A stretch of DNA of 64,000 bases from contig NZ_CADIJR010000001.1 in the NCBI RefSeq assembly GCF_902859645.1, positions 248,001-312,000 of the forward strand, in the 5' to 3' direction. This document shows, one piece after another, positions 1 through 64,000 of this stretch. The DNA is from Achromobacter insuavis (GTDB taxonomy: Bacteria > Pseudomonadota > Gammaproteobacteria > Burkholderiales > Burkholderiaceae_B). Position 1 is the stretch's first letter; each line of letters starts with the position of its first letter. A model generated the notes under the pieces. That model did not search any database, was not told the origin of the DNA, and saw only the letters and a program-made list of their open reading frames with translations. A program made the position numbers and the translations under genes.

Positions 1-2
1 AC

Positions 3-1022
<1,020 letters not shown>

Positions 1023-1069
1023 TTCCGGTTTCCGCGCGGGGTTTGCGCCCCGCGCGCACCGGCCGAAAG

Positions 1070-1099
1070 CGGCATGCCTCGCGAGGGCATGCCGTTTTT
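1070..1099 (+). terminator. Rho-independent terminator after ilvC
   Basis: CGGCATGCC, a short TCGCGA-type loop and GGCATGCCG form a near-perfect stem followed by TTTTTA. It lies about 50 bases after the ilvC stop. A second GC hairpin without a T-tract (about 1034-1056) precedes it. Confidence 0.85.
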
Positions 1100-1257
1100 A
1101 TTTGCGCAGAAAGTGCGCGAAGGCGGGCGCGCCGCCGGGGCGCGGGCGGGCTTTTCGCGCCGGCGGGGCCGGATCGCGGCGGGCATGCCCCTTGCTGCGG
1201 CCCGTTGTGGGGCCAGATGAGTTAACCTTTCAATGTCTGTCGTAAGTAATTGAGACC

Positions 1258-2031
1258 ATGCCCAATTTTTCCATGCGCGATTCCGAGAACCGCCACCGAA
1301 GCATCTACCTGCTGCCCAACGCATTCACCACCGCGGCGTTGTTCGCGGGGTTCTATGCCGTGGTGCAGGCCATGAACAACCGCTTCGAGGTCGCCGCCAT
1401 CGCCATTTTCGTGGCCATGGTGCTGGACGGCATGGACGGCCGGGTGGCCCGCCTGACCAACACCCAATCGGCCTTCGGCGAGCAATACGACTCGCTGTCC
1501 GACATGACCTCGTTCGGCGTGGCGCCGGCGCTGGTGATGTACGAATGGATCCTGAACGACCTGGGCCGCTGGGGCTGGCTCGCGGCGTTCGTCTACGTGG
1601 CCGGGGCCGCGCTGCGCCTGGCGCGCTTCAATACCAATATCGCGGTGGTCGACAAGCGCTACTTCCAGGGCCTGCCGAGCCCGGCCGCGGCGGCGCTGGT
1701 GGCCGGCTTCGTGTGGCTGGCGGTCGACAACAAGCTGCCGATCCACGACAGTGTGATGGCCTGGGTCGCGTTCACGCTGACCATGTACGCCGGCATCACC
1801 ATGGTGTCCAACGCCCCGTTCTTCAGCGGCAAGAGCTTCGCCCTGGGCCGCAGCGTGCCGTTCTGGGGCATCCTGCTGGTGGTGGCGGTGTTCGTGTTCG
1901 TCTCCAGCGATCCCCCGGTGGTGCTGTTCGGCCTGTTCGTGCTGTACGGCTTTTCGGGCTGGGTCATCTGGGCCTGGCGCTGGAACCGCGCCCGCCGGCT
2001 GCAGCAGGAACGGCGTGGCCAGTCGTCCTGA
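1258..2031 (+). CDS. pssA: CDP-diacylglycerol-serine O-phosphatidyltransferase
   Basis: Inner-membrane enzyme that makes phosphatidylserine from CDP-diacylglycerol and L-serine, the precursor of phosphatidylethanolamine. The CDP-alcohol phosphotransferase signature is complete: D60-G61-x2-A64-R65-x8-G74-x3-D78-x3-D82. Several hydrophobic membrane segments follow, the clearest in the last third (residues about 195-240). The 257-residue length fits the membrane-integral type II PssA, not the E. coli peripheral enzyme. It lies downstream of the ilvC terminator, so it probably has its own promoter in the about 150 bases upstream. A bidirectional terminator follows. The start ATG is the first in frame; ATG at residue 6 is an alternative. 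Confidence 0.95.
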   Translation: MPNFSMRDSENRHRSIYLLPNAFTTAALFAGFYAVVQAMNNRFEVAAIAIFVAMVLDGMDGRVARLTNTQSAFGEQYDSLSDMTSFGVAPALVMYEWILNDLGRWGWLAAFVYVAGAALRLARFNTNIAVVDKRYFQGLPSPAAAALVAGFVWLAVDNKLPIHDSVMAWVAFTLTMYAGITMVSNAPFFSGKSFALGRSVPFWGILLVVAVFVFVSSDPPVVLFGLFVLYGFSGWVIWAWRWNRARRLQQERRGQSS

Positions 2032-2043
2032 TCCGGCGCTGCC

Positions 2044-2077
2044 AAGAAAAAACCCGCCTTTCGGCGGGTTTTTTCTT
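2044..2077. terminator. Bidirectional terminator between pssA and the convergent lipoprotein gene
   Basis: The run AAAAAACCCGCC, loop TTTC and GGCGGGTTTTTT form a symmetric stem with an A-tract on one side and a T-tract on the other. It can therefore end both pssA (plus) and the lipoprotein gene (minus), whose stop codons flank it. Confidence 0.93.
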
Positions 2078-2094
2078 GGGCGGCCCGGGAAGGA

Positions 2095-2613
2095 TCAGCG
2101 CCACATGAAGCGGTCGTCGTCGTACATCGGGTCCGGACCAGGGTGGAAGTGGGTCACCCCGGTGCCGTCGCGTCCCATGTAGACATACATCAGTGAATTC
2201 CAGACGCTGTTCTCCTTGTAGCGGTACGACCAGATGACCTCGCGCTTCTCGCCCAGGCCGGCCTGGTCGATGCGGGCCGGGGGGCCGAACTCGCAGCGCA
2301 CGCGCTCGGGGCTCCATTGGCCTTGCTCCAGCACCTTGAAGTGGGCATCGGTCAGCAGTGGCAGGACGCGGTCGACCCGGCCGTCGGCGCCGACATTGGC
2401 GCCCCAGGCGTATTGGCCCATGGGTTGTTGCGTCCAGATCACGCGGCGGCCGCCGTTGGCTTGCGGGCATTCGAAGTTGGGGCGGCCGAACTGGGCCTGG
2501 ACGTCGGCCAGGGGCGTGCCGGGCGCAACCTGGGCCAGGTTGGCGCAGGCGGCCAGGCTGGCGAGGGCCGCGGCGGCCAGGGTGGTGCGGGCAAGTTTGT
2601 AATAATTTGACAT
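2095..2613 (-). CDS. Outer-membrane lipoprotein with two BamE/SmpA-like modules
   Basis: 172-residue predicted lipoprotein. The N-terminal signal peptide ends in the lipobox LAAC (C23). Two similar modules follow, each opening with the pattern of the SmpA/OmlA (BamE) fold: APGTPLADVQAQFGRP near residue 30, and ERVRCEFGPPARID near residue 103. Each module then has two or three beta strands. It ends in a His/Asp-rich tail (HFHPGPDPMYDDD). BamE itself is about 110-150 residues with a single module, so this is a paralogue, not bamE. Function is not known; an envelope role is inferred. It is convergent with pssA and divergent from rpsO. Confidence 0.85.
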   Translation of the reverse strand: MSNYYKLARTTLAAAALASLAACANLAQVAPGTPLADVQAQFGRPNFECPQANGGRRVIWTQQPMGQYAWGANVGADGRVDRVLPLLTDAHFKVLEQGQWSPERVRCEFGPPARIDQAGLGEKREVIWSYRYKENSVWNSLMYVYMGRDGTGVTHFHPGPDPMYDDDRFMWR

Positions 2614-2931
2614 GTTGTTGCTCCTGTGGCCTGCCGCCGAGGCGGTGGCGCGACATCCGGCGGCGGGTCGGTGGTGTCACTGGGGTAATTCTAGCGAATC
2701 GGCTATAATCAGCAGGCTTTATCAAGTGTATTGATTTTGCACGATGCTTTGCGCCGGCAACGGGGCTGGACTGGATCGGAATGAAATGGGGCTTTCAGCC
2801 TTGTTTTCCGGCATTGCCAGGGCAGTCTCGAAGCAGCAGTGAGAACGCAACAACGCTTACCGCCGGCAGCGATTTTTTTCCAAACCACGTCAGGGCGCCT
2901 CGGCCCTGTCGCATGTCCGAAGAGGTCATCA
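2614..2931 (+). promoter_or_regulatory. rpsO promoter and leader
   Basis: Gene-free 318 bases between the divergent lipoprotein gene and rpsO. A good -10 hexamer TATAAT lies at 2704-2709; the -35 (around 2681-2686) is weak. That leaves a leader of about 215 bases before the S15 start codon. A long structured leader fits known autogenous translational control of rpsO in other bacteria, but no specific fold is shown here. The stretch next to 2614 must also carry the promoter of the lipoprotein gene. Confidence 0.55.
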
Positions 2932-3201
2932 ATGTCCGTAGCTGACATCAAGAAATCCGATATCGTTGCGCAGTTCCAACGCGCTCAAGGCGATACCGGC
3001 TCCCCCGAAGTTCAGGTGGCTCTGCTCACCGCCCGTATCAACGAGCTGACCGGTCACTTCAAAGAACACATGAAGGACCATCACTCGCGCCGCGGTCTGC
3101 TGCGTATGGTCAGCCGTCGCCGCAAGCTGCTCGACTATCTCAAGGGCCGCAATCCCGATTCGTACCGCGCACTGATCGAAAAACTCGGTCTGCGCAAGTG
3201 A
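2932..3201 (+). CDS. rpsO: 30S ribosomal protein S15
   Basis: 89-residue primary 16S rRNA-binding protein of the small subunit platform. The start [11 protein letters not shown] was chosen because it gives the canonical family length; the frame is open upstream but that extension is not S15-like. The conserved core [17 protein letters not shown] and the H[10 protein letters not shown] motif (around residues 38-50) are intact. It lies directly upstream of pnp, the arrangement known from E. coli and many proteobacteria, where the two are co-transcribed and separated by a processing/termination hairpin. Confidence 0.98.
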
Positions 3202-3228
3202 TCGACGGGGCTGGCTCCCCATGACGCA

Positions 3229-3275
3229 ACCGTGGTCGGTGCGACGCATGTCGCGACGGCCACGGTTTTTCATTT
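3229..3275 (+). terminator. Hairpin between rpsO and pnp (terminator and/or RNase III site)
   Basis: AACCGTGG ... CCACGGTTTTTC forms the outer stem, with an inner stem GCGAC-GCAT-GTCGC. The extended hairpin ends in a T-tract 17 bases before the pnp start. In E. coli the equivalent spacer holds both an attenuating terminator and the RNase III site used in pnp autoregulation; that role is inferred here. Confidence 0.65.
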
Positions 3276-3291
3276 GTAAGGAATAATCGTC

Positions 3292-5448
3292 ATGTTCAAT
3301 AAAGTGACAAAATCGTTCCAGTACGGCCAGCACACGGTCGTCCTGGAAACTGGCGAAATCGCTCGCCAGGCCTCCGGCGCCGTTGTGGTGTCGATCGAGG
3401 ACACCGTCGTCCTGGCCACTGTCGTGGCCTCCAAGAAGGCCAAGCCCGGCCAGACGTTCTTCCCCCTGACCGTCGACTACATCGAGAAGACCTACGCCGC
3501 GGGCCGCATCCCCGGTGGCTTCTTCAAGCGTGAAGGCAAGCCGTCCGAGAAGGAAACGCTGACCTCGCGCCTGATCGACCGTCCCCTGCGTCCGCTGTTC
3601 CCCGAAGACTTCTACAACGAAGTCCAGGTGGTCATCCACACGCTGTCGGTCAACCCCGAAATCGATCCGGACATCGCCGCCATGATCGGCGCGTCGGCCG
3701 CCCTGGCCATCTCCGGCATCCCCTTCAACGGCCCGATCGGCGCCGCCCGCGTGGGTTACATCGATGGCCAGTACGCCATCAACCCGACCGCGTCGCAGCT
3801 GAAGTCGTCGAAGCTGGACCTGGTGGTCGCCGGTACCGAAAACGCCGTGCTGATGGTGGAATCGGAAGCCGACCAGCTGTCCGAGGAAATCATGCTGGGC
3901 GGCGTGGTCTACGGCCACGAGCAGATGCAGGCCGTCATCAACGCCATCCACGAACTGGTCAAGGACGCCGGCAAGCCCGATTGGGACTGGCAAGCGCCCG
4001 CCAAGGACGAGGCCCTGATCGCCGCCGTGACCGCGGCCGCCCAGGAAGGCCTGAACGCCGCCTACCAGATCCGTGAAAAGCAGGCCCGCACCACCAAGCT
4101 GCGCGAAGTGTCGGCTGACGTGTCGGCCAAGCTGAACGCCGCCGCCGCCGAAAAGGGCGAGCCGGCGCCGGACGCCGTCACCGTCGACAACATCATGTTC
4201 TCGCTGGAATCGGCCATCGTCCGCGGCCAGATCCTGAACGGCGAACCGCGTATCGACGGTCGCGACACCCGCACCGTGCGTCCGATCAGCGTGCGTCTGG
4301 GCGTGCTGCCCCGCGCGCACGGCAGCGCCCTGTTCACCCGTGGTGAAACCCAGGCGCTGGTCGTGGCCACGCTGGGCACCAAGCAGGACGAGCAGATCAT
4401 CGACGCGCTGATGGGCGAGTACCGTGACCGCTTCATGATGCACTACAACATGCCTCCGTTCGCCACCGGCGAAACCGGTCGCATCGGCGTGCCCAAGCGC
4501 CGCGAAATCGGCCACGGCCGCCTGGCCAAGCGCTCGCTGATTCCGCTGCTGCCGGCCCCGGAAGACTTCCAGTACACCATCCGCATCGTGTCGGAAATCA
4601 CCGAGTCCAACGGCTCGTCGTCGATGGCTTCGGTCTGCGGCGGCTCGCTGGCCATGATGGACGCCGGCGTGCCGGTCAAGGATCACGTGGCCGGCGTGGC
4701 CATGGGCCTGATCCTGGACGGCGGCAAGTTCGCCGTGCTGACCGATATCCTGGGTGACGAAGATCACCTGGGCGACATGGACTTCAAGGTTGCGGGCACC
4801 GAAAACGGCGTCACCGCGCTGCAGATGGACATCAAGATCCAGGGCATCACCAAGGAAATCATGCAAGTGGCGCTGGCGCAAGCCCGCGAAGGCCGCCTGC
4901 ACATCCTGGGCAAGATGAAGGAAGCGCTGGACGGTTCGCGCGGCGAGCTGTCGGCTTTCGCCCCGCGCATGCTGACCATCAAGATCAACCCCGAGAAGAT
5001 CCGCGACGTGATCGGCAAGGGCGGCGCCACCATCCGCGCGCTGACCGAAGAGACCGGCACCCAGATCGACATCTCCGACGACGGCACGATCGTGATCGCC
5101 AGCGTCGACGAAGCGCAGGCCAAGGAAGCCCAGCGCCGCATCGTCGAGCTGACCGCCGACGTCGAAGTGGGCCAGATCTACGACGGCTCGGTCCTGCGCC
5201 TGCTGGACTTCGGCGCCATCGTGCAAGTGCTGCCGGGCCGCGACGGCCTGCTGCACATCTCGGAAATCGCCAACTACCGCATCGCCAACATCAACGATGT
5301 GCTGAAGGTCGGCCAGCAAGTCCGCGTCAAGGTCATCGAGGCCGACGACAAGGGCCGCCTGCGCCTGTCCATCAAGGCGATCGGCGGCATCGAGCAGCAG
5401 CAAGCCGCTGCCGAAGCCGCCCCGCAAGCGGAACCGCAAGCCGAATAA
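3292..5448 (+). CDS. pnp: Polyribonucleotide nucleotidyltransferase (PNPase)
   Basis: Phosphorolytic 3'-5' exoribonuclease and RNA-tailing enzyme of the degradosome, acting as a trimer in the cytosol. It has 718 residues, normal family length. It contains two RNase PH-like domains (residues about 10-210 and 320-540) joined by an all-helical segment. The KH domain follows with its GKGG loop at about 575-578, then the S1 domain beginning near residue 626 ([17 protein letters not shown]). It ends in a short Ala/Gln/Glu-rich tail. It follows rpsO after a hairpin and ends before a strong terminator. The ATG is preceded by a TAAGGAA ribosome site. Confidence 0.98.
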
Positions 5449-5469
5449 GGCCTGCCTTTCCCTGCTGAA

Positions 5470-5496
5470 AAACGGCGCCGCGAGGCGCCGTTTTTC
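5470..5496 (+). terminator. Rho-independent terminator after pnp
   Basis: ACGGCGCC, loop GCGA, GGCGCCGT then TTTTCTTT, 22 bases past the pnp stop. Confidence 0.88.
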
Positions 5497-5651
5497 TTTG
5501 GCGCGGTCGCAGGCTGATTCATCTCCTTTCGTCTTCGAATCCCCCGCATCTCCCATCTTCGCGTGCCTTACGGTAAAGTCTTGCGCGTGACACGAGCGTC
5601 GGCGGCGCAAGCCGGCCAGGCGCCAGACAGGGGGATAGGGATGGATCGAGC

Positions 5652-6377
5652 ATGAGGCGATGGCGAGCACCCGCGGCCGCGATGCTGCTGCTCGGGCCGC
5701 TGCTGGCGGGCTGCATGTCGCCGCCGGGGCCGGGCCAGGGATCTCCCAAGGGCGAGAGCATGTCGGCCGACCAGCTGGTCCAGACCGATTTCAACCGCAC
5801 CGTCACGCTTGAAGTGCGCGACAACCTGGCCAGCCTCTACAGCCTGCTGGACAAGCTCTACCGCCGCAATCCGCGCGAATGGCGCAAGACCGGCGCGCCC
5901 GACCACGCGACCGCGGTGGCGCGCGCCCGCCACGCGATCGAGGTGCGCATCCCGCCGGCCGACCTGACCGGCCTGCACGACATCCAGATCCTGGCGGTCT
6001 CGCTCGACCCCAACTACACCGGCGACCGGGTCGGCGCCTTCATCTACGGCCTGGCCGACACCATCATCGCCGCCCACAACGGCAAGACCCGCCTGTACGC
6101 CACCGACGCGCTGGACGGGCAGCGGGTCTACAATGCCGCACGGAACGTCGAGGCGGCGGCCTGGCTGCTGGCGTCGCGCCGCAACAACCGTGGCGAGCCG
6201 TTGCTGCTGGCCAATGAAATGTCGCAGCAGGCCACCAACCTCAGTTTCGAGCGCGAGTTCGGCGCCATCATCGGCCGGCTCGACCTGATCGCCAACCTGC
6301 TTGGCGAGAATTCGCGCCGTATCGGCATCAACTACGCGCAAGGCCTTTTACTCTTCAATTTCCTGCCGGTGCGCTAA
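5652..6377 (+). CDS. Putative lipoprotein of unknown function
   Basis: 241 residues. A basic N-terminus, a hydrophobic stretch and the lipobox LLAGC (Cys21) point to an envelope lipoprotein. The rest is soluble, mixed alpha/beta with no motif I recognise. A conserved-looking central part reads VSLDPNYTGDRVGAFIYGL, followed by a helical C-terminal half. It ends 13 bases before the GTG start of the threonine dehydratase gene, so the two may be co-transcribed, although their products have no obvious link. No function is proposed. Confidence 0.8.
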   Translation: MRRWRAPAAAMLLLGPLLAGCMSPPGPGQGSPKGESMSADQLVQTDFNRTVTLEVRDNLASLYSLLDKLYRRNPREWRKTGAPDHATAVARARHAIEVRIPPADLTGLHDIQILAVSLDPNYTGDRVGAFIYGLADTIIAAHNGKTRLYATDALDGQRVYNAARNVEAAAWLLASRRNNRGEPLLLANEMSQQATNLSFEREFGAIIGRLDLIANLLGENSRRIGINYAQGLLLFNFLPVR

Positions 6378-6390
6378 CGGGATTTCCATC

Positions 6391-7608
6391 GTGATCGATA
6401 TCGCTTCCATCCAGACCGCCCGCGAAAATCTGCGCGGCCAGGTGCTCAAGACCCCGTTCACGCTGTCGCGCACGCTGTCCGACATCTTCGGCGCCGAGAT
6501 CTGGCTGAAATTCGAGAACCTGCAGTTCACCGCCAGCTTCAAGGAGCGCGGCGCGCTCAACCGCATGCTGACGCTGTCTGACGAAGAGCGCCGCGCCGGC
6601 GTGATCGCCGTGTCGGCCGGCAACCACGCGCAGGGCGTGGCCTACCACGCGCAGCGCATGGGCGTGCCCGCCGTGATCGTGATGCCGCGCTTCACGCCGA
6701 CCGTGAAGGTCGCCAACACGCGCCGCTTCGGCGCCGAGGTGGTGCTGGCCGGCGATACCTTCGATGACGCCAAGGCGCATGGCTACGAGCTGGCCAAGCA
6801 GCGCGGGCTCATCATGATCCATCCCTATGACGACGAAGCCGTGATCGCGGGGCAGGGCACGGTGGCGCTGGAAATGCTGGAAGACCAGCCGCAGCTGGAC
6901 ATGCTGGTGATCGCCATCGGCGGCGGCGGCCTGATCTCGGGCATCTCCACCGCAGCCAAGGCGCTCAAGCCCGGCATCGAGATCATCGGGGTGCAGACCG
7001 AACGTTTCCCCGCCATGTACGCCGCGGTCAAGGGCGTGTCGATGCCGCAGGGCCAGTACACCATCGCCGAAGGCATCGCGGTGAAATCGCCGGGCGGGCT
7101 GACGCAGCCCATCGTCAGCCGGCTGGTCGACGACATCGAACTGGTCAGCGAGGCCGACATCGAGCACGCCATCGTGGTGCTGCTGGAAATCGAAAAGACC
7201 GTGGTCGAAGGCGCCGGCGCGGCCGGCCTGGCGGCGCTGCTGCGTGCGCAGGAAGCGGGCAGCGAGCGGTTCAAGGGCAAGCGCATCGGCCTGGTGCTGA
7301 CGGGCGGCAACATCGACCCGCTGATGCTGGGCGAGCTGATCGAGCGCGGCATGGTGCGCGCCGGCCGCCTGGCGCGCATCCGCGTCGACCTGCGCGACCT
7401 GCCGGGCGCGTTGGCCCACGCCACCAAGCTGATCGCCGATGCCCAGGCCAACATCACCGAAGTGCATCACCAGCGCGCGTTCACCTCACTGCCGGTGCGC
7501 AACGTGGAGGTCGACTTCGTGCTGCAGACGCGCGGGCCGGAGCACATCCAGGAAGTCATCGACATCCTCAACGCGGCCGGTTTCGCGGCTAGCAACCACG
7601 ATCATTGA
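6391..7608 (+). CDS. ilvA: Threonine dehydratase (threonine ammonia-lyase), short ACT-type
   Basis: PLP enzyme deaminating L-threonine to 2-oxobutanoate. The start GTG at 6391 (VIDIASIQTARENLRGQ) was chosen because the in-frame upstream extension overlaps the preceding gene and is not family-like. It has 405 residues. The PLP lysine lies in the motif SFKERGALNRM (near residue 53). The glycine-rich phosphate loop GGGGLISGIS lies around residue 190. One C-terminal ACT domain is present (about 330-400). E. coli biosynthetic IlvA is about 510 residues with two ACT modules, so this is the shorter TdcB/IlvA1-like form; whether it is biosynthetic or catabolic cannot be settled from sequence. It is convergent with the PIN gene with only one base between. 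Confidence 0.93.
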   Translation: MIDIASIQTARENLRGQVLKTPFTLSRTLSDIFGAEIWLKFENLQFTASFKERGALNRMLTLSDEERRAGVIAVSAGNHAQGVAYHAQRMGVPAVIVMPRFTPTVKVANTRRFGAEVVLAGDTFDDAKAHGYELAKQRGLIMIHPYDDEAVIAGQGTVALEMLEDQPQLDMLVIAIGGGGLISGISTAAKALKPGIEIIGVQTERFPAMYAAVKGVSMPQGQYTIAEGIAVKSPGGLTQPIVSRLVDDIELVSEADIEHAIVVLLEIEKTVVEGAGAAGLAALLRAQEAGSERFKGKRIGLVLTGGNIDPLMLGELIERGMVRAGRLARIRVDLRDLPGALAHATKLIADAQANITEVHHQRAFTSLPVRNVEVDFVLQTRGPEHIQEVIDILNAAGFAASNHDH

Positions 7609-7609
7609 A

Positions 7610-8224
7610 TTACGCGCCGCCCAGTCGCGGGTCCCGTCCCACTTGGTTCTTGAGCCGGTACAGCCGCTCGCGATGCAGGGTCGCGGCCAGCGGCTCGGGC
7701 TCGCGCCCCAGCGCCACGTAGTCCGCCGGGATCTGCCCGATGGCGTCGCGCATGCGGTCGGCGCCGTCCTGCCACCATTGCGCCAGCATGCGGTCCGGGT
7801 TGTACACGTCCAGGCCCTGGCGGCGCAGCTCCGAGCGGTTGAAATCCTTCAGGTTCCAGGTCAGCACCTGCACCACGGGCGTTTGCGCCAGGCCGCAGCG
7901 GGCGCGGCGCGCCAGGCCGGCGGCGATGACGTGGAAGTCCTTGGGATCGCTGTAGCGCAGGGCTGCTTCGTAGACCTGGGTGTCATGCTCGATGGCCTGC
8001 GGGAAGCGGGCGTTCATCTCGGCCCAGAACTCGGCCATCACCTCGGGCGGGATGTCCCAGATGCGGCAGGCGTTGCGGCGCCATTCCTCGCCGATGCGCT
8101 CGGTCCAGACGGGCTGGAACACGCCGGCCTCGGCCAGGCGCAGCAACAGCCGGCGCAGGATGCCGGACATAAGGACGCAGGCGTCCAGGACGATGAAGGG
8201 CGGGGTAGCGGGCAGGGTGGTCAA
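7610..8224 (-). CDS. PIN-domain protein
   Basis: 204 residues. The N-terminal segment PFIVLDACVLMSG (residues 9-21) carries the first catalytic Asp of PIN nucleases. Further acidic residues appear in the middle (SDPKDFHVIAAGL) and in the LTWNLKDFNRSEL segment, matching the usual order of PIN metal ligands. The family includes VapC ribonuclease toxins of about 130 residues, but this protein is longer. No antitoxin-like gene precedes it; the upstream neighbour, nine bases away on the same strand, is a secreted esterase. A solitary PIN ribonuclease is the best call; toxin activity is unproven. Confidence 0.8.
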   Translation of the reverse strand: MTTLPATPPFIVLDACVLMSGILRRLLLRLAEAGVFQPVWTERIGEEWRRNACRIWDIPPEVMAEFWAEMNARFPQAIEHDTQVYEAALRYSDPKDFHVIAAGLARRARCGLAQTPVVQVLTWNLKDFNRSELRRQGLDVYNPDRMLAQWWQDGADRMRDAIGQIPADYVALGREPEPLAATLHRERLYRLKNQVGRDPRLGGA

Positions 8225-8233
8225 GATCGGGGG

Positions 8234-9166
8234 TCAGCGCCGAGAATCGGGCAGCAGGTATAGCAGGCCCTGCGTGAAGCCGCGAGGCGCGACGGTCAGG
8301 TGGTTTTCGTTGTTCAGGATGTCGACGCGCAGCTTGAGCGACGGATAGCGGCGGGACTTCAGCGCCGCTTCCAATGCCTTCGTGTCCGACACCATGTTGT
8401 AGGTCCTGGCATAGCGGGGATCGCCCTTGCGGACTTCCTCGTATTCGCCGATATACATGTAGACCCGCGCCGGCAGATCCTTGTGGCCGGTGGCATAGGC
8501 GACCTCCCGGCCGAGCATGTAGCGCTTGTCGTACCACAGGGACGGGCTGCCCAGGATGTAGCCCGTGAACAGGCGCGGATCGCTCAGCAGGATCTCGGCG
8601 CCGAGCAGGCCGCCGTAGGAATGCCCGAGGAACAGGCGCCGTTGCTCGTCGGTGCGGTAGCGGCTGGCGATGAACGGCACGACGCCATCGCGCAGATAGG
8701 CGATATAGGCCGCGGATTCGCCGTGAATGTCGGCGGCCGGGGCGTCCTTCGTGCCGGCCGGCGTGGGCGTGTAGTCGCGCCGCCGGCTGTGCATGCCACC
8801 GTCGCCCTTCGCATAGGAAAGACCGACCAGGATGAATTCCTCCACCGCGGGCCCTTCCCCATTCAGGCGCCGCGCGATCTGCCGCACGATCGGGAAGGCA
8901 TAGTCGGCATCGGTGACGTACAGCACCGGATAGCGGCGCTGCGGTTGATCGGCGTAGGAGGGCGGCAGCGCGACGAACACCTGGTAGGCGCGACCGGAGA
9001 CGGGATCGGGCACGTCCCATACCGTGCTGTCGGCCACCTCGTAGGGCTGGCCCGCGCCGCGTTGCCAGAAGGCGGGCTTGGCGGCCGGCGTGTCTTTCGC
9101 GGACGCGCCGCCCGGCCAGCAGGCCGCGGACAGCAACATCAGGGTGAACAATGCGGCAGCTCTCAC
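8234..9166 (-). CDS. Secreted alpha/beta-hydrolase, esterase D/IroE-like
   Basis: 310 residues starting at GTG 9166. This start is preceded by GGAGA at five bases and opens directly into a signal peptide (residues 1-23); longer in-frame extensions run into the tRNA gene and were rejected. The nucleophile elbow GHSYGG places the catalytic Ser at 183 and the likely catalytic His at 289 (NNENHLTVAP). The family contains feruloyl-type esterases and siderophore esterases (IroE, Fes); a periplasmic ester hydrolase is supported, the substrate is not. It begins only 30 bases after the tRNA-Leu(UAA) 3' end with no terminator between. The PIN gene follows after nine bases. Confidence 0.85.
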   Translation of the reverse strand: MRAAALFTLMLLSAACWPGGASAKDTPAAKPAFWQRGAGQPYEVADSTVWDVPDPVSGRAYQVFVALPPSYADQPQRRYPVLYVTDADYAFPIVRQIARRLNGEGPAVEEFILVGLSYAKGDGGMHSRRRDYTPTPAGTKDAPAADIHGESAAYIAYLRDGVVPFIASRYRTDEQRRLFLGHSYGGLLGAEILLSDPRLFTGYILGSPSLWYDKRYMLGREVAYATGHKDLPARVYMYIGEYEEVRKGDPRYARTYNMVSDTKALEAALKSRRYPSLKLRVDILNNENHLTVAPRGFTQGLLYLLPDSRR

Positions 9167-9195
9167 GCAGGTCTCCGGATCAGGGGGGACGGCAA

Positions 9196-9508
9196 TGGTG
9201 CCCGAGACCGGAATCGAACCGGTACGGCCTTGCGGCCGAGGGATTTTCGTACCACTTCGGCTTTCGCCGCCGGCGCGCGGAGCGCCGTTCGTGGTCTGGA
9301 GCACGCCTTCACCATAGCCTTGCGGCCTTAGGTGCCCGCCGTCTGCTCTCTACACCTTCCCGGTTCTTTCGATCCGGGCTTGGCTCGGCGTTGGCTCGGA
9401 ACAAGTCCAGGGCATTCGCCGAGTTTGACGGGCTACACCTCTGGAGTTTCCTCCGGAGGGCTCAAATGGATTCAAGTCCCTTGTGTCTACCAATTTCACC
9501 ACTCGGGC
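9196..9508 (-). tRNA. tRNA-Leu(UAA) interrupted by a group I intron
   Basis: The 5' exon is 9508-9474 (35 nt) and the 3' exon 9247-9196 (52 nt, encoded CCA included). Joined, they give a complete class II tRNA: acceptor GCCCGAG/CTCGGGC, D arm, anticodon stem AGGGA/TCCCT with loop CTTAAAA (anticodon TAA), a long variable arm CGGCCGCAAGGCCGT, and T arm ACCGG-TTCGATT-CCGGT. The 226-nt interruption lies exactly between U34 and A35. That is the site used by the cyanobacterial tRNA-Leu(UAA) group I intron. Without the intron the gene would be the sole UAA-reading leucine tRNA seen here; its splicing may be essential for decoding TTA. Confidence 0.95.
9248..9473 (-). ncRNA. Self-splicing group I intron (IC3-like) in tRNA-Leu(UAA)
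   Basis: 226 nt, no internal ORF. Read on the minus strand it contains a series of blocks nearly identical, from memory, to the Azoarcus tRNA-Ile intron: TCAAACTCGGCGAA, AACGCCGAGCCAAGC, GAAGGTGTAGAGA, AGACGGC, CACCTAAGG, GCTATGGTGAAGGC and TCCAGACCACGAA. P1 can form between the 5' exon end GGGACUU and the guide GAGCCCU (intron nt 11-17), with the expected U-G wobble at the splice site. The last intron base is G (omega-G, position 9248). Blocks corresponding to P3-P8 and the guanosine site are present, so catalytic competence is likely. Subgroup is inferred by resemblance. Confidence 0.93.
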
Positions 9509-9585
9509 ATTGGGGTTCCGACAGGAAACCGCAATGGGATACCTGGTGTGCCGCGCGAGCGCGCTGCGGTATCCGGCGGGCGTGA

Positions 9586-9615
9586 CTATACCACTCGCGG
9601 GCGGGCGGCCCGTCA
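9586..9615 (-). promoter_or_regulatory. Possible promoter of tRNA-Leu(UAA)
   Basis: On the minus strand TATAGT (9591-9586) lies about 75 bases before the tRNA 5' end. TGACGG (9615-9610) is 18 bases further upstream. The -10 is reasonable, the -35 weak. Confidence 0.4.
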
Positions 9616-9639
9616 TGCAAGACCGCCCCTGTGGAAAAC

Positions 9640-10563
9640 TCAGCCGATGAAACGCACCGTCTGGCGGGCGCGTTCGTCCACCTCCAGGGTGAAGACGTCG
9701 GGCCGCGCGTAGTGGCCGACCACGTCGAAGTCGTAGCGCGCGCGCACCAGCTCGTCGACATCGATGCTCGCCGTGAGCAGGCCGGTCTGGCCGTGCAGCG
9801 GGCCTGCCAGGACGTCGCCCAGCGGGCCGACGATGAGCGAGCCGCCGTTGATGAGCGGGCGTTGCGGATCCCAGCCGGGCACGTCCAGGCCCAGCTCGGC
9901 GGGCGAGGGCTGCACCTGGCAGGCGCTGATGACGAAGCAGCGGCCTTCGTGGGCGATGTGGCGCATCGAGCATTGCCAGATGTCGCGTTCGTCGACGGTG
10001 GGCGCGCACCAGATCTGCACGCCCTTGGCATACATGGCGGTGCGCAGCAGCGGCATGTGGTTTTCCCAGCAGATGGCGCCGCCGATGCGGCCCGCGGCCG
10101 TCTCCAGCACGGGCAGGGTGGAGCCGTCGCCCTGGCCCCAGATCAACCGTTCGGTGCCGGTGGGCATCAGCTTGCGGTGTTTCGCGGCCAGGCCGGTGGC
10201 GGGATCGAAGTACAGCGCGGTGCAGTACAACGTGCTGCCGGCCCGTTCGATCACGCCGATCACCAGGCTGGCGCCGGTGCGTTGCGACAGCGCGGCCAGC
10301 GTGTCGGTCTCGGGGCCGGGCACGTCGATGGCGTTCTGGTAATAGCGGGCGTAGGCGTCGCGGCCTTCGGGCAGGCGGTAGCCCAGGCGGGTGCCGAAGA
10401 TCTCGCCCTTGGGGTAGCCGCCCAGCAGGGCCTCGGGCATGACCACCAGCGCGGCGCCCGAGGCGCTGATCTTGGCCTCGAAGGCCAGGATCCGTTCCAG
10501 GGTGGCGTCCTTGCCTTCGGGCGAGGCGCCGATCTGCAGCGCGGCGACGGTGGTGGCGGTCAT
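9640..10563 (-). CDS. Nitrilase
   Basis: 307-residue cytosolic carbon-nitrogen hydrolase. The Glu-Lys-Cys triad is visible: E44 in [13 protein letters not shown]131 in [12 protein letters not shown] and C165 in [11 protein letters not shown]. The PKG after the first motif and the CWENHMP context are typical of true nitrilases (aliphatic/arylacetonitrile group), which turn nitriles into carboxylates and ammonia, and less like amidases or N-carbamoylases. Length is slightly short for the family (usually 310-360). It is divergent from a LysR gene 91 bases away, which is the obvious candidate regulator. Confidence 0.9.
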
Positions 10564-10654
10564 GGGGGTTCCTTTTTCACGGGGGAGGGGAGTCGATGCG
10601 TCCTAGTGTCGGGGGCGGCCTAAAATCAATCAATCCTGCCTGGCGATAAATGAT

Positions 10655-11599
10655 ATGAACCAGATCGATATCGAGTCGACCGACCTGAACCTGCTCAAGG
10701 TGTTCGAGGCGATCTACGACGAGGGCGGCGCGGGCCGCGCCGCGCTGCGCCTGGGCGTGACCCAGTCGGCGGTCAGCGCGGCGCTGGCGCGGCTGCGCGT
10801 GCTCTATGCCGACCCGCTGTTCGTGCGCACCGGGCGTGGCCTGTCGCCCAGCCTGCGGGCGCGCGAACTGCGGCCGATCATCGGCGAGGCGCTGGACAAG
10901 TGCCGGCAGAGCCTGTCGCTGGCGCGGCCGGGCGCGGCGGGGTTCGGCGGACGCTCGGTCACGCTGGGGTTGTCCGATGACTTCGAGATCGCGCTGGGAC
11001 GCGAGGCGATCGCGGCGCTGGCCGTGGCGGCGCCGGGACTGAGATTGATCTTCCGCCAGACCCACAGCCGCCTGGTGGCCGACATGCTGATGGCGCGCGA
11101 GGTCGACCTGGTGATCGCATCCGGCGGCCTGACCGCGCCGACCTTGCAGCGCGTGACCGTGGGGCAGGGCGGCTATGCCTGCCTGGTTGACCCGGCCAGC
11201 CTGGCGCCGGGCCAGGACGCGTTGTCAGTGGAGGATTTCACCCGGCGTGCGCACGTGCTGGTGTCGTCGGGCGGCTTTATCGGCGTGGTCGATGAAGTGC
11301 TGCACGACCTGGGCCTGAACCGGCGGGTGCTGGCGGCGACCACGCATTTCTCGGCGCTGGCGTTCCTGCTGCGCGGCGGGGAGGCGCTGGCCACCCTGCC
11401 GGCGCATGCGGCGCGCGGGCTGGCCGAGGTCGCGGGCCTGCGGCTGCTGCCGTGCCCGATCGCCATGCCGGGCTACGCCATCGAAATGGGCTGGCGCGCC
11501 GATGCGCTGCGCGATGAGGCGGTGGCGGTGGCGCGCCGTTGCCTGTTGGGCTTGTTGCAGGGGTTTGGCTGGGTGACCGCGCCGGCGCTGCCCGAGTGA
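10655..11599 (+). CDS. LysR-family transcriptional regulator (next to nitrilase)
   Basis: 314 residues. The N-terminal winged helix-turn-helix (residues about 8-66) contains LLKVFEAIYDEGGAGRAALRLGVTQSAVSAALARLR. A periplasmic-binding-like effector domain follows from about residue 95. LysR proteins usually repress themselves and activate a divergent target from a shared intergenic region; here the target would be the nitrilase gene across 91 bases. The effector is unknown. Confidence 0.9.
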   Translation: MNQIDIESTDLNLLKVFEAIYDEGGAGRAALRLGVTQSAVSAALARLRVLYADPLFVRTGRGLSPSLRARELRPIIGEALDKCRQSLSLARPGAAGFGGRSVTLGLSDDFEIALGREAIAALAVAAPGLRLIFRQTHSRLVADMLMAREVDLVIASGGLTAPTLQRVTVGQGGYACLVDPASLAPGQDALSVEDFTRRAHVLVSSGGFIGVVDEVLHDLGLNRRVLAATTHFSALAFLLRGGEALATLPAHAARGLAEVAGLRLLPCPIAMPGYAIEMGWRADALRDEAVAVARRCLLGLLQGFGWVTAPALPE

Positions 11600-11669
11600 G
11601 TGCCGCCATGGCGTCGGCCTGGGTATTCCCGCCGGCGCCGAATCCGGCGCGGCATGCCGTCCGCGATGG

Positions 11670-13205
11670 CTACTTGCGGCCGAACAACCGCCCCAGCAGG
11701 CCGCGTGGCGCGCTGGCCGCCCGTTCGGCCGCCAGGGCGTTGTCCAGCGACAGTTCCTGGTATTGGGGTTTGCCGTTCTGTTGGTAGGCCGCGGCCGCCT
11801 GGCGGAATGCCGAAGCGGATTCCGCGTGGCGTTTCATGGCGCCGTAGATCTCGCCGCGCGAGAACAGGGCCCAGCTGCGGAACTCCGGGTCCATCGCGAT
11901 CAGGCGGTCGCAGGCCGCCAGGGCGTCGTCGTGGCGGCCCGCGGCAATCAGGGCGTTGACGGCGTCGGCCTGCAGCATGCTGTTGTCGGGCCAGCGTTGC
12001 AGCGCGCGTTCGGCATCGGCCACCGCCTCCGCGCCGCGGCCCAGACGGGTCAAGGCGTCGATGCGCACGCGACGCCACTTGAGCCACTCGGGGTCCAGCG
12101 AGATCGCCACTTCGGACAGGGGCAAGGCTTCGTCGTAGCGGTCCAGGCGAGCGAGCATGTCGGCGGCGTTGCCGGGCAGGAAGTCGCTGTCCGGCGCCAG
12201 TACGTAGCCGCGCAGGTAGTACGCCAGGGCCTGCTCCCACTCGCCCTGGTCGCGCTGCGCGTTGCCGGCCACGAACAGCAATTGGGCATCGCCGCTGGTC
12301 ATCGGATCCAGGTCACGCAAGGCCTCCTGCGCCAGCTCGGGGTGGCGGCTGCGCACATACTCGCGGGCCTGTTCCTTGCGGCCCTCCCAGCCATTGTCAG
12401 ACAGCGCATCCAGCTTTTGCCACAGCGGGGCGGCCTCGCCGGCCCGGCCCAGGCGGTGCAGCGAGCGGGCCTTGCCTTCCAGCGGCCAGTCCCAGTCGGG
12501 TTCGCGGCGCAGCAGGCTGGTCCACTCTTCCACCGCATCGGCATCGCGGCCCAGCGCCTGCAGGCATGAGGCGCGGTTGTGCTGGATGGCGTTTTCCTCG
12601 CCCAGGATCGCGCGGGCCCGGTCGAACATGGCGATGGCCTTGTGCAGGTCGCCGAGGCTGCGATAGGTGTTGCCGGCGTCGTACATGAAGCGGCCGTTGC
12701 CAGGGGCAAGCGCGACCGCGCGTTCGAAGTAGGGCACGGCTTCGCCGTGGCGTCCGGCATTGGCCAGGTTGGACGCGATGTAGCAATGCGGCGCGCCGGC
12801 CTGCGGGCGCCGCTGGATCGCGCGGGTCCAGCAGTCGATGGCATCCTGCAGGCGGCGGTCGTTGATCAGCAGGTAGGCTTCGGCCAGCAGAAGCCCGAAA
12901 TGTCCGGAAGTGCGCTGGCTGGCGTCGCGCAGCAGGCGCCAGGCCGCTTGCGGGTCGCCCTCGTCATAGCGTGCAGTGACCTGCACCGCGATGGCATCCG
13001 GGCAATGGGGATCGAGCGCCAGCGCCCGCGCCAGGTCGGCGTCGCGCGCGGCCGCGGCCCCGCGCCTGGCATGGCAGCGGGCGCGCAACGCCCACATGAC
13101 GGCGGTATTCGGCTGCTCGCGCAGCCCTTGCTCGCACAGCGCGAGCATGCGTGGCGTGTCGTCGCCGTCCTCGGCGCGCAGGATGGATTCGATCAGATTG
13201 GACAT
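11670..13205 (-). CDS. Tetratricopeptide-repeat protein
   Basis: 511 residues made almost entirely of helical TPR-type repeats. Recognisable units include ALRARCHARRGAAAARDADL, YFERAVALAPGNGRFMYDAG, LHKAIAMFDRARAI, AYYLRGYVLAPDSDFLPGNA and ADAERALQRWPDNSMLQADA. No signal peptide or transmembrane segment is apparent, so it is probably a cytoplasmic scaffold. The basic C-terminus ends in LLGRLFGRK. The gene follows the RDD/pilin-like gene by 27 bases on the same strand, and the two are probably one operon. Partner proteins cannot be named. Confidence 0.87.
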   Translation of the reverse strand: MSNLIESILRAEDGDDTPRMLALCEQGLREQPNTAVMWALRARCHARRGAAAARDADLARALALDPHCPDAIAVQVTARYDEGDPQAAWRLLRDASQRTSGHFGLLLAEAYLLINDRRLQDAIDCWTRAIQRRPQAGAPHCYIASNLANAGRHGEAVPYFERAVALAPGNGRFMYDAGNTYRSLGDLHKAIAMFDRARAILGEENAIQHNRASCLQALGRDADAVEEWTSLLRREPDWDWPLEGKARSLHRLGRAGEAAPLWQKLDALSDNGWEGRKEQAREYVRSRHPELAQEALRDLDPMTSGDAQLLFVAGNAQRDQGEWEQALAYYLRGYVLAPDSDFLPGNAADMLARLDRYDEALPLSEVAISLDPEWLKWRRVRIDALTRLGRGAEAVADAERALQRWPDNSMLQADAVNALIAAGRHDDALAACDRLIAMDPEFRSWALFSRGEIYGAMKRHAESASAFRQAAAAYQQNGKPQYQELSLDNALAAERAASAPRGLLGRLFGRK

Positions 13206-13232
13206 GCGGATTCCTCGGGCGGCAGGCAGGCG

Positions 13233-14282
13233 TCAGGGGGCGGCGGCGCCGGCGGCGTGGCGGCAGCCATAGTGGCGGTCGCTCGCGGCGATGTCGTCGC
13301 TGCCGCATTGCCAGCGCCGGATGCCGCCGCCTTTGCGTTCGGCGCGCAGCTCGGGCAGGTAGACCAGATGCTTGCCCGCCAGGGGCGAGGCGTCATCGGC
13401 ATTTGCGGGGCCGGCAATGGTGAAGCGCAGCACGCCATTGACGGGGTTCAGCTCCAGGTTGGAAAAGCCGCTGGAGGCCAGCGATTCGCGCGTCACGCCC
13501 AGGTCCTGCAAGGTCGCGGCGAACTTGCCGGTGCCGCGGTAGTGGTTTTCCGCCAGCATCCGGACCGGCTGCGATACCCGATCCAGGCGCCGTACGTCGG
13601 CCATCACGGGGTTGTCGGCGTCGCGCGGACCGAGCGTCAGCGCGGCCAGCACGAAGCCGGCCAGCACCAGCACCACCGCGCCCGCGGCGAACAGCAGGAA
13701 CTTGCCGGCGCCGGTGATCGAGCGCGTCTGGCCCAGGGCCGCCTGGATTGCCCGCGGATCGGCCCGGCTCGAAACGACGTAAGTGCCCGCGGCCCAGTTG
13801 TGCATGGCGCGTTCGCCGAACATGGCCTGCTGGATATGGTGGAACACGCCGGGCAGGGCCAGGTTCAGGGGGAACTTCATCAGGTGCCGCCACAGGGACC
13901 GCAGCAGGCCGGGACTCTGCCCGTTGCGCGTGACCACGCGTTGCTTGAACAGCTGCTTGCCGGGCGAGCCGGAACCCCAGGCGTCCATCAAAGCGGGCAA
14001 CAGCAGGCCGAGCAGGCCCGCGGCCAGGGCGAGCGCCAGGGGGCGGGGCTGCTCCAGCAACGCTTCATAGCTGAGGGACGCGGCGGCCGAGAAGGCGAAC
14101 ATGGCGGCGATCATGGCGGCCGCATCGATCACGCTCGCGGCCAGCCGCGACCAGATGCCGGGGAGGGCGGGGACGTTGGCGGCAGCCATGCTGGGCGTGG
14201 TCGGCGCGGGCAGGGGCGCGTGGCAGCTGAAGCACTGGGTGTGGGAGGCCGGGTTCTGCCAATTGCATTTGGGGCACTGCAT
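13233..14282 (-). CDS. Zinc-ribbon / RDD membrane protein with pilin-like C-terminal domain
   Basis: 349 residues starting MQCPKCNW at 14282; the open frame further upstream overlaps the divergent LysR gene and is not coding-like. The N-terminal zinc ribbon is CPKCNWQNPASHTQCFSC (two CxxC pairs). The RDD domain (residues about 40-165) has membrane segments and GSGSPGKQLFKQRVV. Another membrane helix lies near 180-205 (FLLFAAGAVVLVLAGFVLAAL). The last about 140 residues resemble the globular part of a type IV pilin, ending with a Cys pair (C326, C340) in a loop like the pilin disulfide region. The combination is unusual. Function unknown; operon with the TPR gene. Confidence 0.8.
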   Translation of the reverse strand: MQCPKCNWQNPASHTQCFSCHAPLPAPTTPSMAAANVPALPGIWSRLAASVIDAAAMIAAMFAFSAAASLSYEALLEQPRPLALALAAGLLGLLLPALMDAWGSGSPGKQLFKQRVVTRNGQSPGLLRSLWRHLMKFPLNLALPGVFHHIQQAMFGERAMHNWAAGTYVVSSRADPRAIQAALGQTRSITGAGKFLLFAAGAVVLVLAGFVLAALTLGPRDADNPVMADVRRLDRVSQPVRMLAENHYRGTGKFAATLQDLGVTRESLASSGFSNLELNPVNGVLRFTIAGPANADDASPLAGKHLVYLPELRAERKGGGIRRWQCGSDDIAASDRHYGCRHAAGAAAP

Positions 14283-14441
14283 GATGCGAGTCTTATTCTG
14301 GTTGCCGATCAAACGGAGAGTGTCCTGCGTCGCGCGGGTGCGCCGCGCAATGGCCAGGCGCAGTGTATCGGACCCGGCGGATGGACGGCTCGGGAAAACC
14401 CCGATCCCGGCCCGAGCCGCCAACGCGGGACACTGGCGGCC

Positions 14442-15362
14442 ATGAAGCGTCCGTTGCCCACCCCCGCCCATCCCCGCGATATCGACCCGGTTTCCCTGCG
14501 CCTGTTCCTGGCGGCGCTGGAAGAGGGCAGCCTGGCTCGCGCCGCGGCGCGCGAGAACATCGTGCCGTCCGCGGTCAGCAAGCGCATGATCGAGATGGAG
14601 GAAATGCTCGGCGTGCCGCTGCTGGCGCGCGACGTCAAGGGCGTGCAGGCCACGCCGGCCGGCCAGGCGCTGGCGGGCCATGCCCGGCTGGTGCTGCAGC
14701 AGATGGAGCGCATGCGCCGCGAGATGGCGGGCTTCGCCACCGGCGTGCGCGGGCGCATCCGGCTGGCGGCCAGCGTGGCGGCGTTGTCGGGCGACCTGCC
14801 GGCGCAGATCCAGTCGTTCCGCCGCGCGTATCCGCAGATCGAGATCGCGCTCGAGGAAAGCACCACCCAGCAGGTCTTCCAGGAAGTGCTGGCGGGCCAC
14901 GCCGATGTGGCGGTGGGATCGGACTTCGGCCACGATGGCCTGCAGGTATTCGCCTGCGGCTATTGCGAGCTGGCCGCGGTGGTGCCGGCGCAGCACCTGC
15001 TGGCCGACAGCGAGCTGCTGGACTATGCGCAGTTGCTGCCCTACGAACAGATCGAGCTGAACCGCGACAACGGCATCAGCGCGGTGTTCGAGCAGGCCGC
15101 GCGCGAGGCCGGCGTGGCGCGCCGCATCAGCGCCCGGGTCAGTTCGCACGAGACCATCTGCAACCTGGTGGCGCGCGGCATGGGCGTGGCGGTGGTGCCG
15201 ATGTACCTGAAGCCGCGCCATGCCAGCCAGGACATCCGCTTCATCGCCTTGTCCGGCCCCTGGTCGGGCACGCCGCTTTGCATTGCCGTGCGCGAACTCG
15301 ATACGCTGCCGCCCGCGGCGCGCGCGCTGTTGGCGCATCTGGGGGCGGCGCCCTGGCCCTAG
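14442..15362 (+). CDS. LysR-family transcriptional regulator (CoA-transferase cluster)
   Basis: 306 residues. The start at 14442 (MKRPLPTPAHPRDID) gives normal family length; the frame is open for much longer upstream, but that part is antisense to the TPR and RDD genes. The HTH is at about residues 18-76 (LFLAALEEGSLARAAAREN, VSKRMIEMEEMLGVPLL). The effector domain starts near residue 100. It reads toward the CaiB/Bug/HMG-lyase genes and is the likely local activator; the 141-base gap before the CoA-transferase could hold its operator. Confidence 0.9.
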   Translation: MKRPLPTPAHPRDIDPVSLRLFLAALEEGSLARAAARENIVPSAVSKRMIEMEEMLGVPLLARDVKGVQATPAGQALAGHARLVLQQMERMRREMAGFATGVRGRIRLAASVAALSGDLPAQIQSFRRAYPQIEIALEESTTQQVFQEVLAGHADVAVGSDFGHDGLQVFACGYCELAAVVPAQHLLADSELLDYAQLLPYEQIELNRDNGISAVFEQAAREAGVARRISARVSSHETICNLVARGMGVAVVPMYLKPRHASQDIRFIALSGPWSGTPLCIAVRELDTLPPAARALLAHLGAAPWP

Positions 15363-15503
15363 GGCTTACCCGGACGTTCCGAAACGAGAATGCCCCGGTG
15401 CTGAAAGACCGCTTTCGCGATGCCGCCGCGCCCGCGATGATGGCTGCGTACCGGCCCTGGGGCATGCGCCCGGGCCTCCACGCCGCAGGCAGAGGAAACG
15501 TCG

Positions 15504-16727
15504 ATGAGCGCAGCGCCCGCTTCACCCTTCATGGACCACAGCGAATTGCCCTTGCGCGGCATCAAGGTGCTGGAGCTGTCCCACATGATCATGGGGCCGG
15601 CCGCCGGCCTGGCGCTGGCCGACCTGGGCGCCGAGGTGATCAAGCTGGAGCCGATCGACGGCGACCGCACGCGCCGCCTGAAGGGATCGGGCAGCGGCTA
15701 TTTTCCCGTCTTCAACCGCAACAAGCAGAGCCTGTCGATCGACCTGAAATCGGCCGAGGGACAGGCGCTGGCGCGGCAACTGGCGCTGCGGGCCGACATG
15801 GTGGTGGAGAACTTCCGCGACGGCGGCCTGGCGCAGTACGGGCTGGACTACGCCTCGCTGTCGGCCGAGAACCCGCGGCTGATCTACGTGTCGCTCAAGG
15901 GCTTCCTGTCCGGCCCCTACAAGCACCGCACCGCGCTGGATGAAGTGGTGCAGATGATGGGCGGCCTGGCCTACATCAACGGCGGCGCCGACACGCCACA
16001 GCGGGTGGCGGCGTCGGTCAACGACATCCTGGGCGGCACCTTCGGCGTGGTGGGCGCGCTGGCCGCGCTGCACGACCGCCACGTCACCGGGCGCGGCCGC
16101 CACGTGCGCTCGGGCCTGTTCGAGAACAACCTGCTGCTGGTGGCGCAGTTCATCGCGCAGTACCAGCTGACCGGCGCCGCGCCCAAACCCTTCGGCGCGG
16201 AGCGCAAGCCGCCATGGGGCGTGTACGACGTCTTCGAGACCGCCGACGGACGGGTGTTCGTGGCGGTGGTGGGCGACGCCCAATGGCGCAACTTCGCGCA
16301 GAAATTCCTGCCGCCGGAATGGGCCGCCGATCCGCGCCTGGCCACCGCGGTGGACCGCGAGGCGGCGCGTTCGTGGCTGGTGCCCGGCGTGGGCGCGATC
16401 CTCAAGACCTGGAAGACCGACGCATTGTGCGCGGCGCTGGAGGCCGCCAATCTGTCGTACGGGCCGATCCGCCAGCCGCACGACCTGCTGCACGATGAGC
16501 ACCTGAACGCCGGCGGCGCGCTGCTGGCCACGGCCTTGCCGGACGGCGGCGAAATCGCCGCGGCGGCGCTGCCGATCGAATTCGATGGCCTGAAGGCCGG
16601 CAAGCGGTTCGATCCGCCGGCCCAGGGCCGCGATACCGAAGCCATCCTCCGAGGGCTGGGGCTGGATGCCGCGCGCATCGACGCCCTGCGCTCGGCGGGC
16701 GTGGTGCATTGCGAGGACAAAGCATGA
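15504..16727 (+). CDS. CaiB/BaiF family (class III) CoA-transferase
   Basis: 407 residues. N-terminal hallmark: GIKVLELSHMIMGPAAGLALADLGAEVIKLEP. Then RNKQSLSIDLKSAEG and the central GFGVVG-like region (GGTFGVVGALAALHDRHVTGRGRHVRSG). The residue at the usual catalytic Asp/Glu position appears to be E207 in SGLFENN. These enzymes move CoA between carboxylic acids. With the Bug receptor and HMG-CoA-lyase-type gene downstream, it probably activates an imported dicarboxylic or hydroxy acid; the substrate is unknown. An internal ATG at residue 10 (MDHSELPLRG) is an alternative start. Confidence 0.9.
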   Translation: MSAAPASPFMDHSELPLRGIKVLELSHMIMGPAAGLALADLGAEVIKLEPIDGDRTRRLKGSGSGYFPVFNRNKQSLSIDLKSAEGQALARQLALRADMVVENFRDGGLAQYGLDYASLSAENPRLIYVSLKGFLSGPYKHRTALDEVVQMMGGLAYINGGADTPQRVAASVNDILGGTFGVVGALAALHDRHVTGRGRHVRSGLFENNLLLVAQFIAQYQLTGAAPKPFGAERKPPWGVYDVFETADGRVFVAVVGDAQWRNFAQKFLPPEWAADPRLATAVDREAARSWLVPGVGAILKTWKTDALCAALEAANLSYGPIRQPHDLLHDEHLNAGGALLATALPDGGEIAAAALPIEFDGLKAGKRFDPPAQGRDTEAILRGLGLDAARIDALRSAGVVHCEDKA

Positions 16728-16800
16728 ACCGGCCGTAGAGCCGGTCCCCGTCGAGGCGGCGCCAGACCGCCAAGACATCCATCAAAGAGGAGACAATCCG

Positions 16801-17760
16801 ATGATCCGCAGACTCTTGGCGGTGGCCGCGATGGCCGTCGCATGCGTGGCGCACGCGCAGGACTATCCCAGCAAGCCCATCCGCATCATCATCCCGTCCA
16901 CGCCGGGCGGCGGCACCGATTACATCGGGCGCCTGATGGGCAACAAGCTGCATGAACTGAATGGCTGGTCCGTGGTGCCTGAAAACAAGCCGGGCGCCGG
17001 CACGGCGCTGGGACTTGCCGAGGCGGCGCGCGCGCCGGCGCAGGGCTATGACCTGGTGATCGGGCAGTCCGACAACGTCACGCTGATTCCGCTGCTGATG
17101 AAGGTGGCCTACGACCCGGTCAAGGACCTGGCGCCGGTGGCGCTGGTGGCGACCACGCCGATGGTGCTGCTGGTGTCCGACAGCTCGCCCTTCAAGACCT
17201 TGCCGGAGGTGATCGAGGCGGCCCGCAAGGCGCCCAACACGCTGTCCTACGGCACCTCGGGCACGGGCGGCGGCGTGCACATCGCCATGGAGATGCTGCA
17301 GCACGCGGCCGGCTTCAAGATGCAGCACGTGCCGTACAAGGGCTCGGCGCCGGCGCTGGCCGACCTGATGGGCGGCCACCTGCAGTTCGCTGGCTCGTCG
17401 ATCTCGTCGGCGGCCTCGCTGATCAAGGCCGGCAAGGTGCGCGCGCTGGCGGTGACCTCGCCCAAGCGCAATCCCGCGTTGCCCGACGTGCCGACCGTGG
17501 CCGAGCTGGGCTACAAGGATTTCAGCGTGGTGACCTATTACGGCGTGCTGGCGCCGGCCAAGACGCCGGCCGCCGTGGTGGCGCGGCTGAACGCCGATTT
17601 CAACAAACTGCTGACGCGCCAGGACGTGCGCGATGCGCTGGCCTCGCAGGGACTGGAGGCCGATCCGGTGTCGTCGGAAGAGTTCGCGGCCCTGATCCGT
17701 TCGGACATCGGCAAGGCGCGCCAGACCATCGCCACCGCGGGCATCGTGGTGCAGCAGTAA
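16801..17760 (+). CDS. Bug-family (TctC-like) periplasmic solute receptor
   Basis: 319 residues starting at 16801, with an AAAGAGGAGA ribosome site just upstream. The signal peptide is cleaved around residue 20 (AHA-QDYPSKPIR). The mature N-terminus YPSKPIRIIIPSTPGGGTD is the hallmark of the Bug/TctC family, which binds carboxylates in the periplasm for tripartite tricarboxylate transporters. No TctA/TctB membrane genes are adjacent, as is common for Bug proteins in Bordetella and relatives. It is probably co-transcribed with the CoA-transferase upstream (73-base gap) and the lyase downstream (29-base gap). Confidence 0.93.
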   Translation: MIRRLLAVAAMAVACVAHAQDYPSKPIRIIIPSTPGGGTDYIGRLMGNKLHELNGWSVVPENKPGAGTALGLAEAARAPAQGYDLVIGQSDNVTLIPLLMKVAYDPVKDLAPVALVATTPMVLLVSDSSPFKTLPEVIEAARKAPNTLSYGTSGTGGGVHIAMEMLQHAAGFKMQHVPYKGSAPALADLMGGHLQFAGSSISSAASLIKAGKVRALAVTSPKRNPALPDVPTVAELGYKDFSVVTYYGVLAPAKTPAAVVARLNADFNKLLTRQDVRDALASQGLEADPVSSEEFAALIRSDIGKARQTIATAGIVVQQ

Positions 17761-17789
17761 CGGCCGGCGCATTCGACCAGGGAAATGCC

Positions 17790-18716
17790 ATGGAACAGGA
17801 AGTGAGGTTGTGCGAGGTCGGGCCGCGTGATGGCCTGCAGATGGCGCGCGGCATGATGGCCGCCGACGACAAGCTGCGCTGGATCCGGCAGCTGGCGGCG
17901 GCCGGGCTGCGCGAGATCGAGGTCGGCAGTTTCGTGTCGCCCCGGCTGGTGCCGCAGATGGCCGATACCGGGCAGCTGCTGCCGCAAGTGCTGGGCATCG
18001 ACGGCCTGACGGTGTGCGCGCTGGCCTGCAACCTGAAGGGCGCCATCGCGGCCTACGAGGCGGGCGCGCACGTGATCGCCATCCCTGTGTCGGTCAGCGA
18101 CACGCACAGCCATGCCAACGTCGGCAAGGGCACGGACGCGCAGGTCGAGGCCGTGGCCACCATCGCCGACTGGCTGCGGTCGCAGGCGCGGCCGGCGCGG
18201 CTGGATGTGGCGGTCGCCACGGCCTTCGGCTGCTCGATGGAAGGGGCGGTGCCGGTGCGCCGCGTGGCCCAGGTGGCCGCGGCGGTGATGCGCGCCGGCG
18301 CCGACGAGATCGCGCTGGCCGATACGGTCGGCTACGCCCATCCGGCGGGCGTGCGCGAGGCGGTGCGGGCGGCGCAGGACGCGGTCGGCGCGCGGCTGGT
18401 GAAACTGCATCTGCACGACACCATGGGGCTGGGCCTGGCCAACGCGCTGGCCGGCCTGGACGAAGGCATCCGCGCTTTCGACGCCTGCCTCGGCGGGTTG
18501 GGCGGCTGCCCGTTCGCGCCGGGCGCGTCGGGCAACATCGTCACCGAGGACCTGGTGTTCATGCTGGAGAGCATGGGCTATCGCACCGGCGTGGACCTGC
18601 CCCGGCTGCTGGCCGCGCGCGCGTTGCTGGCGGCGTCGCTGCCGCGGGAGACCTTGCGCAGCGGGGTGGCGGCGGCGGGCATTCCCAGGACCTATCCGGC
18701 GGCCATGGCCGCCTGA
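17790..18716 (+). CDS. Hydroxymethylglutaryl-CoA lyase family protein
   Basis: 308 residues, DRE-TIM metallolyase fold. VRLCEVGPRDGLQ (residues 6-18) carries the catalytic Arg-Asp. KLHLHDTMGLGLANALAGL provides the metal-binding HxH. GLGGCPFAPGASGN contains the active-site Cys of the HMG-CoA lyase signature. HMG-CoA lyase yields acetyl-CoA and acetoacetate at the end of leucine breakdown; related enzymes cleave other 3-hydroxy-3-methyl acyl-CoAs. Because the neighbours are a CoA-transferase and a Bug receptor, not isovaleryl/methylcrotonyl genes, a different acyl-CoA substrate is possible. Confidence 0.9.
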   Translation: MEQEVRLCEVGPRDGLQMARGMMAADDKLRWIRQLAAAGLREIEVGSFVSPRLVPQMADTGQLLPQVLGIDGLTVCALACNLKGAIAAYEAGAHVIAIPVSVSDTHSHANVGKGTDAQVEAVATIADWLRSQARPARLDVAVATAFGCSMEGAVPVRRVAQVAAAVMRAGADEIALADTVGYAHPAGVREAVRAAQDAVGARLVKLHLHDTMGLGLANALAGLDEGIRAFDACLGGLGGCPFAPGASGNIVTEDLVFMLESMGYRTGVDLPRLLAARALLAASLPRETLRSGVAAAGIPRTYPAAMAA

Positions 18717-18791
18717 GCGCCGCGCGGGAGGGAAGATGAGGCAGCGGTATCATGAGCCGTCCTCATTCAGGCGGCCCGCCGCCGCGCATCC

Positions 18792-20060
18792 ATGGCCATC
18801 GTCTCCACCCCGCTGCTCGACCGCCTGCTGACCGACGGCGTCATCCGCCAGGAGCATCACGACGCCGCCCGCCAGCGGCTGGGCGACGCCACGGCGGAGC
18901 CCTGGAGCACGCTCGGCGAGGCGTTGTTCTGGCTGGTGGACGAGCACATCGTGTCCGACGAGGACCTGGCCGCCATCGGCGAGCTGTCCGTGACCGAGGT
19001 CGCCTTTGCCAGCAACGCCACGCGCAAGCAGGCGCTGGCCGAAATGGACGCGCTGATGCAGCGCAAGCTCGAGGAATACGAACGGCAGATACGCCAGGTC
19101 GCGCTCAAGCGCGCCTTTCCCGGTCCGCGCTGGGCCTGGCTGGGCGGCGGCGCGATCGCCGTGGCCGCGGCGGCCTGGTATCTGTTCGCGCCGGCCACGC
19201 CGCCGCAGTGCGATGACGGCGATGTGCAGAAAACCCTGCGCGCCAGCCTGTTCACCTCGCGTCTCCAGCAGATGTCCCGCAACCCGCTGGCCGGGGGCGT
19301 GGCGCCGGCCGACCTGTACCTGGCGACGTTTTCGGATGTGAAGGAAGTCGGCTACATCAAGCCGGAGCGATCGCGCGGCTGCACCGCGACGCTGAAGGTC
19401 GGCGAGGCCGCGTCGGCCCTGGCCTACACCATCGGTCCGAACGACAAGGGCGAGATGATGATCGCCGGTGCGGACCCGCGCGTGGTGCGAGCCCGCTACG
19501 GCCAGCTCGATGCCGACGGCAAGCCGCGCGCTGTCGGCCAGCCGGCGGGCGCGGCAAGGCTCGCCGCCGCCTTCGAGCAGGGGGCGGCGGCCTTCGACGA
19601 GCTGACCCGGGGCGCGGCGCGCAAGGCGGCCCAAGACAGGCAGCGCGAGCGCATGGGCCTGCCGCCGGAAACCGACACGCGCACCGTGCGCAATATCCAG
19701 CCGCTGGGCGACTGCAAGGACCTTGGCGGCGGCCGGTGGTCATGCCGCCTGCAGGGCGAGTACCGTGACCGGCTGATGTCGGCCATCGGCCGCGCCGACT
19801 GGCAGGTGTTCGAAGGCGATTTCGAGTTCTTGCAGGAGGGCGACGCATGGCGCGTGGGCGAACCCTTCACGCGCCAGTACATGGATGCGGTCGTGCGCGG
19901 CCGGGTGGCGGAGCTGAAAGGCGACGAGGCGGCGGCGCGGCTGGAGCAGATCCAGCGCCAGCGGCCGCAGGCCGAGCCCGCGACGCCCGCGGGCGCCCAG
20001 GCGCCCGCCAGGGCGGGCAGCCGCGAGCATCGCGGCGACGGCGCCGTCATCAACAAATAG
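18792..20060 (+). CDS. Membrane-anchored protein of unknown function
   Basis: 422 residues. A soluble N-terminal about 110 residues ends in a charged helical stretch (QKLEEYERQIRQVALKRA). One transmembrane helix follows at about 116-134 (WAWLGGGAIAVAAAAWYLF), then a presumably periplasmic domain with three Cys (PPQCDD, SRGC, GDC). The C-terminal tail is Ala/Pro-rich. No family recognised. It stands alone between the HMG-lyase gene and the convergent methyltransferase gene. In-frame codon bias and absence of stops support it being real. Confidence 0.8.
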   Translation: MAIVSTPLLDRLLTDGVIRQEHHDAARQRLGDATAEPWSTLGEALFWLVDEHIVSDEDLAAIGELSVTEVAFASNATRKQALAEMDALMQRKLEEYERQIRQVALKRAFPGPRWAWLGGGAIAVAAAAWYLFAPATPPQCDDGDVQKTLRASLFTSRLQQMSRNPLAGGVAPADLYLATFSDVKEVGYIKPERSRGCTATLKVGEAASALAYTIGPNDKGEMMIAGADPRVVRARYGQLDADGKPRAVGQPAGAARLAAAFEQGAAAFDELTRGAARKAAQDRQRERMGLPPETDTRTVRNIQPLGDCKDLGGGRWSCRLQGEYRDRLMSAIGRADWQVFEGDFEFLQEGDAWRVGEPFTRQYMDAVVRGRVAELKGDEAAARLEQIQRQRPQAEPATPAGAQAPARAGSREHRGDGAVINK

Positions 20061-20085
20061 GACTGGTAGTGGGCCCGGCGCGCGC

Positions 20086-20718
20086 TCAGGCCGCGACGGC
20101 GTCGCGTTCCCGCCGGCGGGCGAAGACGAATACGTGGTGGTACTTGTCGCGCATGGGATGGCGCGGCTGTTCGACGCCGTCGATCGGCGGCACGAAGGGC
20201 GCGAACAGGCCGAGCGCGTCGATATGCACCGGGAAGGGCGCGCGTTCGGGCGTGTCGTTGTAGCCCAGGATGAGCAGGCCGCCGGGCTTGAGCACGGCGT
20301 GGCATTGCTCCAGCATGCGTTCATAGCCGGCCTGCTCGTTCAGGCCATAGCCGATCAGGCCGTTGGCGATCACCACGTCGAAATAGCCCGGCTCGTAGAG
20401 CGCCGCCATCTCGGTGGCGCTGCCGGTCAGGTGGCGGCCGGGCACGCCGTAGCGAGCCTGTTCCGGATCCATGTCGAGCGAATGGAATTCCGGCTTCAGC
20501 AGCCGCGGATAGTGCCAGGTGTATTCGCCCATGCCCAGGAAGAGGCAGCGCCCCGGGCCTTGCGGGCCGTCCGCCTGGTGGTTGAGATAGTCGAAGATCT
20601 GCTGTTCCAGGAAGGCCCGGTTCGGCGCCCGCAGCGGGAATTGCACGCCGCAGCGCGCGGCCAGGGCCGGAGACAGCCGGAACAGGCCTGATTTGAATGC
20701 GTCTTTGAGTTTGGGCAT
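20086..20718 (-). CDS. SAM-dependent methyltransferase (class I-like)
   Basis: 210 residues from MPKLKDAFKSG at 20718. A Rossmann-type core is suggested by RCLFLGMGEYTWHYPRLL (motif I region, though less glycine-rich than typical), EFHSLDMDPEQARYG (acidic loop, motif II) and YFDVVIANGLIGYGLNEQAGYERML (motif IV/post). VLKPGGLLILGYNDTPE is characteristic of class I methyltransferases. The substrate is unknown. The frame stays open upstream through the tRNA-Ser gene, so a longer product was rejected. A weak alternative start lies about 33 codons upstream. Confidence 0.78.
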   Translation of the reverse strand: MPKLKDAFKSGLFRLSPALAARCGVQFPLRAPNRAFLEQQIFDYLNHQADGPQGPGRCLFLGMGEYTWHYPRLLKPEFHSLDMDPEQARYGVPGRHLTGSATEMAALYEPGYFDVVIANGLIGYGLNEQAGYERMLEQCHAVLKPGGLLILGYNDTPERAPFPVHIDALGLFAPFVPPIDGVEQPRHPMRDKYHHVFVFARRRERDAVAA

Positions 20719-20931
20719 ACGGATCGCGCCTGGCTGTGTCGCCGGTTCTTTGACCGGGTTCGCCACCGCGAGCCGCCCGGAATGCGCCAGATAGTAGACG
20801 AAATCGTTTCTATTCAGGGGTTTTTCAGCTGTTAATGATATCTGCGCAACAGGGGCGCGAGCGGACGCGCCCTGGACCGTGATGGCGGGCGGGTGGCGCG
20901 GGTGAACCGAAGGGGATGGGGGGCGGTCTTC

Positions 20932-21021
20932 TGGCGGAAGCGGTGGGATTCGAACCCACGAAGGGTTTAACCCCTTGCCGGTTTTCAAGACCGGTGCAAT
21001 CGACCACTCTGCCACGCTTCC
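20932..21021 (-). tRNA. tRNA-Ser(UGA)
   Basis: Minus-strand class II tRNA of 90 nt with encoded CCA. Acceptor GGAAGCG/CGCTTCC, anticodon stem-loop CCGGT-CTTGAAA-ACCGG (anticodon TGA), long variable arm around AAGGGGTTAAACCCTT, T arm GTGGG-TTCGAAT-CCCAC. Intact and uninterrupted. Confidence 0.97.
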
Positions 21022-21142
21022 TGCTGCCGCAATGTACTGCGGAAGCGGCAATCCGGCCGCCAGGCAAACACTCTACCCGGCGGAAACACGACTTGCCGTA
21101 AAGGGCGCAATAATAATCCATTTGCTGCGAAGGAGGCACGCG

Positions 21143-22120
21143 ATGCACGCTGTAGAAATCTCCCGCCCGGGCGGCCCCGAGGTCCTGGTCCCCGTCGAAC
21201 GCCCCACGCCCGAGGCCGGCAAGGGCGAAGCCCTGATCAAGGTCAGCGCCGCCGGCGTGAACCGCCCCGACGTGTTCCAACGCAAGGGCAACTACGCGCC
21301 GCCTCCCGGCGCGTCCGACCTGCCGGGCCTGGAAGTGGCCGGCGAGATCGTCGGCGGCGACCTGGCCGGCAGCGGCTTCGCGGTGGGCGACAAGGTCTGC
21401 GCGCTGGTCGCGGGCGGCGGCTATGCCGAATACTGTGTCGCGCCGACGGCCCAGTGCCTGCCGATCCCCAAGGGCCTGTCCGACATCGAGGCGGCCGGCC
21501 TGCCGGAAACCTACTTCACCGTCTGGAGCAACGTGTTCGACCGCGGCCGCCTGGCCGACGGCGAGATCCTGCTGGTGCACGGCGGCGCCAGCGGCATCGG
21601 CACCACGGCCATCCAGCTGGCCCGCGCCATGGGCCACACGGTCTACGCCACCGTCGGCAGCGACGAGCGCGCCCGCGCGGTCGAGGCCCTGGGCGCGGCG
21701 CGCGGCATCAATTACAAGACGCAGGACTTCGTCAAGGAAGTGAAGGACGCCACTGGCGGCCGCGGCGTCGACGTGATCCTGGACATGGTGGCCGGCGACT
21801 ATATCGCCCGCGACATGCAATGCCTGGCCGACGACGGCCGCATCGTCATCATCGCCCAGCTGGGCGGCGCGCAGGCCAACGTCGACACCAGCCAGGTCAT
21901 GCGCCGCCGCCTGACCATCACCGGCTCCACCCTGCGGCCGCGCCCGGTCGACTTCAAGGGCGCCATCGCCCGCGCGCTGCGCCAGCGCGCCTGGCCGTTG
22001 CTGGAGCAGGGCGCCATCAAGCCGATCGTGCACGCCACCTTCCCGCTGGCCCAGGCCGCCCAGGCCCACGCCATGATGGAAAGCGGCGAGAACATCGGCA
22101 AAATCATCCTGACCGTGTAA
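21143..22120 (+). CDS. NAD(P)H quinone oxidoreductase (zeta-crystallin-like MDR family)
   Basis: 325 residues. The start at 21143 is preceded by AAGGAGG at six bases, which decides it over a longer frame. GroES-like N-terminal domain with KVSAAGVNRPDVFQRKGNY. Nucleotide-binding motif HGGASGIGTTAIQLARAMG near residue 150. It lacks the zinc-ligand cysteines of alcohol dehydrogenases, as expected for the quinone oxidoreductase branch (PIG3/QorA group), which reduces quinones with NADPH. It precedes tpiA by 128 bases. Confidence 0.93.
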   Translation: MHAVEISRPGGPEVLVPVERPTPEAGKGEALIKVSAAGVNRPDVFQRKGNYAPPPGASDLPGLEVAGEIVGGDLAGSGFAVGDKVCALVAGGGYAEYCVAPTAQCLPIPKGLSDIEAAGLPETYFTVWSNVFDRGRLADGEILLVHGGASGIGTTAIQLARAMGHTVYATVGSDERARAVEALGAARGINYKTQDFVKEVKDATGGRGVDVILDMVAGDYIARDMQCLADDGRIVIIAQLGGAQANVDTSQVMRRRLTITGSTLRPRPVDFKGAIARALRQRAWPLLEQGAIKPIVHATFPLAQAAQAHAMMESGENIGKIILTV

Positions 22121-22158
22121 GAAACGCGCGGTGTTCGGCGCGGCGCCGCGCAACAGGA

Positions 22159-22164
22159 TACAAT
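22159..22164 (+). promoter_or_regulatory. Possible -10 box of tpiA
   Basis: TACAAT, 85 bases before the tpiA start and after the quinone oxidoreductase stop. No convincing -35 was found, so this is weak support for a separate tpiA-secG promoter. Confidence 0.35.
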
Positions 22165-22248
22165 CACGGGTTTCGCCTGGAATTATTTCCAGGCCAGCCC
22201 GTGGGCGGGTGCTTTTCCCCCGGGTTCATCCACTCTGACATTTGCGCC

Positions 22249-22995
22249 ATGACTTCAGTCGAACACCGCGCCCGCCTCGTGCTGGGCAACTGGAAGATGC
22301 ACGGCAACCTGGCCGAGAACGCCGCGTTGCTGACCGAACTGCGCGCCGCGGATGCCGCCAGCCATTGCGAAATCGGCGTCTGCGTTCCGTTTCCTTACCT
22401 GGCGCAGGCTGCCTCGGCCCTGACCGGTAGCGCCGTGTCCTGGGGCGCGCAGGACGTCAGCGCCCACGACAAGGGCGCCTACACGGGCGAAGTCTCGGGC
22501 GCCATGCTCAAGGAATTCGGCTGCCGCTATGCGCTGGCCGGCCACTCCGAGCGCCGCGTGCTGCACGGTGAAACCGACCAGATGGTCGCCGACAAGGCCC
22601 GCGCGGCCCTGGCCGCCGGCCTGACCCCGGTGGTCTGCGTGGGCGAGTCCCTGGCCGACCGCGAAGCCGGCAACACGCTGGCCGTGATCGAGCGCCAGCT
22701 CAAGCCGGTGCTGGCGCTGGGCGCCGAGGCCGTATCGCGCATGGTGCTGGCCTACGAGCCCGTCTGGGCCATCGGCACCGGCCGCACCGCCAGCCCCGAG
22801 CAGGCGCAGGAAGTCCACGGCGCCATCCGCGCCGCGCTGGCCGCGCTGGGCGCGGCACAGGTTCAGGTTTTGTACGGCGGCAGCGTCAAAGCTGCCAATG
22901 CCGCCAGTTTGTTCGCCATGACTGATATCGACGGAGCCCTGGTCGGCGGCGCGTCGCTCGTGGCCGAAGAATTTTTGCGAATCGCCGCCATCTAA
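22249..22995 (+). CDS. tpiA: Triosephosphate isomerase
   Basis: Glycolytic/gluconeogenic enzyme interconverting dihydroxyacetone phosphate and glyceraldehyde-3-phosphate in the cytosol. 248 residues, typical length. LVLGNWKMHGN contains the catalytic Lys (K15). YALAGHSERR contains the electrophilic His. The catalytic Glu is in VLAYEPVWAIGTG, which leads into the mobile loop. The phosphate-binding YGGSVKAAN and GGASL close the barrel. secG follows after 21 bases; tpiA-secG is a common proteobacterial pair. Confidence 0.98.
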   Translation: MTSVEHRARLVLGNWKMHGNLAENAALLTELRAADAASHCEIGVCVPFPYLAQAASALTGSAVSWGAQDVSAHDKGAYTGEVSGAMLKEFGCRYALAGHSERRVLHGETDQMVADKARAALAAGLTPVVCVGESLADREAGNTLAVIERQLKPVLALGAEAVSRMVLAYEPVWAIGTGRTASPEQAQEVHGAIRAALAALGAAQVQVLYGGSVKAANAASLFAMTDIDGALVGGASLVAEEFLRIAAI

Positions 22996-23016
22996 GTTTC
23001 CGTTCCGGAGTCTGTA

Positions 23017-23511
23017 ATGCCCTTGATGCTCAAACTTCTGCTGGCCGTCCAAGTGATCTCGGCGCTGGCTATCATCGTGCTGGTCCTGCTGCAGCAGGGC
23101 AAAGGCGCCGACATGGGGTCCGCGTTCGGCAGCGGCTCGTCGGGCAGCCTGTTCGGCGCCACCGGCGCGGCCAACTTCCTGTCGCGCGCCACCAAGTGGG
23201 CCGCGGTGGTCTTCTTCGCGTCCACGGCCGGCCTGGCCTATGTCAGCCACAAGGGCACGAGCGGCCCCGCCGTCGAGTCCGGCGTGATGCAGAACTTCCC
23301 GGCCGACCGTTCCGTGCCGCAGGTGCCGGGCGCCGCGCCCGCCCCGCAAGGCGCCGGTGCCTCGTCGGTGCCGGGCGCTTCGTCCGTGCCGGGCGCCGCA
23401 TCGTCGGTTCCTGGCGCCGGTTCGGCCCCGGCCGCCCAGCCGGACGCCTCGGTGCCGTCGGCCCCGGCGCCCGCCGCTGGCGACAAGCCGGCCGAGACGC
23501 CCGCCAAGTAA
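23017..23511 (+). CDS. secG: Protein translocase subunit SecG
   Basis: Small integral subunit of the SecYEG translocon. Two membrane helices: residues about 3-26 (LMLKLLLAVQVISALAIIVLVLL) and about 52-75. The conserved QQGKGADMGSAFGSGSSGSLFG loop lies between them. At 164 residues it is longer than E. coli SecG (110) because of a low-complexity tail rich in Pro, Ala and Ser with repeated SSVPGA units. Such tails are common in beta-proteobacterial SecG. A terminator follows at once. Confidence 0.96.
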   Translation: MPLMLKLLLAVQVISALAIIVLVLLQQGKGADMGSAFGSGSSGSLFGATGAANFLSRATKWAAVVFFASTAGLAYVSHKGTSGPAVESGVMQNFPADRSVPQVPGAAPAPQGAGASSVPGASSVPGAASSVPGAGSAPAAQPDASVPSAPAPAAGDKPAETPAK

Positions 23512-23527
23512 GCGTCCCGACCCCATG

Positions 23528-23557
23528 AAAAAGGCCGGCTATCGCCGGCCTTTTTTT
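23528..23557 (+). terminator. Rho-independent terminator after secG
   Basis: AAGGCCGGC, loop TATC, GCCGGCC then TTTTTTT, starting about 17 bases past the stop. Confidence 0.9.
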
Positions 23558-23602
23558 ATGGCGTTCCGCCTTGGAACGCCGAGGGTCTTGCGGGAGATGC
23601 GC

Positions 23603-23782
23603 TCAGGCGCCCGGCAGCATGTGGCGCGCCGAGATGGCGAGGATGCGCTCGGCGGATTCGCGCAGCTGGCGCGCTTCGCGGTAGGCCCGCAGGGACACGA
23701 CGGCATCGTAGCGGCGTGAGCTGCGCGGGCCGGCGAGCAGCGTGGGACGGCGGGTCAGGATCGGGGATATCAGACGTTGCAT
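23603..23782 (-). CDS. Small hypothetical protein, 59 residues
   Basis: Complete small frame from ATG 23782 to TGA 23603. It begins MQRLISPILTRRPTLLAG and has an Arg-rich middle and an amphipathic helix (AYREARQLRESAERILAIS). GAAAGG lies upstream as a weak ribosome site. It occupies most of the otherwise empty space between secG and tRNA-Leu(GAG) and is the only plausible coding sequence there. No family recognised; short length makes this tentative. Confidence 0.45.
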   Translation of the reverse strand: MQRLISPILTRRPTLLAGPRSSRRYDAVVSLRAYREARQLRESAERILAISARHMLPGA

Positions 23783-24046
23783 GGTGGAGCCTTTCTACGG
23801 GCCTGAGGCCCTGTTGTGTATGGCTGGCATCGTAAGCCGGCCGGGCATGCGCGCCAACGAATTCCCTTTCATATGAATATCCGGGAGGAATTCCCCGGGC
23901 ATGGCCCGGGTGTGCGCGCGGCGAAGCCAGTATTGCCGACCGACATGACAGATTGATGCCAGGCGCGGAGCGGCTTGTAAGGGCTTGTTGCCCGGGCGGG
24001 GACCGCGTGCCCGGCAGCGGCGGGGTGACCGGCGTGCCGGGACGAA

Positions 24047-24077
24047 TTGACGCGAAACGGCAATTGCGTGATAGAAT
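24047..24077 (+). promoter_or_regulatory. Promoter of tRNA-Leu(GAG)
   Basis: TTGACG (-35) and TAGAAT (-10) with a 19-base spacer, ending 42 bases before the mature tRNA 5' end. Both hexamers are close to sigma-70 consensus; the spacer is slightly long. Confidence 0.6.
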
Positions 24078-24119
24078 GTTCGACTTTCCAGGAAAGCACT
24101 GCTTTTCTGGGTGAAGTTA

Positions 24120-24204
24120 GCCGACGTGGTGAAATTGGTAGACACGCTATCTTGAGGGGGTAGTGGCGAAAGCTGTGCGAGTTCGAGTCTCGCCGTCGGC
24201 ACCA
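24120..24204 (+). tRNA. tRNA-Leu(GAG)
   Basis: 85 nt with encoded CCA. Acceptor GCCGACG/CGTCGGC, anticodon stem CTATC/GGTAG with loop TTGAGGG (anticodon GAG), variable arm around TGGCGAAAGCTGT, T arm GCGAG-TTCGAGT-CTCGC. Uninterrupted, in contrast to the tRNA-Leu(UAA) gene of this window. Confidence 0.97.
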
Positions 24205-24216
24205 AGGATTCCTCGT

Positions 24217-24254
24217 AAAAGGCCCGCTGAAACGCAAGTTTCAGCGGGCCTTTT
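24217..24254 (+). terminator. Terminator after tRNA-Leu(GAG)
   Basis: AAAAGGCCCGCTGAAA, loop CGCAAG, TTTCAGCGGGCCTTTT: a perfect 16-bp inverted repeat with A- and T-tracts, 12 bases after the tRNA. Confidence 0.93.
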
Positions 24255-24416
24255 ACTTTTGCAGCGCGCTCTCGCTGCCTAGGGCGGAACGATTTCCACG
24301 TCCGCATCAAACCTTTCATTTATCTGTTATTGCGCCGTCATCTTTGACAGCGATCATGCCGGCAGGCTGGGTCGCGGGTGAGCCAGTCGATAACAGCGAC
24401 ATTGACAGGAAAACTG

Positions 24417-26513
24417 ATGAGTTCTTCGGACCAGGACGATATCCCGTCCAACCCCTCCACGGCACCGCATTTCAACGAAGTGGTACGACGCGCCGTGTCG
24501 CGGCGCGGCTTTCTCAAGGCCGGCCTGGGCGCCGGCGCCGTCGGTTTCATGGGCGCGGGCCTGACGGCCTGTGGCGGCGATGACGACGATGATTCGTCCA
24601 ATGGCAACCCTGGCAACCCGGGCGGCGAGACGCCCGCCAAGCCGGTGGAGCTCAATTTCAAGGCCGTGCCCATCAGCACCGCCGACACCGTGGTGGTCCC
24701 CGAGGGCTACCAGTTCGCCGTGATCAGCCGCTGGGGCGATCCGCTCTTCACCGGCGCGCCGGCATTCAAGGCCGACGCCAGCAACGGCGGCGACGACCAG
24801 GCCCGCCAGCTGGGCTACAACCACGACGGCCTGCACTTCTTCCCGATCGACGGCAGCGACAGCGTCAACGGCAGCAGCGTGGAAGGCCTGATGGTCACCA
24901 ACCACGAATACACCACGCCGGAATACTTCTACCCCGTCGGCGTGCAGCCCGGCAACGCGCAGTGGAACCTGGACTGGGTGCGCAAGTCGCAGCACGCGCA
25001 CGGCGTGTCGGTGCGCCACCTGCGCCTGGCCAACGGCAAGTGGGAAGCGGTGCTGGATTCGCCGTTCAACCGCAGCGTCAACGCCAACGTCGCCATGCAG
25101 CTGGTCGGCCCGGCCGCGGGCAACCGCCTGGTGCGCACCAACGCCGACCCGTCGGGCACGCGCTGCTTCGGCACCTTCGGCAACTGCGGCAACGGCTACA
25201 CGCTGTGGAACACGTACCTGACTTGCGAAGAGAACTTCACCGACTACTTCGGCGTCGGCACGGCCGACCCGGCCACGGTGAACTACCCCGACGCCGAATA
25301 CCAGGCGCACATGGAGCGCTACAAGGGCTCGGGCAAGACCTCCAGCAGCTCGTACCGCTGGGACCACTACGACAATCGCTTCAACTGGGCGCAGGAGCCC
25401 AATGAATACAACCGTTGCGGCTGGGTGGTGGAAATCGATCCGTTCGATCCGAACTCCACGCCCAAGAAGCTGACCGCGCTGGGCCGCTTCAAGCACGAGA
25501 ACGCCGCGATGACGCTCGCCGACGACAAGCGCGTGGTGGTCTACATGGGCGACGACCAGGTCAGCGAATACATCTACAAGTTCGTGTCCGACGGCAAGTA
25601 CGACCCGGCCCGCCCGGCGCTGAACCGCCTGTTGCTGGACAAGGGCACGCTGTACGTCGCGCGCTTCCTGGACGGCGCGGCGCAGGGCGACGCCATGGGC
25701 GTGGGCGAGTGGATTCCTCTGAAGCTCGACACCCCGGCGCAGGCCGGCGGCACGCTGGGCGCGCTGTTCAACCAGGACATGGGCGAACTGCTGGTCAAGA
25801 CGCGCCAGGCCGCCGACGCCGTGGGCGCGACGCCGATGGACCGGCCCGAGTGGATCACCACCCATCCGACCACCCGCGAAGCCTACGTCACGCTGACCAA
25901 CAACAGCTCGCGCGGCAGCGGCAGCGCGCGCTATCCGGGCGGCCCCAACCACCCGGGCGCCAATGACGCCAACCCCCGCACCGGCAACCAGTACGGCCAG
26001 ATCGTGCGCTGGCGCGAGAAGAACGGCGACCCGGCGTCGCTGACCTTCGAGTGGGACATCTTCGTGCTGGCCGGCAACCCGACGCTGTACCCGCGCACCG
26101 ACCTGCGCAGCGGCTCGGCCAACGTCACCGCCGACAACACCTTCAACAGCCCCGACGGCCTGGCCTTCGACAAGCGCGGCCTGCTGTGGATCGAGACGGA
26201 CGGCAACTACTCCAACACCGGCGTCTACGCCGGCCAGGGCAACAACCAGATGCTGGTGGCCAACCCGGCCACCAAGGAGATCCGCCGCTTCATGACCGGC
26301 CCGGTCGGTTGCGAAGTGACCGGCCTGACCTGGACGCCCGACCAGAAGTACCTGTTCATCAACATCCAGCACCCGGGCGAAGGCCCGAGCGTGACGGATG
26401 CGCAGAATAACCCGCTGATGGCCTCGAAGTGGCCCGACGACGCCAGCGCCAGCCGGCCGCGTCCGGCCACGGTGGTGATTTGGAAGCAGGACGGCACGGC
26501 CGTCGGCAGCTGA
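24417..26513 (+). CDS. PhoX-type (DUF839) Tat-exported alkaline phosphatase-like protein
   Basis: 698 residues from ATG 24417, which follows ACAGGA at five bases; a start 13 codons upstream also exists but lacks such a site. A twin-arginine signal SRRGFLKAGLGAG lies near residues 26-38, then LTACGG, which could also be a lipobox. Features typical of the PhoX/DUF839 family include a long beta-propeller-type body with TNHEYTTPEYF, WNTYLTCEENFTDYF, GRFKHENAAM, SPDGLAFDKRGLLWIETDG and FMTGPVGCEVTGLTWTPD. PhoX enzymes are Ca2+/Fe-dependent periplasmic phosphatases often induced by phosphate starvation. No Pho box was seen upstream. Confidence 0.9.
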   Translation: MSSSDQDDIPSNPSTAPHFNEVVRRAVSRRGFLKAGLGAGAVGFMGAGLTACGGDDDDDSSNGNPGNPGGETPAKPVELNFKAVPISTADTVVVPEGYQFAVISRWGDPLFTGAPAFKADASNGGDDQARQLGYNHDGLHFFPIDGSDSVNGSSVEGLMVTNHEYTTPEYFYPVGVQPGNAQWNLDWVRKSQHAHGVSVRHLRLANGKWEAVLDSPFNRSVNANVAMQLVGPAAGNRLVRTNADPSGTRCFGTFGNCGNGYTLWNTYLTCEENFTDYFGVGTADPATVNYPDAEYQAHMERYKGSGKTSSSSYRWDHYDNRFNWAQEPNEYNRCGWVVEIDPFDPNSTPKKLTALGRFKHENAAMTLADDKRVVVYMGDDQVSEYIYKFVSDGKYDPARPALNRLLLDKGTLYVARFLDGAAQGDAMGVGEWIPLKLDTPAQAGGTLGALFNQDMGELLVKTRQAADAVGATPMDRPEWITTHPTTREAYVTLTNNSSRGSGSARYPGGPNHPGANDANPRTGNQYGQIVRWREKNGDPASLTFEWDIFVLAGNPTLYPRTDLRSGSANVTADNTFNSPDGLAFDKRGLLWIETDGNYSNTGVYAGQGNNQMLVANPATKEIRRFMTGPVGCEVTGLTWTPDQKYLFINIQHPGEGPSVTDAQNNPLMASKWPDDASASRPRPATVVIWKQDGTAVGS

Positions 26514-26572
26514 AGCCGCGAGCGCGGCCGCGGACCTGTCCCGTGGCCGCCGGCATGCCTGATGATGTATCG

Positions 26573-26599
26573 GCCGGCGCCTTGTGCGCCGGCTTTTTC
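26573..26599 (+). terminator. Terminator after the PhoX-like gene
   Basis: GCCGGCGC, loop CTTGT, GCGCCGGC followed by TTTTTC. Confidence 0.88.
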
Positions 26600-26654
26600 T
26601 TGCGCGGGCGTCTTGTCCGCCGATGGGGGACGACCGCGCGAGCGCGGGCCGCCG

Positions 26655-26960
26655 CTATCGCAGATGGTGGCCGAAGGCGATGGCCGCCACCACGAAGGTG
26701 ATGGCGCCCGCCGCCGCCAGCCAGTTGGCGCGCCTGGCCGCCAGGGCATCGCGCCGCGCCATGCCGATCAGCGCCGCCACCAGCGACCACAGCGCCGTGA
26801 ACGCCAGCAGGGTCAGCGTGTAGACGAAGTTCGAAAGATCGTAGCCGCCGCCGCCGATGGACCGATAGCCGGGGCTTTTGGGCCAGAGCAGGGCGACATG
26901 CCAGCCCGCGATCACGACGAACACGGCAAGCCAGATCAGGAATCGTCGGTCTTTCAGCAT
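26655..26960 (-). CDS. Small membrane protein of unknown function
   Basis: 101 residues with three predicted membrane helices: about 7-25 (FLIWLAVFVVIAGWHVALL), 44-66 (VYTLTLLAFTALWSLVAALIG) and 80-96 (WLAAAGAITFVVAAIAFG). An MARRDALAARRANW cytoplasmic loop carries the positive charges. No family recognised. It is convergent with the PhoX-like gene and divergent from the chemoreceptor gene. Confidence 0.75.
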   Translation of the reverse strand: MLKDRRFLIWLAVFVVIAGWHVALLWPKSPGYRSIGGGGYDLSNFVYTLTLLAFTALWSLVAALIGMARRDALAARRANWLAAAGAITFVVAAIAFGHHLR

Positions 26961-27316
26961 CGATGGGATCTCCGGGTTGGCACGCGCCTAGTCTGACACC
27001 GATGCGCCGGCGCCGAAACCGGCGGTTTGCCGGCATCGCGGCATTACCGCATTACCGCATTACGGCGTCGCGGCATCACGGCATGACAGCATCACGGCGC
27101 CAGTCGCGACCAGTCCGCGGTGCCGGCCGACGGAATATCCATGCCCGTCCCATCGTCCACCCTGCACGCGCGCCGCGGATCACTGCGGCGTTCACGCCAT
27201 GGACTAGGGTATTTTTTGTAATCATAGTTATATATAATTAATAATACGTATTTAATAGTTTTAATAAATTCACCAGATAGGCATTCCCGGCCAGGCCGGT
27301 TGCCGCAGGAGGTTTC
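26961..27316. promoter_or_regulatory. Upstream region of the chemoreceptor gene
   Basis: About 356 gene-free bases. At 27035-27100 a degenerate short repeat runs (GCATTACC three times, then GCATCACGG-like units). 27208-27270 is strikingly AT-rich for this genome, with TATAAT at 27233-27238 and further -10-like hexamers. This is the probable promoter of the chemoreceptor gene. No good -35 or sigma-28 motif was recognised. Confidence 0.5.
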
Positions 27317-28960
27317 ATGCAGGATTCCCATTCCCCCTCACGCTCCCTGCGCAGCACGGGCGGTTTGATCATGCTCGGGTTCACCGTCGTCCTTTGCCTG
27401 ATGGTGCTGCTGACCGTGGTCGGCATCACCCAGGTGAACCGGATGAATGGCGCGCTCAGCGCCATCAACGACGTCCATGGCGTCAAGCAGCGCTACGCCA
27501 TCACCTTCCGCGGCAGCGTCCACGACCGTTCGATCGCGCTGCGCGACGCGGTGCTGGCCAATCCCGGCGAGCTGCGCGCGCTGGCGGCCGACATTGAGCG
27601 CCTGAAGCGGCAATACGATGAGGCCGCCGTGCCGATGGATGCCCTGTTCGTCCAGGGCGCCGAGGTGTCGGACCAGGAACGCGAGACGCTGGCCGGCATC
27701 AAGGATGTCGAGACACGCACGCTGCCCGTGGTGCAGCGCCTGCTGGCGGCGCTGGAACGGGGTGACGCGGCGCAGGCGCGGCCCTTGCTGGATCAGGCGC
27801 GGCCGCTGTTCGTGCAGTGGCTGGCCGCCATCAACCGCATGATCGACCTGGAAGAGCGCCTGATGAAGGACCAGAGCGACATGGCGCGCCGCGTGGGGAT
27901 CGACTTCCAGCAGCTGATGCTGGCCTTGACCGGCGCCGCGATCCTGCTGGGCGCGGGCCTGGCCTGGCTGATCGCCCGCCGCATCACCCGCGCGCTGGGC
28001 GCCGAACCGGCCGCGCTCAAGCGCATCGCGCAATCGGTCAGCGCCGGCGACCTGGCCAGCCCGATCGCGGTCAAGCCGGGGGACGAGAGCAGCATCCTGG
28101 CGACGCTGGCGGGCATGCAGCGCAACCTGGCCTCGGTGGTGGGCGGCGTGCGCCAGCATGCCGACGCGGTGTCGGTGGTGAGCGTGCAACTGGCCGAGGG
28201 CAATGCCGATCTGTCGGCCCGCACCAGCGACGAGGCCCGCGCCCTGCGCCAGACGGCCGACTCGATGGAAGAGCTCACCGGCGCGGTCAAGCGCAATGCG
28301 CACGACGCGCAGGAGGCCGGCGTCATGGCGGGCCAGGCCATGGACGCGGCGCGCCAGGGCAGCCAGACCATGCATGCGGTGGTCGATACCATGGAACACC
28401 TGTCGAAGGCGTCGGCGCAGATCTCCGAGATCACGTCGGTGATCGAGGGCATCGCCTTCCAGACCAACATCCTGGCGTTGAACGCCGCGGTCGAGGCGGC
28501 GCGCGCGGGCGAGCAGGGCAAGGGCTTCGCCGTGGTCGCCAGCGAAGTGCGCTCGCTGGCGCAGCGCTCGGCCACCGCGGCCAAGGAGATCAACACGCTG
28601 ATCAGCCAGTCGGCCGAGACGGTGCGCCAGGGCGTCGAGCGCGTCGGCGCCGCGGGCGAGACCATGGACCTGATCCTGGACTCGATCACCCAGACCACCG
28701 CGACCATGCACGGCATCGTGCAGGCCTCGGTCGAGCAGACCGGGCGCATCGAGCACGTGGCGCGGGTCATCGCGCAGCTGGACGAGGATACGCAGAAGAA
28801 CGCGCAACGCGTCGAGGAAGCGTCGGCCGGGGCCGAGGCGCTGCGCGAGCAGGCCGCGGACCTGCGGCAGGCGGTTTCCGCGTTCCGCGTGGGCGGCGCG
28901 GGGGCAAGGGCGGATGTGCGCATCGCGCCCGCGGGCAATGGGCTGCTGCTGCCGGCCTGA
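27317..28960 (+). CDS. Methyl-accepting chemotaxis protein
   Basis: 547-residue inner-membrane chemoreceptor of the Tar/Tsr type. TM1 is at about residues 13-36 and the periplasmic helical sensor about 37-190. TM2 is near 197-215 ([21 protein letters not shown]) and leads into a HAMP domain ([12 protein letters not shown] onward). The conserved signalling hairpin is at about 371-425 ([42 protein letters not shown] split across it). The C-terminus has no NWETF-type CheR-docking pentapeptide. The ribosome site AGGAGG is eight bases before the ATG. The ligand is unknown. Confidence 0.96.
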
Positions 28961-28996
28961 TCGCGTCGCGGCCGCCGGGGCGGGCGGCCGGGCGCG

Positions 28997-29812
28997 CTAC
29001 ACGGCGGCCAGCGGTTCCGCCTGGTAGGCGCGGTGCAGCCGCTCGATGAAGGCGTCCGCCGGGGGCAGGGCGATGCCGGCGACCCGGCTGACCGCGATGC
29101 CCGGCGTCCAGGAATTCATGACCGCCGCGCCTTGCAGCCCGGCGACGTCGGCGGGCGCGATGGGGCGGGTCCGCTGCGGCACGCCCATCCGCGCCAGCTG
29201 CCGCTGCACGATGCCCATGGTGGTGCCGACCAGCATCTCCGCCTCGGGCCACACCACCGCTTCGCCATCCCAGAACGCCAGGTTCCAGATCGAGGCCTCG
29301 CTCAGGCGGCCCTGGCGGTCGACGAACGCGACGTCGTCGTAGCCGTCCTCGGCGGCCTGCCGCAGGTAATAGGTCTTGGCGGCCTCGCCCACGTGCTTGA
29401 TCGACGGCACCAGGCGCTCGTGCGAGACGGTGGCCAGCGCCAGCGGGCCGGCCGGACCATTGGCGGGCGGACCGGTGCGCACCAGCACTCGCGGCCGCGC
29501 GTCCGGGCCGGCCACGGTGAATTCGCCGGCGGGGGAATAGAGGGTGGCGGTCAATGACTGGTCGGCCGGTCCGGCCTGGATCGCCGCGCGCAGGCGGGCG
29601 CGGATCTCGTCGTCCGGCAAGGCCTGGCCGAATAGCGTCTGCGAGGCGGCGCGCAGCCGTCCCAGGTGCAGGTCCAGGCCGCGCACCTGGCGCCCGCGCA
29701 CCTGCATCGCCGTGAAATGGGCGTAGCCGGCGAAGGCCAGCGGCGCCAGGTCGGCGCCGCTGGCGGGCTGGCCATCGAGTTGAACGACAAAGGAATCGGC
29801 AGGTGCCGGCAT
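28997..29812 (-). CDS. Class IV aminotransferase-fold protein
   Basis: 271 residues from ATG 29812 (CTGGAG ribosome site eight bases upstream); a longer frame upstream lacks support. Fold-type IV PLP enzyme: the likely catalytic Lys is K139 (PSIKHVGEA) and the Glu under the PLP ring is E172 (RLSEASIWNLAF). The LVGTTMGIVQRQL segment binds phosphate. The family includes branched-chain aminotransferases, D-amino acid aminotransferases and aminodeoxychorismate lyase. The about 270-residue length is nearer to the latter two, and specificity cannot be assigned. It is convergent with the chemoreceptor gene. Confidence 0.87.
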   Translation of the reverse strand: MPAPADSFVVQLDGQPASGADLAPLAFAGYAHFTAMQVRGRQVRGLDLHLGRLRAASQTLFGQALPDDEIRARLRAAIQAGPADQSLTATLYSPAGEFTVAGPDARPRVLVRTGPPANGPAGPLALATVSHERLVPSIKHVGEAAKTYYLRQAAEDGYDDVAFVDRQGRLSEASIWNLAFWDGEAVVWPEAEMLVGTTMGIVQRQLARMGVPQRTRPIAPADVAGLQGAAVMNSWTPGIAVSRVAGIALPPADAFIERLHRAYQAEPLAAV

Positions 29813-30191
29813 GGGAAATCTCCAGAAATGTCCGCGTTGCCGCGGACGGCCGGGCGGGGGGATGGTGTGGCGGGAGCGAGGCGTCAAGCCTGTCCGGTTG
29901 TGGCTACTATCCCCGAGCGCGAGCGGCCTGGGAAACGAATGATTTTCAACCGATCTTCAAGCGGAACTTGAAGATCGGCATGCCGGCGGCGGAGTTGCCG
30001 CCCCGCGACGCATGCCGGTTCGAATCGGTGCGCCGTTCCGCCCATCGAGCGTCATTCGCTACAAAACTGGAACAGTTTGTTCCGGGAAAAAGCGCCGTTT
30101 TATGGCTCGGAAAGGTGGCCGCTCGCGGCCTCGGCCAGTAGAATTTGCTCACTCGTTACCCCTCTATCTACCAGTCGAAAGGCATATCCTC
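29813..30191. promoter_or_regulatory. Divergent control region with two inverted repeats
   Basis: 379 bases between the aminotransferase (minus) and the nitroreductase (plus). It holds a perfect 12-bp inverted repeat at 29950-29978 (CCGATCTTCAAG, five-base loop, CTTGAAGATCGG, no T-tract). It also holds a palindrome GGAACAGTTTGTTCC at 30069-30083. Both are operator candidates; no cognate regulator gene is adjacent. Confidence 0.5.
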
Positions 30192-30791
30192 ATGAGCAAC
30201 GCATACCTCGACGCACTGAAGAAGCGCCGTACGCAATATTCGCTGGGCCGCAACCTGTCCGCCTCGAAAGAGGAACTGGCGTCCCTGATCCAGGAAGCGA
30301 TCAAGCACAGCCCCTCGTCGTTCAATTCGCAGAGCTCGCGCGCCGTGGTCCTGTTTGGCGCCGAAAGCGACAAGCTGTGGAACCTGGCCATCGAGGAAGT
30401 GCGCAAGGTCGCCCCGGCCGAAGGCTTCGACAAGACCGAAGCCAAGCTCAAGAGCTTTGCCGCCGGCGTCGGCACCGTGCTGTTCTTCGAAGACCAGGAC
30501 GTGGTGCGCAGCCTGCAGGAGAAATTCGCGCTGTACGCCGACAACTTCCCCGTGTGGTCGGAACAGGCGGGCGGCATGGCCCAGCTGTCGGTCTGGACCG
30601 CGCTGGCCAACGCCGGCGTGGGCGCCAGCCTGCAGCACTACAACCCGCTGATCGACGGCGCCGTGGCGCGTGAATGGAACATCCCGGCCAGCTGGAAGCT
30701 GCGCGCGCAGATGCCGTTCGGCTCGAACGAAAACGGCTTTGGCGAAAAGGGCTTCATGGACGACGCCGAACGCTTCCGCGTGATCGGCTGA
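30192..30791 (+). CDS. Nitroreductase-family protein (Frm2/Hbn1-like)
   Basis: 199 residues from ATG 30192. A flavin-binding N-terminal motif, KKRRTQYSLG, and the segment KHSPSSFNSQSSRAVVLFG place it in the FMN nitroreductase superfamily. The length and the PSSFNSQSSR wording resemble the yeast Frm2/Hbn1 and bacterial YdgI-like branch linked to oxidative stress. The reaction would be NAD(P)H-dependent reduction of nitroaromatic or quinone-like substrates in the cytosol. It is a single gene with its own promoter region and a clear terminator. Confidence 0.9.
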   Translation: MSNAYLDALKKRRTQYSLGRNLSASKEELASLIQEAIKHSPSSFNSQSSRAVVLFGAESDKLWNLAIEEVRKVAPAEGFDKTEAKLKSFAAGVGTVLFFEDQDVVRSLQEKFALYADNFPVWSEQAGGMAQLSVWTALANAGVGASLQHYNPLIDGAVAREWNIPASWKLRAQMPFGSNENGFGEKGFMDDAERFRVIG

Positions 30792-30831
30792 TCCGGCGGG
30801 CGCCAGGCGCGCCCGGCTTCGGACCGCAACA

Positions 30832-30867
30832 CCCGCACATCCCGCCCACGGGATCTGCGGGTTTTTT
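30832..30867 (+). terminator. Terminator after the nitroreductase gene
   Basis: CCCGCACATCCCG, loop CCCA, CGGGATCTGCGGG, then TTTTTT. Strong stem with one internal mismatch pair. Confidence 0.9.
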
Positions 30868-30998
30868 CATGCCACGCGCCCGTCCGGCAGAGATCGGGAA
30901 AACCCGCGGGCCCCGCGGACGCGCCAGCGGGCAGGGGCCGGCCGGGACAGCGGGCAGGCATAATCCGAGGTTTTGTCCGTATCCAGAAAGGCCCTGCC

Positions 30999-31613
30999 GT
31001 GACCGACGCCGTACCCATCAGCCAAGCCGACTACGACCTGCCCCTCGAGACGCTGGAGGCCCATCTGCTGGCGCAACGCCAGCGCGCCGCCGACGTGGTC
31101 AACGCGGCCACGCGCACCTGGACCTGGATCCGCCATGGGTCGTTCCTGGCGTCGATCGTCATCGTCGGCATCGAGAAGCTGACCACCGGCAAAGTGGGCG
31201 CCCACACCGCGGTCTTCGCCAGCGTGATGCTGCTGATGGCGCTGAGCTTCATCGCCGCCGCCAAGACCCGCCGCATCATCAAGGGCCTGGGCAACGGCCA
31301 GCCGACGCCGAAGTGGGTGCTCAAGCGCATGATCCGCAAGACCATTTTCAAGGGCGCGGCGAGCCTGAAGGGAGCGGCGCGCTTTTATGCGGACCGCTTC
31401 GTGCTGGACCAGAATGGCAGCCATTTCGAGTCCGCCTACGAAAACGACAAAATCGAATTGATCGCGCTGACGCCCGATTATCTGCAGATCATTCCGGTGC
31501 AGCGCCAGGACGTGCCGGACGAGGTGTATTTCATTCCGCTGGCGCAGGTCAGTCAGCCCGAGGAATTGCTGAAGTTCCTGGGCGGAAAACCGAATTATGT
31601 GGATGCGGCCTGA
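30999..31613 (+). CDS. Membrane protein with YcxB-like C-terminal domain
   Basis: 204 residues starting at GTG 30999. Two hydrophobic helices at about 48-64 (HGSFLASIVIVGIEKLT region) and 70-88 (TAVFASVMLLMALSFIAAA). A basic cytoplasmic segment follows, then a beta-rich domain with IELIALTPDYLQIIPVQRQDVPDEVYFIPL that resembles YcxB-like domains. Function of the family is unknown. It is convergent with the next gene, with five bases between. Confidence 0.78.
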   Translation: MTDAVPISQADYDLPLETLEAHLLAQRQRAADVVNAATRTWTWIRHGSFLASIVIVGIEKLTTGKVGAHTAVFASVMLLMALSFIAAAKTRRIIKGLGNGQPTPKWVLKRMIRKTIFKGAASLKGAARFYADRFVLDQNGSHFESAYENDKIELIALTPDYLQIIPVQRQDVPDEVYFIPLAQVSQPEELLKFLGGKPNYVDAA

Positions 31614-31618
31614 GCCGC

Positions 31619-32551
31619 CTATTCGTAGGCCTGCCTGTCCGCCGACCACTTGAACGTGCGCTTCCATTTGCCGCCTTGCTGGCGCAGCTGGAGGTCGAAA
31701 TAGCCGCCGGTCTTGCCCGACAGGATCACCAGGGAATTGCTGGCGTCGGATTCGTCATGCTCGCGCGTGCCGTCGGGATTCCAGTCGCCGGCGATGGTCT
31801 TGACGAACGACATGGGCCGGGCGAACGCGACGCGCAGCGTCGCGCCGTCGATGCGGAACAGATACAGGGCCTCGAAGTCGGCGCCGCCGCCCGCGTAGCC
31901 TTCGCTCCAGCCGGCGCGCAGGCCGAACGCGGTGCTGTCCGGCGCGATCTTGTAGGGCGCCAGGTCGAATCGTTTCCAGCTTGCCGGGGCGGACAACATG
32001 GGGGCGCCGGCGTCCTGCATCGCCAGGTCGATGGGCGGGTCGATATTGGTGTCGCTCCAGTCGGTCGGCGTGGTCACAGGAGATTCGGTGCGCGCCACCA
32101 GCCTGGGCGCGGCGCCGGGCGCCGTGTCGAAGACGCCGACCCAGACGTCGGTCCGGTCTTCGTCTTGCGACAGGCTGTTGCAGTCGCCGCCGCCGTACTG
32201 TTTGAGCCGTTCCGCGCGCTCGGCGCTGGCCGCCAGGCACACCAGCGCCACGTAGGCGCCGGGGCGCTGCGGCCAGGCCTTGGCGCCGGCCACCAGCAGG
32301 CGCTTGGGGTTCTGGCCGGGCGCCAGCTGCCGCAGCAGGAAATCGCTGCTGAAGCCGGCCGGCAACTGCGTGCCCAGGCCATCGGGCCGGGGCGCGCCGC
32401 TCATCTGGCTGTCGTACATCTTGCGGGCGTCCTGGGTCTTGATGGCGCCGGGAACCTGGTCCAGCGATTGCACCCGGGTATCGGCCAGGGCGGCCGGCGC
32501 GTGCAGGGCGAGGACCAGCGGGCAAAGCAGCAAAGCGGCGCGGATACGCAT
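31619..32551 (-). CDS. Secreted protein of unknown function
   Basis: 310 residues. Signal peptide 1-23 with cleavage after ALA (LALHAPAALA-DTRVQ). The mature part is beta-rich with segments such as DVWVGVFDTAPGAAPRLVART and FEALYLFRIDGATLRVAF; the C-terminal SGKTGGYFDLQLRQQGGKWKRTF resembles a beta-propeller or lipocalin-like blade. No family recognised. It lies 79 bases behind the AcfC-like gene on the same strand and may be co-transcribed. Confidence 0.75.
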   Translation of the reverse strand: MRIRAALLLCPLVLALHAPAALADTRVQSLDQVPGAIKTQDARKMYDSQMSGAPRPDGLGTQLPAGFSSDFLLRQLAPGQNPKRLLVAGAKAWPQRPGAYVALVCLAASAERAERLKQYGGGDCNSLSQDEDRTDVWVGVFDTAPGAAPRLVARTESPVTTPTDWSDTNIDPPIDLAMQDAGAPMLSAPASWKRFDLAPYKIAPDSTAFGLRAGWSEGYAGGGADFEALYLFRIDGATLRVAFARPMSFVKTIAGDWNPDGTREHDESDASNSLVILSGKTGGYFDLQLRQQGGKWKRTFKWSADRQAYE

Positions 32552-32630
32552 CGGCGTGGCCTGGCGATGAACCAGGCGGTAGTGGAGTTGCCCGATTATC
32601 GCTGAACGCCGCTGACGCGCGCCCGTCGCG

Positions 32631-33401
32631 TCAGTCCGTCTTCCAGCCCCACTTCTTGAAGATCGCGCGGCCCTCGGCCGAGCCCAGGTAGTCGATAAAG
32701 GCCTGCGCCTGCGGATTGGATTTGCCGTGCCGGGTCACCACCGCGCCCGCGTCGCGGTAGATGCGGTAGGGCTCTTCCACCGCCACCACGTCGGCCAGCG
32801 TCGGGTTGGAGACCTGCCAGATGTTCCAGATCAGCCATGCGTCGATGCTCTTGTCCTCGGTCCATTGACTGCGCGCCTGCGCGCTGTTGCCGGCCTCGGG
32901 CAGCACCAGGTTGGCGCGGAACGCGCGCACGGTCTCGATGTCGCCGAGGCGGCCGGCCACGTCTTCCCACAGGCCGGTCTGGCCGGCGCCGGACACCGCC
33001 ATGACCTTGACGCCGGGCTTGAGCAGGTCCTTGAAGCCCTGGATGCCCTTGGGGTTGCCCGGCCGCACCAGGATCGCGGACGGTCGCAGGTAGAGGGTGC
33101 GCGCATCGCGCAGGTCGAACACGCCGGGCAGGGTGGCGGCGAAGCCGCTCATCATGTTCTCGGCGCCGCTGAACAGCACGTCGGCGTTCTGTTTGGCCTG
33201 TTCGGCCCAGGCCGGCGTGGGGCCGGCGGTGACCTTGACCTGGATGCCGTGCTGCTTGCCGAAGGCTTCGGCGGCTTCCTTCATGGCGGGGGCGGGGCCG
33301 CCCGGGCCGTAGACGTTCAGGTCCTGCGCGGCCCAGGCGCCGTGGGCGGCCAGGGAGGCCAGCGCCAGCAGGATGCTGGCCAATCGCTTGTTCGACTTCA
33401 T
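32631..33401 (-). CDS. AcfC-like periplasmic substrate-binding protein
   Basis: 256 residues from ATG 33401. The signal peptide ends near AWA-AQDLN. The mature N-terminus [23 protein letters not shown] is the hallmark of AcfC (accessory colonisation factor of Vibrio), a type II periplasmic binding fold related to molybdate/sulfate-binding proteins. [24 protein letters not shown] and [14 protein letters not shown] also fit. The ligand is unknown, probably an oxyanion or small acid. No ABC permease is adjacent. Confidence 0.85.
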
Positions 33402-33877
33402 GCGGGAATGCTCCGGTTGTACCGGCCCGCGCCAGGACGACGCGCGGCCAGCGGATGGTGGCGGGCGGGGGCGGCGCCGCATCGGGCTGCGCGTCGCCTC
33501 GAAAGGGTGGACACGAGCGAGGGTGCGAATATTCCGCGCGGCGGGCTGGCGGTCGTCGCCATGGCGAGGACGGGCCGCCGCGATCCTTGCGCGCCGGGCA
33601 TCGGCTTGCGCGTGGCCGCAATAGTGTTGCGGCGGATGTGCGAGGAAGGTGTCTGACTGTAATACCGCGGATCAGGGAAAACCCGCATGACAGTAGGCGT
33701 TCATGCTGTCATTTTCAGCGGGAAGACAGCTTGCCTGGCTGCCCGCGGCGTCGCCGGAATCGGACGTTTTGCGGCAAGATCTTGATACGTCCTGGCGTCC
33801 CGTCGGCCCTTTTCGTCCACGACGCGGACGTAGAATCCGGGTTTTCACCAGTGCCACACGCTTGATAGGAACAACCC
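33402..33877. other. Intergenic region between AcfC-like and META lipoprotein genes
   Basis: 476 gene-free bases. It contains an imperfect dyad ATGACAG-(12)-CTGTCAT at 33687-33712, overlapped by GCTGTC...GACAGC. A possible -10 TAGAAT lies near 33832. No RNA gene or coding frame with convincing codon bias was seen. Confidence 0.4.
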
Positions 33878-34693
33878 ATGAAAAAAACAATTCTCCTGGC
33901 GTCCGTCTGCGCCGCGCTGCTGCAGGCATGCGCGCCGGTTTCCTCTCCTGGCGAAGGATCATCCACCATGCCCACCACCGCGTCGTCGTCCCAGTCCGCC
34001 CTGAGCCTGCCGGCCTACTACTGGCGCCTGGCGTCCGCCACCGATGCCTCGGGCAAGGCCATTCCCGCCTTGCAGAAGGGCATCGAACAACCGCTGCGCC
34101 TGTCGTTCTCGGCCGATGGCATGAACATCCGCGGCGGCTGCAACACGCAGTTCGGCGGCTACACCTATAAGGACGGCGTGCTGCATGTCGCCAACCTTGC
34201 TTCGACGATGAAGGCGTGCGAACCCGGCCTGATGAAACTGGATGCCGAGATCGGCCAGCGCCTGAAGGGCGACCTGCGCGCCACGCTCAGCGGCGAGTCC
34301 ACCGAACCGGCCCTGGAACTGGTGGCGCAGGACGGCAGCGTGCTGAAGTTCGTCGGCGAGCCGACGCCGGAAACCCTGTACGGCAGCGCCGGCGAGATCA
34401 TGTTCCTGGAAGTGGCGCCCAAGCGCGCCGATTGCAGCCATCCCATGATCCCGCGCTACCAGTGCCTGATGGTGCGCGAGCGCCGCTACAACGACGCCGG
34501 CGTGCAACTGCCGCCGCAGGAAGACTGGCATCCGCTGTACCAGTCGATCGAAGGCTACGATCACCGCGACGGCGTGCGCACCGTGCTGCGCGTCAAGCGC
34601 TACGACTGGAAGAACCCGCCGGCCGACGCGCCGTCGAAGGTGTACGTGCTGGACCTGGTGGTCGAGCAGGACGCCTCGGGCAAGAAGAAGTAA
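33878..34693 (+). CDS. META/HslJ-DUF4377 lipoprotein
   Basis: 271 residues. Lipobox LLQAC at residues 14-18. The first domain (about 45-160) is META/HslJ-like, with WRLASATDASGKAIP, LSFSADGMNIRGGCNTQFGGY and an LAST-MKACEP segment. The second (about 165-265) is DUF4377-like, with FLEVAPKRADCSHPM, CLMVRERRYND and YVLDLVVEQD. HslJ-type proteins are linked to heat and novobiocin tolerance in E. coli; the envelope role here is inferred. Gene preceded by TAGGAAC ribosome site. Confidence 0.88.
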   Translation: MKKTILLASVCAALLQACAPVSSPGEGSSTMPTTASSSQSALSLPAYYWRLASATDASGKAIPALQKGIEQPLRLSFSADGMNIRGGCNTQFGGYTYKDGVLHVANLASTMKACEPGLMKLDAEIGQRLKGDLRATLSGESTEPALELVAQDGSVLKFVGEPTPETLYGSAGEIMFLEVAPKRADCSHPMIPRYQCLMVRERRYNDAGVQLPPQEDWHPLYQSIEGYDHRDGVRTVLRVKRYDWKNPPADAPSKVYVLDLVVEQDASGKKK

Positions 34694-34723
34694 GGCGGTC
34701 GCGCCCCGCGCGGGCGCGATGCG

Positions 34724-35455
34724 TCATGCGCCCGGCGGGTTCTCCGCCGGGCGGTCCGCGTCATCCGGCGACGCCTCGTCCGCCCGGCAGAACGCGATCT
34801 GGAAACTCCCCGGCAGTTCGAAGGCGACGTGGTGCCGCACTTGCGGCGCGATCAACACGCGCTGTCCGGCGGCCAGCACCACCTCGGTGTGCGGCGGGTC
34901 GTCCAGCGTGTAGCGCAGCACGCCGCTGTGCACGGTCAACAGTCCCCAGGTTCCCGCCTTGGTCGCATGGGTCGAGCGCAGCGCGGCCGGCAGATTCTCG
35001 GGCGTGAACATCGGGCTGTCGCGGTAGGGCCGCACGCCCGCGGGCAGGGCGTCCGGCAGGCCGGGCGCGGTTTGCCGGTGCTGCCAGACATGCCACAACT
35101 TGGCGGCGATGCGTTCGGCCATGGCATCGGCGCGTGCCTGCAGCGCCGGCGGCCCGAGTTCCGCGGTGACCTCGTGGAACAACGCCAGCCAACGCTGGAA
35201 CAGCGGCCACGACAGGTCTGGAATGCGCGCATGCGCGGGAATCGGCGCGCCCTTGAAGCGGCGCGTCTCCAGCAGCAGGGCGGACCAGAAGTCACACAGC
35301 ATGGACAGGTGCGCCGGCCAGTCGGTCACCCGCGCGTTGAAGATCGGCCCCAGCGCGGCATCCTGGCGCACGCGGGCGTAGAACCGGTGCACCAGGCGTT
35401 GTATGTCGTCCTCGGTGATCGGGGCGGCGGGCAGGTCGGGGGAGGTGGGCGGCAT
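34724..35455 (-). CDS. Group III truncated haemoglobin fused to DUF1971 domain
   Basis: 243 residues from ATG 35455. The N-terminal about 130 residues are a group III truncated globin: ITEDDIQRLVHRFYARVRQDAALGPIF, VTDWPAHLSMLCDFWSALLLETRRF, then IPAHARIPDL and LFQRWLALFHE, with H97-type distal/proximal histidines in the F-helix region. The C-terminal about 95 residues (GVRPYRDSPMFTPENLPAAL ... GTWGLLTVHSGVLRYTLDD ... VRHHVAFE) are a DUF1971/YeaR-type cupin. YeaR-like proteins and such globins are both associated with NO or nitrosative stress. The adjacent Crp-type regulator, 129 bases away on the same strand, suggests shared control. Confidence 0.87.
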   Translation of the reverse strand: MPPTSPDLPAAPITEDDIQRLVHRFYARVRQDAALGPIFNARVTDWPAHLSMLCDFWSALLLETRRFKGAPIPAHARIPDLSWPLFQRWLALFHEVTAELGPPALQARADAMAERIAAKLWHVWQHRQTAPGLPDALPAGVRPYRDSPMFTPENLPAALRSTHATKAGTWGLLTVHSGVLRYTLDDPPHTEVVLAAGQRVLIAPQVRHHVAFELPGSFQIAFCRADEASPDDADRPAENPPGA

Positions 35456-35584
35456 GACTGGGCAAGGAACAGGATCGCCGCATTGTCCGCCCGGGAGAGG
35501 GACGGCGCCGATGACGAATGTCATTGGCGGGCAGGGGCCGGCATCGCGGCCCGCGCGCCATTCCGGGCGCGGCGGGCGAGCCCG

Positions 35585-36304
35585 TCAGAATGGCCGCTTG
35601 GCCGTGGTCGCCAGTTTTTCCAGATAGGCCGGCGTGTGCAGCACCCAGTCGCGGCGCTTGCCGCTGACGTGGCCCTGGGTCTGCCAGTCGTTCAGCAGCC
35701 GGCTCAGGGTTTCGGCGCGGATGCCCAGGTGCGCGGCCAGCTGGCGCTGGTTCAGCGGCAGCGTCACCGCGTCGCCCTGGCGCTCGCGCAGTCCAATCAG
35801 ATAGTTGGCCAAGCGCTCGGGCGCCGAGCTGGACGTCATCCAGTCGACCTTGTTGACCTGGTCGTACAGGTTCTTGCTCAGCCCCGCCAGTAGCGCCAGC
35901 GCCAGGTCCGGCCATTGACGGCAGGCGTCGTGCAGCCGGCGGCGGCACAGCCGCCAGCCCTGGAAGGCGGTGCGCGCGCGCGCCTGCATCGGATAGCGGC
36001 CATGCGGCATGAACATGGCGGCGTGCGCCATCAGCGTGCCCGGTTCGAACACGCGGAAGACGCGTTCGTCGCCGTTGTAGCCATAGCGCATGACCTCGGC
36101 CTGACCGTGGCCGACCAGCAGGTAGTGGCGGGCAACATCGCCTTCGCCGAACAGGATCTGCCCGGCATCGGCATGTAGCGGCACGGCGTCGCCCGCCAGG
36201 TACGCGGCAACCTCGGCGGCCGCCTGGGGCGGCAGGCCGCGCAGCAGCGGATGGCGGGAAAGCAGGTCCGCCGCGACCGGGTCGGGCAGATTGATATTTG
36301 TCAT
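35585..36304 (-). CDS. Crp/Fnr-family regulator (Dnr/NnrR-like)
   Basis: 239 residues. N-terminal cyclic-nucleotide-binding-like beta roll (LHADAGQILFGEGDVARHYLLVGHG). Long dimerisation helix (LLAGLSKNLYDQVNKVDWM). C-terminal HTH (LNQRQLAAHLGIRAETLSRLLNDW). No cysteine cluster for an Fe-S centre, so it is not FNR; the helix wording is closest to the Dnr/NnrR NO-responsive group. It is divergent from a Fur-boxed transport operon and upstream of the globin-DUF1971 gene. Its signal is unknown. Confidence 0.88.
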   Translation of the reverse strand: MTNINLPDPVAADLLSRHPLLRGLPPQAAAEVAAYLAGDAVPLHADAGQILFGEGDVARHYLLVGHGQAEVMRYGYNGDERVFRVFEPGTLMAHAAMFMPHGRYPMQARARTAFQGWRLCRRRLHDACRQWPDLALALLAGLSKNLYDQVNKVDWMTSSSAPERLANYLIGLRERQGDAVTLPLNQRQLAAHLGIRAETLSRLLNDWQTQGHVSGKRRDWVLHTPAYLEKLATTAKRPF

Positions 36305-36337
36305 TCTGGGTCTTTCGGCGTGAATGGGAGAATTTTA

Positions 36338-36356
36338 AACGATAACAATTCCCATT
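36338..36356. promoter_or_regulatory. Candidate Fur box (ABC/TonB operon and Crp gene)
   Basis: AACGATAACAATTCCCATT matches 15 of 19 positions of the classical AATGATAATCATTCTCATT form. It lies only ten bases before the first transporter gene and between it and the divergent Crp-type gene. Confidence 0.65.
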
Positions 36357-36365
36357 TGAAATCCA

Positions 36366-37361
36366 ATGAAAAACACCCTGACGCGCCGCCATTTCTGCGC
36401 CGCGATCGCCGCCGCGGCGCTGCTGCCGGGTTGGGGCGTGGCCCGCGCCCGCCCGCGCGCCACGCTGACGCTGGCCGGACCCGGCGCCGTGGTCAGCTAC
36501 CCGTTGATGCACATGGCCGCGACCGGCGCCCTGGCCGGGCAGGCGGATTCGGTGCGTTTTCGCCTGTGGCAGAGCGCCGACCAGTTGCGCGCGCTGCTGG
36601 TGAACGGCGACGTCGACTTCAGCGCCGCGCCCAGCACGCTGCCGGCCCTGCTGCGCAACCGCGGCCTGCCGGTGCGCCTGCTGAACATTTCCGTCTGGGG
36701 CATTCTCTGGCTGGTCAGCCGCGATCCGGCCATCCAGTCGTTCGAGGACCTGGCCGGGCGCGAACTGGCGGTGCCGTTCCAACGCGACCTGCCTGCCGTG
36801 CTGCTGGACACGCTGCTTGAGGCCCAGGCCGCGCGAGGCCTGGCGCCCGTCAAGCTGCGCCGCACACGCGACGGCCAGGACGCGATCGCGTTGATGCTCG
36901 GCGGTCAGGCCGAACACGCGCTGCTGGTGGAGCCCATGGCGTCGCTGCTGTTGTGGCGTGCGCGGCAGCAGGCCGGCGCGCCCGCGCTGCATCGCGGCCC
37001 CAGCCTGGAGCAGGCCTGGCGCGCCGCGTTTCCCGCGCAGCCGTCCCTGCCGCAGGCGGGCGTCATGGCCGCCGTCGGCGTGGCCGACGACGCGGCGCTG
37101 TGCCAGGCGGTCGACGCGGCCTATGCGGCCTCGGCGCGCTGGTGCATGGATCACCCGGCCGAATGCGCGGCGCTGGTGCGAGAGCATCTGCCGCACATGC
37201 CGCAGGCCGCGCTCGAAGCCGCCATCCGCCAGACGCGCCTGCAGAGCCGCAGCGCGCGCGAGGCGCGGCCCGAGATCGAAGCCCTGTACCAGTTGCTGGC
37301 CAACCGCTATCCCCAAGCCATCGGCGGCGGCCTGCCGGCCGTCGGCTTCTACGGACCATGA
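36366..37361 (+). CDS. ABC transporter substrate-binding protein (NitT/TauT-like)
   Basis: 331 residues. Basic start with a Tat-like/Sec signal (TRRHFCAAIAAAALLPGWGVARA). The mature part is a type II binding fold: LTLAGPGAVVSYPLMHMAA, a linker LWQSADQLRALLVNGDVDFSAAPS, and FEDLAGRELAVPFQRDLPAVLLD. Members of this group bind nitrate, sulfonates, thiamine precursors or other small organics. It is first gene of an operon whose stop overlaps the permease start (ATGA). The Fur box upstream suggests an iron- or metallophore-related ligand. Confidence 0.87.
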   Translation: MKNTLTRRHFCAAIAAAALLPGWGVARARPRATLTLAGPGAVVSYPLMHMAATGALAGQADSVRFRLWQSADQLRALLVNGDVDFSAAPSTLPALLRNRGLPVRLLNISVWGILWLVSRDPAIQSFEDLAGRELAVPFQRDLPAVLLDTLLEAQAARGLAPVKLRRTRDGQDAIALMLGGQAEHALLVEPMASLLLWRARQQAGAPALHRGPSLEQAWRAAFPAQPSLPQAGVMAAVGVADDAALCQAVDAAYAASARWCMDHPAECAALVREHLPHMPQAALEAAIRQTRLQSRSAREARPEIEALYQLLANRYPQAIGGGLPAVGFYGP

Positions 37362-38152
37362 GCGGCCCCTCTTCGTCGCGCCTGAACGCGCCCGTCCTGC
37401 GCACCTCGCGCGCCTGGAGCGTGGCCGGCGTGTTGCTGCTGGTGCTGGCCTGGCATCTGGCCGCGCGCCAGCTCGGGCCGCTGCTGATGGCGACGCCCTG
37501 GGAGGCGCTGCGCGTCATCGGCCCGCTGGTGCGCAGTCCGCAGTTCTTCGCCAACGCTGGCGTCAGCCTGATGCGCATTGGCGTGGGCGTGCTGGCTGGC
37601 GCATCGCTGGGCTTCACGCTGGGCATGCTGGCCGGCCACAGCGCCCGGCTACGCGGCCTGATCGAGCCGTTGCGCTGGCTGTTGATGGCGATGCCGCCGG
37701 TGGTCGTGGTGGTGCTGGCGATGCTGTGGTTCGGGCTGGGCTCGTCGATGGTGATCTTCATCACCACGTTGATGATGGCGCCGGGCATGTACGTCAACAC
37801 CGTCAAGGGCATGCTGCACGTGGACCGCAAGCTGATCGAGATGACGCAGGTCTACCGCTATGGCGCATGGTTGCGCCTGCGGCACCTGTACCTGCCCGCG
37901 CTCAGCGCGCCGTTGCTGGCGGCCCTGCTGATCGCCGCCTGCGGCGGCGTGCGGCTGGTGGTCATGGCCGAGGTGCTGGGGGCCGAGAACGGCGTGGGCT
38001 ACGCGCTGGCCAATGCCCGCGGCACCTTCGACACCGCCGAGCTGTATGCCTGGGTGCTGCTGATCCTGGGCCTGGTGGCCTTGCTGGAGTTCGTTTTCCT
38101 GCAACCGCTGCAGCGCCGCCTGGGGCGCTGGATGGAGCCGAGCCATGCTTGA
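37358..38152 (+). CDS. ABC transporter permease (SsuC/TauC-like)
   Basis: 264 residues, about six membrane helices starting at residue 20 (AWSVAGVLLLVLAWHLAA). The cytoplasmic EAA loop is in EMTQVYRYGAWLRLRHLYLPAL. Fits the BPD_transp_1 family as used by SsuC, TauC and NrtB. It overlaps the binding-protein stop by four bases and the ATPase start by eight, so translation is coupled. Confidence 0.92.
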   Translation: MSGPSSSRLNAPVLRTSRAWSVAGVLLLVLAWHLAARQLGPLLMATPWEALRVIGPLVRSPQFFANAGVSLMRIGVGVLAGASLGFTLGMLAGHSARLRGLIEPLRWLLMAMPPVVVVVLAMLWFGLGSSMVIFITTLMMAPGMYVNTVKGMLHVDRKLIEMTQVYRYGAWLRLRHLYLPALSAPLLAALLIAACGGVRLVVMAEVLGAENGVGYALANARGTFDTAELYAWVLLILGLVALLEFVFLQPLQRRLGRWMEPSHA

Positions 38153-38828
38153 GCTGCGCGGCCTGTCCCTGCGCTACGGCGCGCAATCCGTGCTGCGCGA
38201 TGTCGACCTGCGCCTGCGGCCGGGCGAGCGGCTGGGGCTGATCGGCCCCAGCGGCGCCGGCAAGAGCAGCCTGTTGCGCCTGGCCGCCGGCCTGGCGCGG
38301 CCCAGCGCCGGCGTCTTGCGCAACGATTTCCGCCACGCCGTGCTGATGTTCCAGGAACCGCGGCTGCTGCCCTGGCGCCATGCGCTGGACAACGTGGCGC
38401 TGCCGTTGCGCGCCGCCGGCCATGCGCCCGCCAGGGCGCGGGCGCTGGCGGCGCAATGGCTGTCCCGCGTGGGCCTGGACGCGGCGATGCAGGCGTGGCC
38501 CGGCGAGCTGTCGGGCGGCATGGCGCAGCGCGTCGCCCTGGCCCGCGCGCTGGCGCTGGGGCCGGACCTGTTGATGCTGGACGAACCCTTCAGCGCGCTC
38601 GATCCGGCGTTGCGGCGCCAGCTGGCCGTTTGTTGCCGCGACGAGCTGGCCCGCAGCGGCGCCGCCTTGCTGTGCATCAGCCATGACCCCGAGGAATTGC
38701 TGGGCCTGGTCGACCGCTGCGTGCTGGTGCGGCAGGGCCGCGTCATGCCGATCGAGCCCGATGCCGGCGGCGGCTTGTCCGCCGCGCGTTTGCGCGCGCT
38801 GTTGCTGGAGGCCGGCGCCGCACCTTGA
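38145..38828 (+). CDS. ABC transporter ATP-binding protein
   Basis: 227 residues. Walker A GPSGAGKSS (residues about 39-47), Q-loop FQEPRLLPW, signature LSGGMAQRVALARAL, Walker B LLMLDEPFSALDP, H-loop ISHDPEE. Complete ATPase of the NitT/TauT type. Partner of the upstream permease; the gap of about 95 bases before the TonB receptor gene has no terminator. Confidence 0.95.
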   Translation: MLELRGLSLRYGAQSVLRDVDLRLRPGERLGLIGPSGAGKSSLLRLAAGLARPSAGVLRNDFRHAVLMFQEPRLLPWRHALDNVALPLRAAGHAPARARALAAQWLSRVGLDAAMQAWPGELSGGMAQRVALARALALGPDLLMLDEPFSALDPALRRQLAVCCRDELARSGAALLCISHDPEELLGLVDRCVLVRQGRVMPIEPDAGGGLSAARLRALLLEAGAAP

Positions 38829-38922
38829 TACGGGTGTTACCAGGGTTTCCCGCCGTTCCGATTTCTCCGTTCGCCGGCCTTGCCATGAACGTTTTCTTTC
38901 CTTGCCACGTGGAAGTATTCGC

Positions 38923-41052
38923 ATGACGTCCCCCCTCCTGCGCCAGTTGGCGTCCAGCCTTACCCTGGGTGTGCTCGGCCTGTCCGCGGCCCATGCCCAG
39001 TCCCAGCCCCCCGCCGCGGCCGGCCAGGCCGTGCCGTCGCTGTCGCCGGTGATCGTGTCCGGCGAGTCCGCCACGCGCGGGCTCGACCCCGGCCCCCAGC
39101 GGGTCCGGGCCGAACAGCAGGCCGTGCCGGGCGGCGCCAACCTGATCCTGCCGCAGCAGGAGGTGCGCCTGATCACGCTGCGCGACGCGCTCGACTACCA
39201 GCCCGGCGTGGTGGTGCAGGAATTCTTCGGCGGGCTGGACCAGCCGCGCTTGAACATCCGCGGTTCCGGCATCCAGAGCAATCCGCTCAGCCGCGGCATC
39301 CTGTTGATGCAGGACGGCCTGCCGCTGAACGATGCGGACGGCTCCTTCGTCATCAGCCTGCTGGAGCCGCGCAATGCCGGCCTGATCGCCGTGCGGCGCG
39401 GCGCCAACGCGCTCTCGCCCGGCGCCACGACGCTGGGCGGCGAGGTCGATTTCCAGTCGCTCACCGGCACCCAGAGCGACCAGGTCCGGCTCGGCACAGG
39501 CAGCTTCGGCACGCGTTCGGTCACGCTGTCCAAGGGCTTCGAGGACGAGCGCCTGGATGGCCGCTTCAGCTTCGGCTACGACAAGTCGGATGGCTACCGC
39601 CATCACTCCGCGTCCGAACGTTCGAGTTTCCAGGGCAACCTGGGCTTTCGTCGCGGGACCTTCGAGAACCGCACCTATCTGTCATACACCGACCTCAAGT
39701 TCGACATTCCCCAGCCGGTGCCCAAGGCCCGCATGTATGCGGATCCGCGCGGCGTGCTGGGCGACGGCAATTCGCCGCAGGACCTGGCCAACAACGTCTA
39801 CAACCGCGATCCGCACCGCGACACCAGCCAGTTCCGCATCGCCAACCGGAGCTATTGGGGCGGCGATGACCTGAACCAGACCGCCGGCCTTTATTGGCAG
39901 CGCACCAACGACGACTTCACCAATCCGCAGGTCGCCAACGTCACCGACGGCGACACCTACGGCCTGGCGTGGCAATTGGCCGGCAAGGCCGGCAGCGTCG
40001 ACTACCGCATCGCGCTGGACTGGCAGCGCAGCGACATGGACCGCGACCTCTACGCCATCCGTCCGGCGGATGGCCGCCGCCTGCAGCGCTTCGGCAACTA
40101 TGCGCTCACCGCCGAGAACCGCAGCGCGCTGGTGGGCCTGGACTGGCATGTCACCGGGCAGCTCAGCCTGGTCGGCGACCTGAAGTACACGCAGGCGGTG
40201 CGCGACGCCCGCGAGCGCGGCAGCGGCAAGACCCTCGACCAGGACTGGAACTACGCCACCCCGCGCCTGGGCATCGTCTGGCAGCCGGCGCAGACGCAGC
40301 GCTGGTATGCCAACGTCAGCCGCAGCAACGAGGCGCCGACCTTCTGGGAGATCGTCAACGGTGAAGTGCCCGCGCCGATGAACCCCGCCACGGCCGTGAC
40401 CTCCATGAGCAAGCTCGACCTGCAGCGCGCGCTGACCTACGAGGTGGGCGGCGATGGCACCTTCGCCGTGGCGGGCCGCGACCTGCGCTGGACCGTGTCG
40501 CTCTATCGCAGCCGGGTCGAGGACGAACTGATGTCCGTCACCAACGCCAACGGCACGCCGGCCGGCACCTACAACTATCGCGGCCGCACCCGCCACCAGG
40601 GCATCGAGGCCGGCCTGTCCGGCAGCCTGCCCGCGCCGGGCGACGGCCTGCTGGACTACCGCGTGGCCTACACCTTCAGCGACTTCCGCTTCCGCGACGG
40701 CGAGTTCCAGGGCAACCGCATCGCCGGCGTGCCGCGCCACTTGCTGAGCGCCGAGTTGATGTATCGCAAGGGCGGCTGGCGCGTCGGGCCCAACCTGCGC
40801 TGGCTGATGAGCGACACTGAAACCAACCACGCCAACGCGCCGGGCACGCAGCAGAATGCCTATGCGCTGCTGGGTTTCAAGATCGCTTACGAGCATGACG
40901 CGCACTGGAGCGCCTTCTTGCAGGCCGACAACCTGACCGACAAGACCTACGCCAGCAGCTACGCCATCCGCAACAGCGCGACGGCGGCCATGCCGATCTT
41001 CCTGCCGGGCAACGGCCGGGCGTTCAGCGCCGGCGTGGCCTACCGCTTCTGA
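38923..41052 (+). CDS. TonB-dependent outer-membrane receptor (no signalling domain)
   Basis: 709 residues from ATG 38923; the longer frame upstream belongs to the ATPase region. Signal peptide ends at AHA-QSQ. No STN domain; the plug starts near residue 35 and includes YQPGVVVQEFFGGLDQPRLNIRGSG. The 22-strand barrel ends in GVAYRF with terminal Phe. Family members import ferric siderophores, haem or other metal chelates using TonB-ExbBD energy. The receptor plus Fur-boxed ABC genes form one uptake route across both membranes. Confidence 0.94.
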   Translation: MTSPLLRQLASSLTLGVLGLSAAHAQSQPPAAAGQAVPSLSPVIVSGESATRGLDPGPQRVRAEQQAVPGGANLILPQQEVRLITLRDALDYQPGVVVQEFFGGLDQPRLNIRGSGIQSNPLSRGILLMQDGLPLNDADGSFVISLLEPRNAGLIAVRRGANALSPGATTLGGEVDFQSLTGTQSDQVRLGTGSFGTRSVTLSKGFEDERLDGRFSFGYDKSDGYRHHSASERSSFQGNLGFRRGTFENRTYLSYTDLKFDIPQPVPKARMYADPRGVLGDGNSPQDLANNVYNRDPHRDTSQFRIANRSYWGGDDLNQTAGLYWQRTNDDFTNPQVANVTDGDTYGLAWQLAGKAGSVDYRIALDWQRSDMDRDLYAIRPADGRRLQRFGNYALTAENRSALVGLDWHVTGQLSLVGDLKYTQAVRDARERGSGKTLDQDWNYATPRLGIVWQPAQTQRWYANVSRSNEAPTFWEIVNGEVPAPMNPATAVTSMSKLDLQRALTYEVGGDGTFAVAGRDLRWTVSLYRSRVEDELMSVTNANGTPAGTYNYRGRTRHQGIEAGLSGSLPAPGDGLLDYRVAYTFSDFRFRDGEFQGNRIAGVPRHLLSAELMYRKGGWRVGPNLRWLMSDTETNHANAPGTQQNAYALLGFKIAYEHDAHWSAFLQADNLTDKTYASSYAIRNSATAAMPIFLPGNGRAFSAGVAYRF

Positions 41053-41072
41053 CGACTTATCCGGGCACCGCC

Positions 41073-41516
41073 ATGAACACCTATCCCTTGCTGTTGATCC
41101 TGCACCTGCTGGCCGCCTTCGTCTTCGTCGGCACGGTGACTTTCGAGGTGCTGTTCCTGGAACCGGTGCACCGGCGCCTGCCGCCGGAGGTGCGCAAGGC
41201 GCTTGGCGCCCAGCTCGGCCCGCGGGTGCGGGGGACGGTGCCGTGGGCCGTGCTGGCGCTGTATCTGGCCGGCCTGGGGCTGGCCTGGCAATACCGCGGC
41301 GTGCTGGCGCATCCGGCCGGCTCGCCGCTGGGCATCCTGCTGTCGGTCAAGATCGCGCTGGCCGTGAGCGTGGCGGCGCACGTCGTCACGGCGCTGGCGC
41401 TGTCGCGCAAGCGGCGGCTGACTCCGGTATGGCAGCGGCGCGTGCATCTCAGTGTGTTCTGTCACATGATCGGCATCGTGGTGCTGGCCAAGGCGATGTT
41501 CTATGTGACCTGGTGA
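41073..41516 (+). CDS. CopD-like four-helix membrane protein
   Basis: 147 residues with four membrane helices and conserved His on several of them (H10, H115 region, HLSVFCHMIGIV). NTYPLLLILHLLAAFVFVGTVTFEVLFLEP resembles the CopD/DUF2269-type group, thought to bind haem or copper in the membrane. It follows the TonB receptor gene by 20 bases and is probably last in this iron/metal operon; an electron-transfer (ferric reductase) role is a speculation. The foreign-looking Hxs genes begin 39 bases further on, convergent. Confidence 0.78.
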   Translation: MNTYPLLLILHLLAAFVFVGTVTFEVLFLEPVHRRLPPEVRKALGAQLGPRVRGTVPWAVLALYLAGLGLAWQYRGVLAHPAGSPLGILLSVKIALAVSVAAHVVTALALSRKRRLTPVWQRRVHLSVFCHMIGIVVLAKAMFYVTW

Positions 41517-41555
41517 CACGCTATTCAGCGTATCTCCAACAAGGGTCATAACGTT

Positions 41556-42209
41556 TTATCGTGCCACGACAACTCCCAGCGCGTTCATTGTTTCTGTGGT
41601 CATTAGACCGGTAGCTGGCAATGACTTGACTGTTTGAAAATGCTTGAGCGCGGCAGTCGTAGCAGGCCCTAATACGCCATTGATTGGACCCTCGTAGAGA
41701 TGGAGTGAAGTTAGCTTTATCTGCACGCGGATGATTTGCAGTTTGAGTTTTTCGGAACGACTCAAATCCACAGTATCTTGCGATGCGCTTCCGCTTTTTT
41801 TTGAGGTGTCGCTTGCCGAGGGGTTGGCATTTGATCTTGGGGCTGATCCAGCACTTGGCACTCCGCCATTGCTTCCTGATGACGAGCCTGAAGGGGTGTA
41901 GAGTGGACTGGGTTTGGCAGGTGGAGATACCGGCGTGGCGGGAGCAGAGTAGTAGCCAGATGATCCGCGGCTACCGGAGCCGGAGTAATGTGAGCTATGG
42001 CTGGAGTGAGATCGGTGGCTTGAGTGCGATCGATGACCCGCAAACAGGTTGTCGTACCCAAAATTCAGAGGGCGCAGCGGCACAGCTTGCGGTTCATTGA
42101 GCGCATCTAATACGAGTTTTTCGGCAGACGGTGCCGCACTTATGGGTTTGGTCCCGATAGCGGTAAGTCCGGCAATAAATACACTAATGCTTTTTATGAA
42201 GCGACTCAT
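41556..42209 (-). CDS. hxsA: His-Xaa-Ser repeat protein HxsA (radical SAM target candidate)
   Basis: 217 residues. Signal peptide about 1-26. A His/Ser repeat at residues 59-74 (HRSHSSHRSHSSHSSH) is followed by a Gly/Ser/Tyr then Pro/Ser-rich linker (about 75-140). A C-terminal peptidoglycan-binding-like domain has LYEGPINGVLGPATTAALKHFQTVKSLPATG. This architecture is the defining one of HxsA in the Hxs system, whose function is unknown. It is translationally coupled to hxsC (ATGA overlap). The His-Xaa-Ser tract is the inferred substrate of the two radical SAM enzymes. Codon use is visibly less GC-rich than in neighbouring genes. Confidence 0.9.
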   Translation of the reverse strand: MSRFIKSISVFIAGLTAIGTKPISAAPSAEKLVLDALNEPQAVPLRPLNFGYDNLFAGHRSHSSHRSHSSHSSHYSGSGSRGSSGYYSAPATPVSPPAKPSPLYTPSGSSSGSNGGVPSAGSAPRSNANPSASDTSKKSGSASQDTVDLSRSEKLKLQIIRVQIKLTSLHLYEGPINGVLGPATTAALKHFQTVKSLPATGLMTTETMNALGVVVAR

Positions 42210-43345
42210 GTCGCATATTCCTCGTTCAGAACTTTGATGACTTTGGACGGTTTCCAGCCACGTTCATGCCAGGAAAAAAATCCAGAACAATCCGGCTTCA
42301 TGTCACAGGTGTCGCAGGTGGGGGTGTAAACGTTTTTCCAGTCCGAAATACTACGGTGAGCATGCCGCCGTAGCGGCTTCGACAAAGCGCATAGCGGTGT
42401 ATTCATGAATAGAAAGGGGATTGAATGGCGGGTTAGCTGAAGGGCTGCTTGTTGAATGACGTTTTCCCATTCAAGCAGATCTACCTCGCAGTGCTCGCGA
42501 TTGGCAAGTGCAAAGCCAATGGGTTCGCACGCCATTAACGCCACTTCCTTGACGAACGGCAAGTTTCGGCCGATGAACATGCAAAGTTCTGGAAGTACCT
42601 CCAGAACAGGGCGAATTAACACTATCCGAAGTTGAATAGGTTGGTGGTACTGCTGAAGATTGAGTAGCCCTGCAATAGTCTGTTCGAAGGCGCCCTGTGC
42701 TTGAACCACGAAGTCGTGTAGAAAGTCCGCATGTCCATACAGCGGTACTAACCAAGTTGTTGGTGTGTTCAAGCCGTCTAGCAGGAGTTTGCTCTGATCA
42801 GAATTAGCGAGTAGTCGACCATTGGTCAAAATTTCTACTCGGGTGCTTGGGTGCTTTTTTGTAAGGGAATCCAGTACCGTTCTGAGATGGGGGCCCAAGA
42901 GCAGAGGCTCTCCTCCACTAAGGCCGAGTACCGCTGGCGAATTCTCCATATGTCGTATTACGTCAATCACTTCCCGAACCATCCACGAGTCTTCTTGCGG
43001 GGTGGGGGGTTGTGAGCACATCAAGCAGTAGCTATTGCATCGGTTAGTCATCTGGAGACCATGATGCAAGTCTGATTCGCGATACAGGATGGAAGCTTCA
43101 CATCGCTCTGGAGTGGCTGAGACAATGTCCCCGGACTGAAGGCCGATTGCATCCACCCACTCGACATTGGATAGGCCTGAAGCTCGATAGTGGGCAACTA
43201 AGTCTCGTTGTGACGGAGTGAGGGCCGGAATCAGAAATTGCAGATCGGGCTGCCATTGCGATGCCAATAGATCGGCGTCGACTATTCTCCACACATGGCG
43301 ATCATTCGTTGCGTTCGGACCAAAAGCCGCTTTCAAACGTCGCAT
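42206..43345 (-). CDS. hxsC: Radical SAM maturase HxsC
   Basis: 379 residues from ATG 43345, preceded by GGAGG at seven bases; the ATG 12 codons upstream was rejected. The [4Fe-4S] motif NRCNSYCLMCSQPP gives C103, C107 and C110, and SQPP after the motif is typical of HxsC. LGLSGGEPLLL is the SAM-binding GGE motif. The C-terminal cysteine cluster TCDTCDMKPDCSGFF likely holds an auxiliary cluster. Predicted role is post-translational modification of HxsA together with HxsB; the chemistry is unknown. The start overlaps the end of hxsB by 13 bases. Confidence 0.92.
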   Translation of the reverse strand: MRRLKAAFGPNATNDRHVWRIVDADLLASQWQPDLQFLIPALTPSQRDLVAHYRASGLSNVEWVDAIGLQSGDIVSATPERCEASILYRESDLHHGLQMTNRCNSYCLMCSQPPTPQEDSWMVREVIDVIRHMENSPAVLGLSGGEPLLLGPHLRTVLDSLTKKHPSTRVEILTNGRLLANSDQSKLLLDGLNTPTTWLVPLYGHADFLHDFVVQAQGAFEQTIAGLLNLQQYHQPIQLRIVLIRPVLEVLPELCMFIGRNLPFVKEVALMACEPIGFALANREHCEVDLLEWENVIQQAALQLTRHSIPFLFMNTPLCALSKPLRRHAHRSISDWKNVYTPTCDTCDMKPDCSGFFSWHERGWKPSKVIKVLNEEYAT

Positions 43346-44787
43346 TGAATCGCCTCCGTTGCAATGACAGGGCGCGCCCATGAGTGGAACAAATCCAAGC
43401 GATCTGTGTCTGCTTCTCTTACTGCAGAAAAGAAATAGTCAAATAGCCATTGGTGCCGTTGACAATGCTCAGTGAGGTGGGGAGAAACCTCCATCTTGCC
43501 AAACTGGGCCTGAGCATCGACCGGATTTGGGGCACAGAATGTTTGGTACGCGCAATTCCGACAATCGGACATCAACTCGACTTGACTGGAGGCAATCAGC
43601 ATTTGTTGCACGTCGGAGTGCTTCAATGAGGCCAAGGTGGCCCCAATTGGGCCCAAACGAAGCGATGAATCTCCGCTTTCTGCCAGCATGCGGGCTTCGT
43701 CGCTCGGGTACACAAAGCCGTCGTAGTTGTAGACCAGGACACTCTGGCCCGCTCCCGTGGGACTTTGAAGGTCGACATATCCCGAGTCGAAGGGAGACAG
43801 GATCTTGTTCAGGATGATCGACGCGTAGACTTCGCGCAAAGCGATGCCTTGTTTGTTCCAATAAAAAACACGGTCAAGCGCGCGACGGTAAAAATCATAG
43901 AATTGAGTGGGCTTATATCCAAGCAGTAGCTGGTTGCGCTTGGCAAAGCCATAGCTGCTGAGCGGTCGAACAAAGATCTCCTGAAATCCAAGTTTTACGT
44001 ACTCATCGACTATGGCCTCAGGATGAGCGAGAGAGGCCTTGGTTGTCGTCATCAATGCCGCCACTGCATCCTTTCCCAGCCTGTTTCTCGCCAGTTCGAT
44101 TCCCGCAACGGTGCGTTCATAGGAGTTACGGCCGGGAATAGGTCGATTGCGGTTATGCAGTTCAGCCGGACCGTCGATACTTGTGGAGAGAAATACAGAA
44201 TGTTGTGCAAGGAAATCGCACATGTCCGAGGTCAGTTGGTGGAGTGTCGAGGCGATAACGAATCGCAACTGTCGCCCTTCTGTTCGGTTCCGTTGTTGAA
44301 TACGTATTACGGCTTCCTGTACCAAGTCGAACCGCAGTAAAGGGTCGCCTCCCTGGAATTCGATCGTCAAGGTTGGAGCCTTGCTTTCAAAAATGCTGTC
44401 ACATGCTGCCAATAGGTCTTTGTGCAATATCGTGTGGCCCGTATCTGTCAACGATCGACTAACTTGGCAGTATTGACAGGAGTGGGCGCATTGCAAGGTG
44501 GGAACGATAATATGTAGGCTGGGACCACTCGTGACGGTCTCACGTTTGGTTGCCTGGCGCGAAGCCAACAGGCGACGAGTACCGCTTCCGCTCTGGCTTG
44601 CTATGAAGTAGCGCGCCTTCAGGTCTGCCTGCATCGACAGGGGGAGGTCAGACACTCGACCTTGCGCCAACAACTCGGCCTGTTCCTTGTTCAGAAAAAC
44701 ATAGTCACCAGCAGAGCTGACCGCCAACCACTCACCTGCGAGTGGCCTGGTCTGATAGGGCATTGTCTTTACGGCGTACATATTCAC
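43333..44787 (-). CDS. hxsB: Radical SAM/SPASM maturase HxsB
   Basis: 484 residues. Start GTG 44787 with GGAG six bases upstream; ATG two codons later is equally possible. The N-terminal about 90 residues (VKTMPYQTRPLAGEWLAVSSAGDYVFLNKEQ) resemble a precursor-recognition region. The [4Fe-4S] motif LQCAHSCQYCQ gives C100, C104, C107. EFQGGDPLL is the GGD/GGE SAM motif. The SPASM-like cluster CRNCAYQTFCAPNPV and a final EHCQRH coordinate auxiliary iron-sulfur clusters. It is a close match in layout to anaerobic sulfatase/peptide maturases and to HxsB. First gene of the operon; no hxsD is found before it. Confidence 0.92.
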   Translation of the reverse strand: MNMYAVKTMPYQTRPLAGEWLAVSSAGDYVFLNKEQAELLAQGRVSDLPLSMQADLKARYFIASQSGSGTRRLLASRQATKRETVTSGPSLHIIVPTLQCAHSCQYCQVSRSLTDTGHTILHKDLLAACDSIFESKAPTLTIEFQGGDPLLRFDLVQEAVIRIQQRNRTEGRQLRFVIASTLHQLTSDMCDFLAQHSVFLSTSIDGPAELHNRNRPIPGRNSYERTVAGIELARNRLGKDAVAALMTTTKASLAHPEAIVDEYVKLGFQEIFVRPLSSYGFAKRNQLLLGYKPTQFYDFYRRALDRVFYWNKQGIALREVYASIILNKILSPFDSGYVDLQSPTGAGQSVLVYNYDGFVYPSDEARMLAESGDSSLRLGPIGATLASLKHSDVQQMLIASSQVELMSDCRNCAYQTFCAPNPVDAQAQFGKMEVSPHLTEHCQRHQWLFDYFFSAVREADTDRLDLFHSWARPVIATEAIQCDV

Positions 44788-45047
44788 GCGCTTCTCCTAG
44801 CGCGGCTCCCATGGCCGGCACATCTAATTTTATTTAGCAACATAATTGCACATATTGGTTGCTAAATCTAATTGGAAATATCTTCTGGGAAAGTCTCTCG
44901 TTTTGGGTGCCACTGCGTTAGTGGCACTGATAGCAAGCTCAATCGCAGGCGCGTGATACCAGGCTACTTTTTTGAAACAACGGGGGACGGGACTCGCACT
45001 TGAAGTTTGGAAGTCGCTTATCTCCCAGCCTCTGATGCAATGTTGTA
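44788..45047 (-). promoter_or_regulatory. hxs promoter region with 10-bp inverted repeat
   Basis: AT-rich for this genome. ATTTAGCAAC (44832-44841) and GTTGCTAAAT (44858-44867) form a perfect 10-bp dyad with a 16-base spacer, about 45 bases upstream of hxsB. Layout suits a dimeric regulator site. An hxsD gene normally found before hxsB was looked for here in all frames and not seen. Confidence 0.55.
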
Positions 45048-45066
45048 AATTGTAGTGATTCTCATC
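45048..45066 (+). promoter_or_regulatory. Candidate Fur box before sigma factor 1
   Basis: AATTGTAGTGATTCTCATC matches about 14 of 19 positions of the Fur consensus, with the right half ATTCTCAT intact. It lies 20 bases before the sigma gene and marks the likely right edge of native DNA next to the Hxs genes. Confidence 0.6.
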
Positions 45067-45085
45067 TCTGCCCGCGCGACCCCCC

Positions 45086-45592
45086 ATGGCTGCCTCCGAC
45101 CCCTCTCCGCAGCATCCCTTGCATACGCTCTACCAGGATCACCAGGGTTGGCTGCAAGGCTGGCTGCGCAAGAAACTGGGGTGCGCCCTGGATGCCGCCG
45201 ACCTGGTGCATGACACCTACCTGCGGGTGCTGAGTCGGCGCGAACCCGGCGAGATCCGCGAACCCCGTTCGTATCTGGCCACCATCGCCCACGGGCTGAT
45301 GGTCAACCACCTGCGGCGCAAGGACCTGGAGCGCGCCTACCTGGAAACGCTGGCGCAGTTGCCCGAGCCGCTGGCGCCGTCGCCCGAGGCGCGCGCGCTG
45401 GCGCTGGAAGCCCTGGTCGAGATCGATGCCATGCTCGATGGCCTGCCGGTGGCGGCGCGGCGCGCGTTCCTGCTGTGCCAGCTCGAAGGCATGACGCATG
45501 CCGAGATCGCCAGCACGCTGCGCGTGTCGGTGGGCTCGGTGCGCCTCTACATCGCGCGCGCCCTGCGCCAGTGCCTGGAGCTGGCGCCGTGA
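45086..45592 (+). CDS. ECF sigma factor, FecI type (system 1)
   Basis: 168 residues. Region 2: HTLYQDHQGWLQGWLRKKLGCALDAADLVHDTYLRVLSR. Region 4: LDGLPVAARRAFLLCQLEGMTHAEIASTLRVSVGSVRLYIARAL. The length and wording are those of iron-starvation sigma factors that transcribe a TonB receptor gene after signal transfer by FecR. A Fur-like box precedes it. Its stop overlaps the GTG start of the FecR gene (GTGA), so the two are coupled. Confidence 0.95.
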   Translation: MAASDPSPQHPLHTLYQDHQGWLQGWLRKKLGCALDAADLVHDTYLRVLSRREPGEIREPRSYLATIAHGLMVNHLRRKDLERAYLETLAQLPEPLAPSPEARALALEALVEIDAMLDGLPVAARRAFLLCQLEGMTHAEIASTLRVSVGSVRLYIARALRQCLELAP

Positions 45593-46578
45593 GCGCGAGC
45601 GGGGCGGGGCGCATCGATCCGCGCGCGCTGGATGGGGCGGTGGAATGGTTCCTGCGGCTGACGTCCGGCACCGCCAGCCAGGCCGACCACGAGGCCTGGC
45701 AGGCCTGGCGCCGCGCCGATCCCGAACATGAACGCGCCTGGCTGCGCACCGAAGCCCTGACGCGCCGCTTCGAGGCCCTGCCCAAGGGCGTGCTGCCGGT
45801 GCTGGGCCAGCCGCGCTCGGCCGGGCGCCGGCGCGCGCTCGGCAAGCTGGTGTTGCTGGCCAGCGCCGGCGGCGCTGGCTGGCTGGCGTATCGCGACGAT
45901 GCGTGGCGCGGCTGGACGGCCCAGTACCGCACCGCCGTCGGCGCGCGCCGCGAGGTGATGCTGGCGGATCACAGCCGCATCGTGCTCAATGCCGCGACCG
46001 CCATGGACGTGCTGTTCGACGCCCGGCAACGCCTGATTGCGCTGCACGCCGGCGAGATCCTGGTCGAGACCTCGCCCGATCCGGCGCCCGTCGCGCGGCC
46101 GTTCATCGTGCGGACGCGCGAAGGCAGCATCACCGCGCTGGGCACGCGCTTCGTGGTGCGGCGCGACGATGGCGTGTCGACCGTGCAGGTGCTGGACGGG
46201 GCGGTGCGGGTGGCGCCCCGCGGCGCCGCGTCCGACCGCGCGCGGCAGGTGCCGGCGGGCATGAGCCTGCGCTTTGGCGACGGCATCGACGAGGGCCTGG
46301 CGCCGGTGGCCGGCGACCCGTCGGCCTGGCAGCGCGGCATGCTGCAGGTGGACGGCATGCCGCTGCGGACCTTTCTGGCGGAACTGCAGCGCTACCGCAG
46401 CGGCTGGATCGACTGCGCCCCGGAAGTGGCGCACCTGCCGATCTCGGGCGCCTTTCCGCTGGAGGACACCGACCGCGTCCTGGCCACGGTGGCCGACACG
46501 CTGCCGTTGCGCCTGCGCTACCGCACGCGCTACTGGGTATCGGTGCTGCCGCGCGGCGCCAGTGGAACGAATTTGTAA
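45589..46578 (+). CDS. FecR-family anti-sigma regulator (system 1)
   Basis: 329 residues from GTG 45589, chosen for the overlap with the sigma stop and the standard FecR N-terminus. N-terminal sigma-binding DUF4880 domain (AVEWFLRLTSGTASQADHEAWQAWRRADPEHERAW). One membrane helix at about 81-98 (LGKLVLLASAGGAGWLAY). The periplasmic FecR domain (VGARREVMLADHSRIVLNAATAMDV, RTREGSITALGTRFVVR) contacts the receptor's STN domain. It transmits substrate occupancy to the sigma factor. Confidence 0.94.
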   Translation: MSASGAGRIDPRALDGAVEWFLRLTSGTASQADHEAWQAWRRADPEHERAWLRTEALTRRFEALPKGVLPVLGQPRSAGRRRALGKLVLLASAGGAGWLAYRDDAWRGWTAQYRTAVGARREVMLADHSRIVLNAATAMDVLFDARQRLIALHAGEILVETSPDPAPVARPFIVRTREGSITALGTRFVVRRDDGVSTVQVLDGAVRVAPRGAASDRARQVPAGMSLRFGDGIDEGLAPVAGDPSAWQRGMLQVDGMPLRTFLAELQRYRSGWIDCAPEVAHLPISGAFPLEDTDRVLATVADTLPLRLRYRTRYWVSVLPRGASGTNL

Positions 46579-46585
46579 CGCGATT

Positions 46586-46616
46586 AGCACTTTTCGCGCT
46601 TCGATTGGCTACGAGG
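46586..46616 (+). promoter_or_regulatory. FecI-type promoter of receptor 1
   Basis: AGCACTTTTCGCGCTTCGATTGGCTACGAGGG in part aligns with the promoters of receptors 2 and 3 and with the E. coli fecA promoter (CCTTTTT ... CTCGttcGaCtcAtAGC). It is the most divergent of the three. It lies in the gap between fecR1 and receptor 1. Confidence 0.45.
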
Positions 46617-46646
46617 GTAAGACCCACCGTGAGGAGTTACCCCGTC

Positions 46647-49076
46647 ATGCCCCCGCGTTTCCCCCGCCTGCGCGCAAGCGCGTCCCGCCGCGCCGTGCGC
46701 GGCGCCCGCCTGTTCGCCTTGCCGCTGGCCGTCCTGGCCGCGCCCCTGCAGGCGCAGACCACCGCCGTGGCGATTGCGCCCGGCCCGCTCAGCGCGGCGC
46801 TCTCGGCCTATGCCGCGCGCGCCGGCGTCCTGCTGTCATTCGATCCGGTGCTGACGCGGGACTTGACGACCCCGGGGCTGAACGGCAGCTACGGATTTGA
46901 AGAGGGCTTGCGCCAACTGCTCCAGGGCAGCGGCCTGGAGCCCGTGCGGCGGGCCGATGGCGGCTACACGCTGCGGCGCGCGCCTGCCTCGAACGTGACC
47001 GCGCTGCCGGCCGTCACCGTGACCGGCAGCCGCGATGGCGACGCGCCCAGCGAAGGCACCGGTTCGTACACGACGCGGGTGGCCACCTCCGCCACGCGCA
47101 TGGACCTGTCCCTGCGCGAAACCCCGCAATCGGTCAGCGTCGTCACGCGCCAGCAGATGGACGACCAGAACCTGGTCACCCTGGACGACGTGATGCGGCA
47201 AACGCCGGGGGTGGTCGCCGACAAGCTCGACGAGCGCGTCACCTTCACCTCGCGCGGCTTTGCCTTGAGCACCATGATCGACGGCGTGCCGACGTTCGCG
47301 TTCAAGACGCCGGCGGCCGAGATCGGCATGATCAACACCGTGATCTACGACCGCGTCGAGGTGGTGCGCGGCGCGGCCGGGCTGCTCAACGGCGTGGGCG
47401 AGCCGGGCGGCTCGGTCAACCTGGTGCGCAAGCGGCCCACCGCCGAATTCGCCGGTCACGCCACGGCGGGCGTGGGCCGCTGGAACAACTACAACCTGGA
47501 GCTGGACGTCGGCGGCCCGCTGAACGACAGCGGCAGCCTGCGCGGCCGGGTCATCGGCTCGCGCACCGCGGGCGACAGCTTCATCAACGACAAGAAGCGC
47601 TCCGACGACGTCTTCTACGGCATCCTCGAGGCGGATGTCGCGTCCAACACCACCTTGAGCCTGGGCTTCGAACACCAGAAGACCGCCATCGATGGCGCCA
47701 ACTTCGGCCAGGCGCCGCTGTTCTACAGCGACGGCAGCCGCACCCATTTCTCGCGCTCGTTCAACCCCGGCACGCCGTGGAGCCAGTGGGACATGTACAG
47801 CGACAAGATCTTCGTCACGCTGGACCATCGCTTCGCCAACGGCTGGCGCGTCAAGATGGACGCCAGCCGCCTGAAGAACGAACGCAAGGCCCTCTGGGGC
47901 TACCTGTTCGAGTATTTCCCGGTCGAGCAGAATGGCGATTCGACCATCGAGATCCGCCAGAACCCGGCCACTTCGACCAACAAGTCGTTCGATCTCTACG
48001 CCACCGGCCCCTTCCAGGCGTTCGGCATGGAGCACCAGGCCGCGCTGGGCGTCAGCGTCAACGACTACACCAGCGAACTCAACCTGAATTCGGCCAATCC
48101 GAACGGCTGGGACCGGCGTCCACTGAACTTCTACCAGCTGCAGAGTTTTCCGAAGCCGAGCCGTTTCTACACCTACTTCAACACCTTCCTGGACGCCAAG
48201 GAAACCGCCGTATATGGTTCCACCCGCCTGAAGCTGGCTGAGCCGGTGTCGCTGGTGCTGGGCGGCCGCGCCACCTGGTATGAGGAAAAGTCCTCGTCCT
48301 ACAACGGCCCCGCCAATCTCTGGACCACCAACCCCACCGCCAAGGTCAATGGCGAGTTCACGCCGTATGCCGGCACGGTGGTGGACCTGAACGACAACTT
48401 CTCGGCTTACGCCAGCTACACCCGCATCTTCATTCCGCGTTCGGAGCGCGATTCGTCGAACGCGCTGCTGCCGCCGCAGACCGGCAAGAACTACGAACTG
48501 GGCCTGAAGGGCGAGCACCTGGACGGCAAGCTCAACACCAGCTTCGCCGTCTTCCGCACCCAGGAAGCGAACGTGCCGGTCGAGGACCCCAGCGCGCCGC
48601 CGCTGCCCGATGGCAGCACGCCGTACCGGTCGGTGGCCGGCGCGCGCAGCAAGGGCTTCGAGGTGACGGTGGCGGGCGAGGTGGCGCGCGGCCTGCAGGT
48701 GATGGGCGGCTACACCTACTTCGCCAAGCGCGACAACGAGGGCGCGCTGCTGTTGCCCAATTATCCCGAACGCCTGTTCCGGGTGGCGGCCAGCTACCGG
48801 CTGCCGGGCGCCTGGAGCAAGCTGACGGTGGGCGGCAGCGTCAATTACCAGAGCGGCATCTACTACGACGAGTCGAGCGGCCTGGGCCGCGCCTCGCAAG
48901 GGGGCGTGACCCTGCTGGGGCTGATGGCGCGGTATGAGTTCAGCAAGCAGGTGACGGCGTCGATCAATATCGACAACCTGACCGACAAGCGCTACTACAG
49001 CGGGCTGGGCGGGTACAACGGCTACAACTACGGCACGCCGCGGAACGTGTGGATGAAGGTGAGCTACAGGTTCTAG
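46647..49076 (+). CDS. TonB-dependent siderophore receptor with STN domain (system 1)
   Basis: 809 residues from ATG 46647 (GAGGAG nine bases upstream). Signal peptide ends around LQA-QTTAVA. STN signalling domain about 38-112 (PGPLSAALSAYAARAGVLLSFDP). Plug with ETPQSVSVVTRQQMDDQNLVTLDDVM and TPGVVADKLDERVTFTSRGF. Barrel with GLLNGVGEPGGSVNLVRKRPT, ending KVSYRF. The wording is that of FhuE/FpvA-like hydroxamate or mixed siderophore receptors. Ligand binding should activate sigma 1 through FecR 1; the siderophore is not known. Confidence 0.94.
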   Translation: MPPRFPRLRASASRRAVRGARLFALPLAVLAAPLQAQTTAVAIAPGPLSAALSAYAARAGVLLSFDPVLTRDLTTPGLNGSYGFEEGLRQLLQGSGLEPVRRADGGYTLRRAPASNVTALPAVTVTGSRDGDAPSEGTGSYTTRVATSATRMDLSLRETPQSVSVVTRQQMDDQNLVTLDDVMRQTPGVVADKLDERVTFTSRGFALSTMIDGVPTFAFKTPAAEIGMINTVIYDRVEVVRGAAGLLNGVGEPGGSVNLVRKRPTAEFAGHATAGVGRWNNYNLELDVGGPLNDSGSLRGRVIGSRTAGDSFINDKKRSDDVFYGILEADVASNTTLSLGFEHQKTAIDGANFGQAPLFYSDGSRTHFSRSFNPGTPWSQWDMYSDKIFVTLDHRFANGWRVKMDASRLKNERKALWGYLFEYFPVEQNGDSTIEIRQNPATSTNKSFDLYATGPFQAFGMEHQAALGVSVNDYTSELNLNSANPNGWDRRPLNFYQLQSFPKPSRFYTYFNTFLDAKETAVYGSTRLKLAEPVSLVLGGRATWYEEKSSSYNGPANLWTTNPTAKVNGEFTPYAGTVVDLNDNFSAYASYTRIFIPRSERDSSNALLPPQTGKNYELGLKGEHLDGKLNTSFAVFRTQEANVPVEDPSAPPLPDGSTPYRSVAGARSKGFEVTVAGEVARGLQVMGGYTYFAKRDNEGALLLPNYPERLFRVAASYRLPGAWSKLTVGGSVNYQSGIYYDESSGLGRASQGGVTLLGLMARYEFSKQVTASINIDNLTDKRYYSGLGGYNGYNYGTPRNVWMKVSYRF

Positions 49077-49142
49077 GCCTCGCGACGCGGGTAGCCGTCG
49101 CGGCGGGAGTGGGAAGGCGGGCGATTGAACGCCTTCATCAAT

Positions 49143-49161
49143 AATGATTACAATTCCCATT
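49143..49161 (+). promoter_or_regulatory. Candidate Fur box before sigma factor 2
   Basis: AATGATTACAATTCCCATT matches 15 of 19 consensus positions and shares ACAATTCCCATT with the box at 36338. It sits 32 bases before the chosen sigma start. It overlaps an upstream ATG (49125), which argues against that longer start. Confidence 0.65.
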
Positions 49162-49193
49162 CCCGAAATTCACAAGGCGCTGACGCGACGGCC

Positions 49194-49721
49194 ATGTCGT
49201 CCACGGAATCCCTGGAACACCGCGAGCTTGGCAGGCTGTACCGCGACCATCACGGCTGGCTGCGCGGCTGGCTGCTGCGGCGCCTGAACGTGCCGGCCGA
49301 GGCCGCCGACCTGGCCCAGGACACCTTCCTGCGGCTGCTGGCCTCGCCGGCGTCGATGGCGCAATTGCAGGGCGTGCGGCAGCCGCGCAGCTTCCTGGCC
49401 ACGGTGGCGCAGCGCACGCTGGTCGACCACATCCGCCGCCAGGTGCTGGAACGCGCCTGGCTCGAAACCCTGGCGCAGCAGCCCGAGGCCTGCGCGATGT
49501 CGCCCGAGACCCAGGCCATCCTGCTCGAGACCATCCGCGAGATCGACGCCATGCTGCACGGCCTGGGCGACAAGGTGCGGCGCGCTTTCCTGATGTCCCA
49601 GCTGGAAGGGGCCAGCTACGCCGAGATCGCCGCCCGCCTGGGCGTGACGGTCAGTTCCGTCAAGAAGTACATGGCGCGCGCCACCGAGCATTGCCTGGTG
49701 TACGCGTTGGCCCGGCAGTAG
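49194..49721 (+). CDS. ECF sigma factor, FecI type (system 2)
   Basis: 175 residues from ATG 49194; a start at 49125 would run through the Fur box. Region 2: LYRDHHGWLRGWLLRRLNVPAEAADLAQDTFLRLL. Region 4: LHGLGDKVRRAFLMSQLEGASYAEIAARLGVTVSSVKKYMARA. Close in wording to sigma 1 and sigma 3, consistent with duplication. Six bases separate it from the FecR gene. It presumably drives receptor 2 from the FecI-like promoter at 50696. Confidence 0.95.
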   Translation: MSSTESLEHRELGRLYRDHHGWLRGWLLRRLNVPAEAADLAQDTFLRLLASPASMAQLQGVRQPRSFLATVAQRTLVDHIRRQVLERAWLETLAQQPEACAMSPETQAILLETIREIDAMLHGLGDKVRRAFLMSQLEGASYAEIAARLGVTVSSVKKYMARATEHCLVYALARQ

Positions 49722-49727
49722 GCGGCC

Positions 49728-50678
49728 ATGGCGGACAAGACCATCGCCGCGGCGGCGCAATGGTACGCGCGGCTCTGTGCGGACGATGTCAGCGCGGCCG
49801 ACCGGGCGGCGCATGGGCGCTGGCTGGCGGCCGACCCTGAACACGTGCGCGTCTGGGGGCAGGTGGAGCGCCTGCGCGGCACGCTCGGCGCGGCGCCCGC
49901 GCGCCTGACCGCCGACACCCTGAACCGCGCCGACCTGCATTTCTCGCGCCGCCGCGCGGCGCTGCGCAACGGACTGGGCGCGGTGGCGCTGCTGGGCGCC
50001 GGCGGCCTGGCGGCCTGGCGCACCCTGCCGATGGAGCGGATGCTGGCCGACTACCGCACCGGGGCGGGCGAGCGCCGCGAACTGCGGCTGGCGGATGGCA
50101 CCTTGCTCTGGCTGGACAGCGCCAGCGCGGTCGACGTGACTGTCGACGCCGGCCAGCGGCGCATCTTCGTGCATGCCGGCGAGATCCTGGTCGATACCGA
50201 AAACGTCCGTCCCGGCCTGCCGCCCTTGCGCGTGCTCACCGCGCATGGCGCGGTGCGTCCCCTGGGCACGCGTTTCATCGTCACGCGGCAGGACGACCTG
50301 ACGCGGGTCGCGGTGCTGCGCCATGCGGTGGCGCTGGAACCCGCGACGGGCGGCGCGCCAGTGATCCTGAAGGCGGGCGAGCAGGGCACGCTGGCGCCGG
50401 CGGGGGCGCAGGCGGCCGGCGCCATCACCGGCGAGCCCGACGCCTGGACGCGGGGCCTGCTGGTGGTCGACAACTGGCGCTTGGACGATTTCATCGCCCG
50501 GCTCGACCGTTATCGGCCCGGGCTGCTGCGATGCGACGATGCGGTGGCGGCGCTGCGCCTGTCGGGGGCGTTTCCGGTCGACGACACCGACCAGGCGCTG
50601 GCCGCCGTGACGCGCGCGCTGCCCGTGAACATCGTGCGCTTTACCCGTTATTACGTCCGCATCGTCGCCCGCCACTGA
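49728..50678 (+). CDS. FecR-family anti-sigma regulator (system 2)
   Basis: 316 residues. N-terminal DUF4880-like QWYARLCADDVSAADRAAHGRWLAADPEHVRVW. Membrane helix about 78-95 (GLGAVALLGAGGLAAWRTL). Periplasmic FecR domain GAGERRELRLADGTLLWLDSASAVDV and LTAHGAVRPLGTRFIVTRQ. C-terminal receptor-contact region with LRLSGAFPVDDTDQALAAV. Same order and role as in system 1. Confidence 0.94.
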   Translation: MADKTIAAAAQWYARLCADDVSAADRAAHGRWLAADPEHVRVWGQVERLRGTLGAAPARLTADTLNRADLHFSRRRAALRNGLGAVALLGAGGLAAWRTLPMERMLADYRTGAGERRELRLADGTLLWLDSASAVDVTVDAGQRRIFVHAGEILVDTENVRPGLPPLRVLTAHGAVRPLGTRFIVTRQDDLTRVAVLRHAVALEPATGGAPVILKAGEQGTLAPAGAQAAGAITGEPDAWTRGLLVVDNWRLDDFIARLDRYRPGLLRCDDAVAALRLSGAFPVDDTDQALAAVTRALPVNIVRFTRYYVRIVARH

Positions 50679-50695
50679 TTTTTTTTTCGCTCGGC

Positions 50696-50730
50696 ATTGT
50701 CCTTTTTCCGCGCTCGTCCGACTTAGCAGG
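50696..50730 (+). promoter_or_regulatory. FecI-type promoter of receptor 2
   Basis: ATTGTCCTTTTTCCGCG directly followed by CTCGTCCGACTTAGCAGG. From memory the E. coli fecA promoter reads ATTGTCCTTTTTACC then CTCGTTCGACTCATAGC, so the match is very close, including the downstream element. 36 bases before the receptor start. Confidence 0.7.
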
Positions 50731-50766
50731 GATTACGTCGGATCTGCCACACGGAAACCTGAGTCC

Positions 50767-53211
50767 ATGCCTTCTGTCCCTTTGCTTCGTCACTCCGCCA
50801 AACTCGCGCCCCTGGCGCGCGCCGTTGTCATCGCCCTGACCGCCCTGGGCGCCACGCCGTCCGCGCAGGCGCAGGCCGTTCCCAGCGCGCAGGCGTCGCG
50901 CCACTACGAGGTGCCGCCCGGCCCGCTGGGCCTGGCCCTGAGCCGGTTCGCCGCCCAGGCCGGGGTGGTGCTGTCGTTCGACGCCACGCTCACCCAGGGC
51001 CGCCAGAGCGCCGGCCTGCAGGGCGACTACGGCGTGGCCGCGGGCCTGGCGGCGATGCTGTCGGGCACCGGGCTGGAGGCCGTCAACCAGGGCGGCAACC
51101 GCTATGGCCTGCGCGTCGCCAATGCGCAGACGCTGGCGCCGGTCGAAGTGCTGGGCGCGCGCGAACCCGCGCCCAGCGAAGGCACCGACTCGTATACGGT
51201 CGGCGTGTCGAACACCGCCACCCGGCTGCCGATGACGCTGCGCGAGACGCCGCAGTCGGTCTCGGTGATGACGCGCCAGCGGCTCACCGACCAGGGCCTG
51301 AACACGCTGGAAGACGCCATCGTCAACACCCCCGGCCTGATCTTCAAGAAGAAGGGCTCGGCCGACGACAACGAGAAGGGCCTGTATGCGCGCGGCATGG
51401 AGATCACCAACATGCAGGTCGACGGCGTGCCGACCCACAAGGACTTCAATGCCCTGGGGCTGGACACGGCGCTGTATGACCGCATCGAAGTGGTGCGCGG
51501 CTCCACCGGCCTGCTGAGCGGGGCGGGCAACCCGGCCGCCTCCATCAACCTGGTGCGCAAGCGGCCGACCCGCGAGTTTGAGGCCGGCGTCGGCGCCAGC
51601 ATCGGGTCGTGGGACTACAAGCGCACCGAGTTCGACCTGGGCAGTCCGCTGGATGCGTCGGGCAAGCTGCGCGGGCGGCTGGTGGGCGCCTGGCAGGAGG
51701 GCGGTTCGTTCATCGACCGCGTCAAGCAGGATTCGCAGCTGCTGTACGGGGTGGTCGAGGCGGACCTGACCGAGCGCACCTTGCTGACCCTGGGCGCGGA
51801 ATACCAGCGCAAGAAGTGCACGGCGTGCTCGTACTTCGGCTTTCCCGCCTACTACGCCGACGGCTCCAAGACCGATTTCCGCCAGCGGTTCAATTCCGCC
51901 ACCAACTGGAGCCGCCAGGAACGCACGCGCTACAACGTCTTCGCCTCGCTCGACCATGAGTTCGCGCCATCGTGGAAGGGGTCGCTGACGCTGTCGCGCA
52001 CCGGCGACGACAATGACCGCACCTATGGCTGGTTCAGCAGCAACGGCTGGGCCAACCCGCAGACCGGGCAGGGCGCGTCGGTCTGGGTCGCCAAATGGCC
52101 GATCCCCAAGACCCAGAACGCGCTGGACGCCAGCCTCAGCGGCGCTTTCGACGCGCTGGGCCGCCGCCATGACCTGGTGCTGGGCGTGAGCCTGTCGCGC
52201 ACCAAGGCCGACTACGACACCTATCCGCTGTGGACCGCGCCCGGCTATGACCCGGTCATCCCGGACGTGCGCGCCTGGGATGGCGACATGCCGCAGCCGC
52301 AGTGGCAAGCCACCGGCAAGCGCTACTACACCGAGAAGCAGAACGCGGTCTATGGCGCATTGCGGTTGCGGCCGACCGACGCGCTGTCGGTGATCCTGGG
52401 CTCGCGCATCACCTGGTGGGACCAGCAGGCCTCGTACACCTACAACGACGGCTCGGCCTATCCGGACAACATGCGCGAGCAGGGCGTGTACACGCCGTAT
52501 GCGGGCCTGGTCTACGACCTGACGCCGACGCTGTCCGCTTATGCCAGCTACACCAGCATCTTCCTGCCGCAGCAGGCCCAGACCGTGTCGGGCAGCGGCG
52601 TCGCGCCGATCAAGGGCAATACCTACGAGATCGGCCTGAAAAGCGCCTGGCTGGACGGCCGCCTGAACGGCGCGCTGGCGCTGTTCCGCACCCGCCAGGA
52701 CAACTACGCCATGCTGGACGGCGACAAGCTGGCGCCCAATGGCGACAACGCCTATGTCGCCGCCAACGGCGCCGTGCTGCGCGGCGTGGAAGCCGAGCTC
52801 AGCGGCGAGCTCATGCCCGGCTGGCAGATGCAGCTGTCGTATGCCTACGTGGACCGCCGCCTGCCGACGGGCTTCACGACCCAGGTCGGCCTGCCGCGCC
52901 ACATCGCCAAGCTCTACACCACCTACCGCCTGCCCGGCGCCTGGAGCGCGCTGACCGTGGGCGGCGGCGTGCGCTGGGAAAGCCAGAGCGGCTTTACCAG
53001 CCGCGGCCCCGGCGGCCAGCAATTGGATTCCTCGCAAAGCAGCTATGCGCTGGTCGACCTGATGGCGCGCTATCAGTTCAACCGCCAGTGGTCGGCCACG
53101 CTGAACCTGAACAACGTGCTGGACAAGAAGTACTACGCCAGCACCAACGTCTACAGCAATTACTACGGGGCGCCGTTCAGTGCGATGCTGGGGGTGAATT
53201 ACCGCTATTGA
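50767..53211 (+). CDS. TonB-dependent siderophore receptor with STN domain (system 2)
   Basis: 814 residues. Signal peptide ends near AQA-QAVPSA. STN about 43-118 (PPGPLGLALSRFAAQAGVVLSFDATLTQ). Plug with ETPQSVSVMTRQRLTDQGLNTLEDAIVNTPGL and a RGMEITNMQVDGVPTHKDF segment. SGAGNPAASINLVRKRPTREF leads into the barrel, which ends GVNYRY. A Cys pair (KKCTACSYFG) lies in an extracellular loop. FpvA/FhuE-like. No terminator separates it from receptor 3, which has its own FecI-like promoter. Confidence 0.94.
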   Translation: MPSVPLLRHSAKLAPLARAVVIALTALGATPSAQAQAVPSAQASRHYEVPPGPLGLALSRFAAQAGVVLSFDATLTQGRQSAGLQGDYGVAAGLAAMLSGTGLEAVNQGGNRYGLRVANAQTLAPVEVLGAREPAPSEGTDSYTVGVSNTATRLPMTLRETPQSVSVMTRQRLTDQGLNTLEDAIVNTPGLIFKKKGSADDNEKGLYARGMEITNMQVDGVPTHKDFNALGLDTALYDRIEVVRGSTGLLSGAGNPAASINLVRKRPTREFEAGVGASIGSWDYKRTEFDLGSPLDASGKLRGRLVGAWQEGGSFIDRVKQDSQLLYGVVEADLTERTLLTLGAEYQRKKCTACSYFGFPAYYADGSKTDFRQRFNSATNWSRQERTRYNVFASLDHEFAPSWKGSLTLSRTGDDNDRTYGWFSSNGWANPQTGQGASVWVAKWPIPKTQNALDASLSGAFDALGRRHDLVLGVSLSRTKADYDTYPLWTAPGYDPVIPDVRAWDGDMPQPQWQATGKRYYTEKQNAVYGALRLRPTDALSVILGSRITWWDQQASYTYNDGSAYPDNMREQGVYTPYAGLVYDLTPTLSAYASYTSIFLPQQAQTVSGSGVAPIKGNTYEIGLKSAWLDGRLNGALALFRTRQDNYAMLDGDKLAPNGDNAYVAANGAVLRGVEAELSGELMPGWQMQLSYAYVDRRLPTGFTTQVGLPRHIAKLYTTYRLPGAWSALTVGGGVRWESQSGFTSRGPGGQQLDSSQSSYALVDLMARYQFNRQWSATLNLNNVLDKKYYASTNVYSNYYGAPFSAMLGVNYRY

Positions 53212-53248
53212 AAGGAAGGGGCGCAGGAAAAAAAAGTGCGTGGGGCCT

Positions 53249-53281
53249 GATACCTTTTCCTTTCTCGGCTGGCATAGCAGG
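53249..53281 (+). promoter_or_regulatory. FecI-type promoter of receptor 3
   Basis: GATACCTTTTCCTTT followed by CTCGGCTGGCATAGCAGG aligns with the receptor 2 promoter and the fecA promoter in both the CCTTTT block and the CTCG...AGCAGG block. 29 bases before the receptor start. Confidence 0.6.
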
Positions 53282-53310
53282 TATCTTCCCCAGTCCGAGA
53301 GGCTCATTCC

Positions 53311-55725
53311 ATGCGTTCCCCCTCCGCCAGGCGCCGCCGCGCGATTTCCGTGGCCTTGCTGGCCGGCAGCCTGACCACGGGCGCGGCCGTCCACGCGCAG
53401 CCCGCGCCTTCTCCGGTCGACATCCAGGCCCGCCAGGCCTACGACATTCCGCCCGGCCCGCTGGGCAAGGCCATCGCTAGCTTCGCGCTGGCCTCGGGTC
53501 TGTCGCTGGCGTTCGAGCCGGCCTGGACCGACGGCCTGCACAGTCCCGGCGTGTCGGGCGAATTGAGTCGGGCCGAGGCGGCGCGCCGCCTGCTGGCGGG
53601 AAGCGGGCTCGAGATGGTGGCGCGCGCCGATGGCAGCTACACGCTGCGCAAGACGGTGTCCGACGCGACGACGCTGCCGGCCATCACCGTGACGGGCGCG
53701 TCGGGCTATGCCGGCGCCAATCCCTATCTGGTCGGCGGCGCCACCACCGCCACCAAGACCGCCACGCCCTTGATGGAGACGACGCAGTCGATCTCGGTGG
53801 TGACGCAGGAACGCATGGCGGCGCAGGGCGCGCAGACGGTGACGGACGCCTTGAGCTATACCGCCGGGGTGCACGCCAATGTGGCGGGCGACAATCCGAC
53901 CGACAACACCCTGATGGTGCGCGGCTTCCAGCAGCTCACCACCAATGCCTTCACCGACGGCCTGCGCAACAACAACACCGGGTATTTCGCGCCCGAGCCC
54001 TACGGCATGGACCGGATCGAGGTGCTCAAGGGGCCGTCGTCGGTGATGTATGGCCAGGGCTCGCCCGGCGGCATCATCAATATCGTGTCCAAGCGGCCGC
54101 TGTTCGAGTCGCATCGCGAAGTGGGCCTGTCGACCGGCAGCAACAACCGGCTGCAGGGCACGATGGATATCGGCGACGTGATCGACGCGCCCGGGACGCT
54201 GGCCTATCGCCTGGTGGCGCTGGGCCGAAATGCCGACAGCAACATCGACGGCATCGCCGACGACCGCGTCTACGTGGCGCCCAGCCTGACCTGGGCGCCC
54301 AGCGCGCGCACTTCGGTGACGCTGCTGGCTTCGTACCAGAAGAACCGCAACCTCTTCACCAGCAATCTGCCGTACGCGGTGCTGGACGGCTCCAATCCCA
54401 ATGGCCGCGTGCCGCGCCACCGTTCGCTCAACGAGCCGGGTTTCGACAAGGAGCAGGGCGAGCTGACCAACATCGGCTACGAGCTGAGCCATGCCTTCTC
54501 GGATGCGTGGACCTTCCAGCAGAACTTCCGCTACGGCCATTTCAAGGGCTATGAGGACCAGCTGTTCCGCAATAGCGGCGTGATCAACGACACCATGATC
54601 GCGCGCTACTACCAGCTGCGCACTTACGACAGCGATACGTATTCGGCCGACAACCGCCTGGTGGGCAAGTTCGCCACCGGCCCGCTCGAGCACACGCTGC
54701 TGGCGGGCGTGGACTACCAATACAACACGCGCAACGCCGATACCCAGACCGGCAATGCCCCGGCGATCAATATCTATCACCCGGTGCGCGTGGCCATCGA
54801 CACGTCGCGCTATACCTCGCGGCTCAGCACGCAAGACAGCACCCGCCAACTGGGGGTGTACCTGCAGGACCAGGTCAAGCTGGACCGCTGGGTGGCGACG
54901 CTGGCCGGCCGCTACGACTGGGTCAACCAGCGCAACCGCAACCGCCTGCTGGGCACGCGCGCGGATTCGGCGGCCGAGGACTTCACCGGCCGGGCCGGCC
55001 TGGGCTATGCCTTCGACAGCGGCTTCTTCCCGTATGTCAGCTACAGCGAATCGTTCTCGCCGCTGAGCGGTTCGGACATCAATGGCGCGCAGTTCAAGCC
55101 GGAGACCGCCCGGCAGTACGAGGTGGGCGTGAAGTACCAGGCGCCGGGCTCGGACAGCTACGTGACCCTGGCGGCGTTCGACCTGCGGCGCCAGAACGTG
55201 CTGACGCCCAACCCGCAGAACACCTCGTTCAGCGTGCAGGAAGGCGAGGTGACCTCGCGCGGGATCGAGCTGGAAGGCGTGCTGCGGCCGCTGCGCGGCT
55301 GGAACGTGATCGCGTCGTACACCTACAACGACGTCGAAGTCACCAAGGACAATCCCAACTTCGCTGGGATGAGCAACAAGGGCAAGGCGCCGGTGCGGGT
55401 GCCGCGCCACCTGTTGTCGCTGTGGACCGACTACACCTTGTCCAGCGGCGCGCTGGACGGCCTGACGCTGGGCGCGGGCGTGCGCTACACCGGCACGACG
55501 TTCGGCGATGCGCAGAACACCTTCAAGGTGCCGGCCTACACGCTGGTGGATGCGATGGTGGGCTATGACTTCGGCCGCGCCACGCCGTCGCTCAGGGGCC
55601 TGAGCGCGTCGCTCAACGTGCGCAACCTGACGGACAAGTACTACGTGGCGGGCTGCTTCCTGAACAGCGCCTGCCTGCTGGGCGCGGGTCGCAGCGTGGT
55701 CGCCAACGTGACGTACAAGTGGTGA
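53311..55725 (+). CDS. TonB-dependent siderophore receptor with STN domain (system 3)
   Basis: 804 residues. Signal peptide ends near VHA-QPAPS. STN about 45-115 (PPGPLGKAIASFALASGLSLAFEP). Plug with ETTQSISVVTQERMAAQGAQTVTDALSYTAGVHAN and NTLMVRGFQQL. YGQGSPGGIINIVSKRP precedes the barrel, which ends VTYKW. The DALSYTAGV and DNTLMVRGF wording is that of the ferrichrome/ferrioxamine receptor group (FhuA/FoxA). Its sigma/FecR genes are downstream on the opposite strand. Confidence 0.94.
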   Translation: MRSPSARRRRAISVALLAGSLTTGAAVHAQPAPSPVDIQARQAYDIPPGPLGKAIASFALASGLSLAFEPAWTDGLHSPGVSGELSRAEAARRLLAGSGLEMVARADGSYTLRKTVSDATTLPAITVTGASGYAGANPYLVGGATTATKTATPLMETTQSISVVTQERMAAQGAQTVTDALSYTAGVHANVAGDNPTDNTLMVRGFQQLTTNAFTDGLRNNNTGYFAPEPYGMDRIEVLKGPSSVMYGQGSPGGIINIVSKRPLFESHREVGLSTGSNNRLQGTMDIGDVIDAPGTLAYRLVALGRNADSNIDGIADDRVYVAPSLTWAPSARTSVTLLASYQKNRNLFTSNLPYAVLDGSNPNGRVPRHRSLNEPGFDKEQGELTNIGYELSHAFSDAWTFQQNFRYGHFKGYEDQLFRNSGVINDTMIARYYQLRTYDSDTYSADNRLVGKFATGPLEHTLLAGVDYQYNTRNADTQTGNAPAINIYHPVRVAIDTSRYTSRLSTQDSTRQLGVYLQDQVKLDRWVATLAGRYDWVNQRNRNRLLGTRADSAAEDFTGRAGLGYAFDSGFFPYVSYSESFSPLSGSDINGAQFKPETARQYEVGVKYQAPGSDSYVTLAAFDLRRQNVLTPNPQNTSFSVQEGEVTSRGIELEGVLRPLRGWNVIASYTYNDVEVTKDNPNFAGMSNKGKAPVRVPRHLLSLWTDYTLSSGALDGLTLGAGVRYTGTTFGDAQNTFKVPAYTLVDAMVGYDFGRATPSLRGLSASLNVRNLTDKYYVAGCFLNSACLLGAGRSVVANVTYKW

Positions 55726-55756
55726 GCCGGGTGGCGGGGCCGCGTGGGGCGGGCCG

Positions 55757-56683
55757 TCAGGCCGGCCCCACCAGGATCCAGTAGCCGCCCAGGCGCGAGG
55801 CGATCGCCACCGGATAGGTGGCGGCCAGCATCGCCAGCGCGCGGTCGGTGTCGGCCAGCGGGAAGGTGCCGGAGACGCGCAGGCGCGCCACGGCCGGATC
55901 GCAGCGCACGACGCCCCTGCGGTAGCGCGCCAGCTCGGCCACCACGTCGCCCAGCGCCTGGCCATCGGCCAGCAGCATGCCTTGCGTCCAGGCGGTGGCG
56001 GCGGGGTCGAGCGGCGCGGCGTCGATGCCGCGCGCCGAGAAGTCGGCCTGTTCGCCGGCCCGCACCACGCGCAGGTCCTGGCCGGTGGTGACGCGCACGG
56101 CGCCCTCCTGTACCGCGAGCCGGGTGTGGTCTTCCTGCTGGCGCACGTTGAAGCGCGTGCCCAGGGCGCGCAGCACGCCGTCGCGGGTGCGGACTTCGAA
56201 GGGGCGGGCGTCGCCGGCGGTCTCGATGTGGATTTCCCCGGCGCGCAGCAGCACCGTGCGCTGGCTGGCGTCGTAGCGGATGTCGACCGCCGAGCCGGTG
56301 TTCAGCGTCAGGCGGGTGCCGTCGTCCAGGCGGATGTCGCGCCGTTCGCCGGTGGCGCTGCGGTAGTCGGCGGTCCAGCCCTCGGCATCGGACCAGCGCC
56401 AGGCGCCCCAGGCCGCGGGCGCGACGGCCAGCAGCGCGGCCAGCTTGGCCAAGGCGGCGCGGCGCGCGCGCGGCCGGTCCAGCGCCGGCATGGCGAGCGC
56501 GGCCGGCATGTCGCCCAGCCGGGCCATCAGGCGCTCGGCGCGCTGCCAGGCGTGCTCGTGGGCGGGGCTGCGCGCGCGCCATGCCATCCAGGCCTGGCGC
56601 GTCTCGGTGGAAATGGCGCCGGCATGCAGCGCCACCAGCCATTCGGCGGCTTCGTCCAGGAGGGGGTTGTCCGTGGCGTTCAT
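55757..56683 (-). CDS. FecR-family anti-sigma regulator (system 3)
   Basis: 308 residues. N-terminal DUF4880-like EAAEWLVALHAGAISTETRQAWMAWRARSPAHEHAW. Membrane helix about 75-92 (LAALLAVAPAAWGAWRW). FecR domain with TGERRDIRLDDGTRLTLNTGSAVDI and RDGVLRALGTRFNVRQ. C-terminal VARLRVSGTFPLADTDRALAML. It is 27 bases behind sigma 3 and convergent to receptor 3, with 31 bases between stop codons. Confidence 0.94.
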   Translation of the reverse strand: MNATDNPLLDEAAEWLVALHAGAISTETRQAWMAWRARSPAHEHAWQRAERLMARLGDMPAALAMPALDRPRARRAALAKLAALLAVAPAAWGAWRWSDAEGWTADYRSATGERRDIRLDDGTRLTLNTGSAVDIRYDASQRTVLLRAGEIHIETAGDARPFEVRTRDGVLRALGTRFNVRQQEDHTRLAVQEGAVRVTTGQDLRVVRAGEQADFSARGIDAAPLDPAATAWTQGMLLADGQALGDVVAELARYRRGVVRCDPAVARLRVSGTFPLADTDRALAMLAATYPVAIASRLGGYWILVGPA

Positions 56684-56710
56684 GCGAGGTTTCCCAGTGG
56701 GCTCATGGGC

Positions 56711-57217
56711 CTATTCCATGCATTCCAGGCACAGGCGGAAGGCGCGCGCCATGTAGCGCTTGACCGTGATGAGGGACACGCCGATCTCGCGCGCGATGGC
56801 CTCGTAGGTCAGCCCCTCGATCTGCGACAGCAGGAAAGCGCGCCGCACCGGCGCGGGCAGGGCGTCCAGCATGGCGTCGATCTCGTGCAGGGTCTGCAGG
56901 ATGATGAGCTGGCGCTCGGGCGAGGGCGCTTCGTCTTCGGGGACGCGCGCCAGGGCTTCCAGGTAGGCCTGTTCCAGCGCGCGGCGCTGGTACCAGTTGA
57001 CCAGGATGCCGCGGGCCACGGTGGTGAGATAGGCGCGCGGCTCGTGCAGCACCGCCGGCAGGCGCGAATCGAGGATGCGGGCGAAGGTATCGTGGGCCAG
57101 GTCGGCGGCATCGCCGACATTGCCCAGGCGCCGCCGCAGCCAATGCTGCAGCCAGGCATGGTGGTCGCGGTACAGGGTATGGACTTGCTGCCGCGGATCG
57201 CAGTGGTCAGCCTCCAT
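56711..57217 (-). CDS. ECF sigma factor, FecI type (system 3)
   Basis: 168 residues from ATG 57217; the longer open frame upstream crosses a Fur-like box and an unrelated gene and was rejected. Region 2: HTLYRDHHAWLQHWLRRRLGNVGDAADLAHDTFARIL. Region 4: LDALPAPVRRAFLLSQIEGLTYEAIAREIGVSLITVKRYMARAF. It may also serve the nearby haemin-type receptor, which has an STN domain but no sigma gene of its own. Confidence 0.95.
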   Translation of the reverse strand: MEADHCDPRQQVHTLYRDHHAWLQHWLRRRLGNVGDAADLAHDTFARILDSRLPAVLHEPRAYLTTVARGILVNWYQRRALEQAYLEALARVPEDEAPSPERQLIILQTLHEIDAMLDALPAPVRRAFLLSQIEGLTYEAIAREIGVSLITVKRYMARAFRLCLECME

Positions 57218-57251
57218 GGGCGTCTCCCGGGGGGGCTGAGGGGGCAGCCTA

Positions 57252-57276
57252 AATGCAAATAAGAGTTTTTCGCATT
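57252..57276 (-). promoter_or_regulatory. Candidate Fur box before sigma factor 3
   Basis: AATGCAAATAAGAGTTTTTCGCATT is a near-dyad: outer AATGC/GCATT with an A/T-rich centre. It resembles beta-proteobacterial Fur sites with GCAAAT...TTGC flanks but has a weaker core than the other three boxes. It lies 35 bases before the sigma start. Confidence 0.5.
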
Positions 57277-57463
57277 TTAGGAGATCCATCGCGTCCAGGC
57301 AATGCGGCGCATGGGGGCGATGGCGCGGATGTGGCGCCGACGCCGCGCCACGGTTCTGTACACTGGCCCGCGGGGCGATGCCCGCCGCCCGACCGCGCGC
57401 GATATCGCGCTCGCACACGGGGCTCGCCCTGCCTCCGACAACGATACTCTCCGGTTTTCCGCC

Positions 57464-58519
57464 ATGTCCGCTACCCATGCCTCGCTTGCCGCCGCGCTCC
57501 GTTTCCCCGTCACCTCGGCCGACGATGTGGAAACCCTCGATGCGTTCTTCAAGCGCCCCGAGGTCCGCGCGTTCTACGAGGATGCGCAGGACCCGGCGCA
57601 CACCGACGCCGGCCTGCGTTTCTGCGCCGAACTGCTGCCGACGCTGCATCCCAGCCGGGCGTCGGCGCTGGCGCTGATGTGCGGCTCGCTGGTGGAGGAC
57701 GGCGCCGATCCCGTGCTGCTGTTCCCGACGTTGCAGGCGTTGCTGGGCCCGTGGCTGCAGACCCTGCGGCCGTATTGCGCGCTGGAGGTCGAGGAGGGCG
57801 ACGCCGACGTGGAGGAGGCCGACCGCCAGGCCTGGAACGAGGCGGTGGCGCGGCTCGAAGCCATTCCGGAGGACCAGCGCTGGGAGCTCGATGCGCGCGT
57901 CGGCGCGATCGATACGCTGGTGCTGCCGATGATGGCCATGCTGATGCGCGACCAGCGCAATCACCAGGCCTTCGTGGCCGATGCCGGGCTGATGGACCAG
58001 CTGTACGCCATGACCACGCTCAACGACAACCTGCCGTTCGAGCAGCTGCATTACCTGTGGCTGGCCTCGCGCATCAGCTACGAGGAAGAGCTCGTGGTGG
58101 TGTTGCCCGCTTCCGGCACGGGCTTCGTGGCGCGGGCGCACGGCATCAACAACAATTTCCACGCCTTCACGCTGTTGCAGAACCTGATGCGCGACCACGT
58201 CCAGCCCCTGGGCGTGCGCCGCGAGATCGCAGCGCGCGAGCCGGACGCCGAGCGCGACAGCGCCGACTTCCAGTGGTTGCAGGCCGATGCCTATGCGAAT
58301 GGCGCGCTGGTCAACGACATGCGCTTGGCCTGGGGCGAGGCGGCGCTGCGCGACAACCTGGCCAGGCACGGCAAGCGCGTGCTGATCGCGCTGGAAAGCG
58401 ACGAGGGCATGAAGCGCAACTGGTCGGGCTTCAACGGCGCGATCCACGATGCGCAGCAGCCGTCGATGACGTTCACGCGCTACCTGACGCCGGACGAGGT
58501 GGCGGCGTATCTGGCGTGA
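57464..58519 (+). CDS. Conserved-looking protein of unknown function
   Basis: 351 residues from ATG 57464, which gives a clean start; the frame stays open upstream without a ribosome site. Soluble, acidic, largely helical. Distinct stretches: LALMCGSLVEDGADPVLLFPTLQALLGPWL, FVARAHGINNNFHAFTLLQNLM and KRNWSGFNGAIHDAQQPSMTFTRYL. No signal peptide, no motif recognised. It sits between sigma 3 (divergent) and the large haemin-type receptor gene. An iron link is possible from location only. Confidence 0.75.
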   Translation: MSATHASLAAALRFPVTSADDVETLDAFFKRPEVRAFYEDAQDPAHTDAGLRFCAELLPTLHPSRASALALMCGSLVEDGADPVLLFPTLQALLGPWLQTLRPYCALEVEEGDADVEEADRQAWNEAVARLEAIPEDQRWELDARVGAIDTLVLPMMAMLMRDQRNHQAFVADAGLMDQLYAMTTLNDNLPFEQLHYLWLASRISYEEELVVVLPASGTGFVARAHGINNNFHAFTLLQNLMRDHVQPLGVRREIAAREPDAERDSADFQWLQADAYANGALVNDMRLAWGEAALRDNLARHGKRVLIALESDEGMKRNWSGFNGAIHDAQQPSMTFTRYLTPDEVAAYLA

Positions 58520-58683
58520 AGGCGATAGTGTAGGAACAGTCCTGCTTACGGCGGTTGACCCGCCATCTTCTCCATTCTGCGTTCGCGTTTCGCGGCCCGG
58601 CGCGTCATGTCTCTTGAAGACGATGACCAGGGCCCTGCTTGTTGCATGGATCCGCCCTGGCGTTCACGCCGAGGAGGCAGACC

Positions 58684-61629
58684 ATGCACCGACCGTACCG
58701 GGCGCGCCCGCGCCGCCGTTCCCCTTTTCCGCGATCCCGCGCCGCCGCCGGATTGGCCCTGGCCTGCCGGCTGACGCTCGCCGTCCTGGGCGGCGCGTCC
58801 TGGCCAGCGGCGCAGGCGCAGCCGGCGCGGGTGCAGTACGACATCAGCGCCGGGCCGCTGGCGCAGGTGCTGAGCCGCTACGCGGCGCAGTCGGGCGTGG
58901 CGTTGTCGCTGGTCGCCGGGCAGGTTGCCGGGCAACAGAGCGCGGGGCTGCATGGTCGCTACGAGGTGGATGAAGGCTTTGCGCAGCTGCTGCGCGACAC
59001 GGGGCTGGCGGCCCGCCGGGGTGTGTCGGGTTACGTGCTGGTGGCGGTGCCGGGGGAAGCGGCCGGATCGGTCGTGCTGCCGCCGGTCGAGGTCGACGCC
59101 GACGCCTTGCCCGAGAAAGCGGTGTACACCGCGCCGCGTTCCTCGGCGTACCTGTCGAGTCAGGACCTCGACCGGTTCGGCCGCGTGTCGGTCGGCGACC
59201 TGCTGGCCGGCATACCGGGCGTGCAGGTCGGCGACAGCCGCAATGGCGGGGCGCTGGACGTCAACATCCGCGGCATCCAGGGGCAGAGCCGGGTGGCGGT
59301 GCGGGTCGATGGCTCCGAGCAGGCGCTGGACGTGTACCGGGGATACGCGGGCACGGCCCAGCGCAGCTATATCGACCCGGACCTGATCAGCGACGTGACC
59401 GTCAACAAAGGTCCCTCCGTGACGTCCGGCGCCATCGGCGGTTCGGTGGAAATGCGCACGCTGAGCGTGCGGGACATCCTGACGGAAGGCAGCCAGATCG
59501 GCCTGCGCCTGAAGGGCGAGTTATGGAACAACGGCGTGGCGCCGCCGCATCGTGGCGTCAATCCTCCATCTTCCTCCACAGGGGAGCCCTCGGCGAATGA
59601 TCTGCGAGCCGTTCCGCATGATAGCCATGGCAGCCTGTTCGGGTCGCGCGCGGAATCGGGCAGCCTGGCGTTTGCCTATGCCAACGACCGCCTCGACTTC
59701 GTGGCGGCCTACGCGCACCGCAACCAGGGCAACTACTTCTCGGGCAAGAAGGGGCGGGAGCGTTATCGCATGTATTACCCGGGTGGTCGCTACGAGATGA
59801 ACAGCGTGGCCAAGGCCTACAACCCTGGCGAAGAAGTGTTGAATTCGTCGGCCGAAACCGAGTCGACGCTGTTGAAACTGACGCTGCGACCCGCCGCAGG
59901 CCACACGCTGGAACTGGGCTACCGCCGCTACGACGGAAAAATCGGCGAAATCATGCCGTCGGACATCATCCGTTCCGGCACGGCGGGCATCACGCAGTAT
60001 CCGCTGGGCGAAGCCGGTATCGACACCTATACGGCGCGCTACCAGTTCCAGCCGGCGGACAATCCGCTGGTGGACCTGGGGGTGAACCTGTGGATGACGG
60101 ATGCCAAGACCAGCCAGTTGACCTCGGTGTGGGCGCCCGCGTCCCAGGCCTATGTGACGGACCGCAGATGGACCCGGCAGGCCGACCGCCGCATCGGCGG
60201 CGATCTGGCCAACACCTCGCGGTGGCGCACGGCGCACGGCGATGTCAACCTCAACCTGGGCGGCTCATTCCAGGTCGAGGATATCCGGCCGCAGCGCGGC
60301 GTCGTGACGACGCAGCAGGACATCGACGGCAACCGCGTGCTGCGCGATGCCTCGCGCCGGGAATTCAGCCTGAACGGCAAGCTGGAATACCGGCCGGTGG
60401 CGTCGCTGACGCTGTGGGGCGGTGGCCGTTACAGCCATTACGACGTCAGGGATCGCGGCGTGTATTCCACCGCCATCCGCGAACTGCGCCCCTATCGCGC
60501 CATCATGGTGAAAAAGCCGGGCGAGTGGTGGTGGCCGGGCAACTTCGGCTACCAGACGTGGTGGCCGGACGAGAATGGCCGGTACACGGACGCCACCGAT
60601 CCGCGCCTGCATAACGGCATCGTGTACCAGGACAGCAACCGCCCCGAGGTCGGCGTGCCGTACGACGATTTCGGCGCGGGCTCGACCCGCGTCTATGACG
60701 AGGATGTGAAAGAGGTCGTCACCGGCTATGCGCATGCCCCCAGGCTGCGCAGCCGCGCCGGGGGCTTTGCCCCGTCGGTGGGCCTGAACCTGGAACTGGT
60801 GCCGGACACCTTCGTCTATGCCTCGTACACCCAGGGGCTGCGGTTGCCATCGCTGTTCGAGACCAGCCTCGGCACGATGAGCCTCTCTCCGGGCAGGGGA
60901 CTCAAGCCCGAACGTTCCAACAGTTGGGAATTCGGCGCCAGCACGGTGCGTGGCAACCTGTTGGCCGATGGCGACACGGTCGCCGCCAAGTTGGTCTATT
61001 TCAACAACAACATCAAGCACTACATCGTGCGCTACTACGATTATGACGGCGTGGAGGCGCTGACCGAAAAGGCGCTGCAGATGAGAAACACCGATCGCTA
61101 CAAGACCAGCGGATTGGAATTCCAGTCGCGCTATGACGCCGGGTGGGTGTTCGCGGATCTGGCGGCCACGTATTACCTGAAGACCGAGACCTGCGACGCG
61201 GCCTTCGCGCAGCACTTGCGTGACAACCCCAGCGCTTCCCGGCACACGGAAAACACGCCGACGTGCACGCCGGGAAGTTTCATGGGTTCGTATACCAACA
61301 CCCAGAATCCGCCCAGGCTGGCCTTGAGCCTGACCGCCGGCCTGCGCTTCTTCAACGAAACGCTGACGCTGGGCGGCCGTATGGCCTACACCGCGGGCCC
61401 CACGGTCAGGACCGACCTGCCATGGCAGGAAACGCCGACGACGAAGCAGCTCGTGTACCACCCAGTGACGCTGTTCGACCTGTTCATGACCTATCGGCTG
61501 CGCGAACAGATGATGGTGAGCATCTCGGTGCAGAACCTGACGAACCGCTACTACCTGGATCCGCTGGCGCAGAGTTTCATGCCGGCGCCAGGCCGGACAG
61601 TGCGGATCGGCATGCAGACGCGCTTCTGA
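58684..61629 (+). CDS. Large TonB-dependent haemin/haemoglobin-type receptor with STN domain
   Basis: 981 residues from ATG 58684 (GAGGAGG six bases upstream; an earlier ATG at 58639 is less well placed). Long basic signal peptide ending near AQA-QPARV. STN about 47-120 (AGPLAQVLSRYAAQSGVALSLVAG). Plug with SSQDLDRFGRVSVGDLLAGIPGVQVGDSRNGGALDVNIRGIQGQ and GPSVTSGAIGGSVEMRTL, typical of the TonB-haemin/haemoglobin/transferrin family. A Trp-rich loop (GEWWWPGNFGYQTWWPDENG) around 615-635 and a Cys-containing loop near 840-862 are notable. Ends IGMQTRF. The STN domain implies a sigma/FecR partner, but none is adjacent. Confidence 0.92.
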   Translation: MHRPYRARPRRRSPFPRSRAAAGLALACRLTLAVLGGASWPAAQAQPARVQYDISAGPLAQVLSRYAAQSGVALSLVAGQVAGQQSAGLHGRYEVDEGFAQLLRDTGLAARRGVSGYVLVAVPGEAAGSVVLPPVEVDADALPEKAVYTAPRSSAYLSSQDLDRFGRVSVGDLLAGIPGVQVGDSRNGGALDVNIRGIQGQSRVAVRVDGSEQALDVYRGYAGTAQRSYIDPDLISDVTVNKGPSVTSGAIGGSVEMRTLSVRDILTEGSQIGLRLKGELWNNGVAPPHRGVNPPSSSTGEPSANDLRAVPHDSHGSLFGSRAESGSLAFAYANDRLDFVAAYAHRNQGNYFSGKKGRERYRMYYPGGRYEMNSVAKAYNPGEEVLNSSAETESTLLKLTLRPAAGHTLELGYRRYDGKIGEIMPSDIIRSGTAGITQYPLGEAGIDTYTARYQFQPADNPLVDLGVNLWMTDAKTSQLTSVWAPASQAYVTDRRWTRQADRRIGGDLANTSRWRTAHGDVNLNLGGSFQVEDIRPQRGVVTTQQDIDGNRVLRDASRREFSLNGKLEYRPVASLTLWGGGRYSHYDVRDRGVYSTAIRELRPYRAIMVKKPGEWWWPGNFGYQTWWPDENGRYTDATDPRLHNGIVYQDSNRPEVGVPYDDFGAGSTRVYDEDVKEVVTGYAHAPRLRSRAGGFAPSVGLNLELVPDTFVYASYTQGLRLPSLFETSLGTMSLSPGRGLKPERSNSWEFGASTVRGNLLADGDTVAAKLVYFNNNIKHYIVRYYDYDGVEALTEKALQMRNTDRYKTSGLEFQSRYDAGWVFADLAATYYLKTETCDAAFAQHLRDNPSASRHTENTPTCTPGSFMGSYTNTQNPPRLALSLTAGLRFFNETLTLGGRMAYTAGPTVRTDLPWQETPTTKQLVYHPVTLFDLFMTYRLREQMMVSISVQNLTNRYYLDPLAQSFMPAPGRTVRIGMQTRF

Positions 61630-61941
61630 GCGTGCGCGGCGTCCGTGGACGGGCAGCCAGCATGCGATGCCTGCCCGGGCCGGGATCTATACCAAGGTAT
61701 ACGCCCCATGATCTGTTCGGAACGCCGCCCCAGACCTACACTGCCGCCTGTTGCAACCCTATAGGAGCCCGCCGTGGAAGACGACGGAAGTACCAGAACC
61801 CACGGCGCACGCCGGGTCTAGCGGGTCTGCACGTTTTTTCTGCCAGCCGCCACGCCCGTCCGGATCGATCCGGAGCCGCGACGGCTTGCATGCGCCACCT
61901 GAACCCCTGCGGGCGGAACCGCCTGTTTCCAGGAGACGCGC
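61630..61941 (+). promoter_or_regulatory. Leader region upstream of the mgtA-linked genes
   Basis: 312 bases without an annotated gene. It contains two short frames. The first, 61708-61764, encodes M-I-C-S-E-R-R-P-R-P-T-L-P-P-V-A-T-L. The second, GTG 61774 to TAG 61821, encodes 15 residues beginning MEDDGST, with AGGAG at six bases. A T-tract (about 61832-61838) follows without a convincing stem. Together they could be a Mg2+/proline-type translational leader, but this is unproven. Confidence 0.35.
61774..61821 (+). CDS. Candidate leader peptide, 15 residues
   Basis: GTG start with AGGAG six bases upstream; product MEDDGSTRTHGARRV. The acidic N-terminus (E-D-D right after Met) recalls MgtL-type leaders whose acidic/Pro start destabilises ribosomes at low Mg2+. 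It lies about 625 bases before mgtA with one small gene between. Pure prediction from position and ribosome site. Confidence 0.3.
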   Translation: MEDDGSTRTHGARRV

Positions 61942-62283
61942 ATGCTGTCCCATATCCTGTCCCCCAACCCCGTGCGCCGCGCGGCCCCCGCGCCGGCCTT
62001 CATCAACCTGACGTTCTACGGCAGCCCCGCGGTGCTGGCCCTGATCCGCAAGCGCCTCTACGAGGAGCTGCGGCAGCGGTCTGAGACCGTGGCCGACGTG
62101 CGTTATTCGACCGACGGCGAGCAGGCCTGCACCGCCATCAGCCTGCGCAGCGACAGCGGCAACCCGTGGCCCGTGATCACCTGGCTCAGCGACCTGTGCC
62201 GCGAGCTCGGTGTGCATACGCTGCGTGTCGGCGTGGCGCCGGCGCCGCGCGCGCAGGCCTCGGCCGTTCCCGTCCCGCATTGA
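61942..62283 (+). CDS. Small protein of unknown function upstream of mgtA
   Basis: 113 residues, ribosome site CAGGAGA six bases before the ATG. Core alternates strands and helices: FINLTFYGSPAVLALIRKRLYEELRQRS, VADVRYSTDGEQACTAISLRSD, WPVITWLSDLCRELGVHTLRVGV, then an Ala/Pro tail. The pattern resembles a small ACT/ferredoxin-like fold such as the C-terminal domain of MgtC, but sequence identity cannot be judged. It ends 116 bases before mgtA on the same strand, so a role in Mg2+ transport control is a location-based guess. Confidence 0.75.
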   Translation: MLSHILSPNPVRRAAPAPAFINLTFYGSPAVLALIRKRLYEELRQRSETVADVRYSTDGEQACTAISLRSDSGNPWPVITWLSDLCRELGVHTLRVGVAPAPRAQASAVPVPH

Positions 62284-62399
62284 TCCCGCCTTACCCGATT
62301 CTCACTATCCACCAAGCCCGCGCGGGCCGTGGACGGGGGACGCTCGCGCCTTGAGCCGGGCGCGCTCCCGCCGACGGCGCGCGGGCGGGAGCAGCGAAC

Positions 62400-64000
62400 A
62401 TGAAGCAAGTCCAAGAAGCCTCGTTGCCGGCCCCGCGCGGGCCGCGCAGCGAGAAGACCTCCGCGTCCGGCGCCGCGCCGGGCAAGAACCGCACCATGCC
62501 GGTGGCGCGCCATGCCGGCCTGTCGGTGCACGAAAGCCTGCAGACGCTGCAGACGCAGCGCGCCGGCCTGAGCGACGCCGAGGTCGCGGCCCGCCGCGCC
62601 GTCGACGGCCTGAACGAGGTCGCGCACGACAAGCCGGCGCCCGCGTGGCTGCAATTGCTGCGCGCCTTCCGCAATCCGTTCGTGCTGGTGCTGCTGGGCC
62701 TGGCCGCGGTCTCGTACCTGACCGACATCCAGTTCGCGGCGCCGGCCGATCGCGACTGGACCGGCATCATCATCATGCTGACCATGGTGTCGGTCAGCGG
62801 CCTGCTGCGCTTCATCCAGGAATACCGCTCGGGCCGCGCCGCCGAGAAGCTCAAGTCGATGGTGCGCAGCACCGCCACGGTGGTCCGCCGCGACAGCCAT
62901 TCCAGCGAGCCGGTGCGGCGCGAACTGCCGATGAACGAACTGGTGCCGGGCGACATCGTCGAGCTGCAGGCCGGCGACATGATTCCGGCCGACATCCGCC
63001 TGCTGCAATCGCGCGACCTGTTCATCAGCCAGGCCATCCTGACGGGCGAGGCGCTGCCGGTCGAGAAGTACGACACGCTGGGCAGCGTCAGCGCCAAGCG
63101 CGCCGAGGCGCAAGCCGGCGAGAACGCCGATCTGCTGGATCTGGCCAACATCTGCTTCATGGGCACCAACGTGGTCAGCGGCACCGCCACCGCGGTGGTG
63201 GTGGGCATCGGGCCGAATACGTACTTCGGCTCGCTGGCCAAGAACGTGGTGTCGACCAAGCGGGTCGAGACCAGCTTCGACCGCGGCGTCAACAGCGTGT
63301 CGTGGCTGCTCATCAAGTTCATGCTGGTGATGGTGCCGATCGTGTTCGTCATCAACGGCGTGACCAAGGGCGACTGGGTCACCGCGCTGACCTTCGCGCT
63401 GGCGGTGGCGGTGGGGCTGACGCCGGAAATGCTGCCGATGATCGTCTCGGCCAACCTGGCCAAGGGCGCGGTGGCGATGGCGCGGCGCAAGGTGGTGGTC
63501 AAGCGGCTCAACTCGGTGCAGAACTTCGGCGCGATGGATGTGCTGTGCACCGACAAGACCGGCACGCTGACGCAGGACCGCATCATCCTGGAACACCATT
63601 TCAACGTCGATGGCGATATTGATGACCAGGTGCTGCGCCTGGGCTGGCTGAACAGCGCCAACCAGAGCGGCCAGCGCAACCTGATGGACCGCGCCATCCT
63701 GGCCCGGGCGCGCGAGCTGCGCGGCTGGGACCGCAGCGCGCATCACGAGAAGGTCGACGAGATTCCGTTCGACTTCGTGCGCCGGCGCCTGTCGGTGGTG
63801 GTGCGCAGCGTCGACGGCGGCCTGGAGATGATCACCAAGGGCGCGGTCGAGGAAATGCTGGCGGTGAGCACGGGCGTGATGATCGACGGGCAGGAACGGC
63901 CGCTGGACGCGGCCATGCGCAAGCGCCTGCTGCGCAGCGCCGAGGCCTACAACCGCGATGGCTTCCGGGTGCTGGTGGTGGCCTCGCGCCGTCTCGAGGA
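62400..64000 (+). CDS. mgtA: Magnesium-translocating P-type ATPase (3' part outside window)
   Basis: P3B-type ATPase that imports Mg2+ across the inner membrane. At least 533 codons are present with no stop before the window end; the full protein is usually about 900 residues. N-terminal cation-ATPase domain (HAGLSVHESLQTLQTQRAGLSDAEVAARR). First membrane pair includes RAFRNPFVLVLLGLAAVSYLTDIQF. The dephosphorylation motif TGE starts at T215 (ILTGEALPVEKYD). The phosphorylation motif CTDKTGTL has the catalytic D385. The membrane segment with AVAVGLTPEMLPMIV matches MgtA/MgtB. Start ATG 62400. Confidence 0.95.
   Translation, partial: MKQVQEASLPAPRGPRSEKTSASGAAPGKNRTMPVARHAGLSVHESLQTLQTQRAGLSDAEVAARRAVDGLNEVAHDKPAPAWLQLLRAFRNPFVLVLLGLAAVSYLTDIQFAAPADRDWTGIIIMLTMVSVSGLLRFIQEYRSGRAAEKLKSMVRSTATVVRRDSHSSEPVRRELPMNELVPGDIVELQAGDMIPADIRLLQSRDLFISQAILTGEALPVEKYDTLGSVSAKRAEAQAGENADLLDLANICFMGTNVVSGTATAVVVGIGPNTYFGSLAKNVVSTKRVETSFDRGVNSVSWLLIKFMLVMVPIVFVINGVTKGDWVTALTFALAVAVGLTPEMLPMIVSANLAKGAVAMARRKVVVKRLNSVQNFGAMDVLCTDKTGTLTQDRIILEHHFNVDGDIDDQVLRLGWLNSANQSGQRNLMDRAILARARELRGWDRSAHHEKVDEIPFDFVRRRLSVVVRSVDGGLEMITKGAVEEMLAVSTGVMIDGQERPLDAAMRKRLLRSAEAYNRDGFRVLVVASRRLE

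Follow-up and report, generated by a model that had tools for sequence, protein, structure and literature searches.

A small group I intron of the IC3 type interrupts the anticodon loop of tRNA-Leu(UAA) in Achromobacter insuavis, in the one gene for this tRNA that the draft genome was found to contain. It is highly probable that this ribozyme splices itself out and restores the tRNA, and that its lineage is shared among tRNA-Leu genes. The exons are continuous with each other, the intron core covaries, the guide agrees with the exon across different host tRNAs, and the interrupted gene is retained in every genome of the genus that was searched. The window referred to below is the whole stretch of DNA analysed (64,000 nt). 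The features of the gene are collected in the table.

Table. Features of the interrupted tRNA-Leu(UAA) gene, in window coordinates.
Feature	Position	Strand	Basis
tRNA-Leu(UAA) 5' exon, 35 nt, last base U34	9474..9508	-	ARAGORN intron mode; sequence
Group I intron, IC3 type, 226 nt, final base G	9248..9473	-	ARAGORN intron mode; alignment, covariation, covariance model, tree
Internal guide GAGCCCU, of which GAG binds exon CUU; 5' splice site U-G	9457..9463	-	Sequence; guide-exon match across host types
P2 hairpin, GAAA tetraloop; 5' strand overlaps the guide end	9438..9459	-	Sequence
P3 5' strand, partner 9340-9335	9427..9432	-	100% of cells paired, double changes in 3/6 pairs
P4 (9422-9417/9390-9385) and P5 (9413-9405/9401-9394)	9385..9422	-	96.8% and 91.2% of cells paired
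P6/P6a, 9383-9374 with 9363-9355	9355..9383	-	100% and 80.3% of cells paired
P7 5' strand, partner 9303-9299, pseudoknot with P3	9344..9348	-	100% of cells paired, double changes in 3/5 pairs
P3 3' strand	9335..9340	-	Covariation
P8 with 11-nt tetraloop-receptor-like motif CCUAAGG...UAUGG	9310..9334	-	All cells paired; motif from sequence
P7 3' strand	9299..9303	-	Covariation
P9 (ACCAC/GUGGU), GAAA loop, then terminal G	9248..9295	-	Sequence
tRNA-Leu(UAA) 3' exon, 52 nt including encoded CCA, first base A35	9196..9247	-	ARAGORN intron mode; sequence

The gene, with its CCA encoded, extends from 9508 to 9196 on the minus strand of the window and carries a 226-nt insert between U34 and A35. The exons (9508-9474 and 9247-9196), once joined, form an 87-nt tRNA-Leu with the anticodon UAA, a long variable arm and the encoded CCA. 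When introns are allowed, ARAGORN reports a tRNA-Leu (taa) with a 226-nt intron after nucleotide 35, whose ends are exactly those read from the sequence; without introns it reports no tRNA at 9508-9196. The preliminary description had proposed exons split by 226 nt at U34/A35 and a check by an intron-aware tRNA scan, and that scan recovers the interrupted gene with the same ends. Also as described there, the 5' splice site has its U, set against a G of the guide, and the intron closes with a G, in ...GGUACG directly before the exon AAAAUCCC. The P1 pairing given there (GGGACUU with GAGCCCU) stands in its conserved part, CUU with GAG, but it holds an A-C mismatch inside. From the sequence, P10 can form between the UUU preceding the guide and the three A with which the 3' exon begins. 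At 226 nt the intron is near the middle of the range of 79 tRNA-Leu(UAA) introns (204-314 nt), and the suggestion that it belongs to the smallest does not hold; most of those at the tRNA-Ile site after U36 fall below this length.

The core was evaluated in an alignment of 26 cores, taken from 54 distinct ones, on which the structure was set by hand (P3, P4, P5, P6, P8, and P7 as a pseudoknot with P3). In this P3-P8 structure, including the P3/P7 pseudoknot, 95.3% of 978 cells are paired, a figure that leans towards the structure because the latter was partly read from the same sequences; control structures slid by 1-3 columns pair in 30-41%. Double changes occur in 20 of the 38 core pairs. The observed pairing and double-change values were reached by none of 500 shuffles, and the further pair types by one of 500. 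That the structure was partly read off these sequences does not account for the double changes in P3, P5, P7 and P8. The whole precursor also folds more stably than its shuffles (z -2.76; 2 of 100 shuffles as low), and covariation is the stronger evidence of the two.

The insert has the P3-P8 core with the P3/P7 pseudoknot, the U-G pair within P1 and the terminal guanosine of group I introns. The IC3 introns of tRNA genes are small, lack the P5abc extension, have GNRA loops in L2 and L9 and a receptor in P8, and are inserted in the anticodon loop. The window intron has this size (226 nt), GAAA in L2 and in L9, the P8 receptor motif and the 34/35 site in the anticodon loop. A GNRA string near L2 was found, by a loose pattern, in all 73 of the Leu(UAA) introns counted. 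The stretch CCUAAGG...UAUGG, which we take to be an 11-nt tetraloop-receptor-like motif, is no general feature: a pattern finds it in 27 of 73 Leu(UAA) introns. IC3 group I introns are also described, in one published passage, as being without P5a-d. The insert is therefore an IC3-type group I intron of a known class, and its assignment to this type in a betaproteobacterial tRNA-Leu(UAA), made earlier from the letters alone, is borne out by the covarying core and the P3/P7 pseudoknot.

As proposed, the transcript would fold into the group I core and the guide GAG would hold the exon CUU, so that the 5' splice site is a U-G pair. This site would be attacked by a guanosine bound at P7. The freed exon would then attack behind the terminal G while P10 keeps the 3' exon in place, and ligation would restore the anticodon loop CU-UAA-AA. 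Tolerance of the insertion may be helped by the little use of this tRNA, UUA being the rarest codon in the window genes. These sequence features suggest that the intron splices itself, and that it does so in the cell. On the other hand, the A-C mismatch leaves a short P1, which counts against this explanation.

A decayed, non-splicing insert in a tRNA that became dispensable through the rarity of UUA would agree with the codon counts (3 of 1579 leucine codons in 40 predicted genes) and with the fact that UUG is readable by tRNA-Leu(CAA). However, exons and intron are kept in all 25 genomes of the genus, the core pairs are maintained by compensatory changes, and UUA is still used in 3 of the 40 genes; decay is thus extremely unlikely, and a functional ribozyme remains the preferred reading.

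The other tRNA-Leu genes found in the host genome read CAA, CAG (two), UAG and GAG. An uninterrupted UAA anticodon arm had no match by pattern in this genome, a draft of 199 contigs, and the split gene is the only UUA-reading tRNA gene found in it. A second intact tRNA-Leu(UAA), which according to the preliminary description would, with this copy unexpressed, refute its reading, was not found in the draft by pattern or by tRNA scan; the statement that the copy is the sole one is not absolute, because the assembly is in 199 contigs. A full-length match (88-100% identity) is present in 25 of the 25 Achromobacter genomes searched, its own included, and all these copies are read by ARAGORN as an interrupted tRNA-Leu (taa). 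One copy (genome G015) differs from the window at 1 of 313 nt. Another genome, G021, has two full-length copies near both ends of one contig (C1:3706-4016 and C1:6411582-6411892), perhaps an assembly overlap.

The same-strand neighbours are, by Pfam, a carbon-nitrogen hydrolase upstream and a putative esterase downstream. The esterase likely starts with a GTG at 9166, read from the sequence, which is 30 nt past the tRNA gene. No terminator-like site was found between the two on the minus strand, so the earlier remark that an esterase follows without a terminator holds at the window locus. Among 24 Achromobacter loci, several with short or cut flanks, the esterase lies beside the gene at >99% identity only in the window's own locus and one other (L003), and a third (L020) has a 29% match. 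A fixed intron-esterase unit was considered and ruled out, given that the esterase is not a constant neighbour among these loci.

The Rfam model RF00028, proposed earlier as a check, gave a divided answer. The window copy had no match at the cut-offs nor up to an E-value of 10, and had none either when run as L001. On the other hand, four of 15 relatives reach the cut-off (L176, L251, L032 and L207), eight score below it and three are without a match (L145, L166 and L257). One of the four is itself a tRNA-Leu(UAA) intron (L207, 50.1 bits) and another is from a viral contig (L251). Since relatives reach the cut-off, the miss of the window copy is best read as a matter of sensitivity; RF00028 is a detection model and not a defining trait of group I introns. 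In practice, this intron-bearing gene escapes the Rfam group I model and also ARAGORN when its intron option is off.

Relatives of the intron were obtained from one pattern scan of 84,980 species genomes (44 loci) and from a search of related genomes. A covariance model built from the intron core found matches in genomes drawn from the order (63 of 399), the class (63 of 369) and the phylum (41 of 398); the three draws overlap in some genomes and some matches are partial. Weak part-model matches of the class survey may be other group I introns and were kept out of the tree. The preliminary description had, as one of its options, an IC3 ribozyme reach the cyanobacterial site in this lineage; a single arrival of that kind does not fit an intron type so widespread in the order, the class and the phylum.

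A second alignment holds 100 hand-picked loci, with near-copies and partial matches left out; 21 of its host labels were assigned manually, since ARAGORN puts some splice sites in the wrong place or returned no label. The commonest host is tRNA-Leu(UAA), with 46 of the 100 loci. It is followed by tRNA-Ile(CAU) split after U36 (16), Leu(CAA) (12), Ile(CAU) split after U33 (8), Ser(UGA) (6) and Arg(CCU) (6). There is one each of Arg(UCU), Thr(UGU), Asn(GUU), a phage Lys(UUU), a Leu(UAA) split after U33 and a core without a tRNA. The Leu(UAA) intron seemingly placed after U33 and not U34 (L206, about 1501-1642) may be compared with the second tRNA-Ile(CAU) site, and the core without visible tRNA exons (L170, 340-488) is perhaps a remnant or a moved copy. 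One tRNA-Ser(UGA) with an IC3-type intron (L062) is on a contig filed under Mycobacteriaceae, near proteobacterial introns in the tree, maybe through a binning error.

The guides were counted in 136 distinct precursors, many of them close kin, with splice sites that fit the patterns. GAG is the guide in 75 of 79 Leu(UAA), 15 of 15 Leu(CAA) and 6 of 6 Ser(UGA) introns, GUG in 18 of 18 Ile(CAU), GGG in 15 of 15 Arg(CCU) and GCA in 2 of 2 Thr(UGU). By the rule used, the expected guide was not seen in four of the 79 Leu(UAA) introns and in the single Arg(UCU) intron. The terminal G is present in all 136, although the rule for the 3' site itself requires a G. The three bases of the guide thus fit the last three exon bases in most host types. 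The guide of the Leu(CAA) introns stays GAG, which makes the 5' splice site a C-G pair where group I introns usually have U-G; this C34-G pair was seen in L039, L044, L048, L053, L056, L065, L072 and others, with GAG in 15 of 15. An intron-bearing tRNA-Leu of Duganella flavida (L064, at about 5200; 5' exon GGGGATCC) has an apparent C33 in its anticodon loop.

The tree was built from 99 cores and 142 columns, the core without a tRNA around it having been dropped beforehand. The window intron falls in a clade of 33 rows (support 100/98), of which 21 are Leu(UAA) and 12 Leu(CAA) introns. In what order the hosts changed is uncertain, because the columns are few (142), 52 of the 95 inner branches are drawn open (13 are well supported) and the bootstrap had not converged. 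Purely vertical inheritance within the order was rejected for its conflict with taxonomy, but the tree is poorly resolved.

The Azoarcus tRNA-Ile(CAU) intron had been named as the closest in core resemblance, and the IC3-type core and structure common to Ile and Leu introns would be in keeping with a jump of an Azoarcus-type intron into tRNA-Leu(UAA) in this lineage. However, the Ile(CAU) introns after U36 form their own clade (99/98, 16 of 16 rows), from which the window intron is excluded, and P3 and P7 differ between the two by shared double changes. Core identity is 65.5% to L144, a locus with a 28-nt stretch that we take to be the start of the Azoarcus ribozyme, versus 85-89% to the nearest introns outside the genus, all of them in tRNA-Leu(UAA) or (CAA). 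A closest kinship with it is consequently not supported and such a jump is very unlikely; the closest kin of the window intron are those of tRNA-Leu genes.

How the lineage spread among these genes is indicated by the Leu(CAA) introns of two Bordetella species (L048 and L056) and of Pusillimonas caeni (L065). Their joined exons are 100% identical, CCA left out, to the uninterrupted Leu(CAA) of the window's genome and 88.1% identical to its Leu(UAA). As the exons match the resident uninterrupted gene, the introns moved between resident isoacceptor genes. An origin of these three by mutation of the anticodon from UAA to CAA is ruled out by the same exon identity. L056 is in the tree and L065 is represented there by L072, which has an identical core, both in the window's clade; L048 is outside the tree. 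By pattern, the Leu(UAA) arm is intact in both Bordetella genomes whereas an intact one for Leu(CAA) is absent, the reverse of Achromobacter; in the Pusillimonas genome neither of the two was found intact. A further genome (G373) has introns in both Leu(UAA) and Leu(CAA) and lacks an intact arm for either; the two introns do not group as sisters.

Uninterrupted Leu(UAA) genes were found, by a strict pattern, in 28 of 81 genomes of the family. One of them (L380) shares with Achromobacter a downstream neighbour with a PIN domain (Pfam name; 72% over a partial piece). This suggests an orthologous empty site, and nothing firmer because its tRNA is only 82.6% identical to that of the window. The exchange of the intron lineage among proteobacterial tRNA-Leu(UAA) and (CAA) genes, entering resident genes without bringing a tRNA of its own, is in part demonstrated by these cases. 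With 226 nt there would be no room for an endonuclease gene, so the intron presumably moved through reverse splicing, or else the conserved exons served for recombination.

The cyanobacterial tRNA-Leu(UAA) intron presumably sits at the same 34/35 site. Derivation of the window intron from this ancient one, which cyanobacteria and plastids share, would account for the common tRNA and site, whether through old common ancestry or through a cyanobacterial donor. It is also compatible with constraint tests in which neither a single clade of Leu(UAA) and Leu(CAA) introns (p-AU 0.176) nor one of all 34/35-site introns (p-AU 0.097) was rejected. However, the Leu(UAA) introns as a single clade were rejected (p-AU 0.022), and the mixture of intron-bearing and uninterrupted genes within one family makes losses or transfers necessary. 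Moreover, the trnL g/h primers spell 39 nt of plastid intron, and over these the window's clade is the least plastid-like of all host classes, with a mean of 24.1 of 39 (32 of its 33 rows) against 26.3 for Ser and 28-31 for the rest. This comparison speaks mildly against a recent cyanobacterial donor and says nothing firm on old common descent. The cyanobacterial intron is generally held to be ancient, as stated in a passage of one paper (PMC4476775); nevertheless, a derivation from it is judged unlikely, and exchange among proteobacterial tRNA-Leu genes is preferred.

Scans of viral contigs for cyanobacterial or plastid introns found none in tRNAs at the 42 places examined among the matches listed. 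IC3-like cores away from tRNAs were seen in viral contigs (L248, L250, L251, L253 and others), and such contigs contain the sequence of the plastid trnL g primer, letter for letter, at least 120 times.

Host tRNAs tend to read rare codons. Codon usage was taken from the 40 window genes that a crude caller predicted, and this one usage served for every host. Among the 61 codons UUA is used least (the leucine codons number 1585 with first codons included), and the three genes that use it hold one UUA each (window 30012-30791, 45903-49076 and 58639-61629). The codons of the host tRNAs rank 1, 2, 4, 5, 6, 9, 16 and 32 among 44 (one-sided Mann-Whitney p 0.0008), in a test thought of after the hosts had been seen, with each tRNA type counted once, one genome's codon usage, a list of 44 usual tRNAs and the phage Lys(UUU) left out. 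When restricted to tRNAs with U34 or U36, which the splice site favours, the test gives p 0.010. AAC, read by the Asn host (rank 32), runs against the trend. Slow maturation of a little-used tRNA is cheap, and this could be the whole explanation.

A bolder reading is that IC3 introns are a moving family, settled in the anticodon loops of the rarest-codon tRNAs (UUA, AUA, AGA, ACA, UCA, AGG) of GC-rich proteobacteria, and that in Achromobacter splicing would set the supply of the UUA tRNA, with GTP or the growth state gating UUA genes. It has its model in bldA of Streptomyces, which gates UUA-containing genes, and is highly improbable. If true, the ribozyme would be a switch for the few genes that contain UUA (3 of the 40 predicted in the window).

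Copies of this type of gene also occur on mobile elements. Resistance plasmids bear, some 0.65 kb away from aac(3)-IId, a tRNA-Leu(UAA) gene that looks complete and has an IC3-type intron (L254 5995-6293, on pCTX-M3, and L255 4995-5291). Its exon 1 is the same, 35 of 35 nt, as that of L232, from a genome of another class of the phylum. At 80% or more of its length, the plasmid gene is found in 1257 of 72,556 plasmids and in 624 of 5426 E. coli genomes, nearly all at 99% identity or more. It may mark the source of the aac(3)-IId resistance segment. In Gordonia phage Daredevil a tRNA-Lys(UUU) has a 238-nt IC3-type intron at 34/35 (L257, 1840-2151); a 2014 review, in a passage on the subject, placed all phage group I introns then known in protein genes (PMC3984707).

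The survey amounts to a natural series, in which one ribozyme type occupies different tRNAs with a guide that follows the host exon, including transfer between tRNA-Leu isoacceptors whose exons are the resident ones. This makes two questions directly testable, namely how endonuclease-free introns move and why they are mostly in rare-codon tRNAs. Among the matches listed in the open-licence PMC literature no report was found of a group I intron in a betaproteobacterial tRNA-Leu, a negative that carries little weight. Nor did those matches, from searches on the intron in general, mention introns shared between isoacceptors, C-G splice sites, a rare-codon pattern or copies on plasmids.

Compared with known systems, the window intron has in common with that of the Azoarcus tRNA-Ile(CAU), also IC3, the P3-P8 helices, the GAAA loops and the 11-nt P8 receptor motif. 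The two differ in the tRNA, in the site (after U36 in Azoarcus), in the guide (GUG and not GAG), in their separate clades and in the core identity given above. With the IC3 intron of cyanobacterial and plastid trnL it shares the tRNA, presumably the site and the type of core, whereas in the sole comparable stretch its clade is alike at 24 of 39 nt. A group I intron in the tRNA-Arg(CCU) of the alphaproteobacterium Agrobacterium was reportedly described by Reinhold-Hurek and Shub in 1992. It likewise has an IC3-like core in the anticodon loop, and the covariance model of the core also finds tRNA-Arg(CCU) introns; in contrast, these are in another tRNA, have the guide GGG and fall outside the window's clade.

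A review of tRNA diversity places group I tRNA introns, in the relevant passage, in cyanobacteria and in alpha- and betaproteobacteria (PMC4033280). In the part of the tRNAscan-SE 2.0 paper concerned, group I introns are reported in tRNA-Ile2 of Acidovorax and Burkholderia (PMC8450103). This case is alike in that betaproteobacterial tRNA genes are hidden from tRNAscan-SE by group I introns, and unlike in the tRNA concerned, no interrupted tRNA-Leu being named in that part. Putative group I introns in the tRNA-Leu-TAA and tRNA-Arg-TCT of Beggiatoa 'Orange Guaymas', credited to MacGregor et al. 2013a, and similar interrupted tRNAs in Thiomargarita nelsonii are mentioned in a section of another paper (PMC4853749). 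There too, according to that section, a proteobacterial tRNA-Leu(UAA) is missed by annotation through a putative group I intron; these organisms are, however, Gammaproteobacteria, and the likeness to the window intron is one of description. The best-known bacterial tRNA intron site is thus extended from cyanobacteria and plastids, and from this putative gammaproteobacterial report, to a betaproteobacterial genus.
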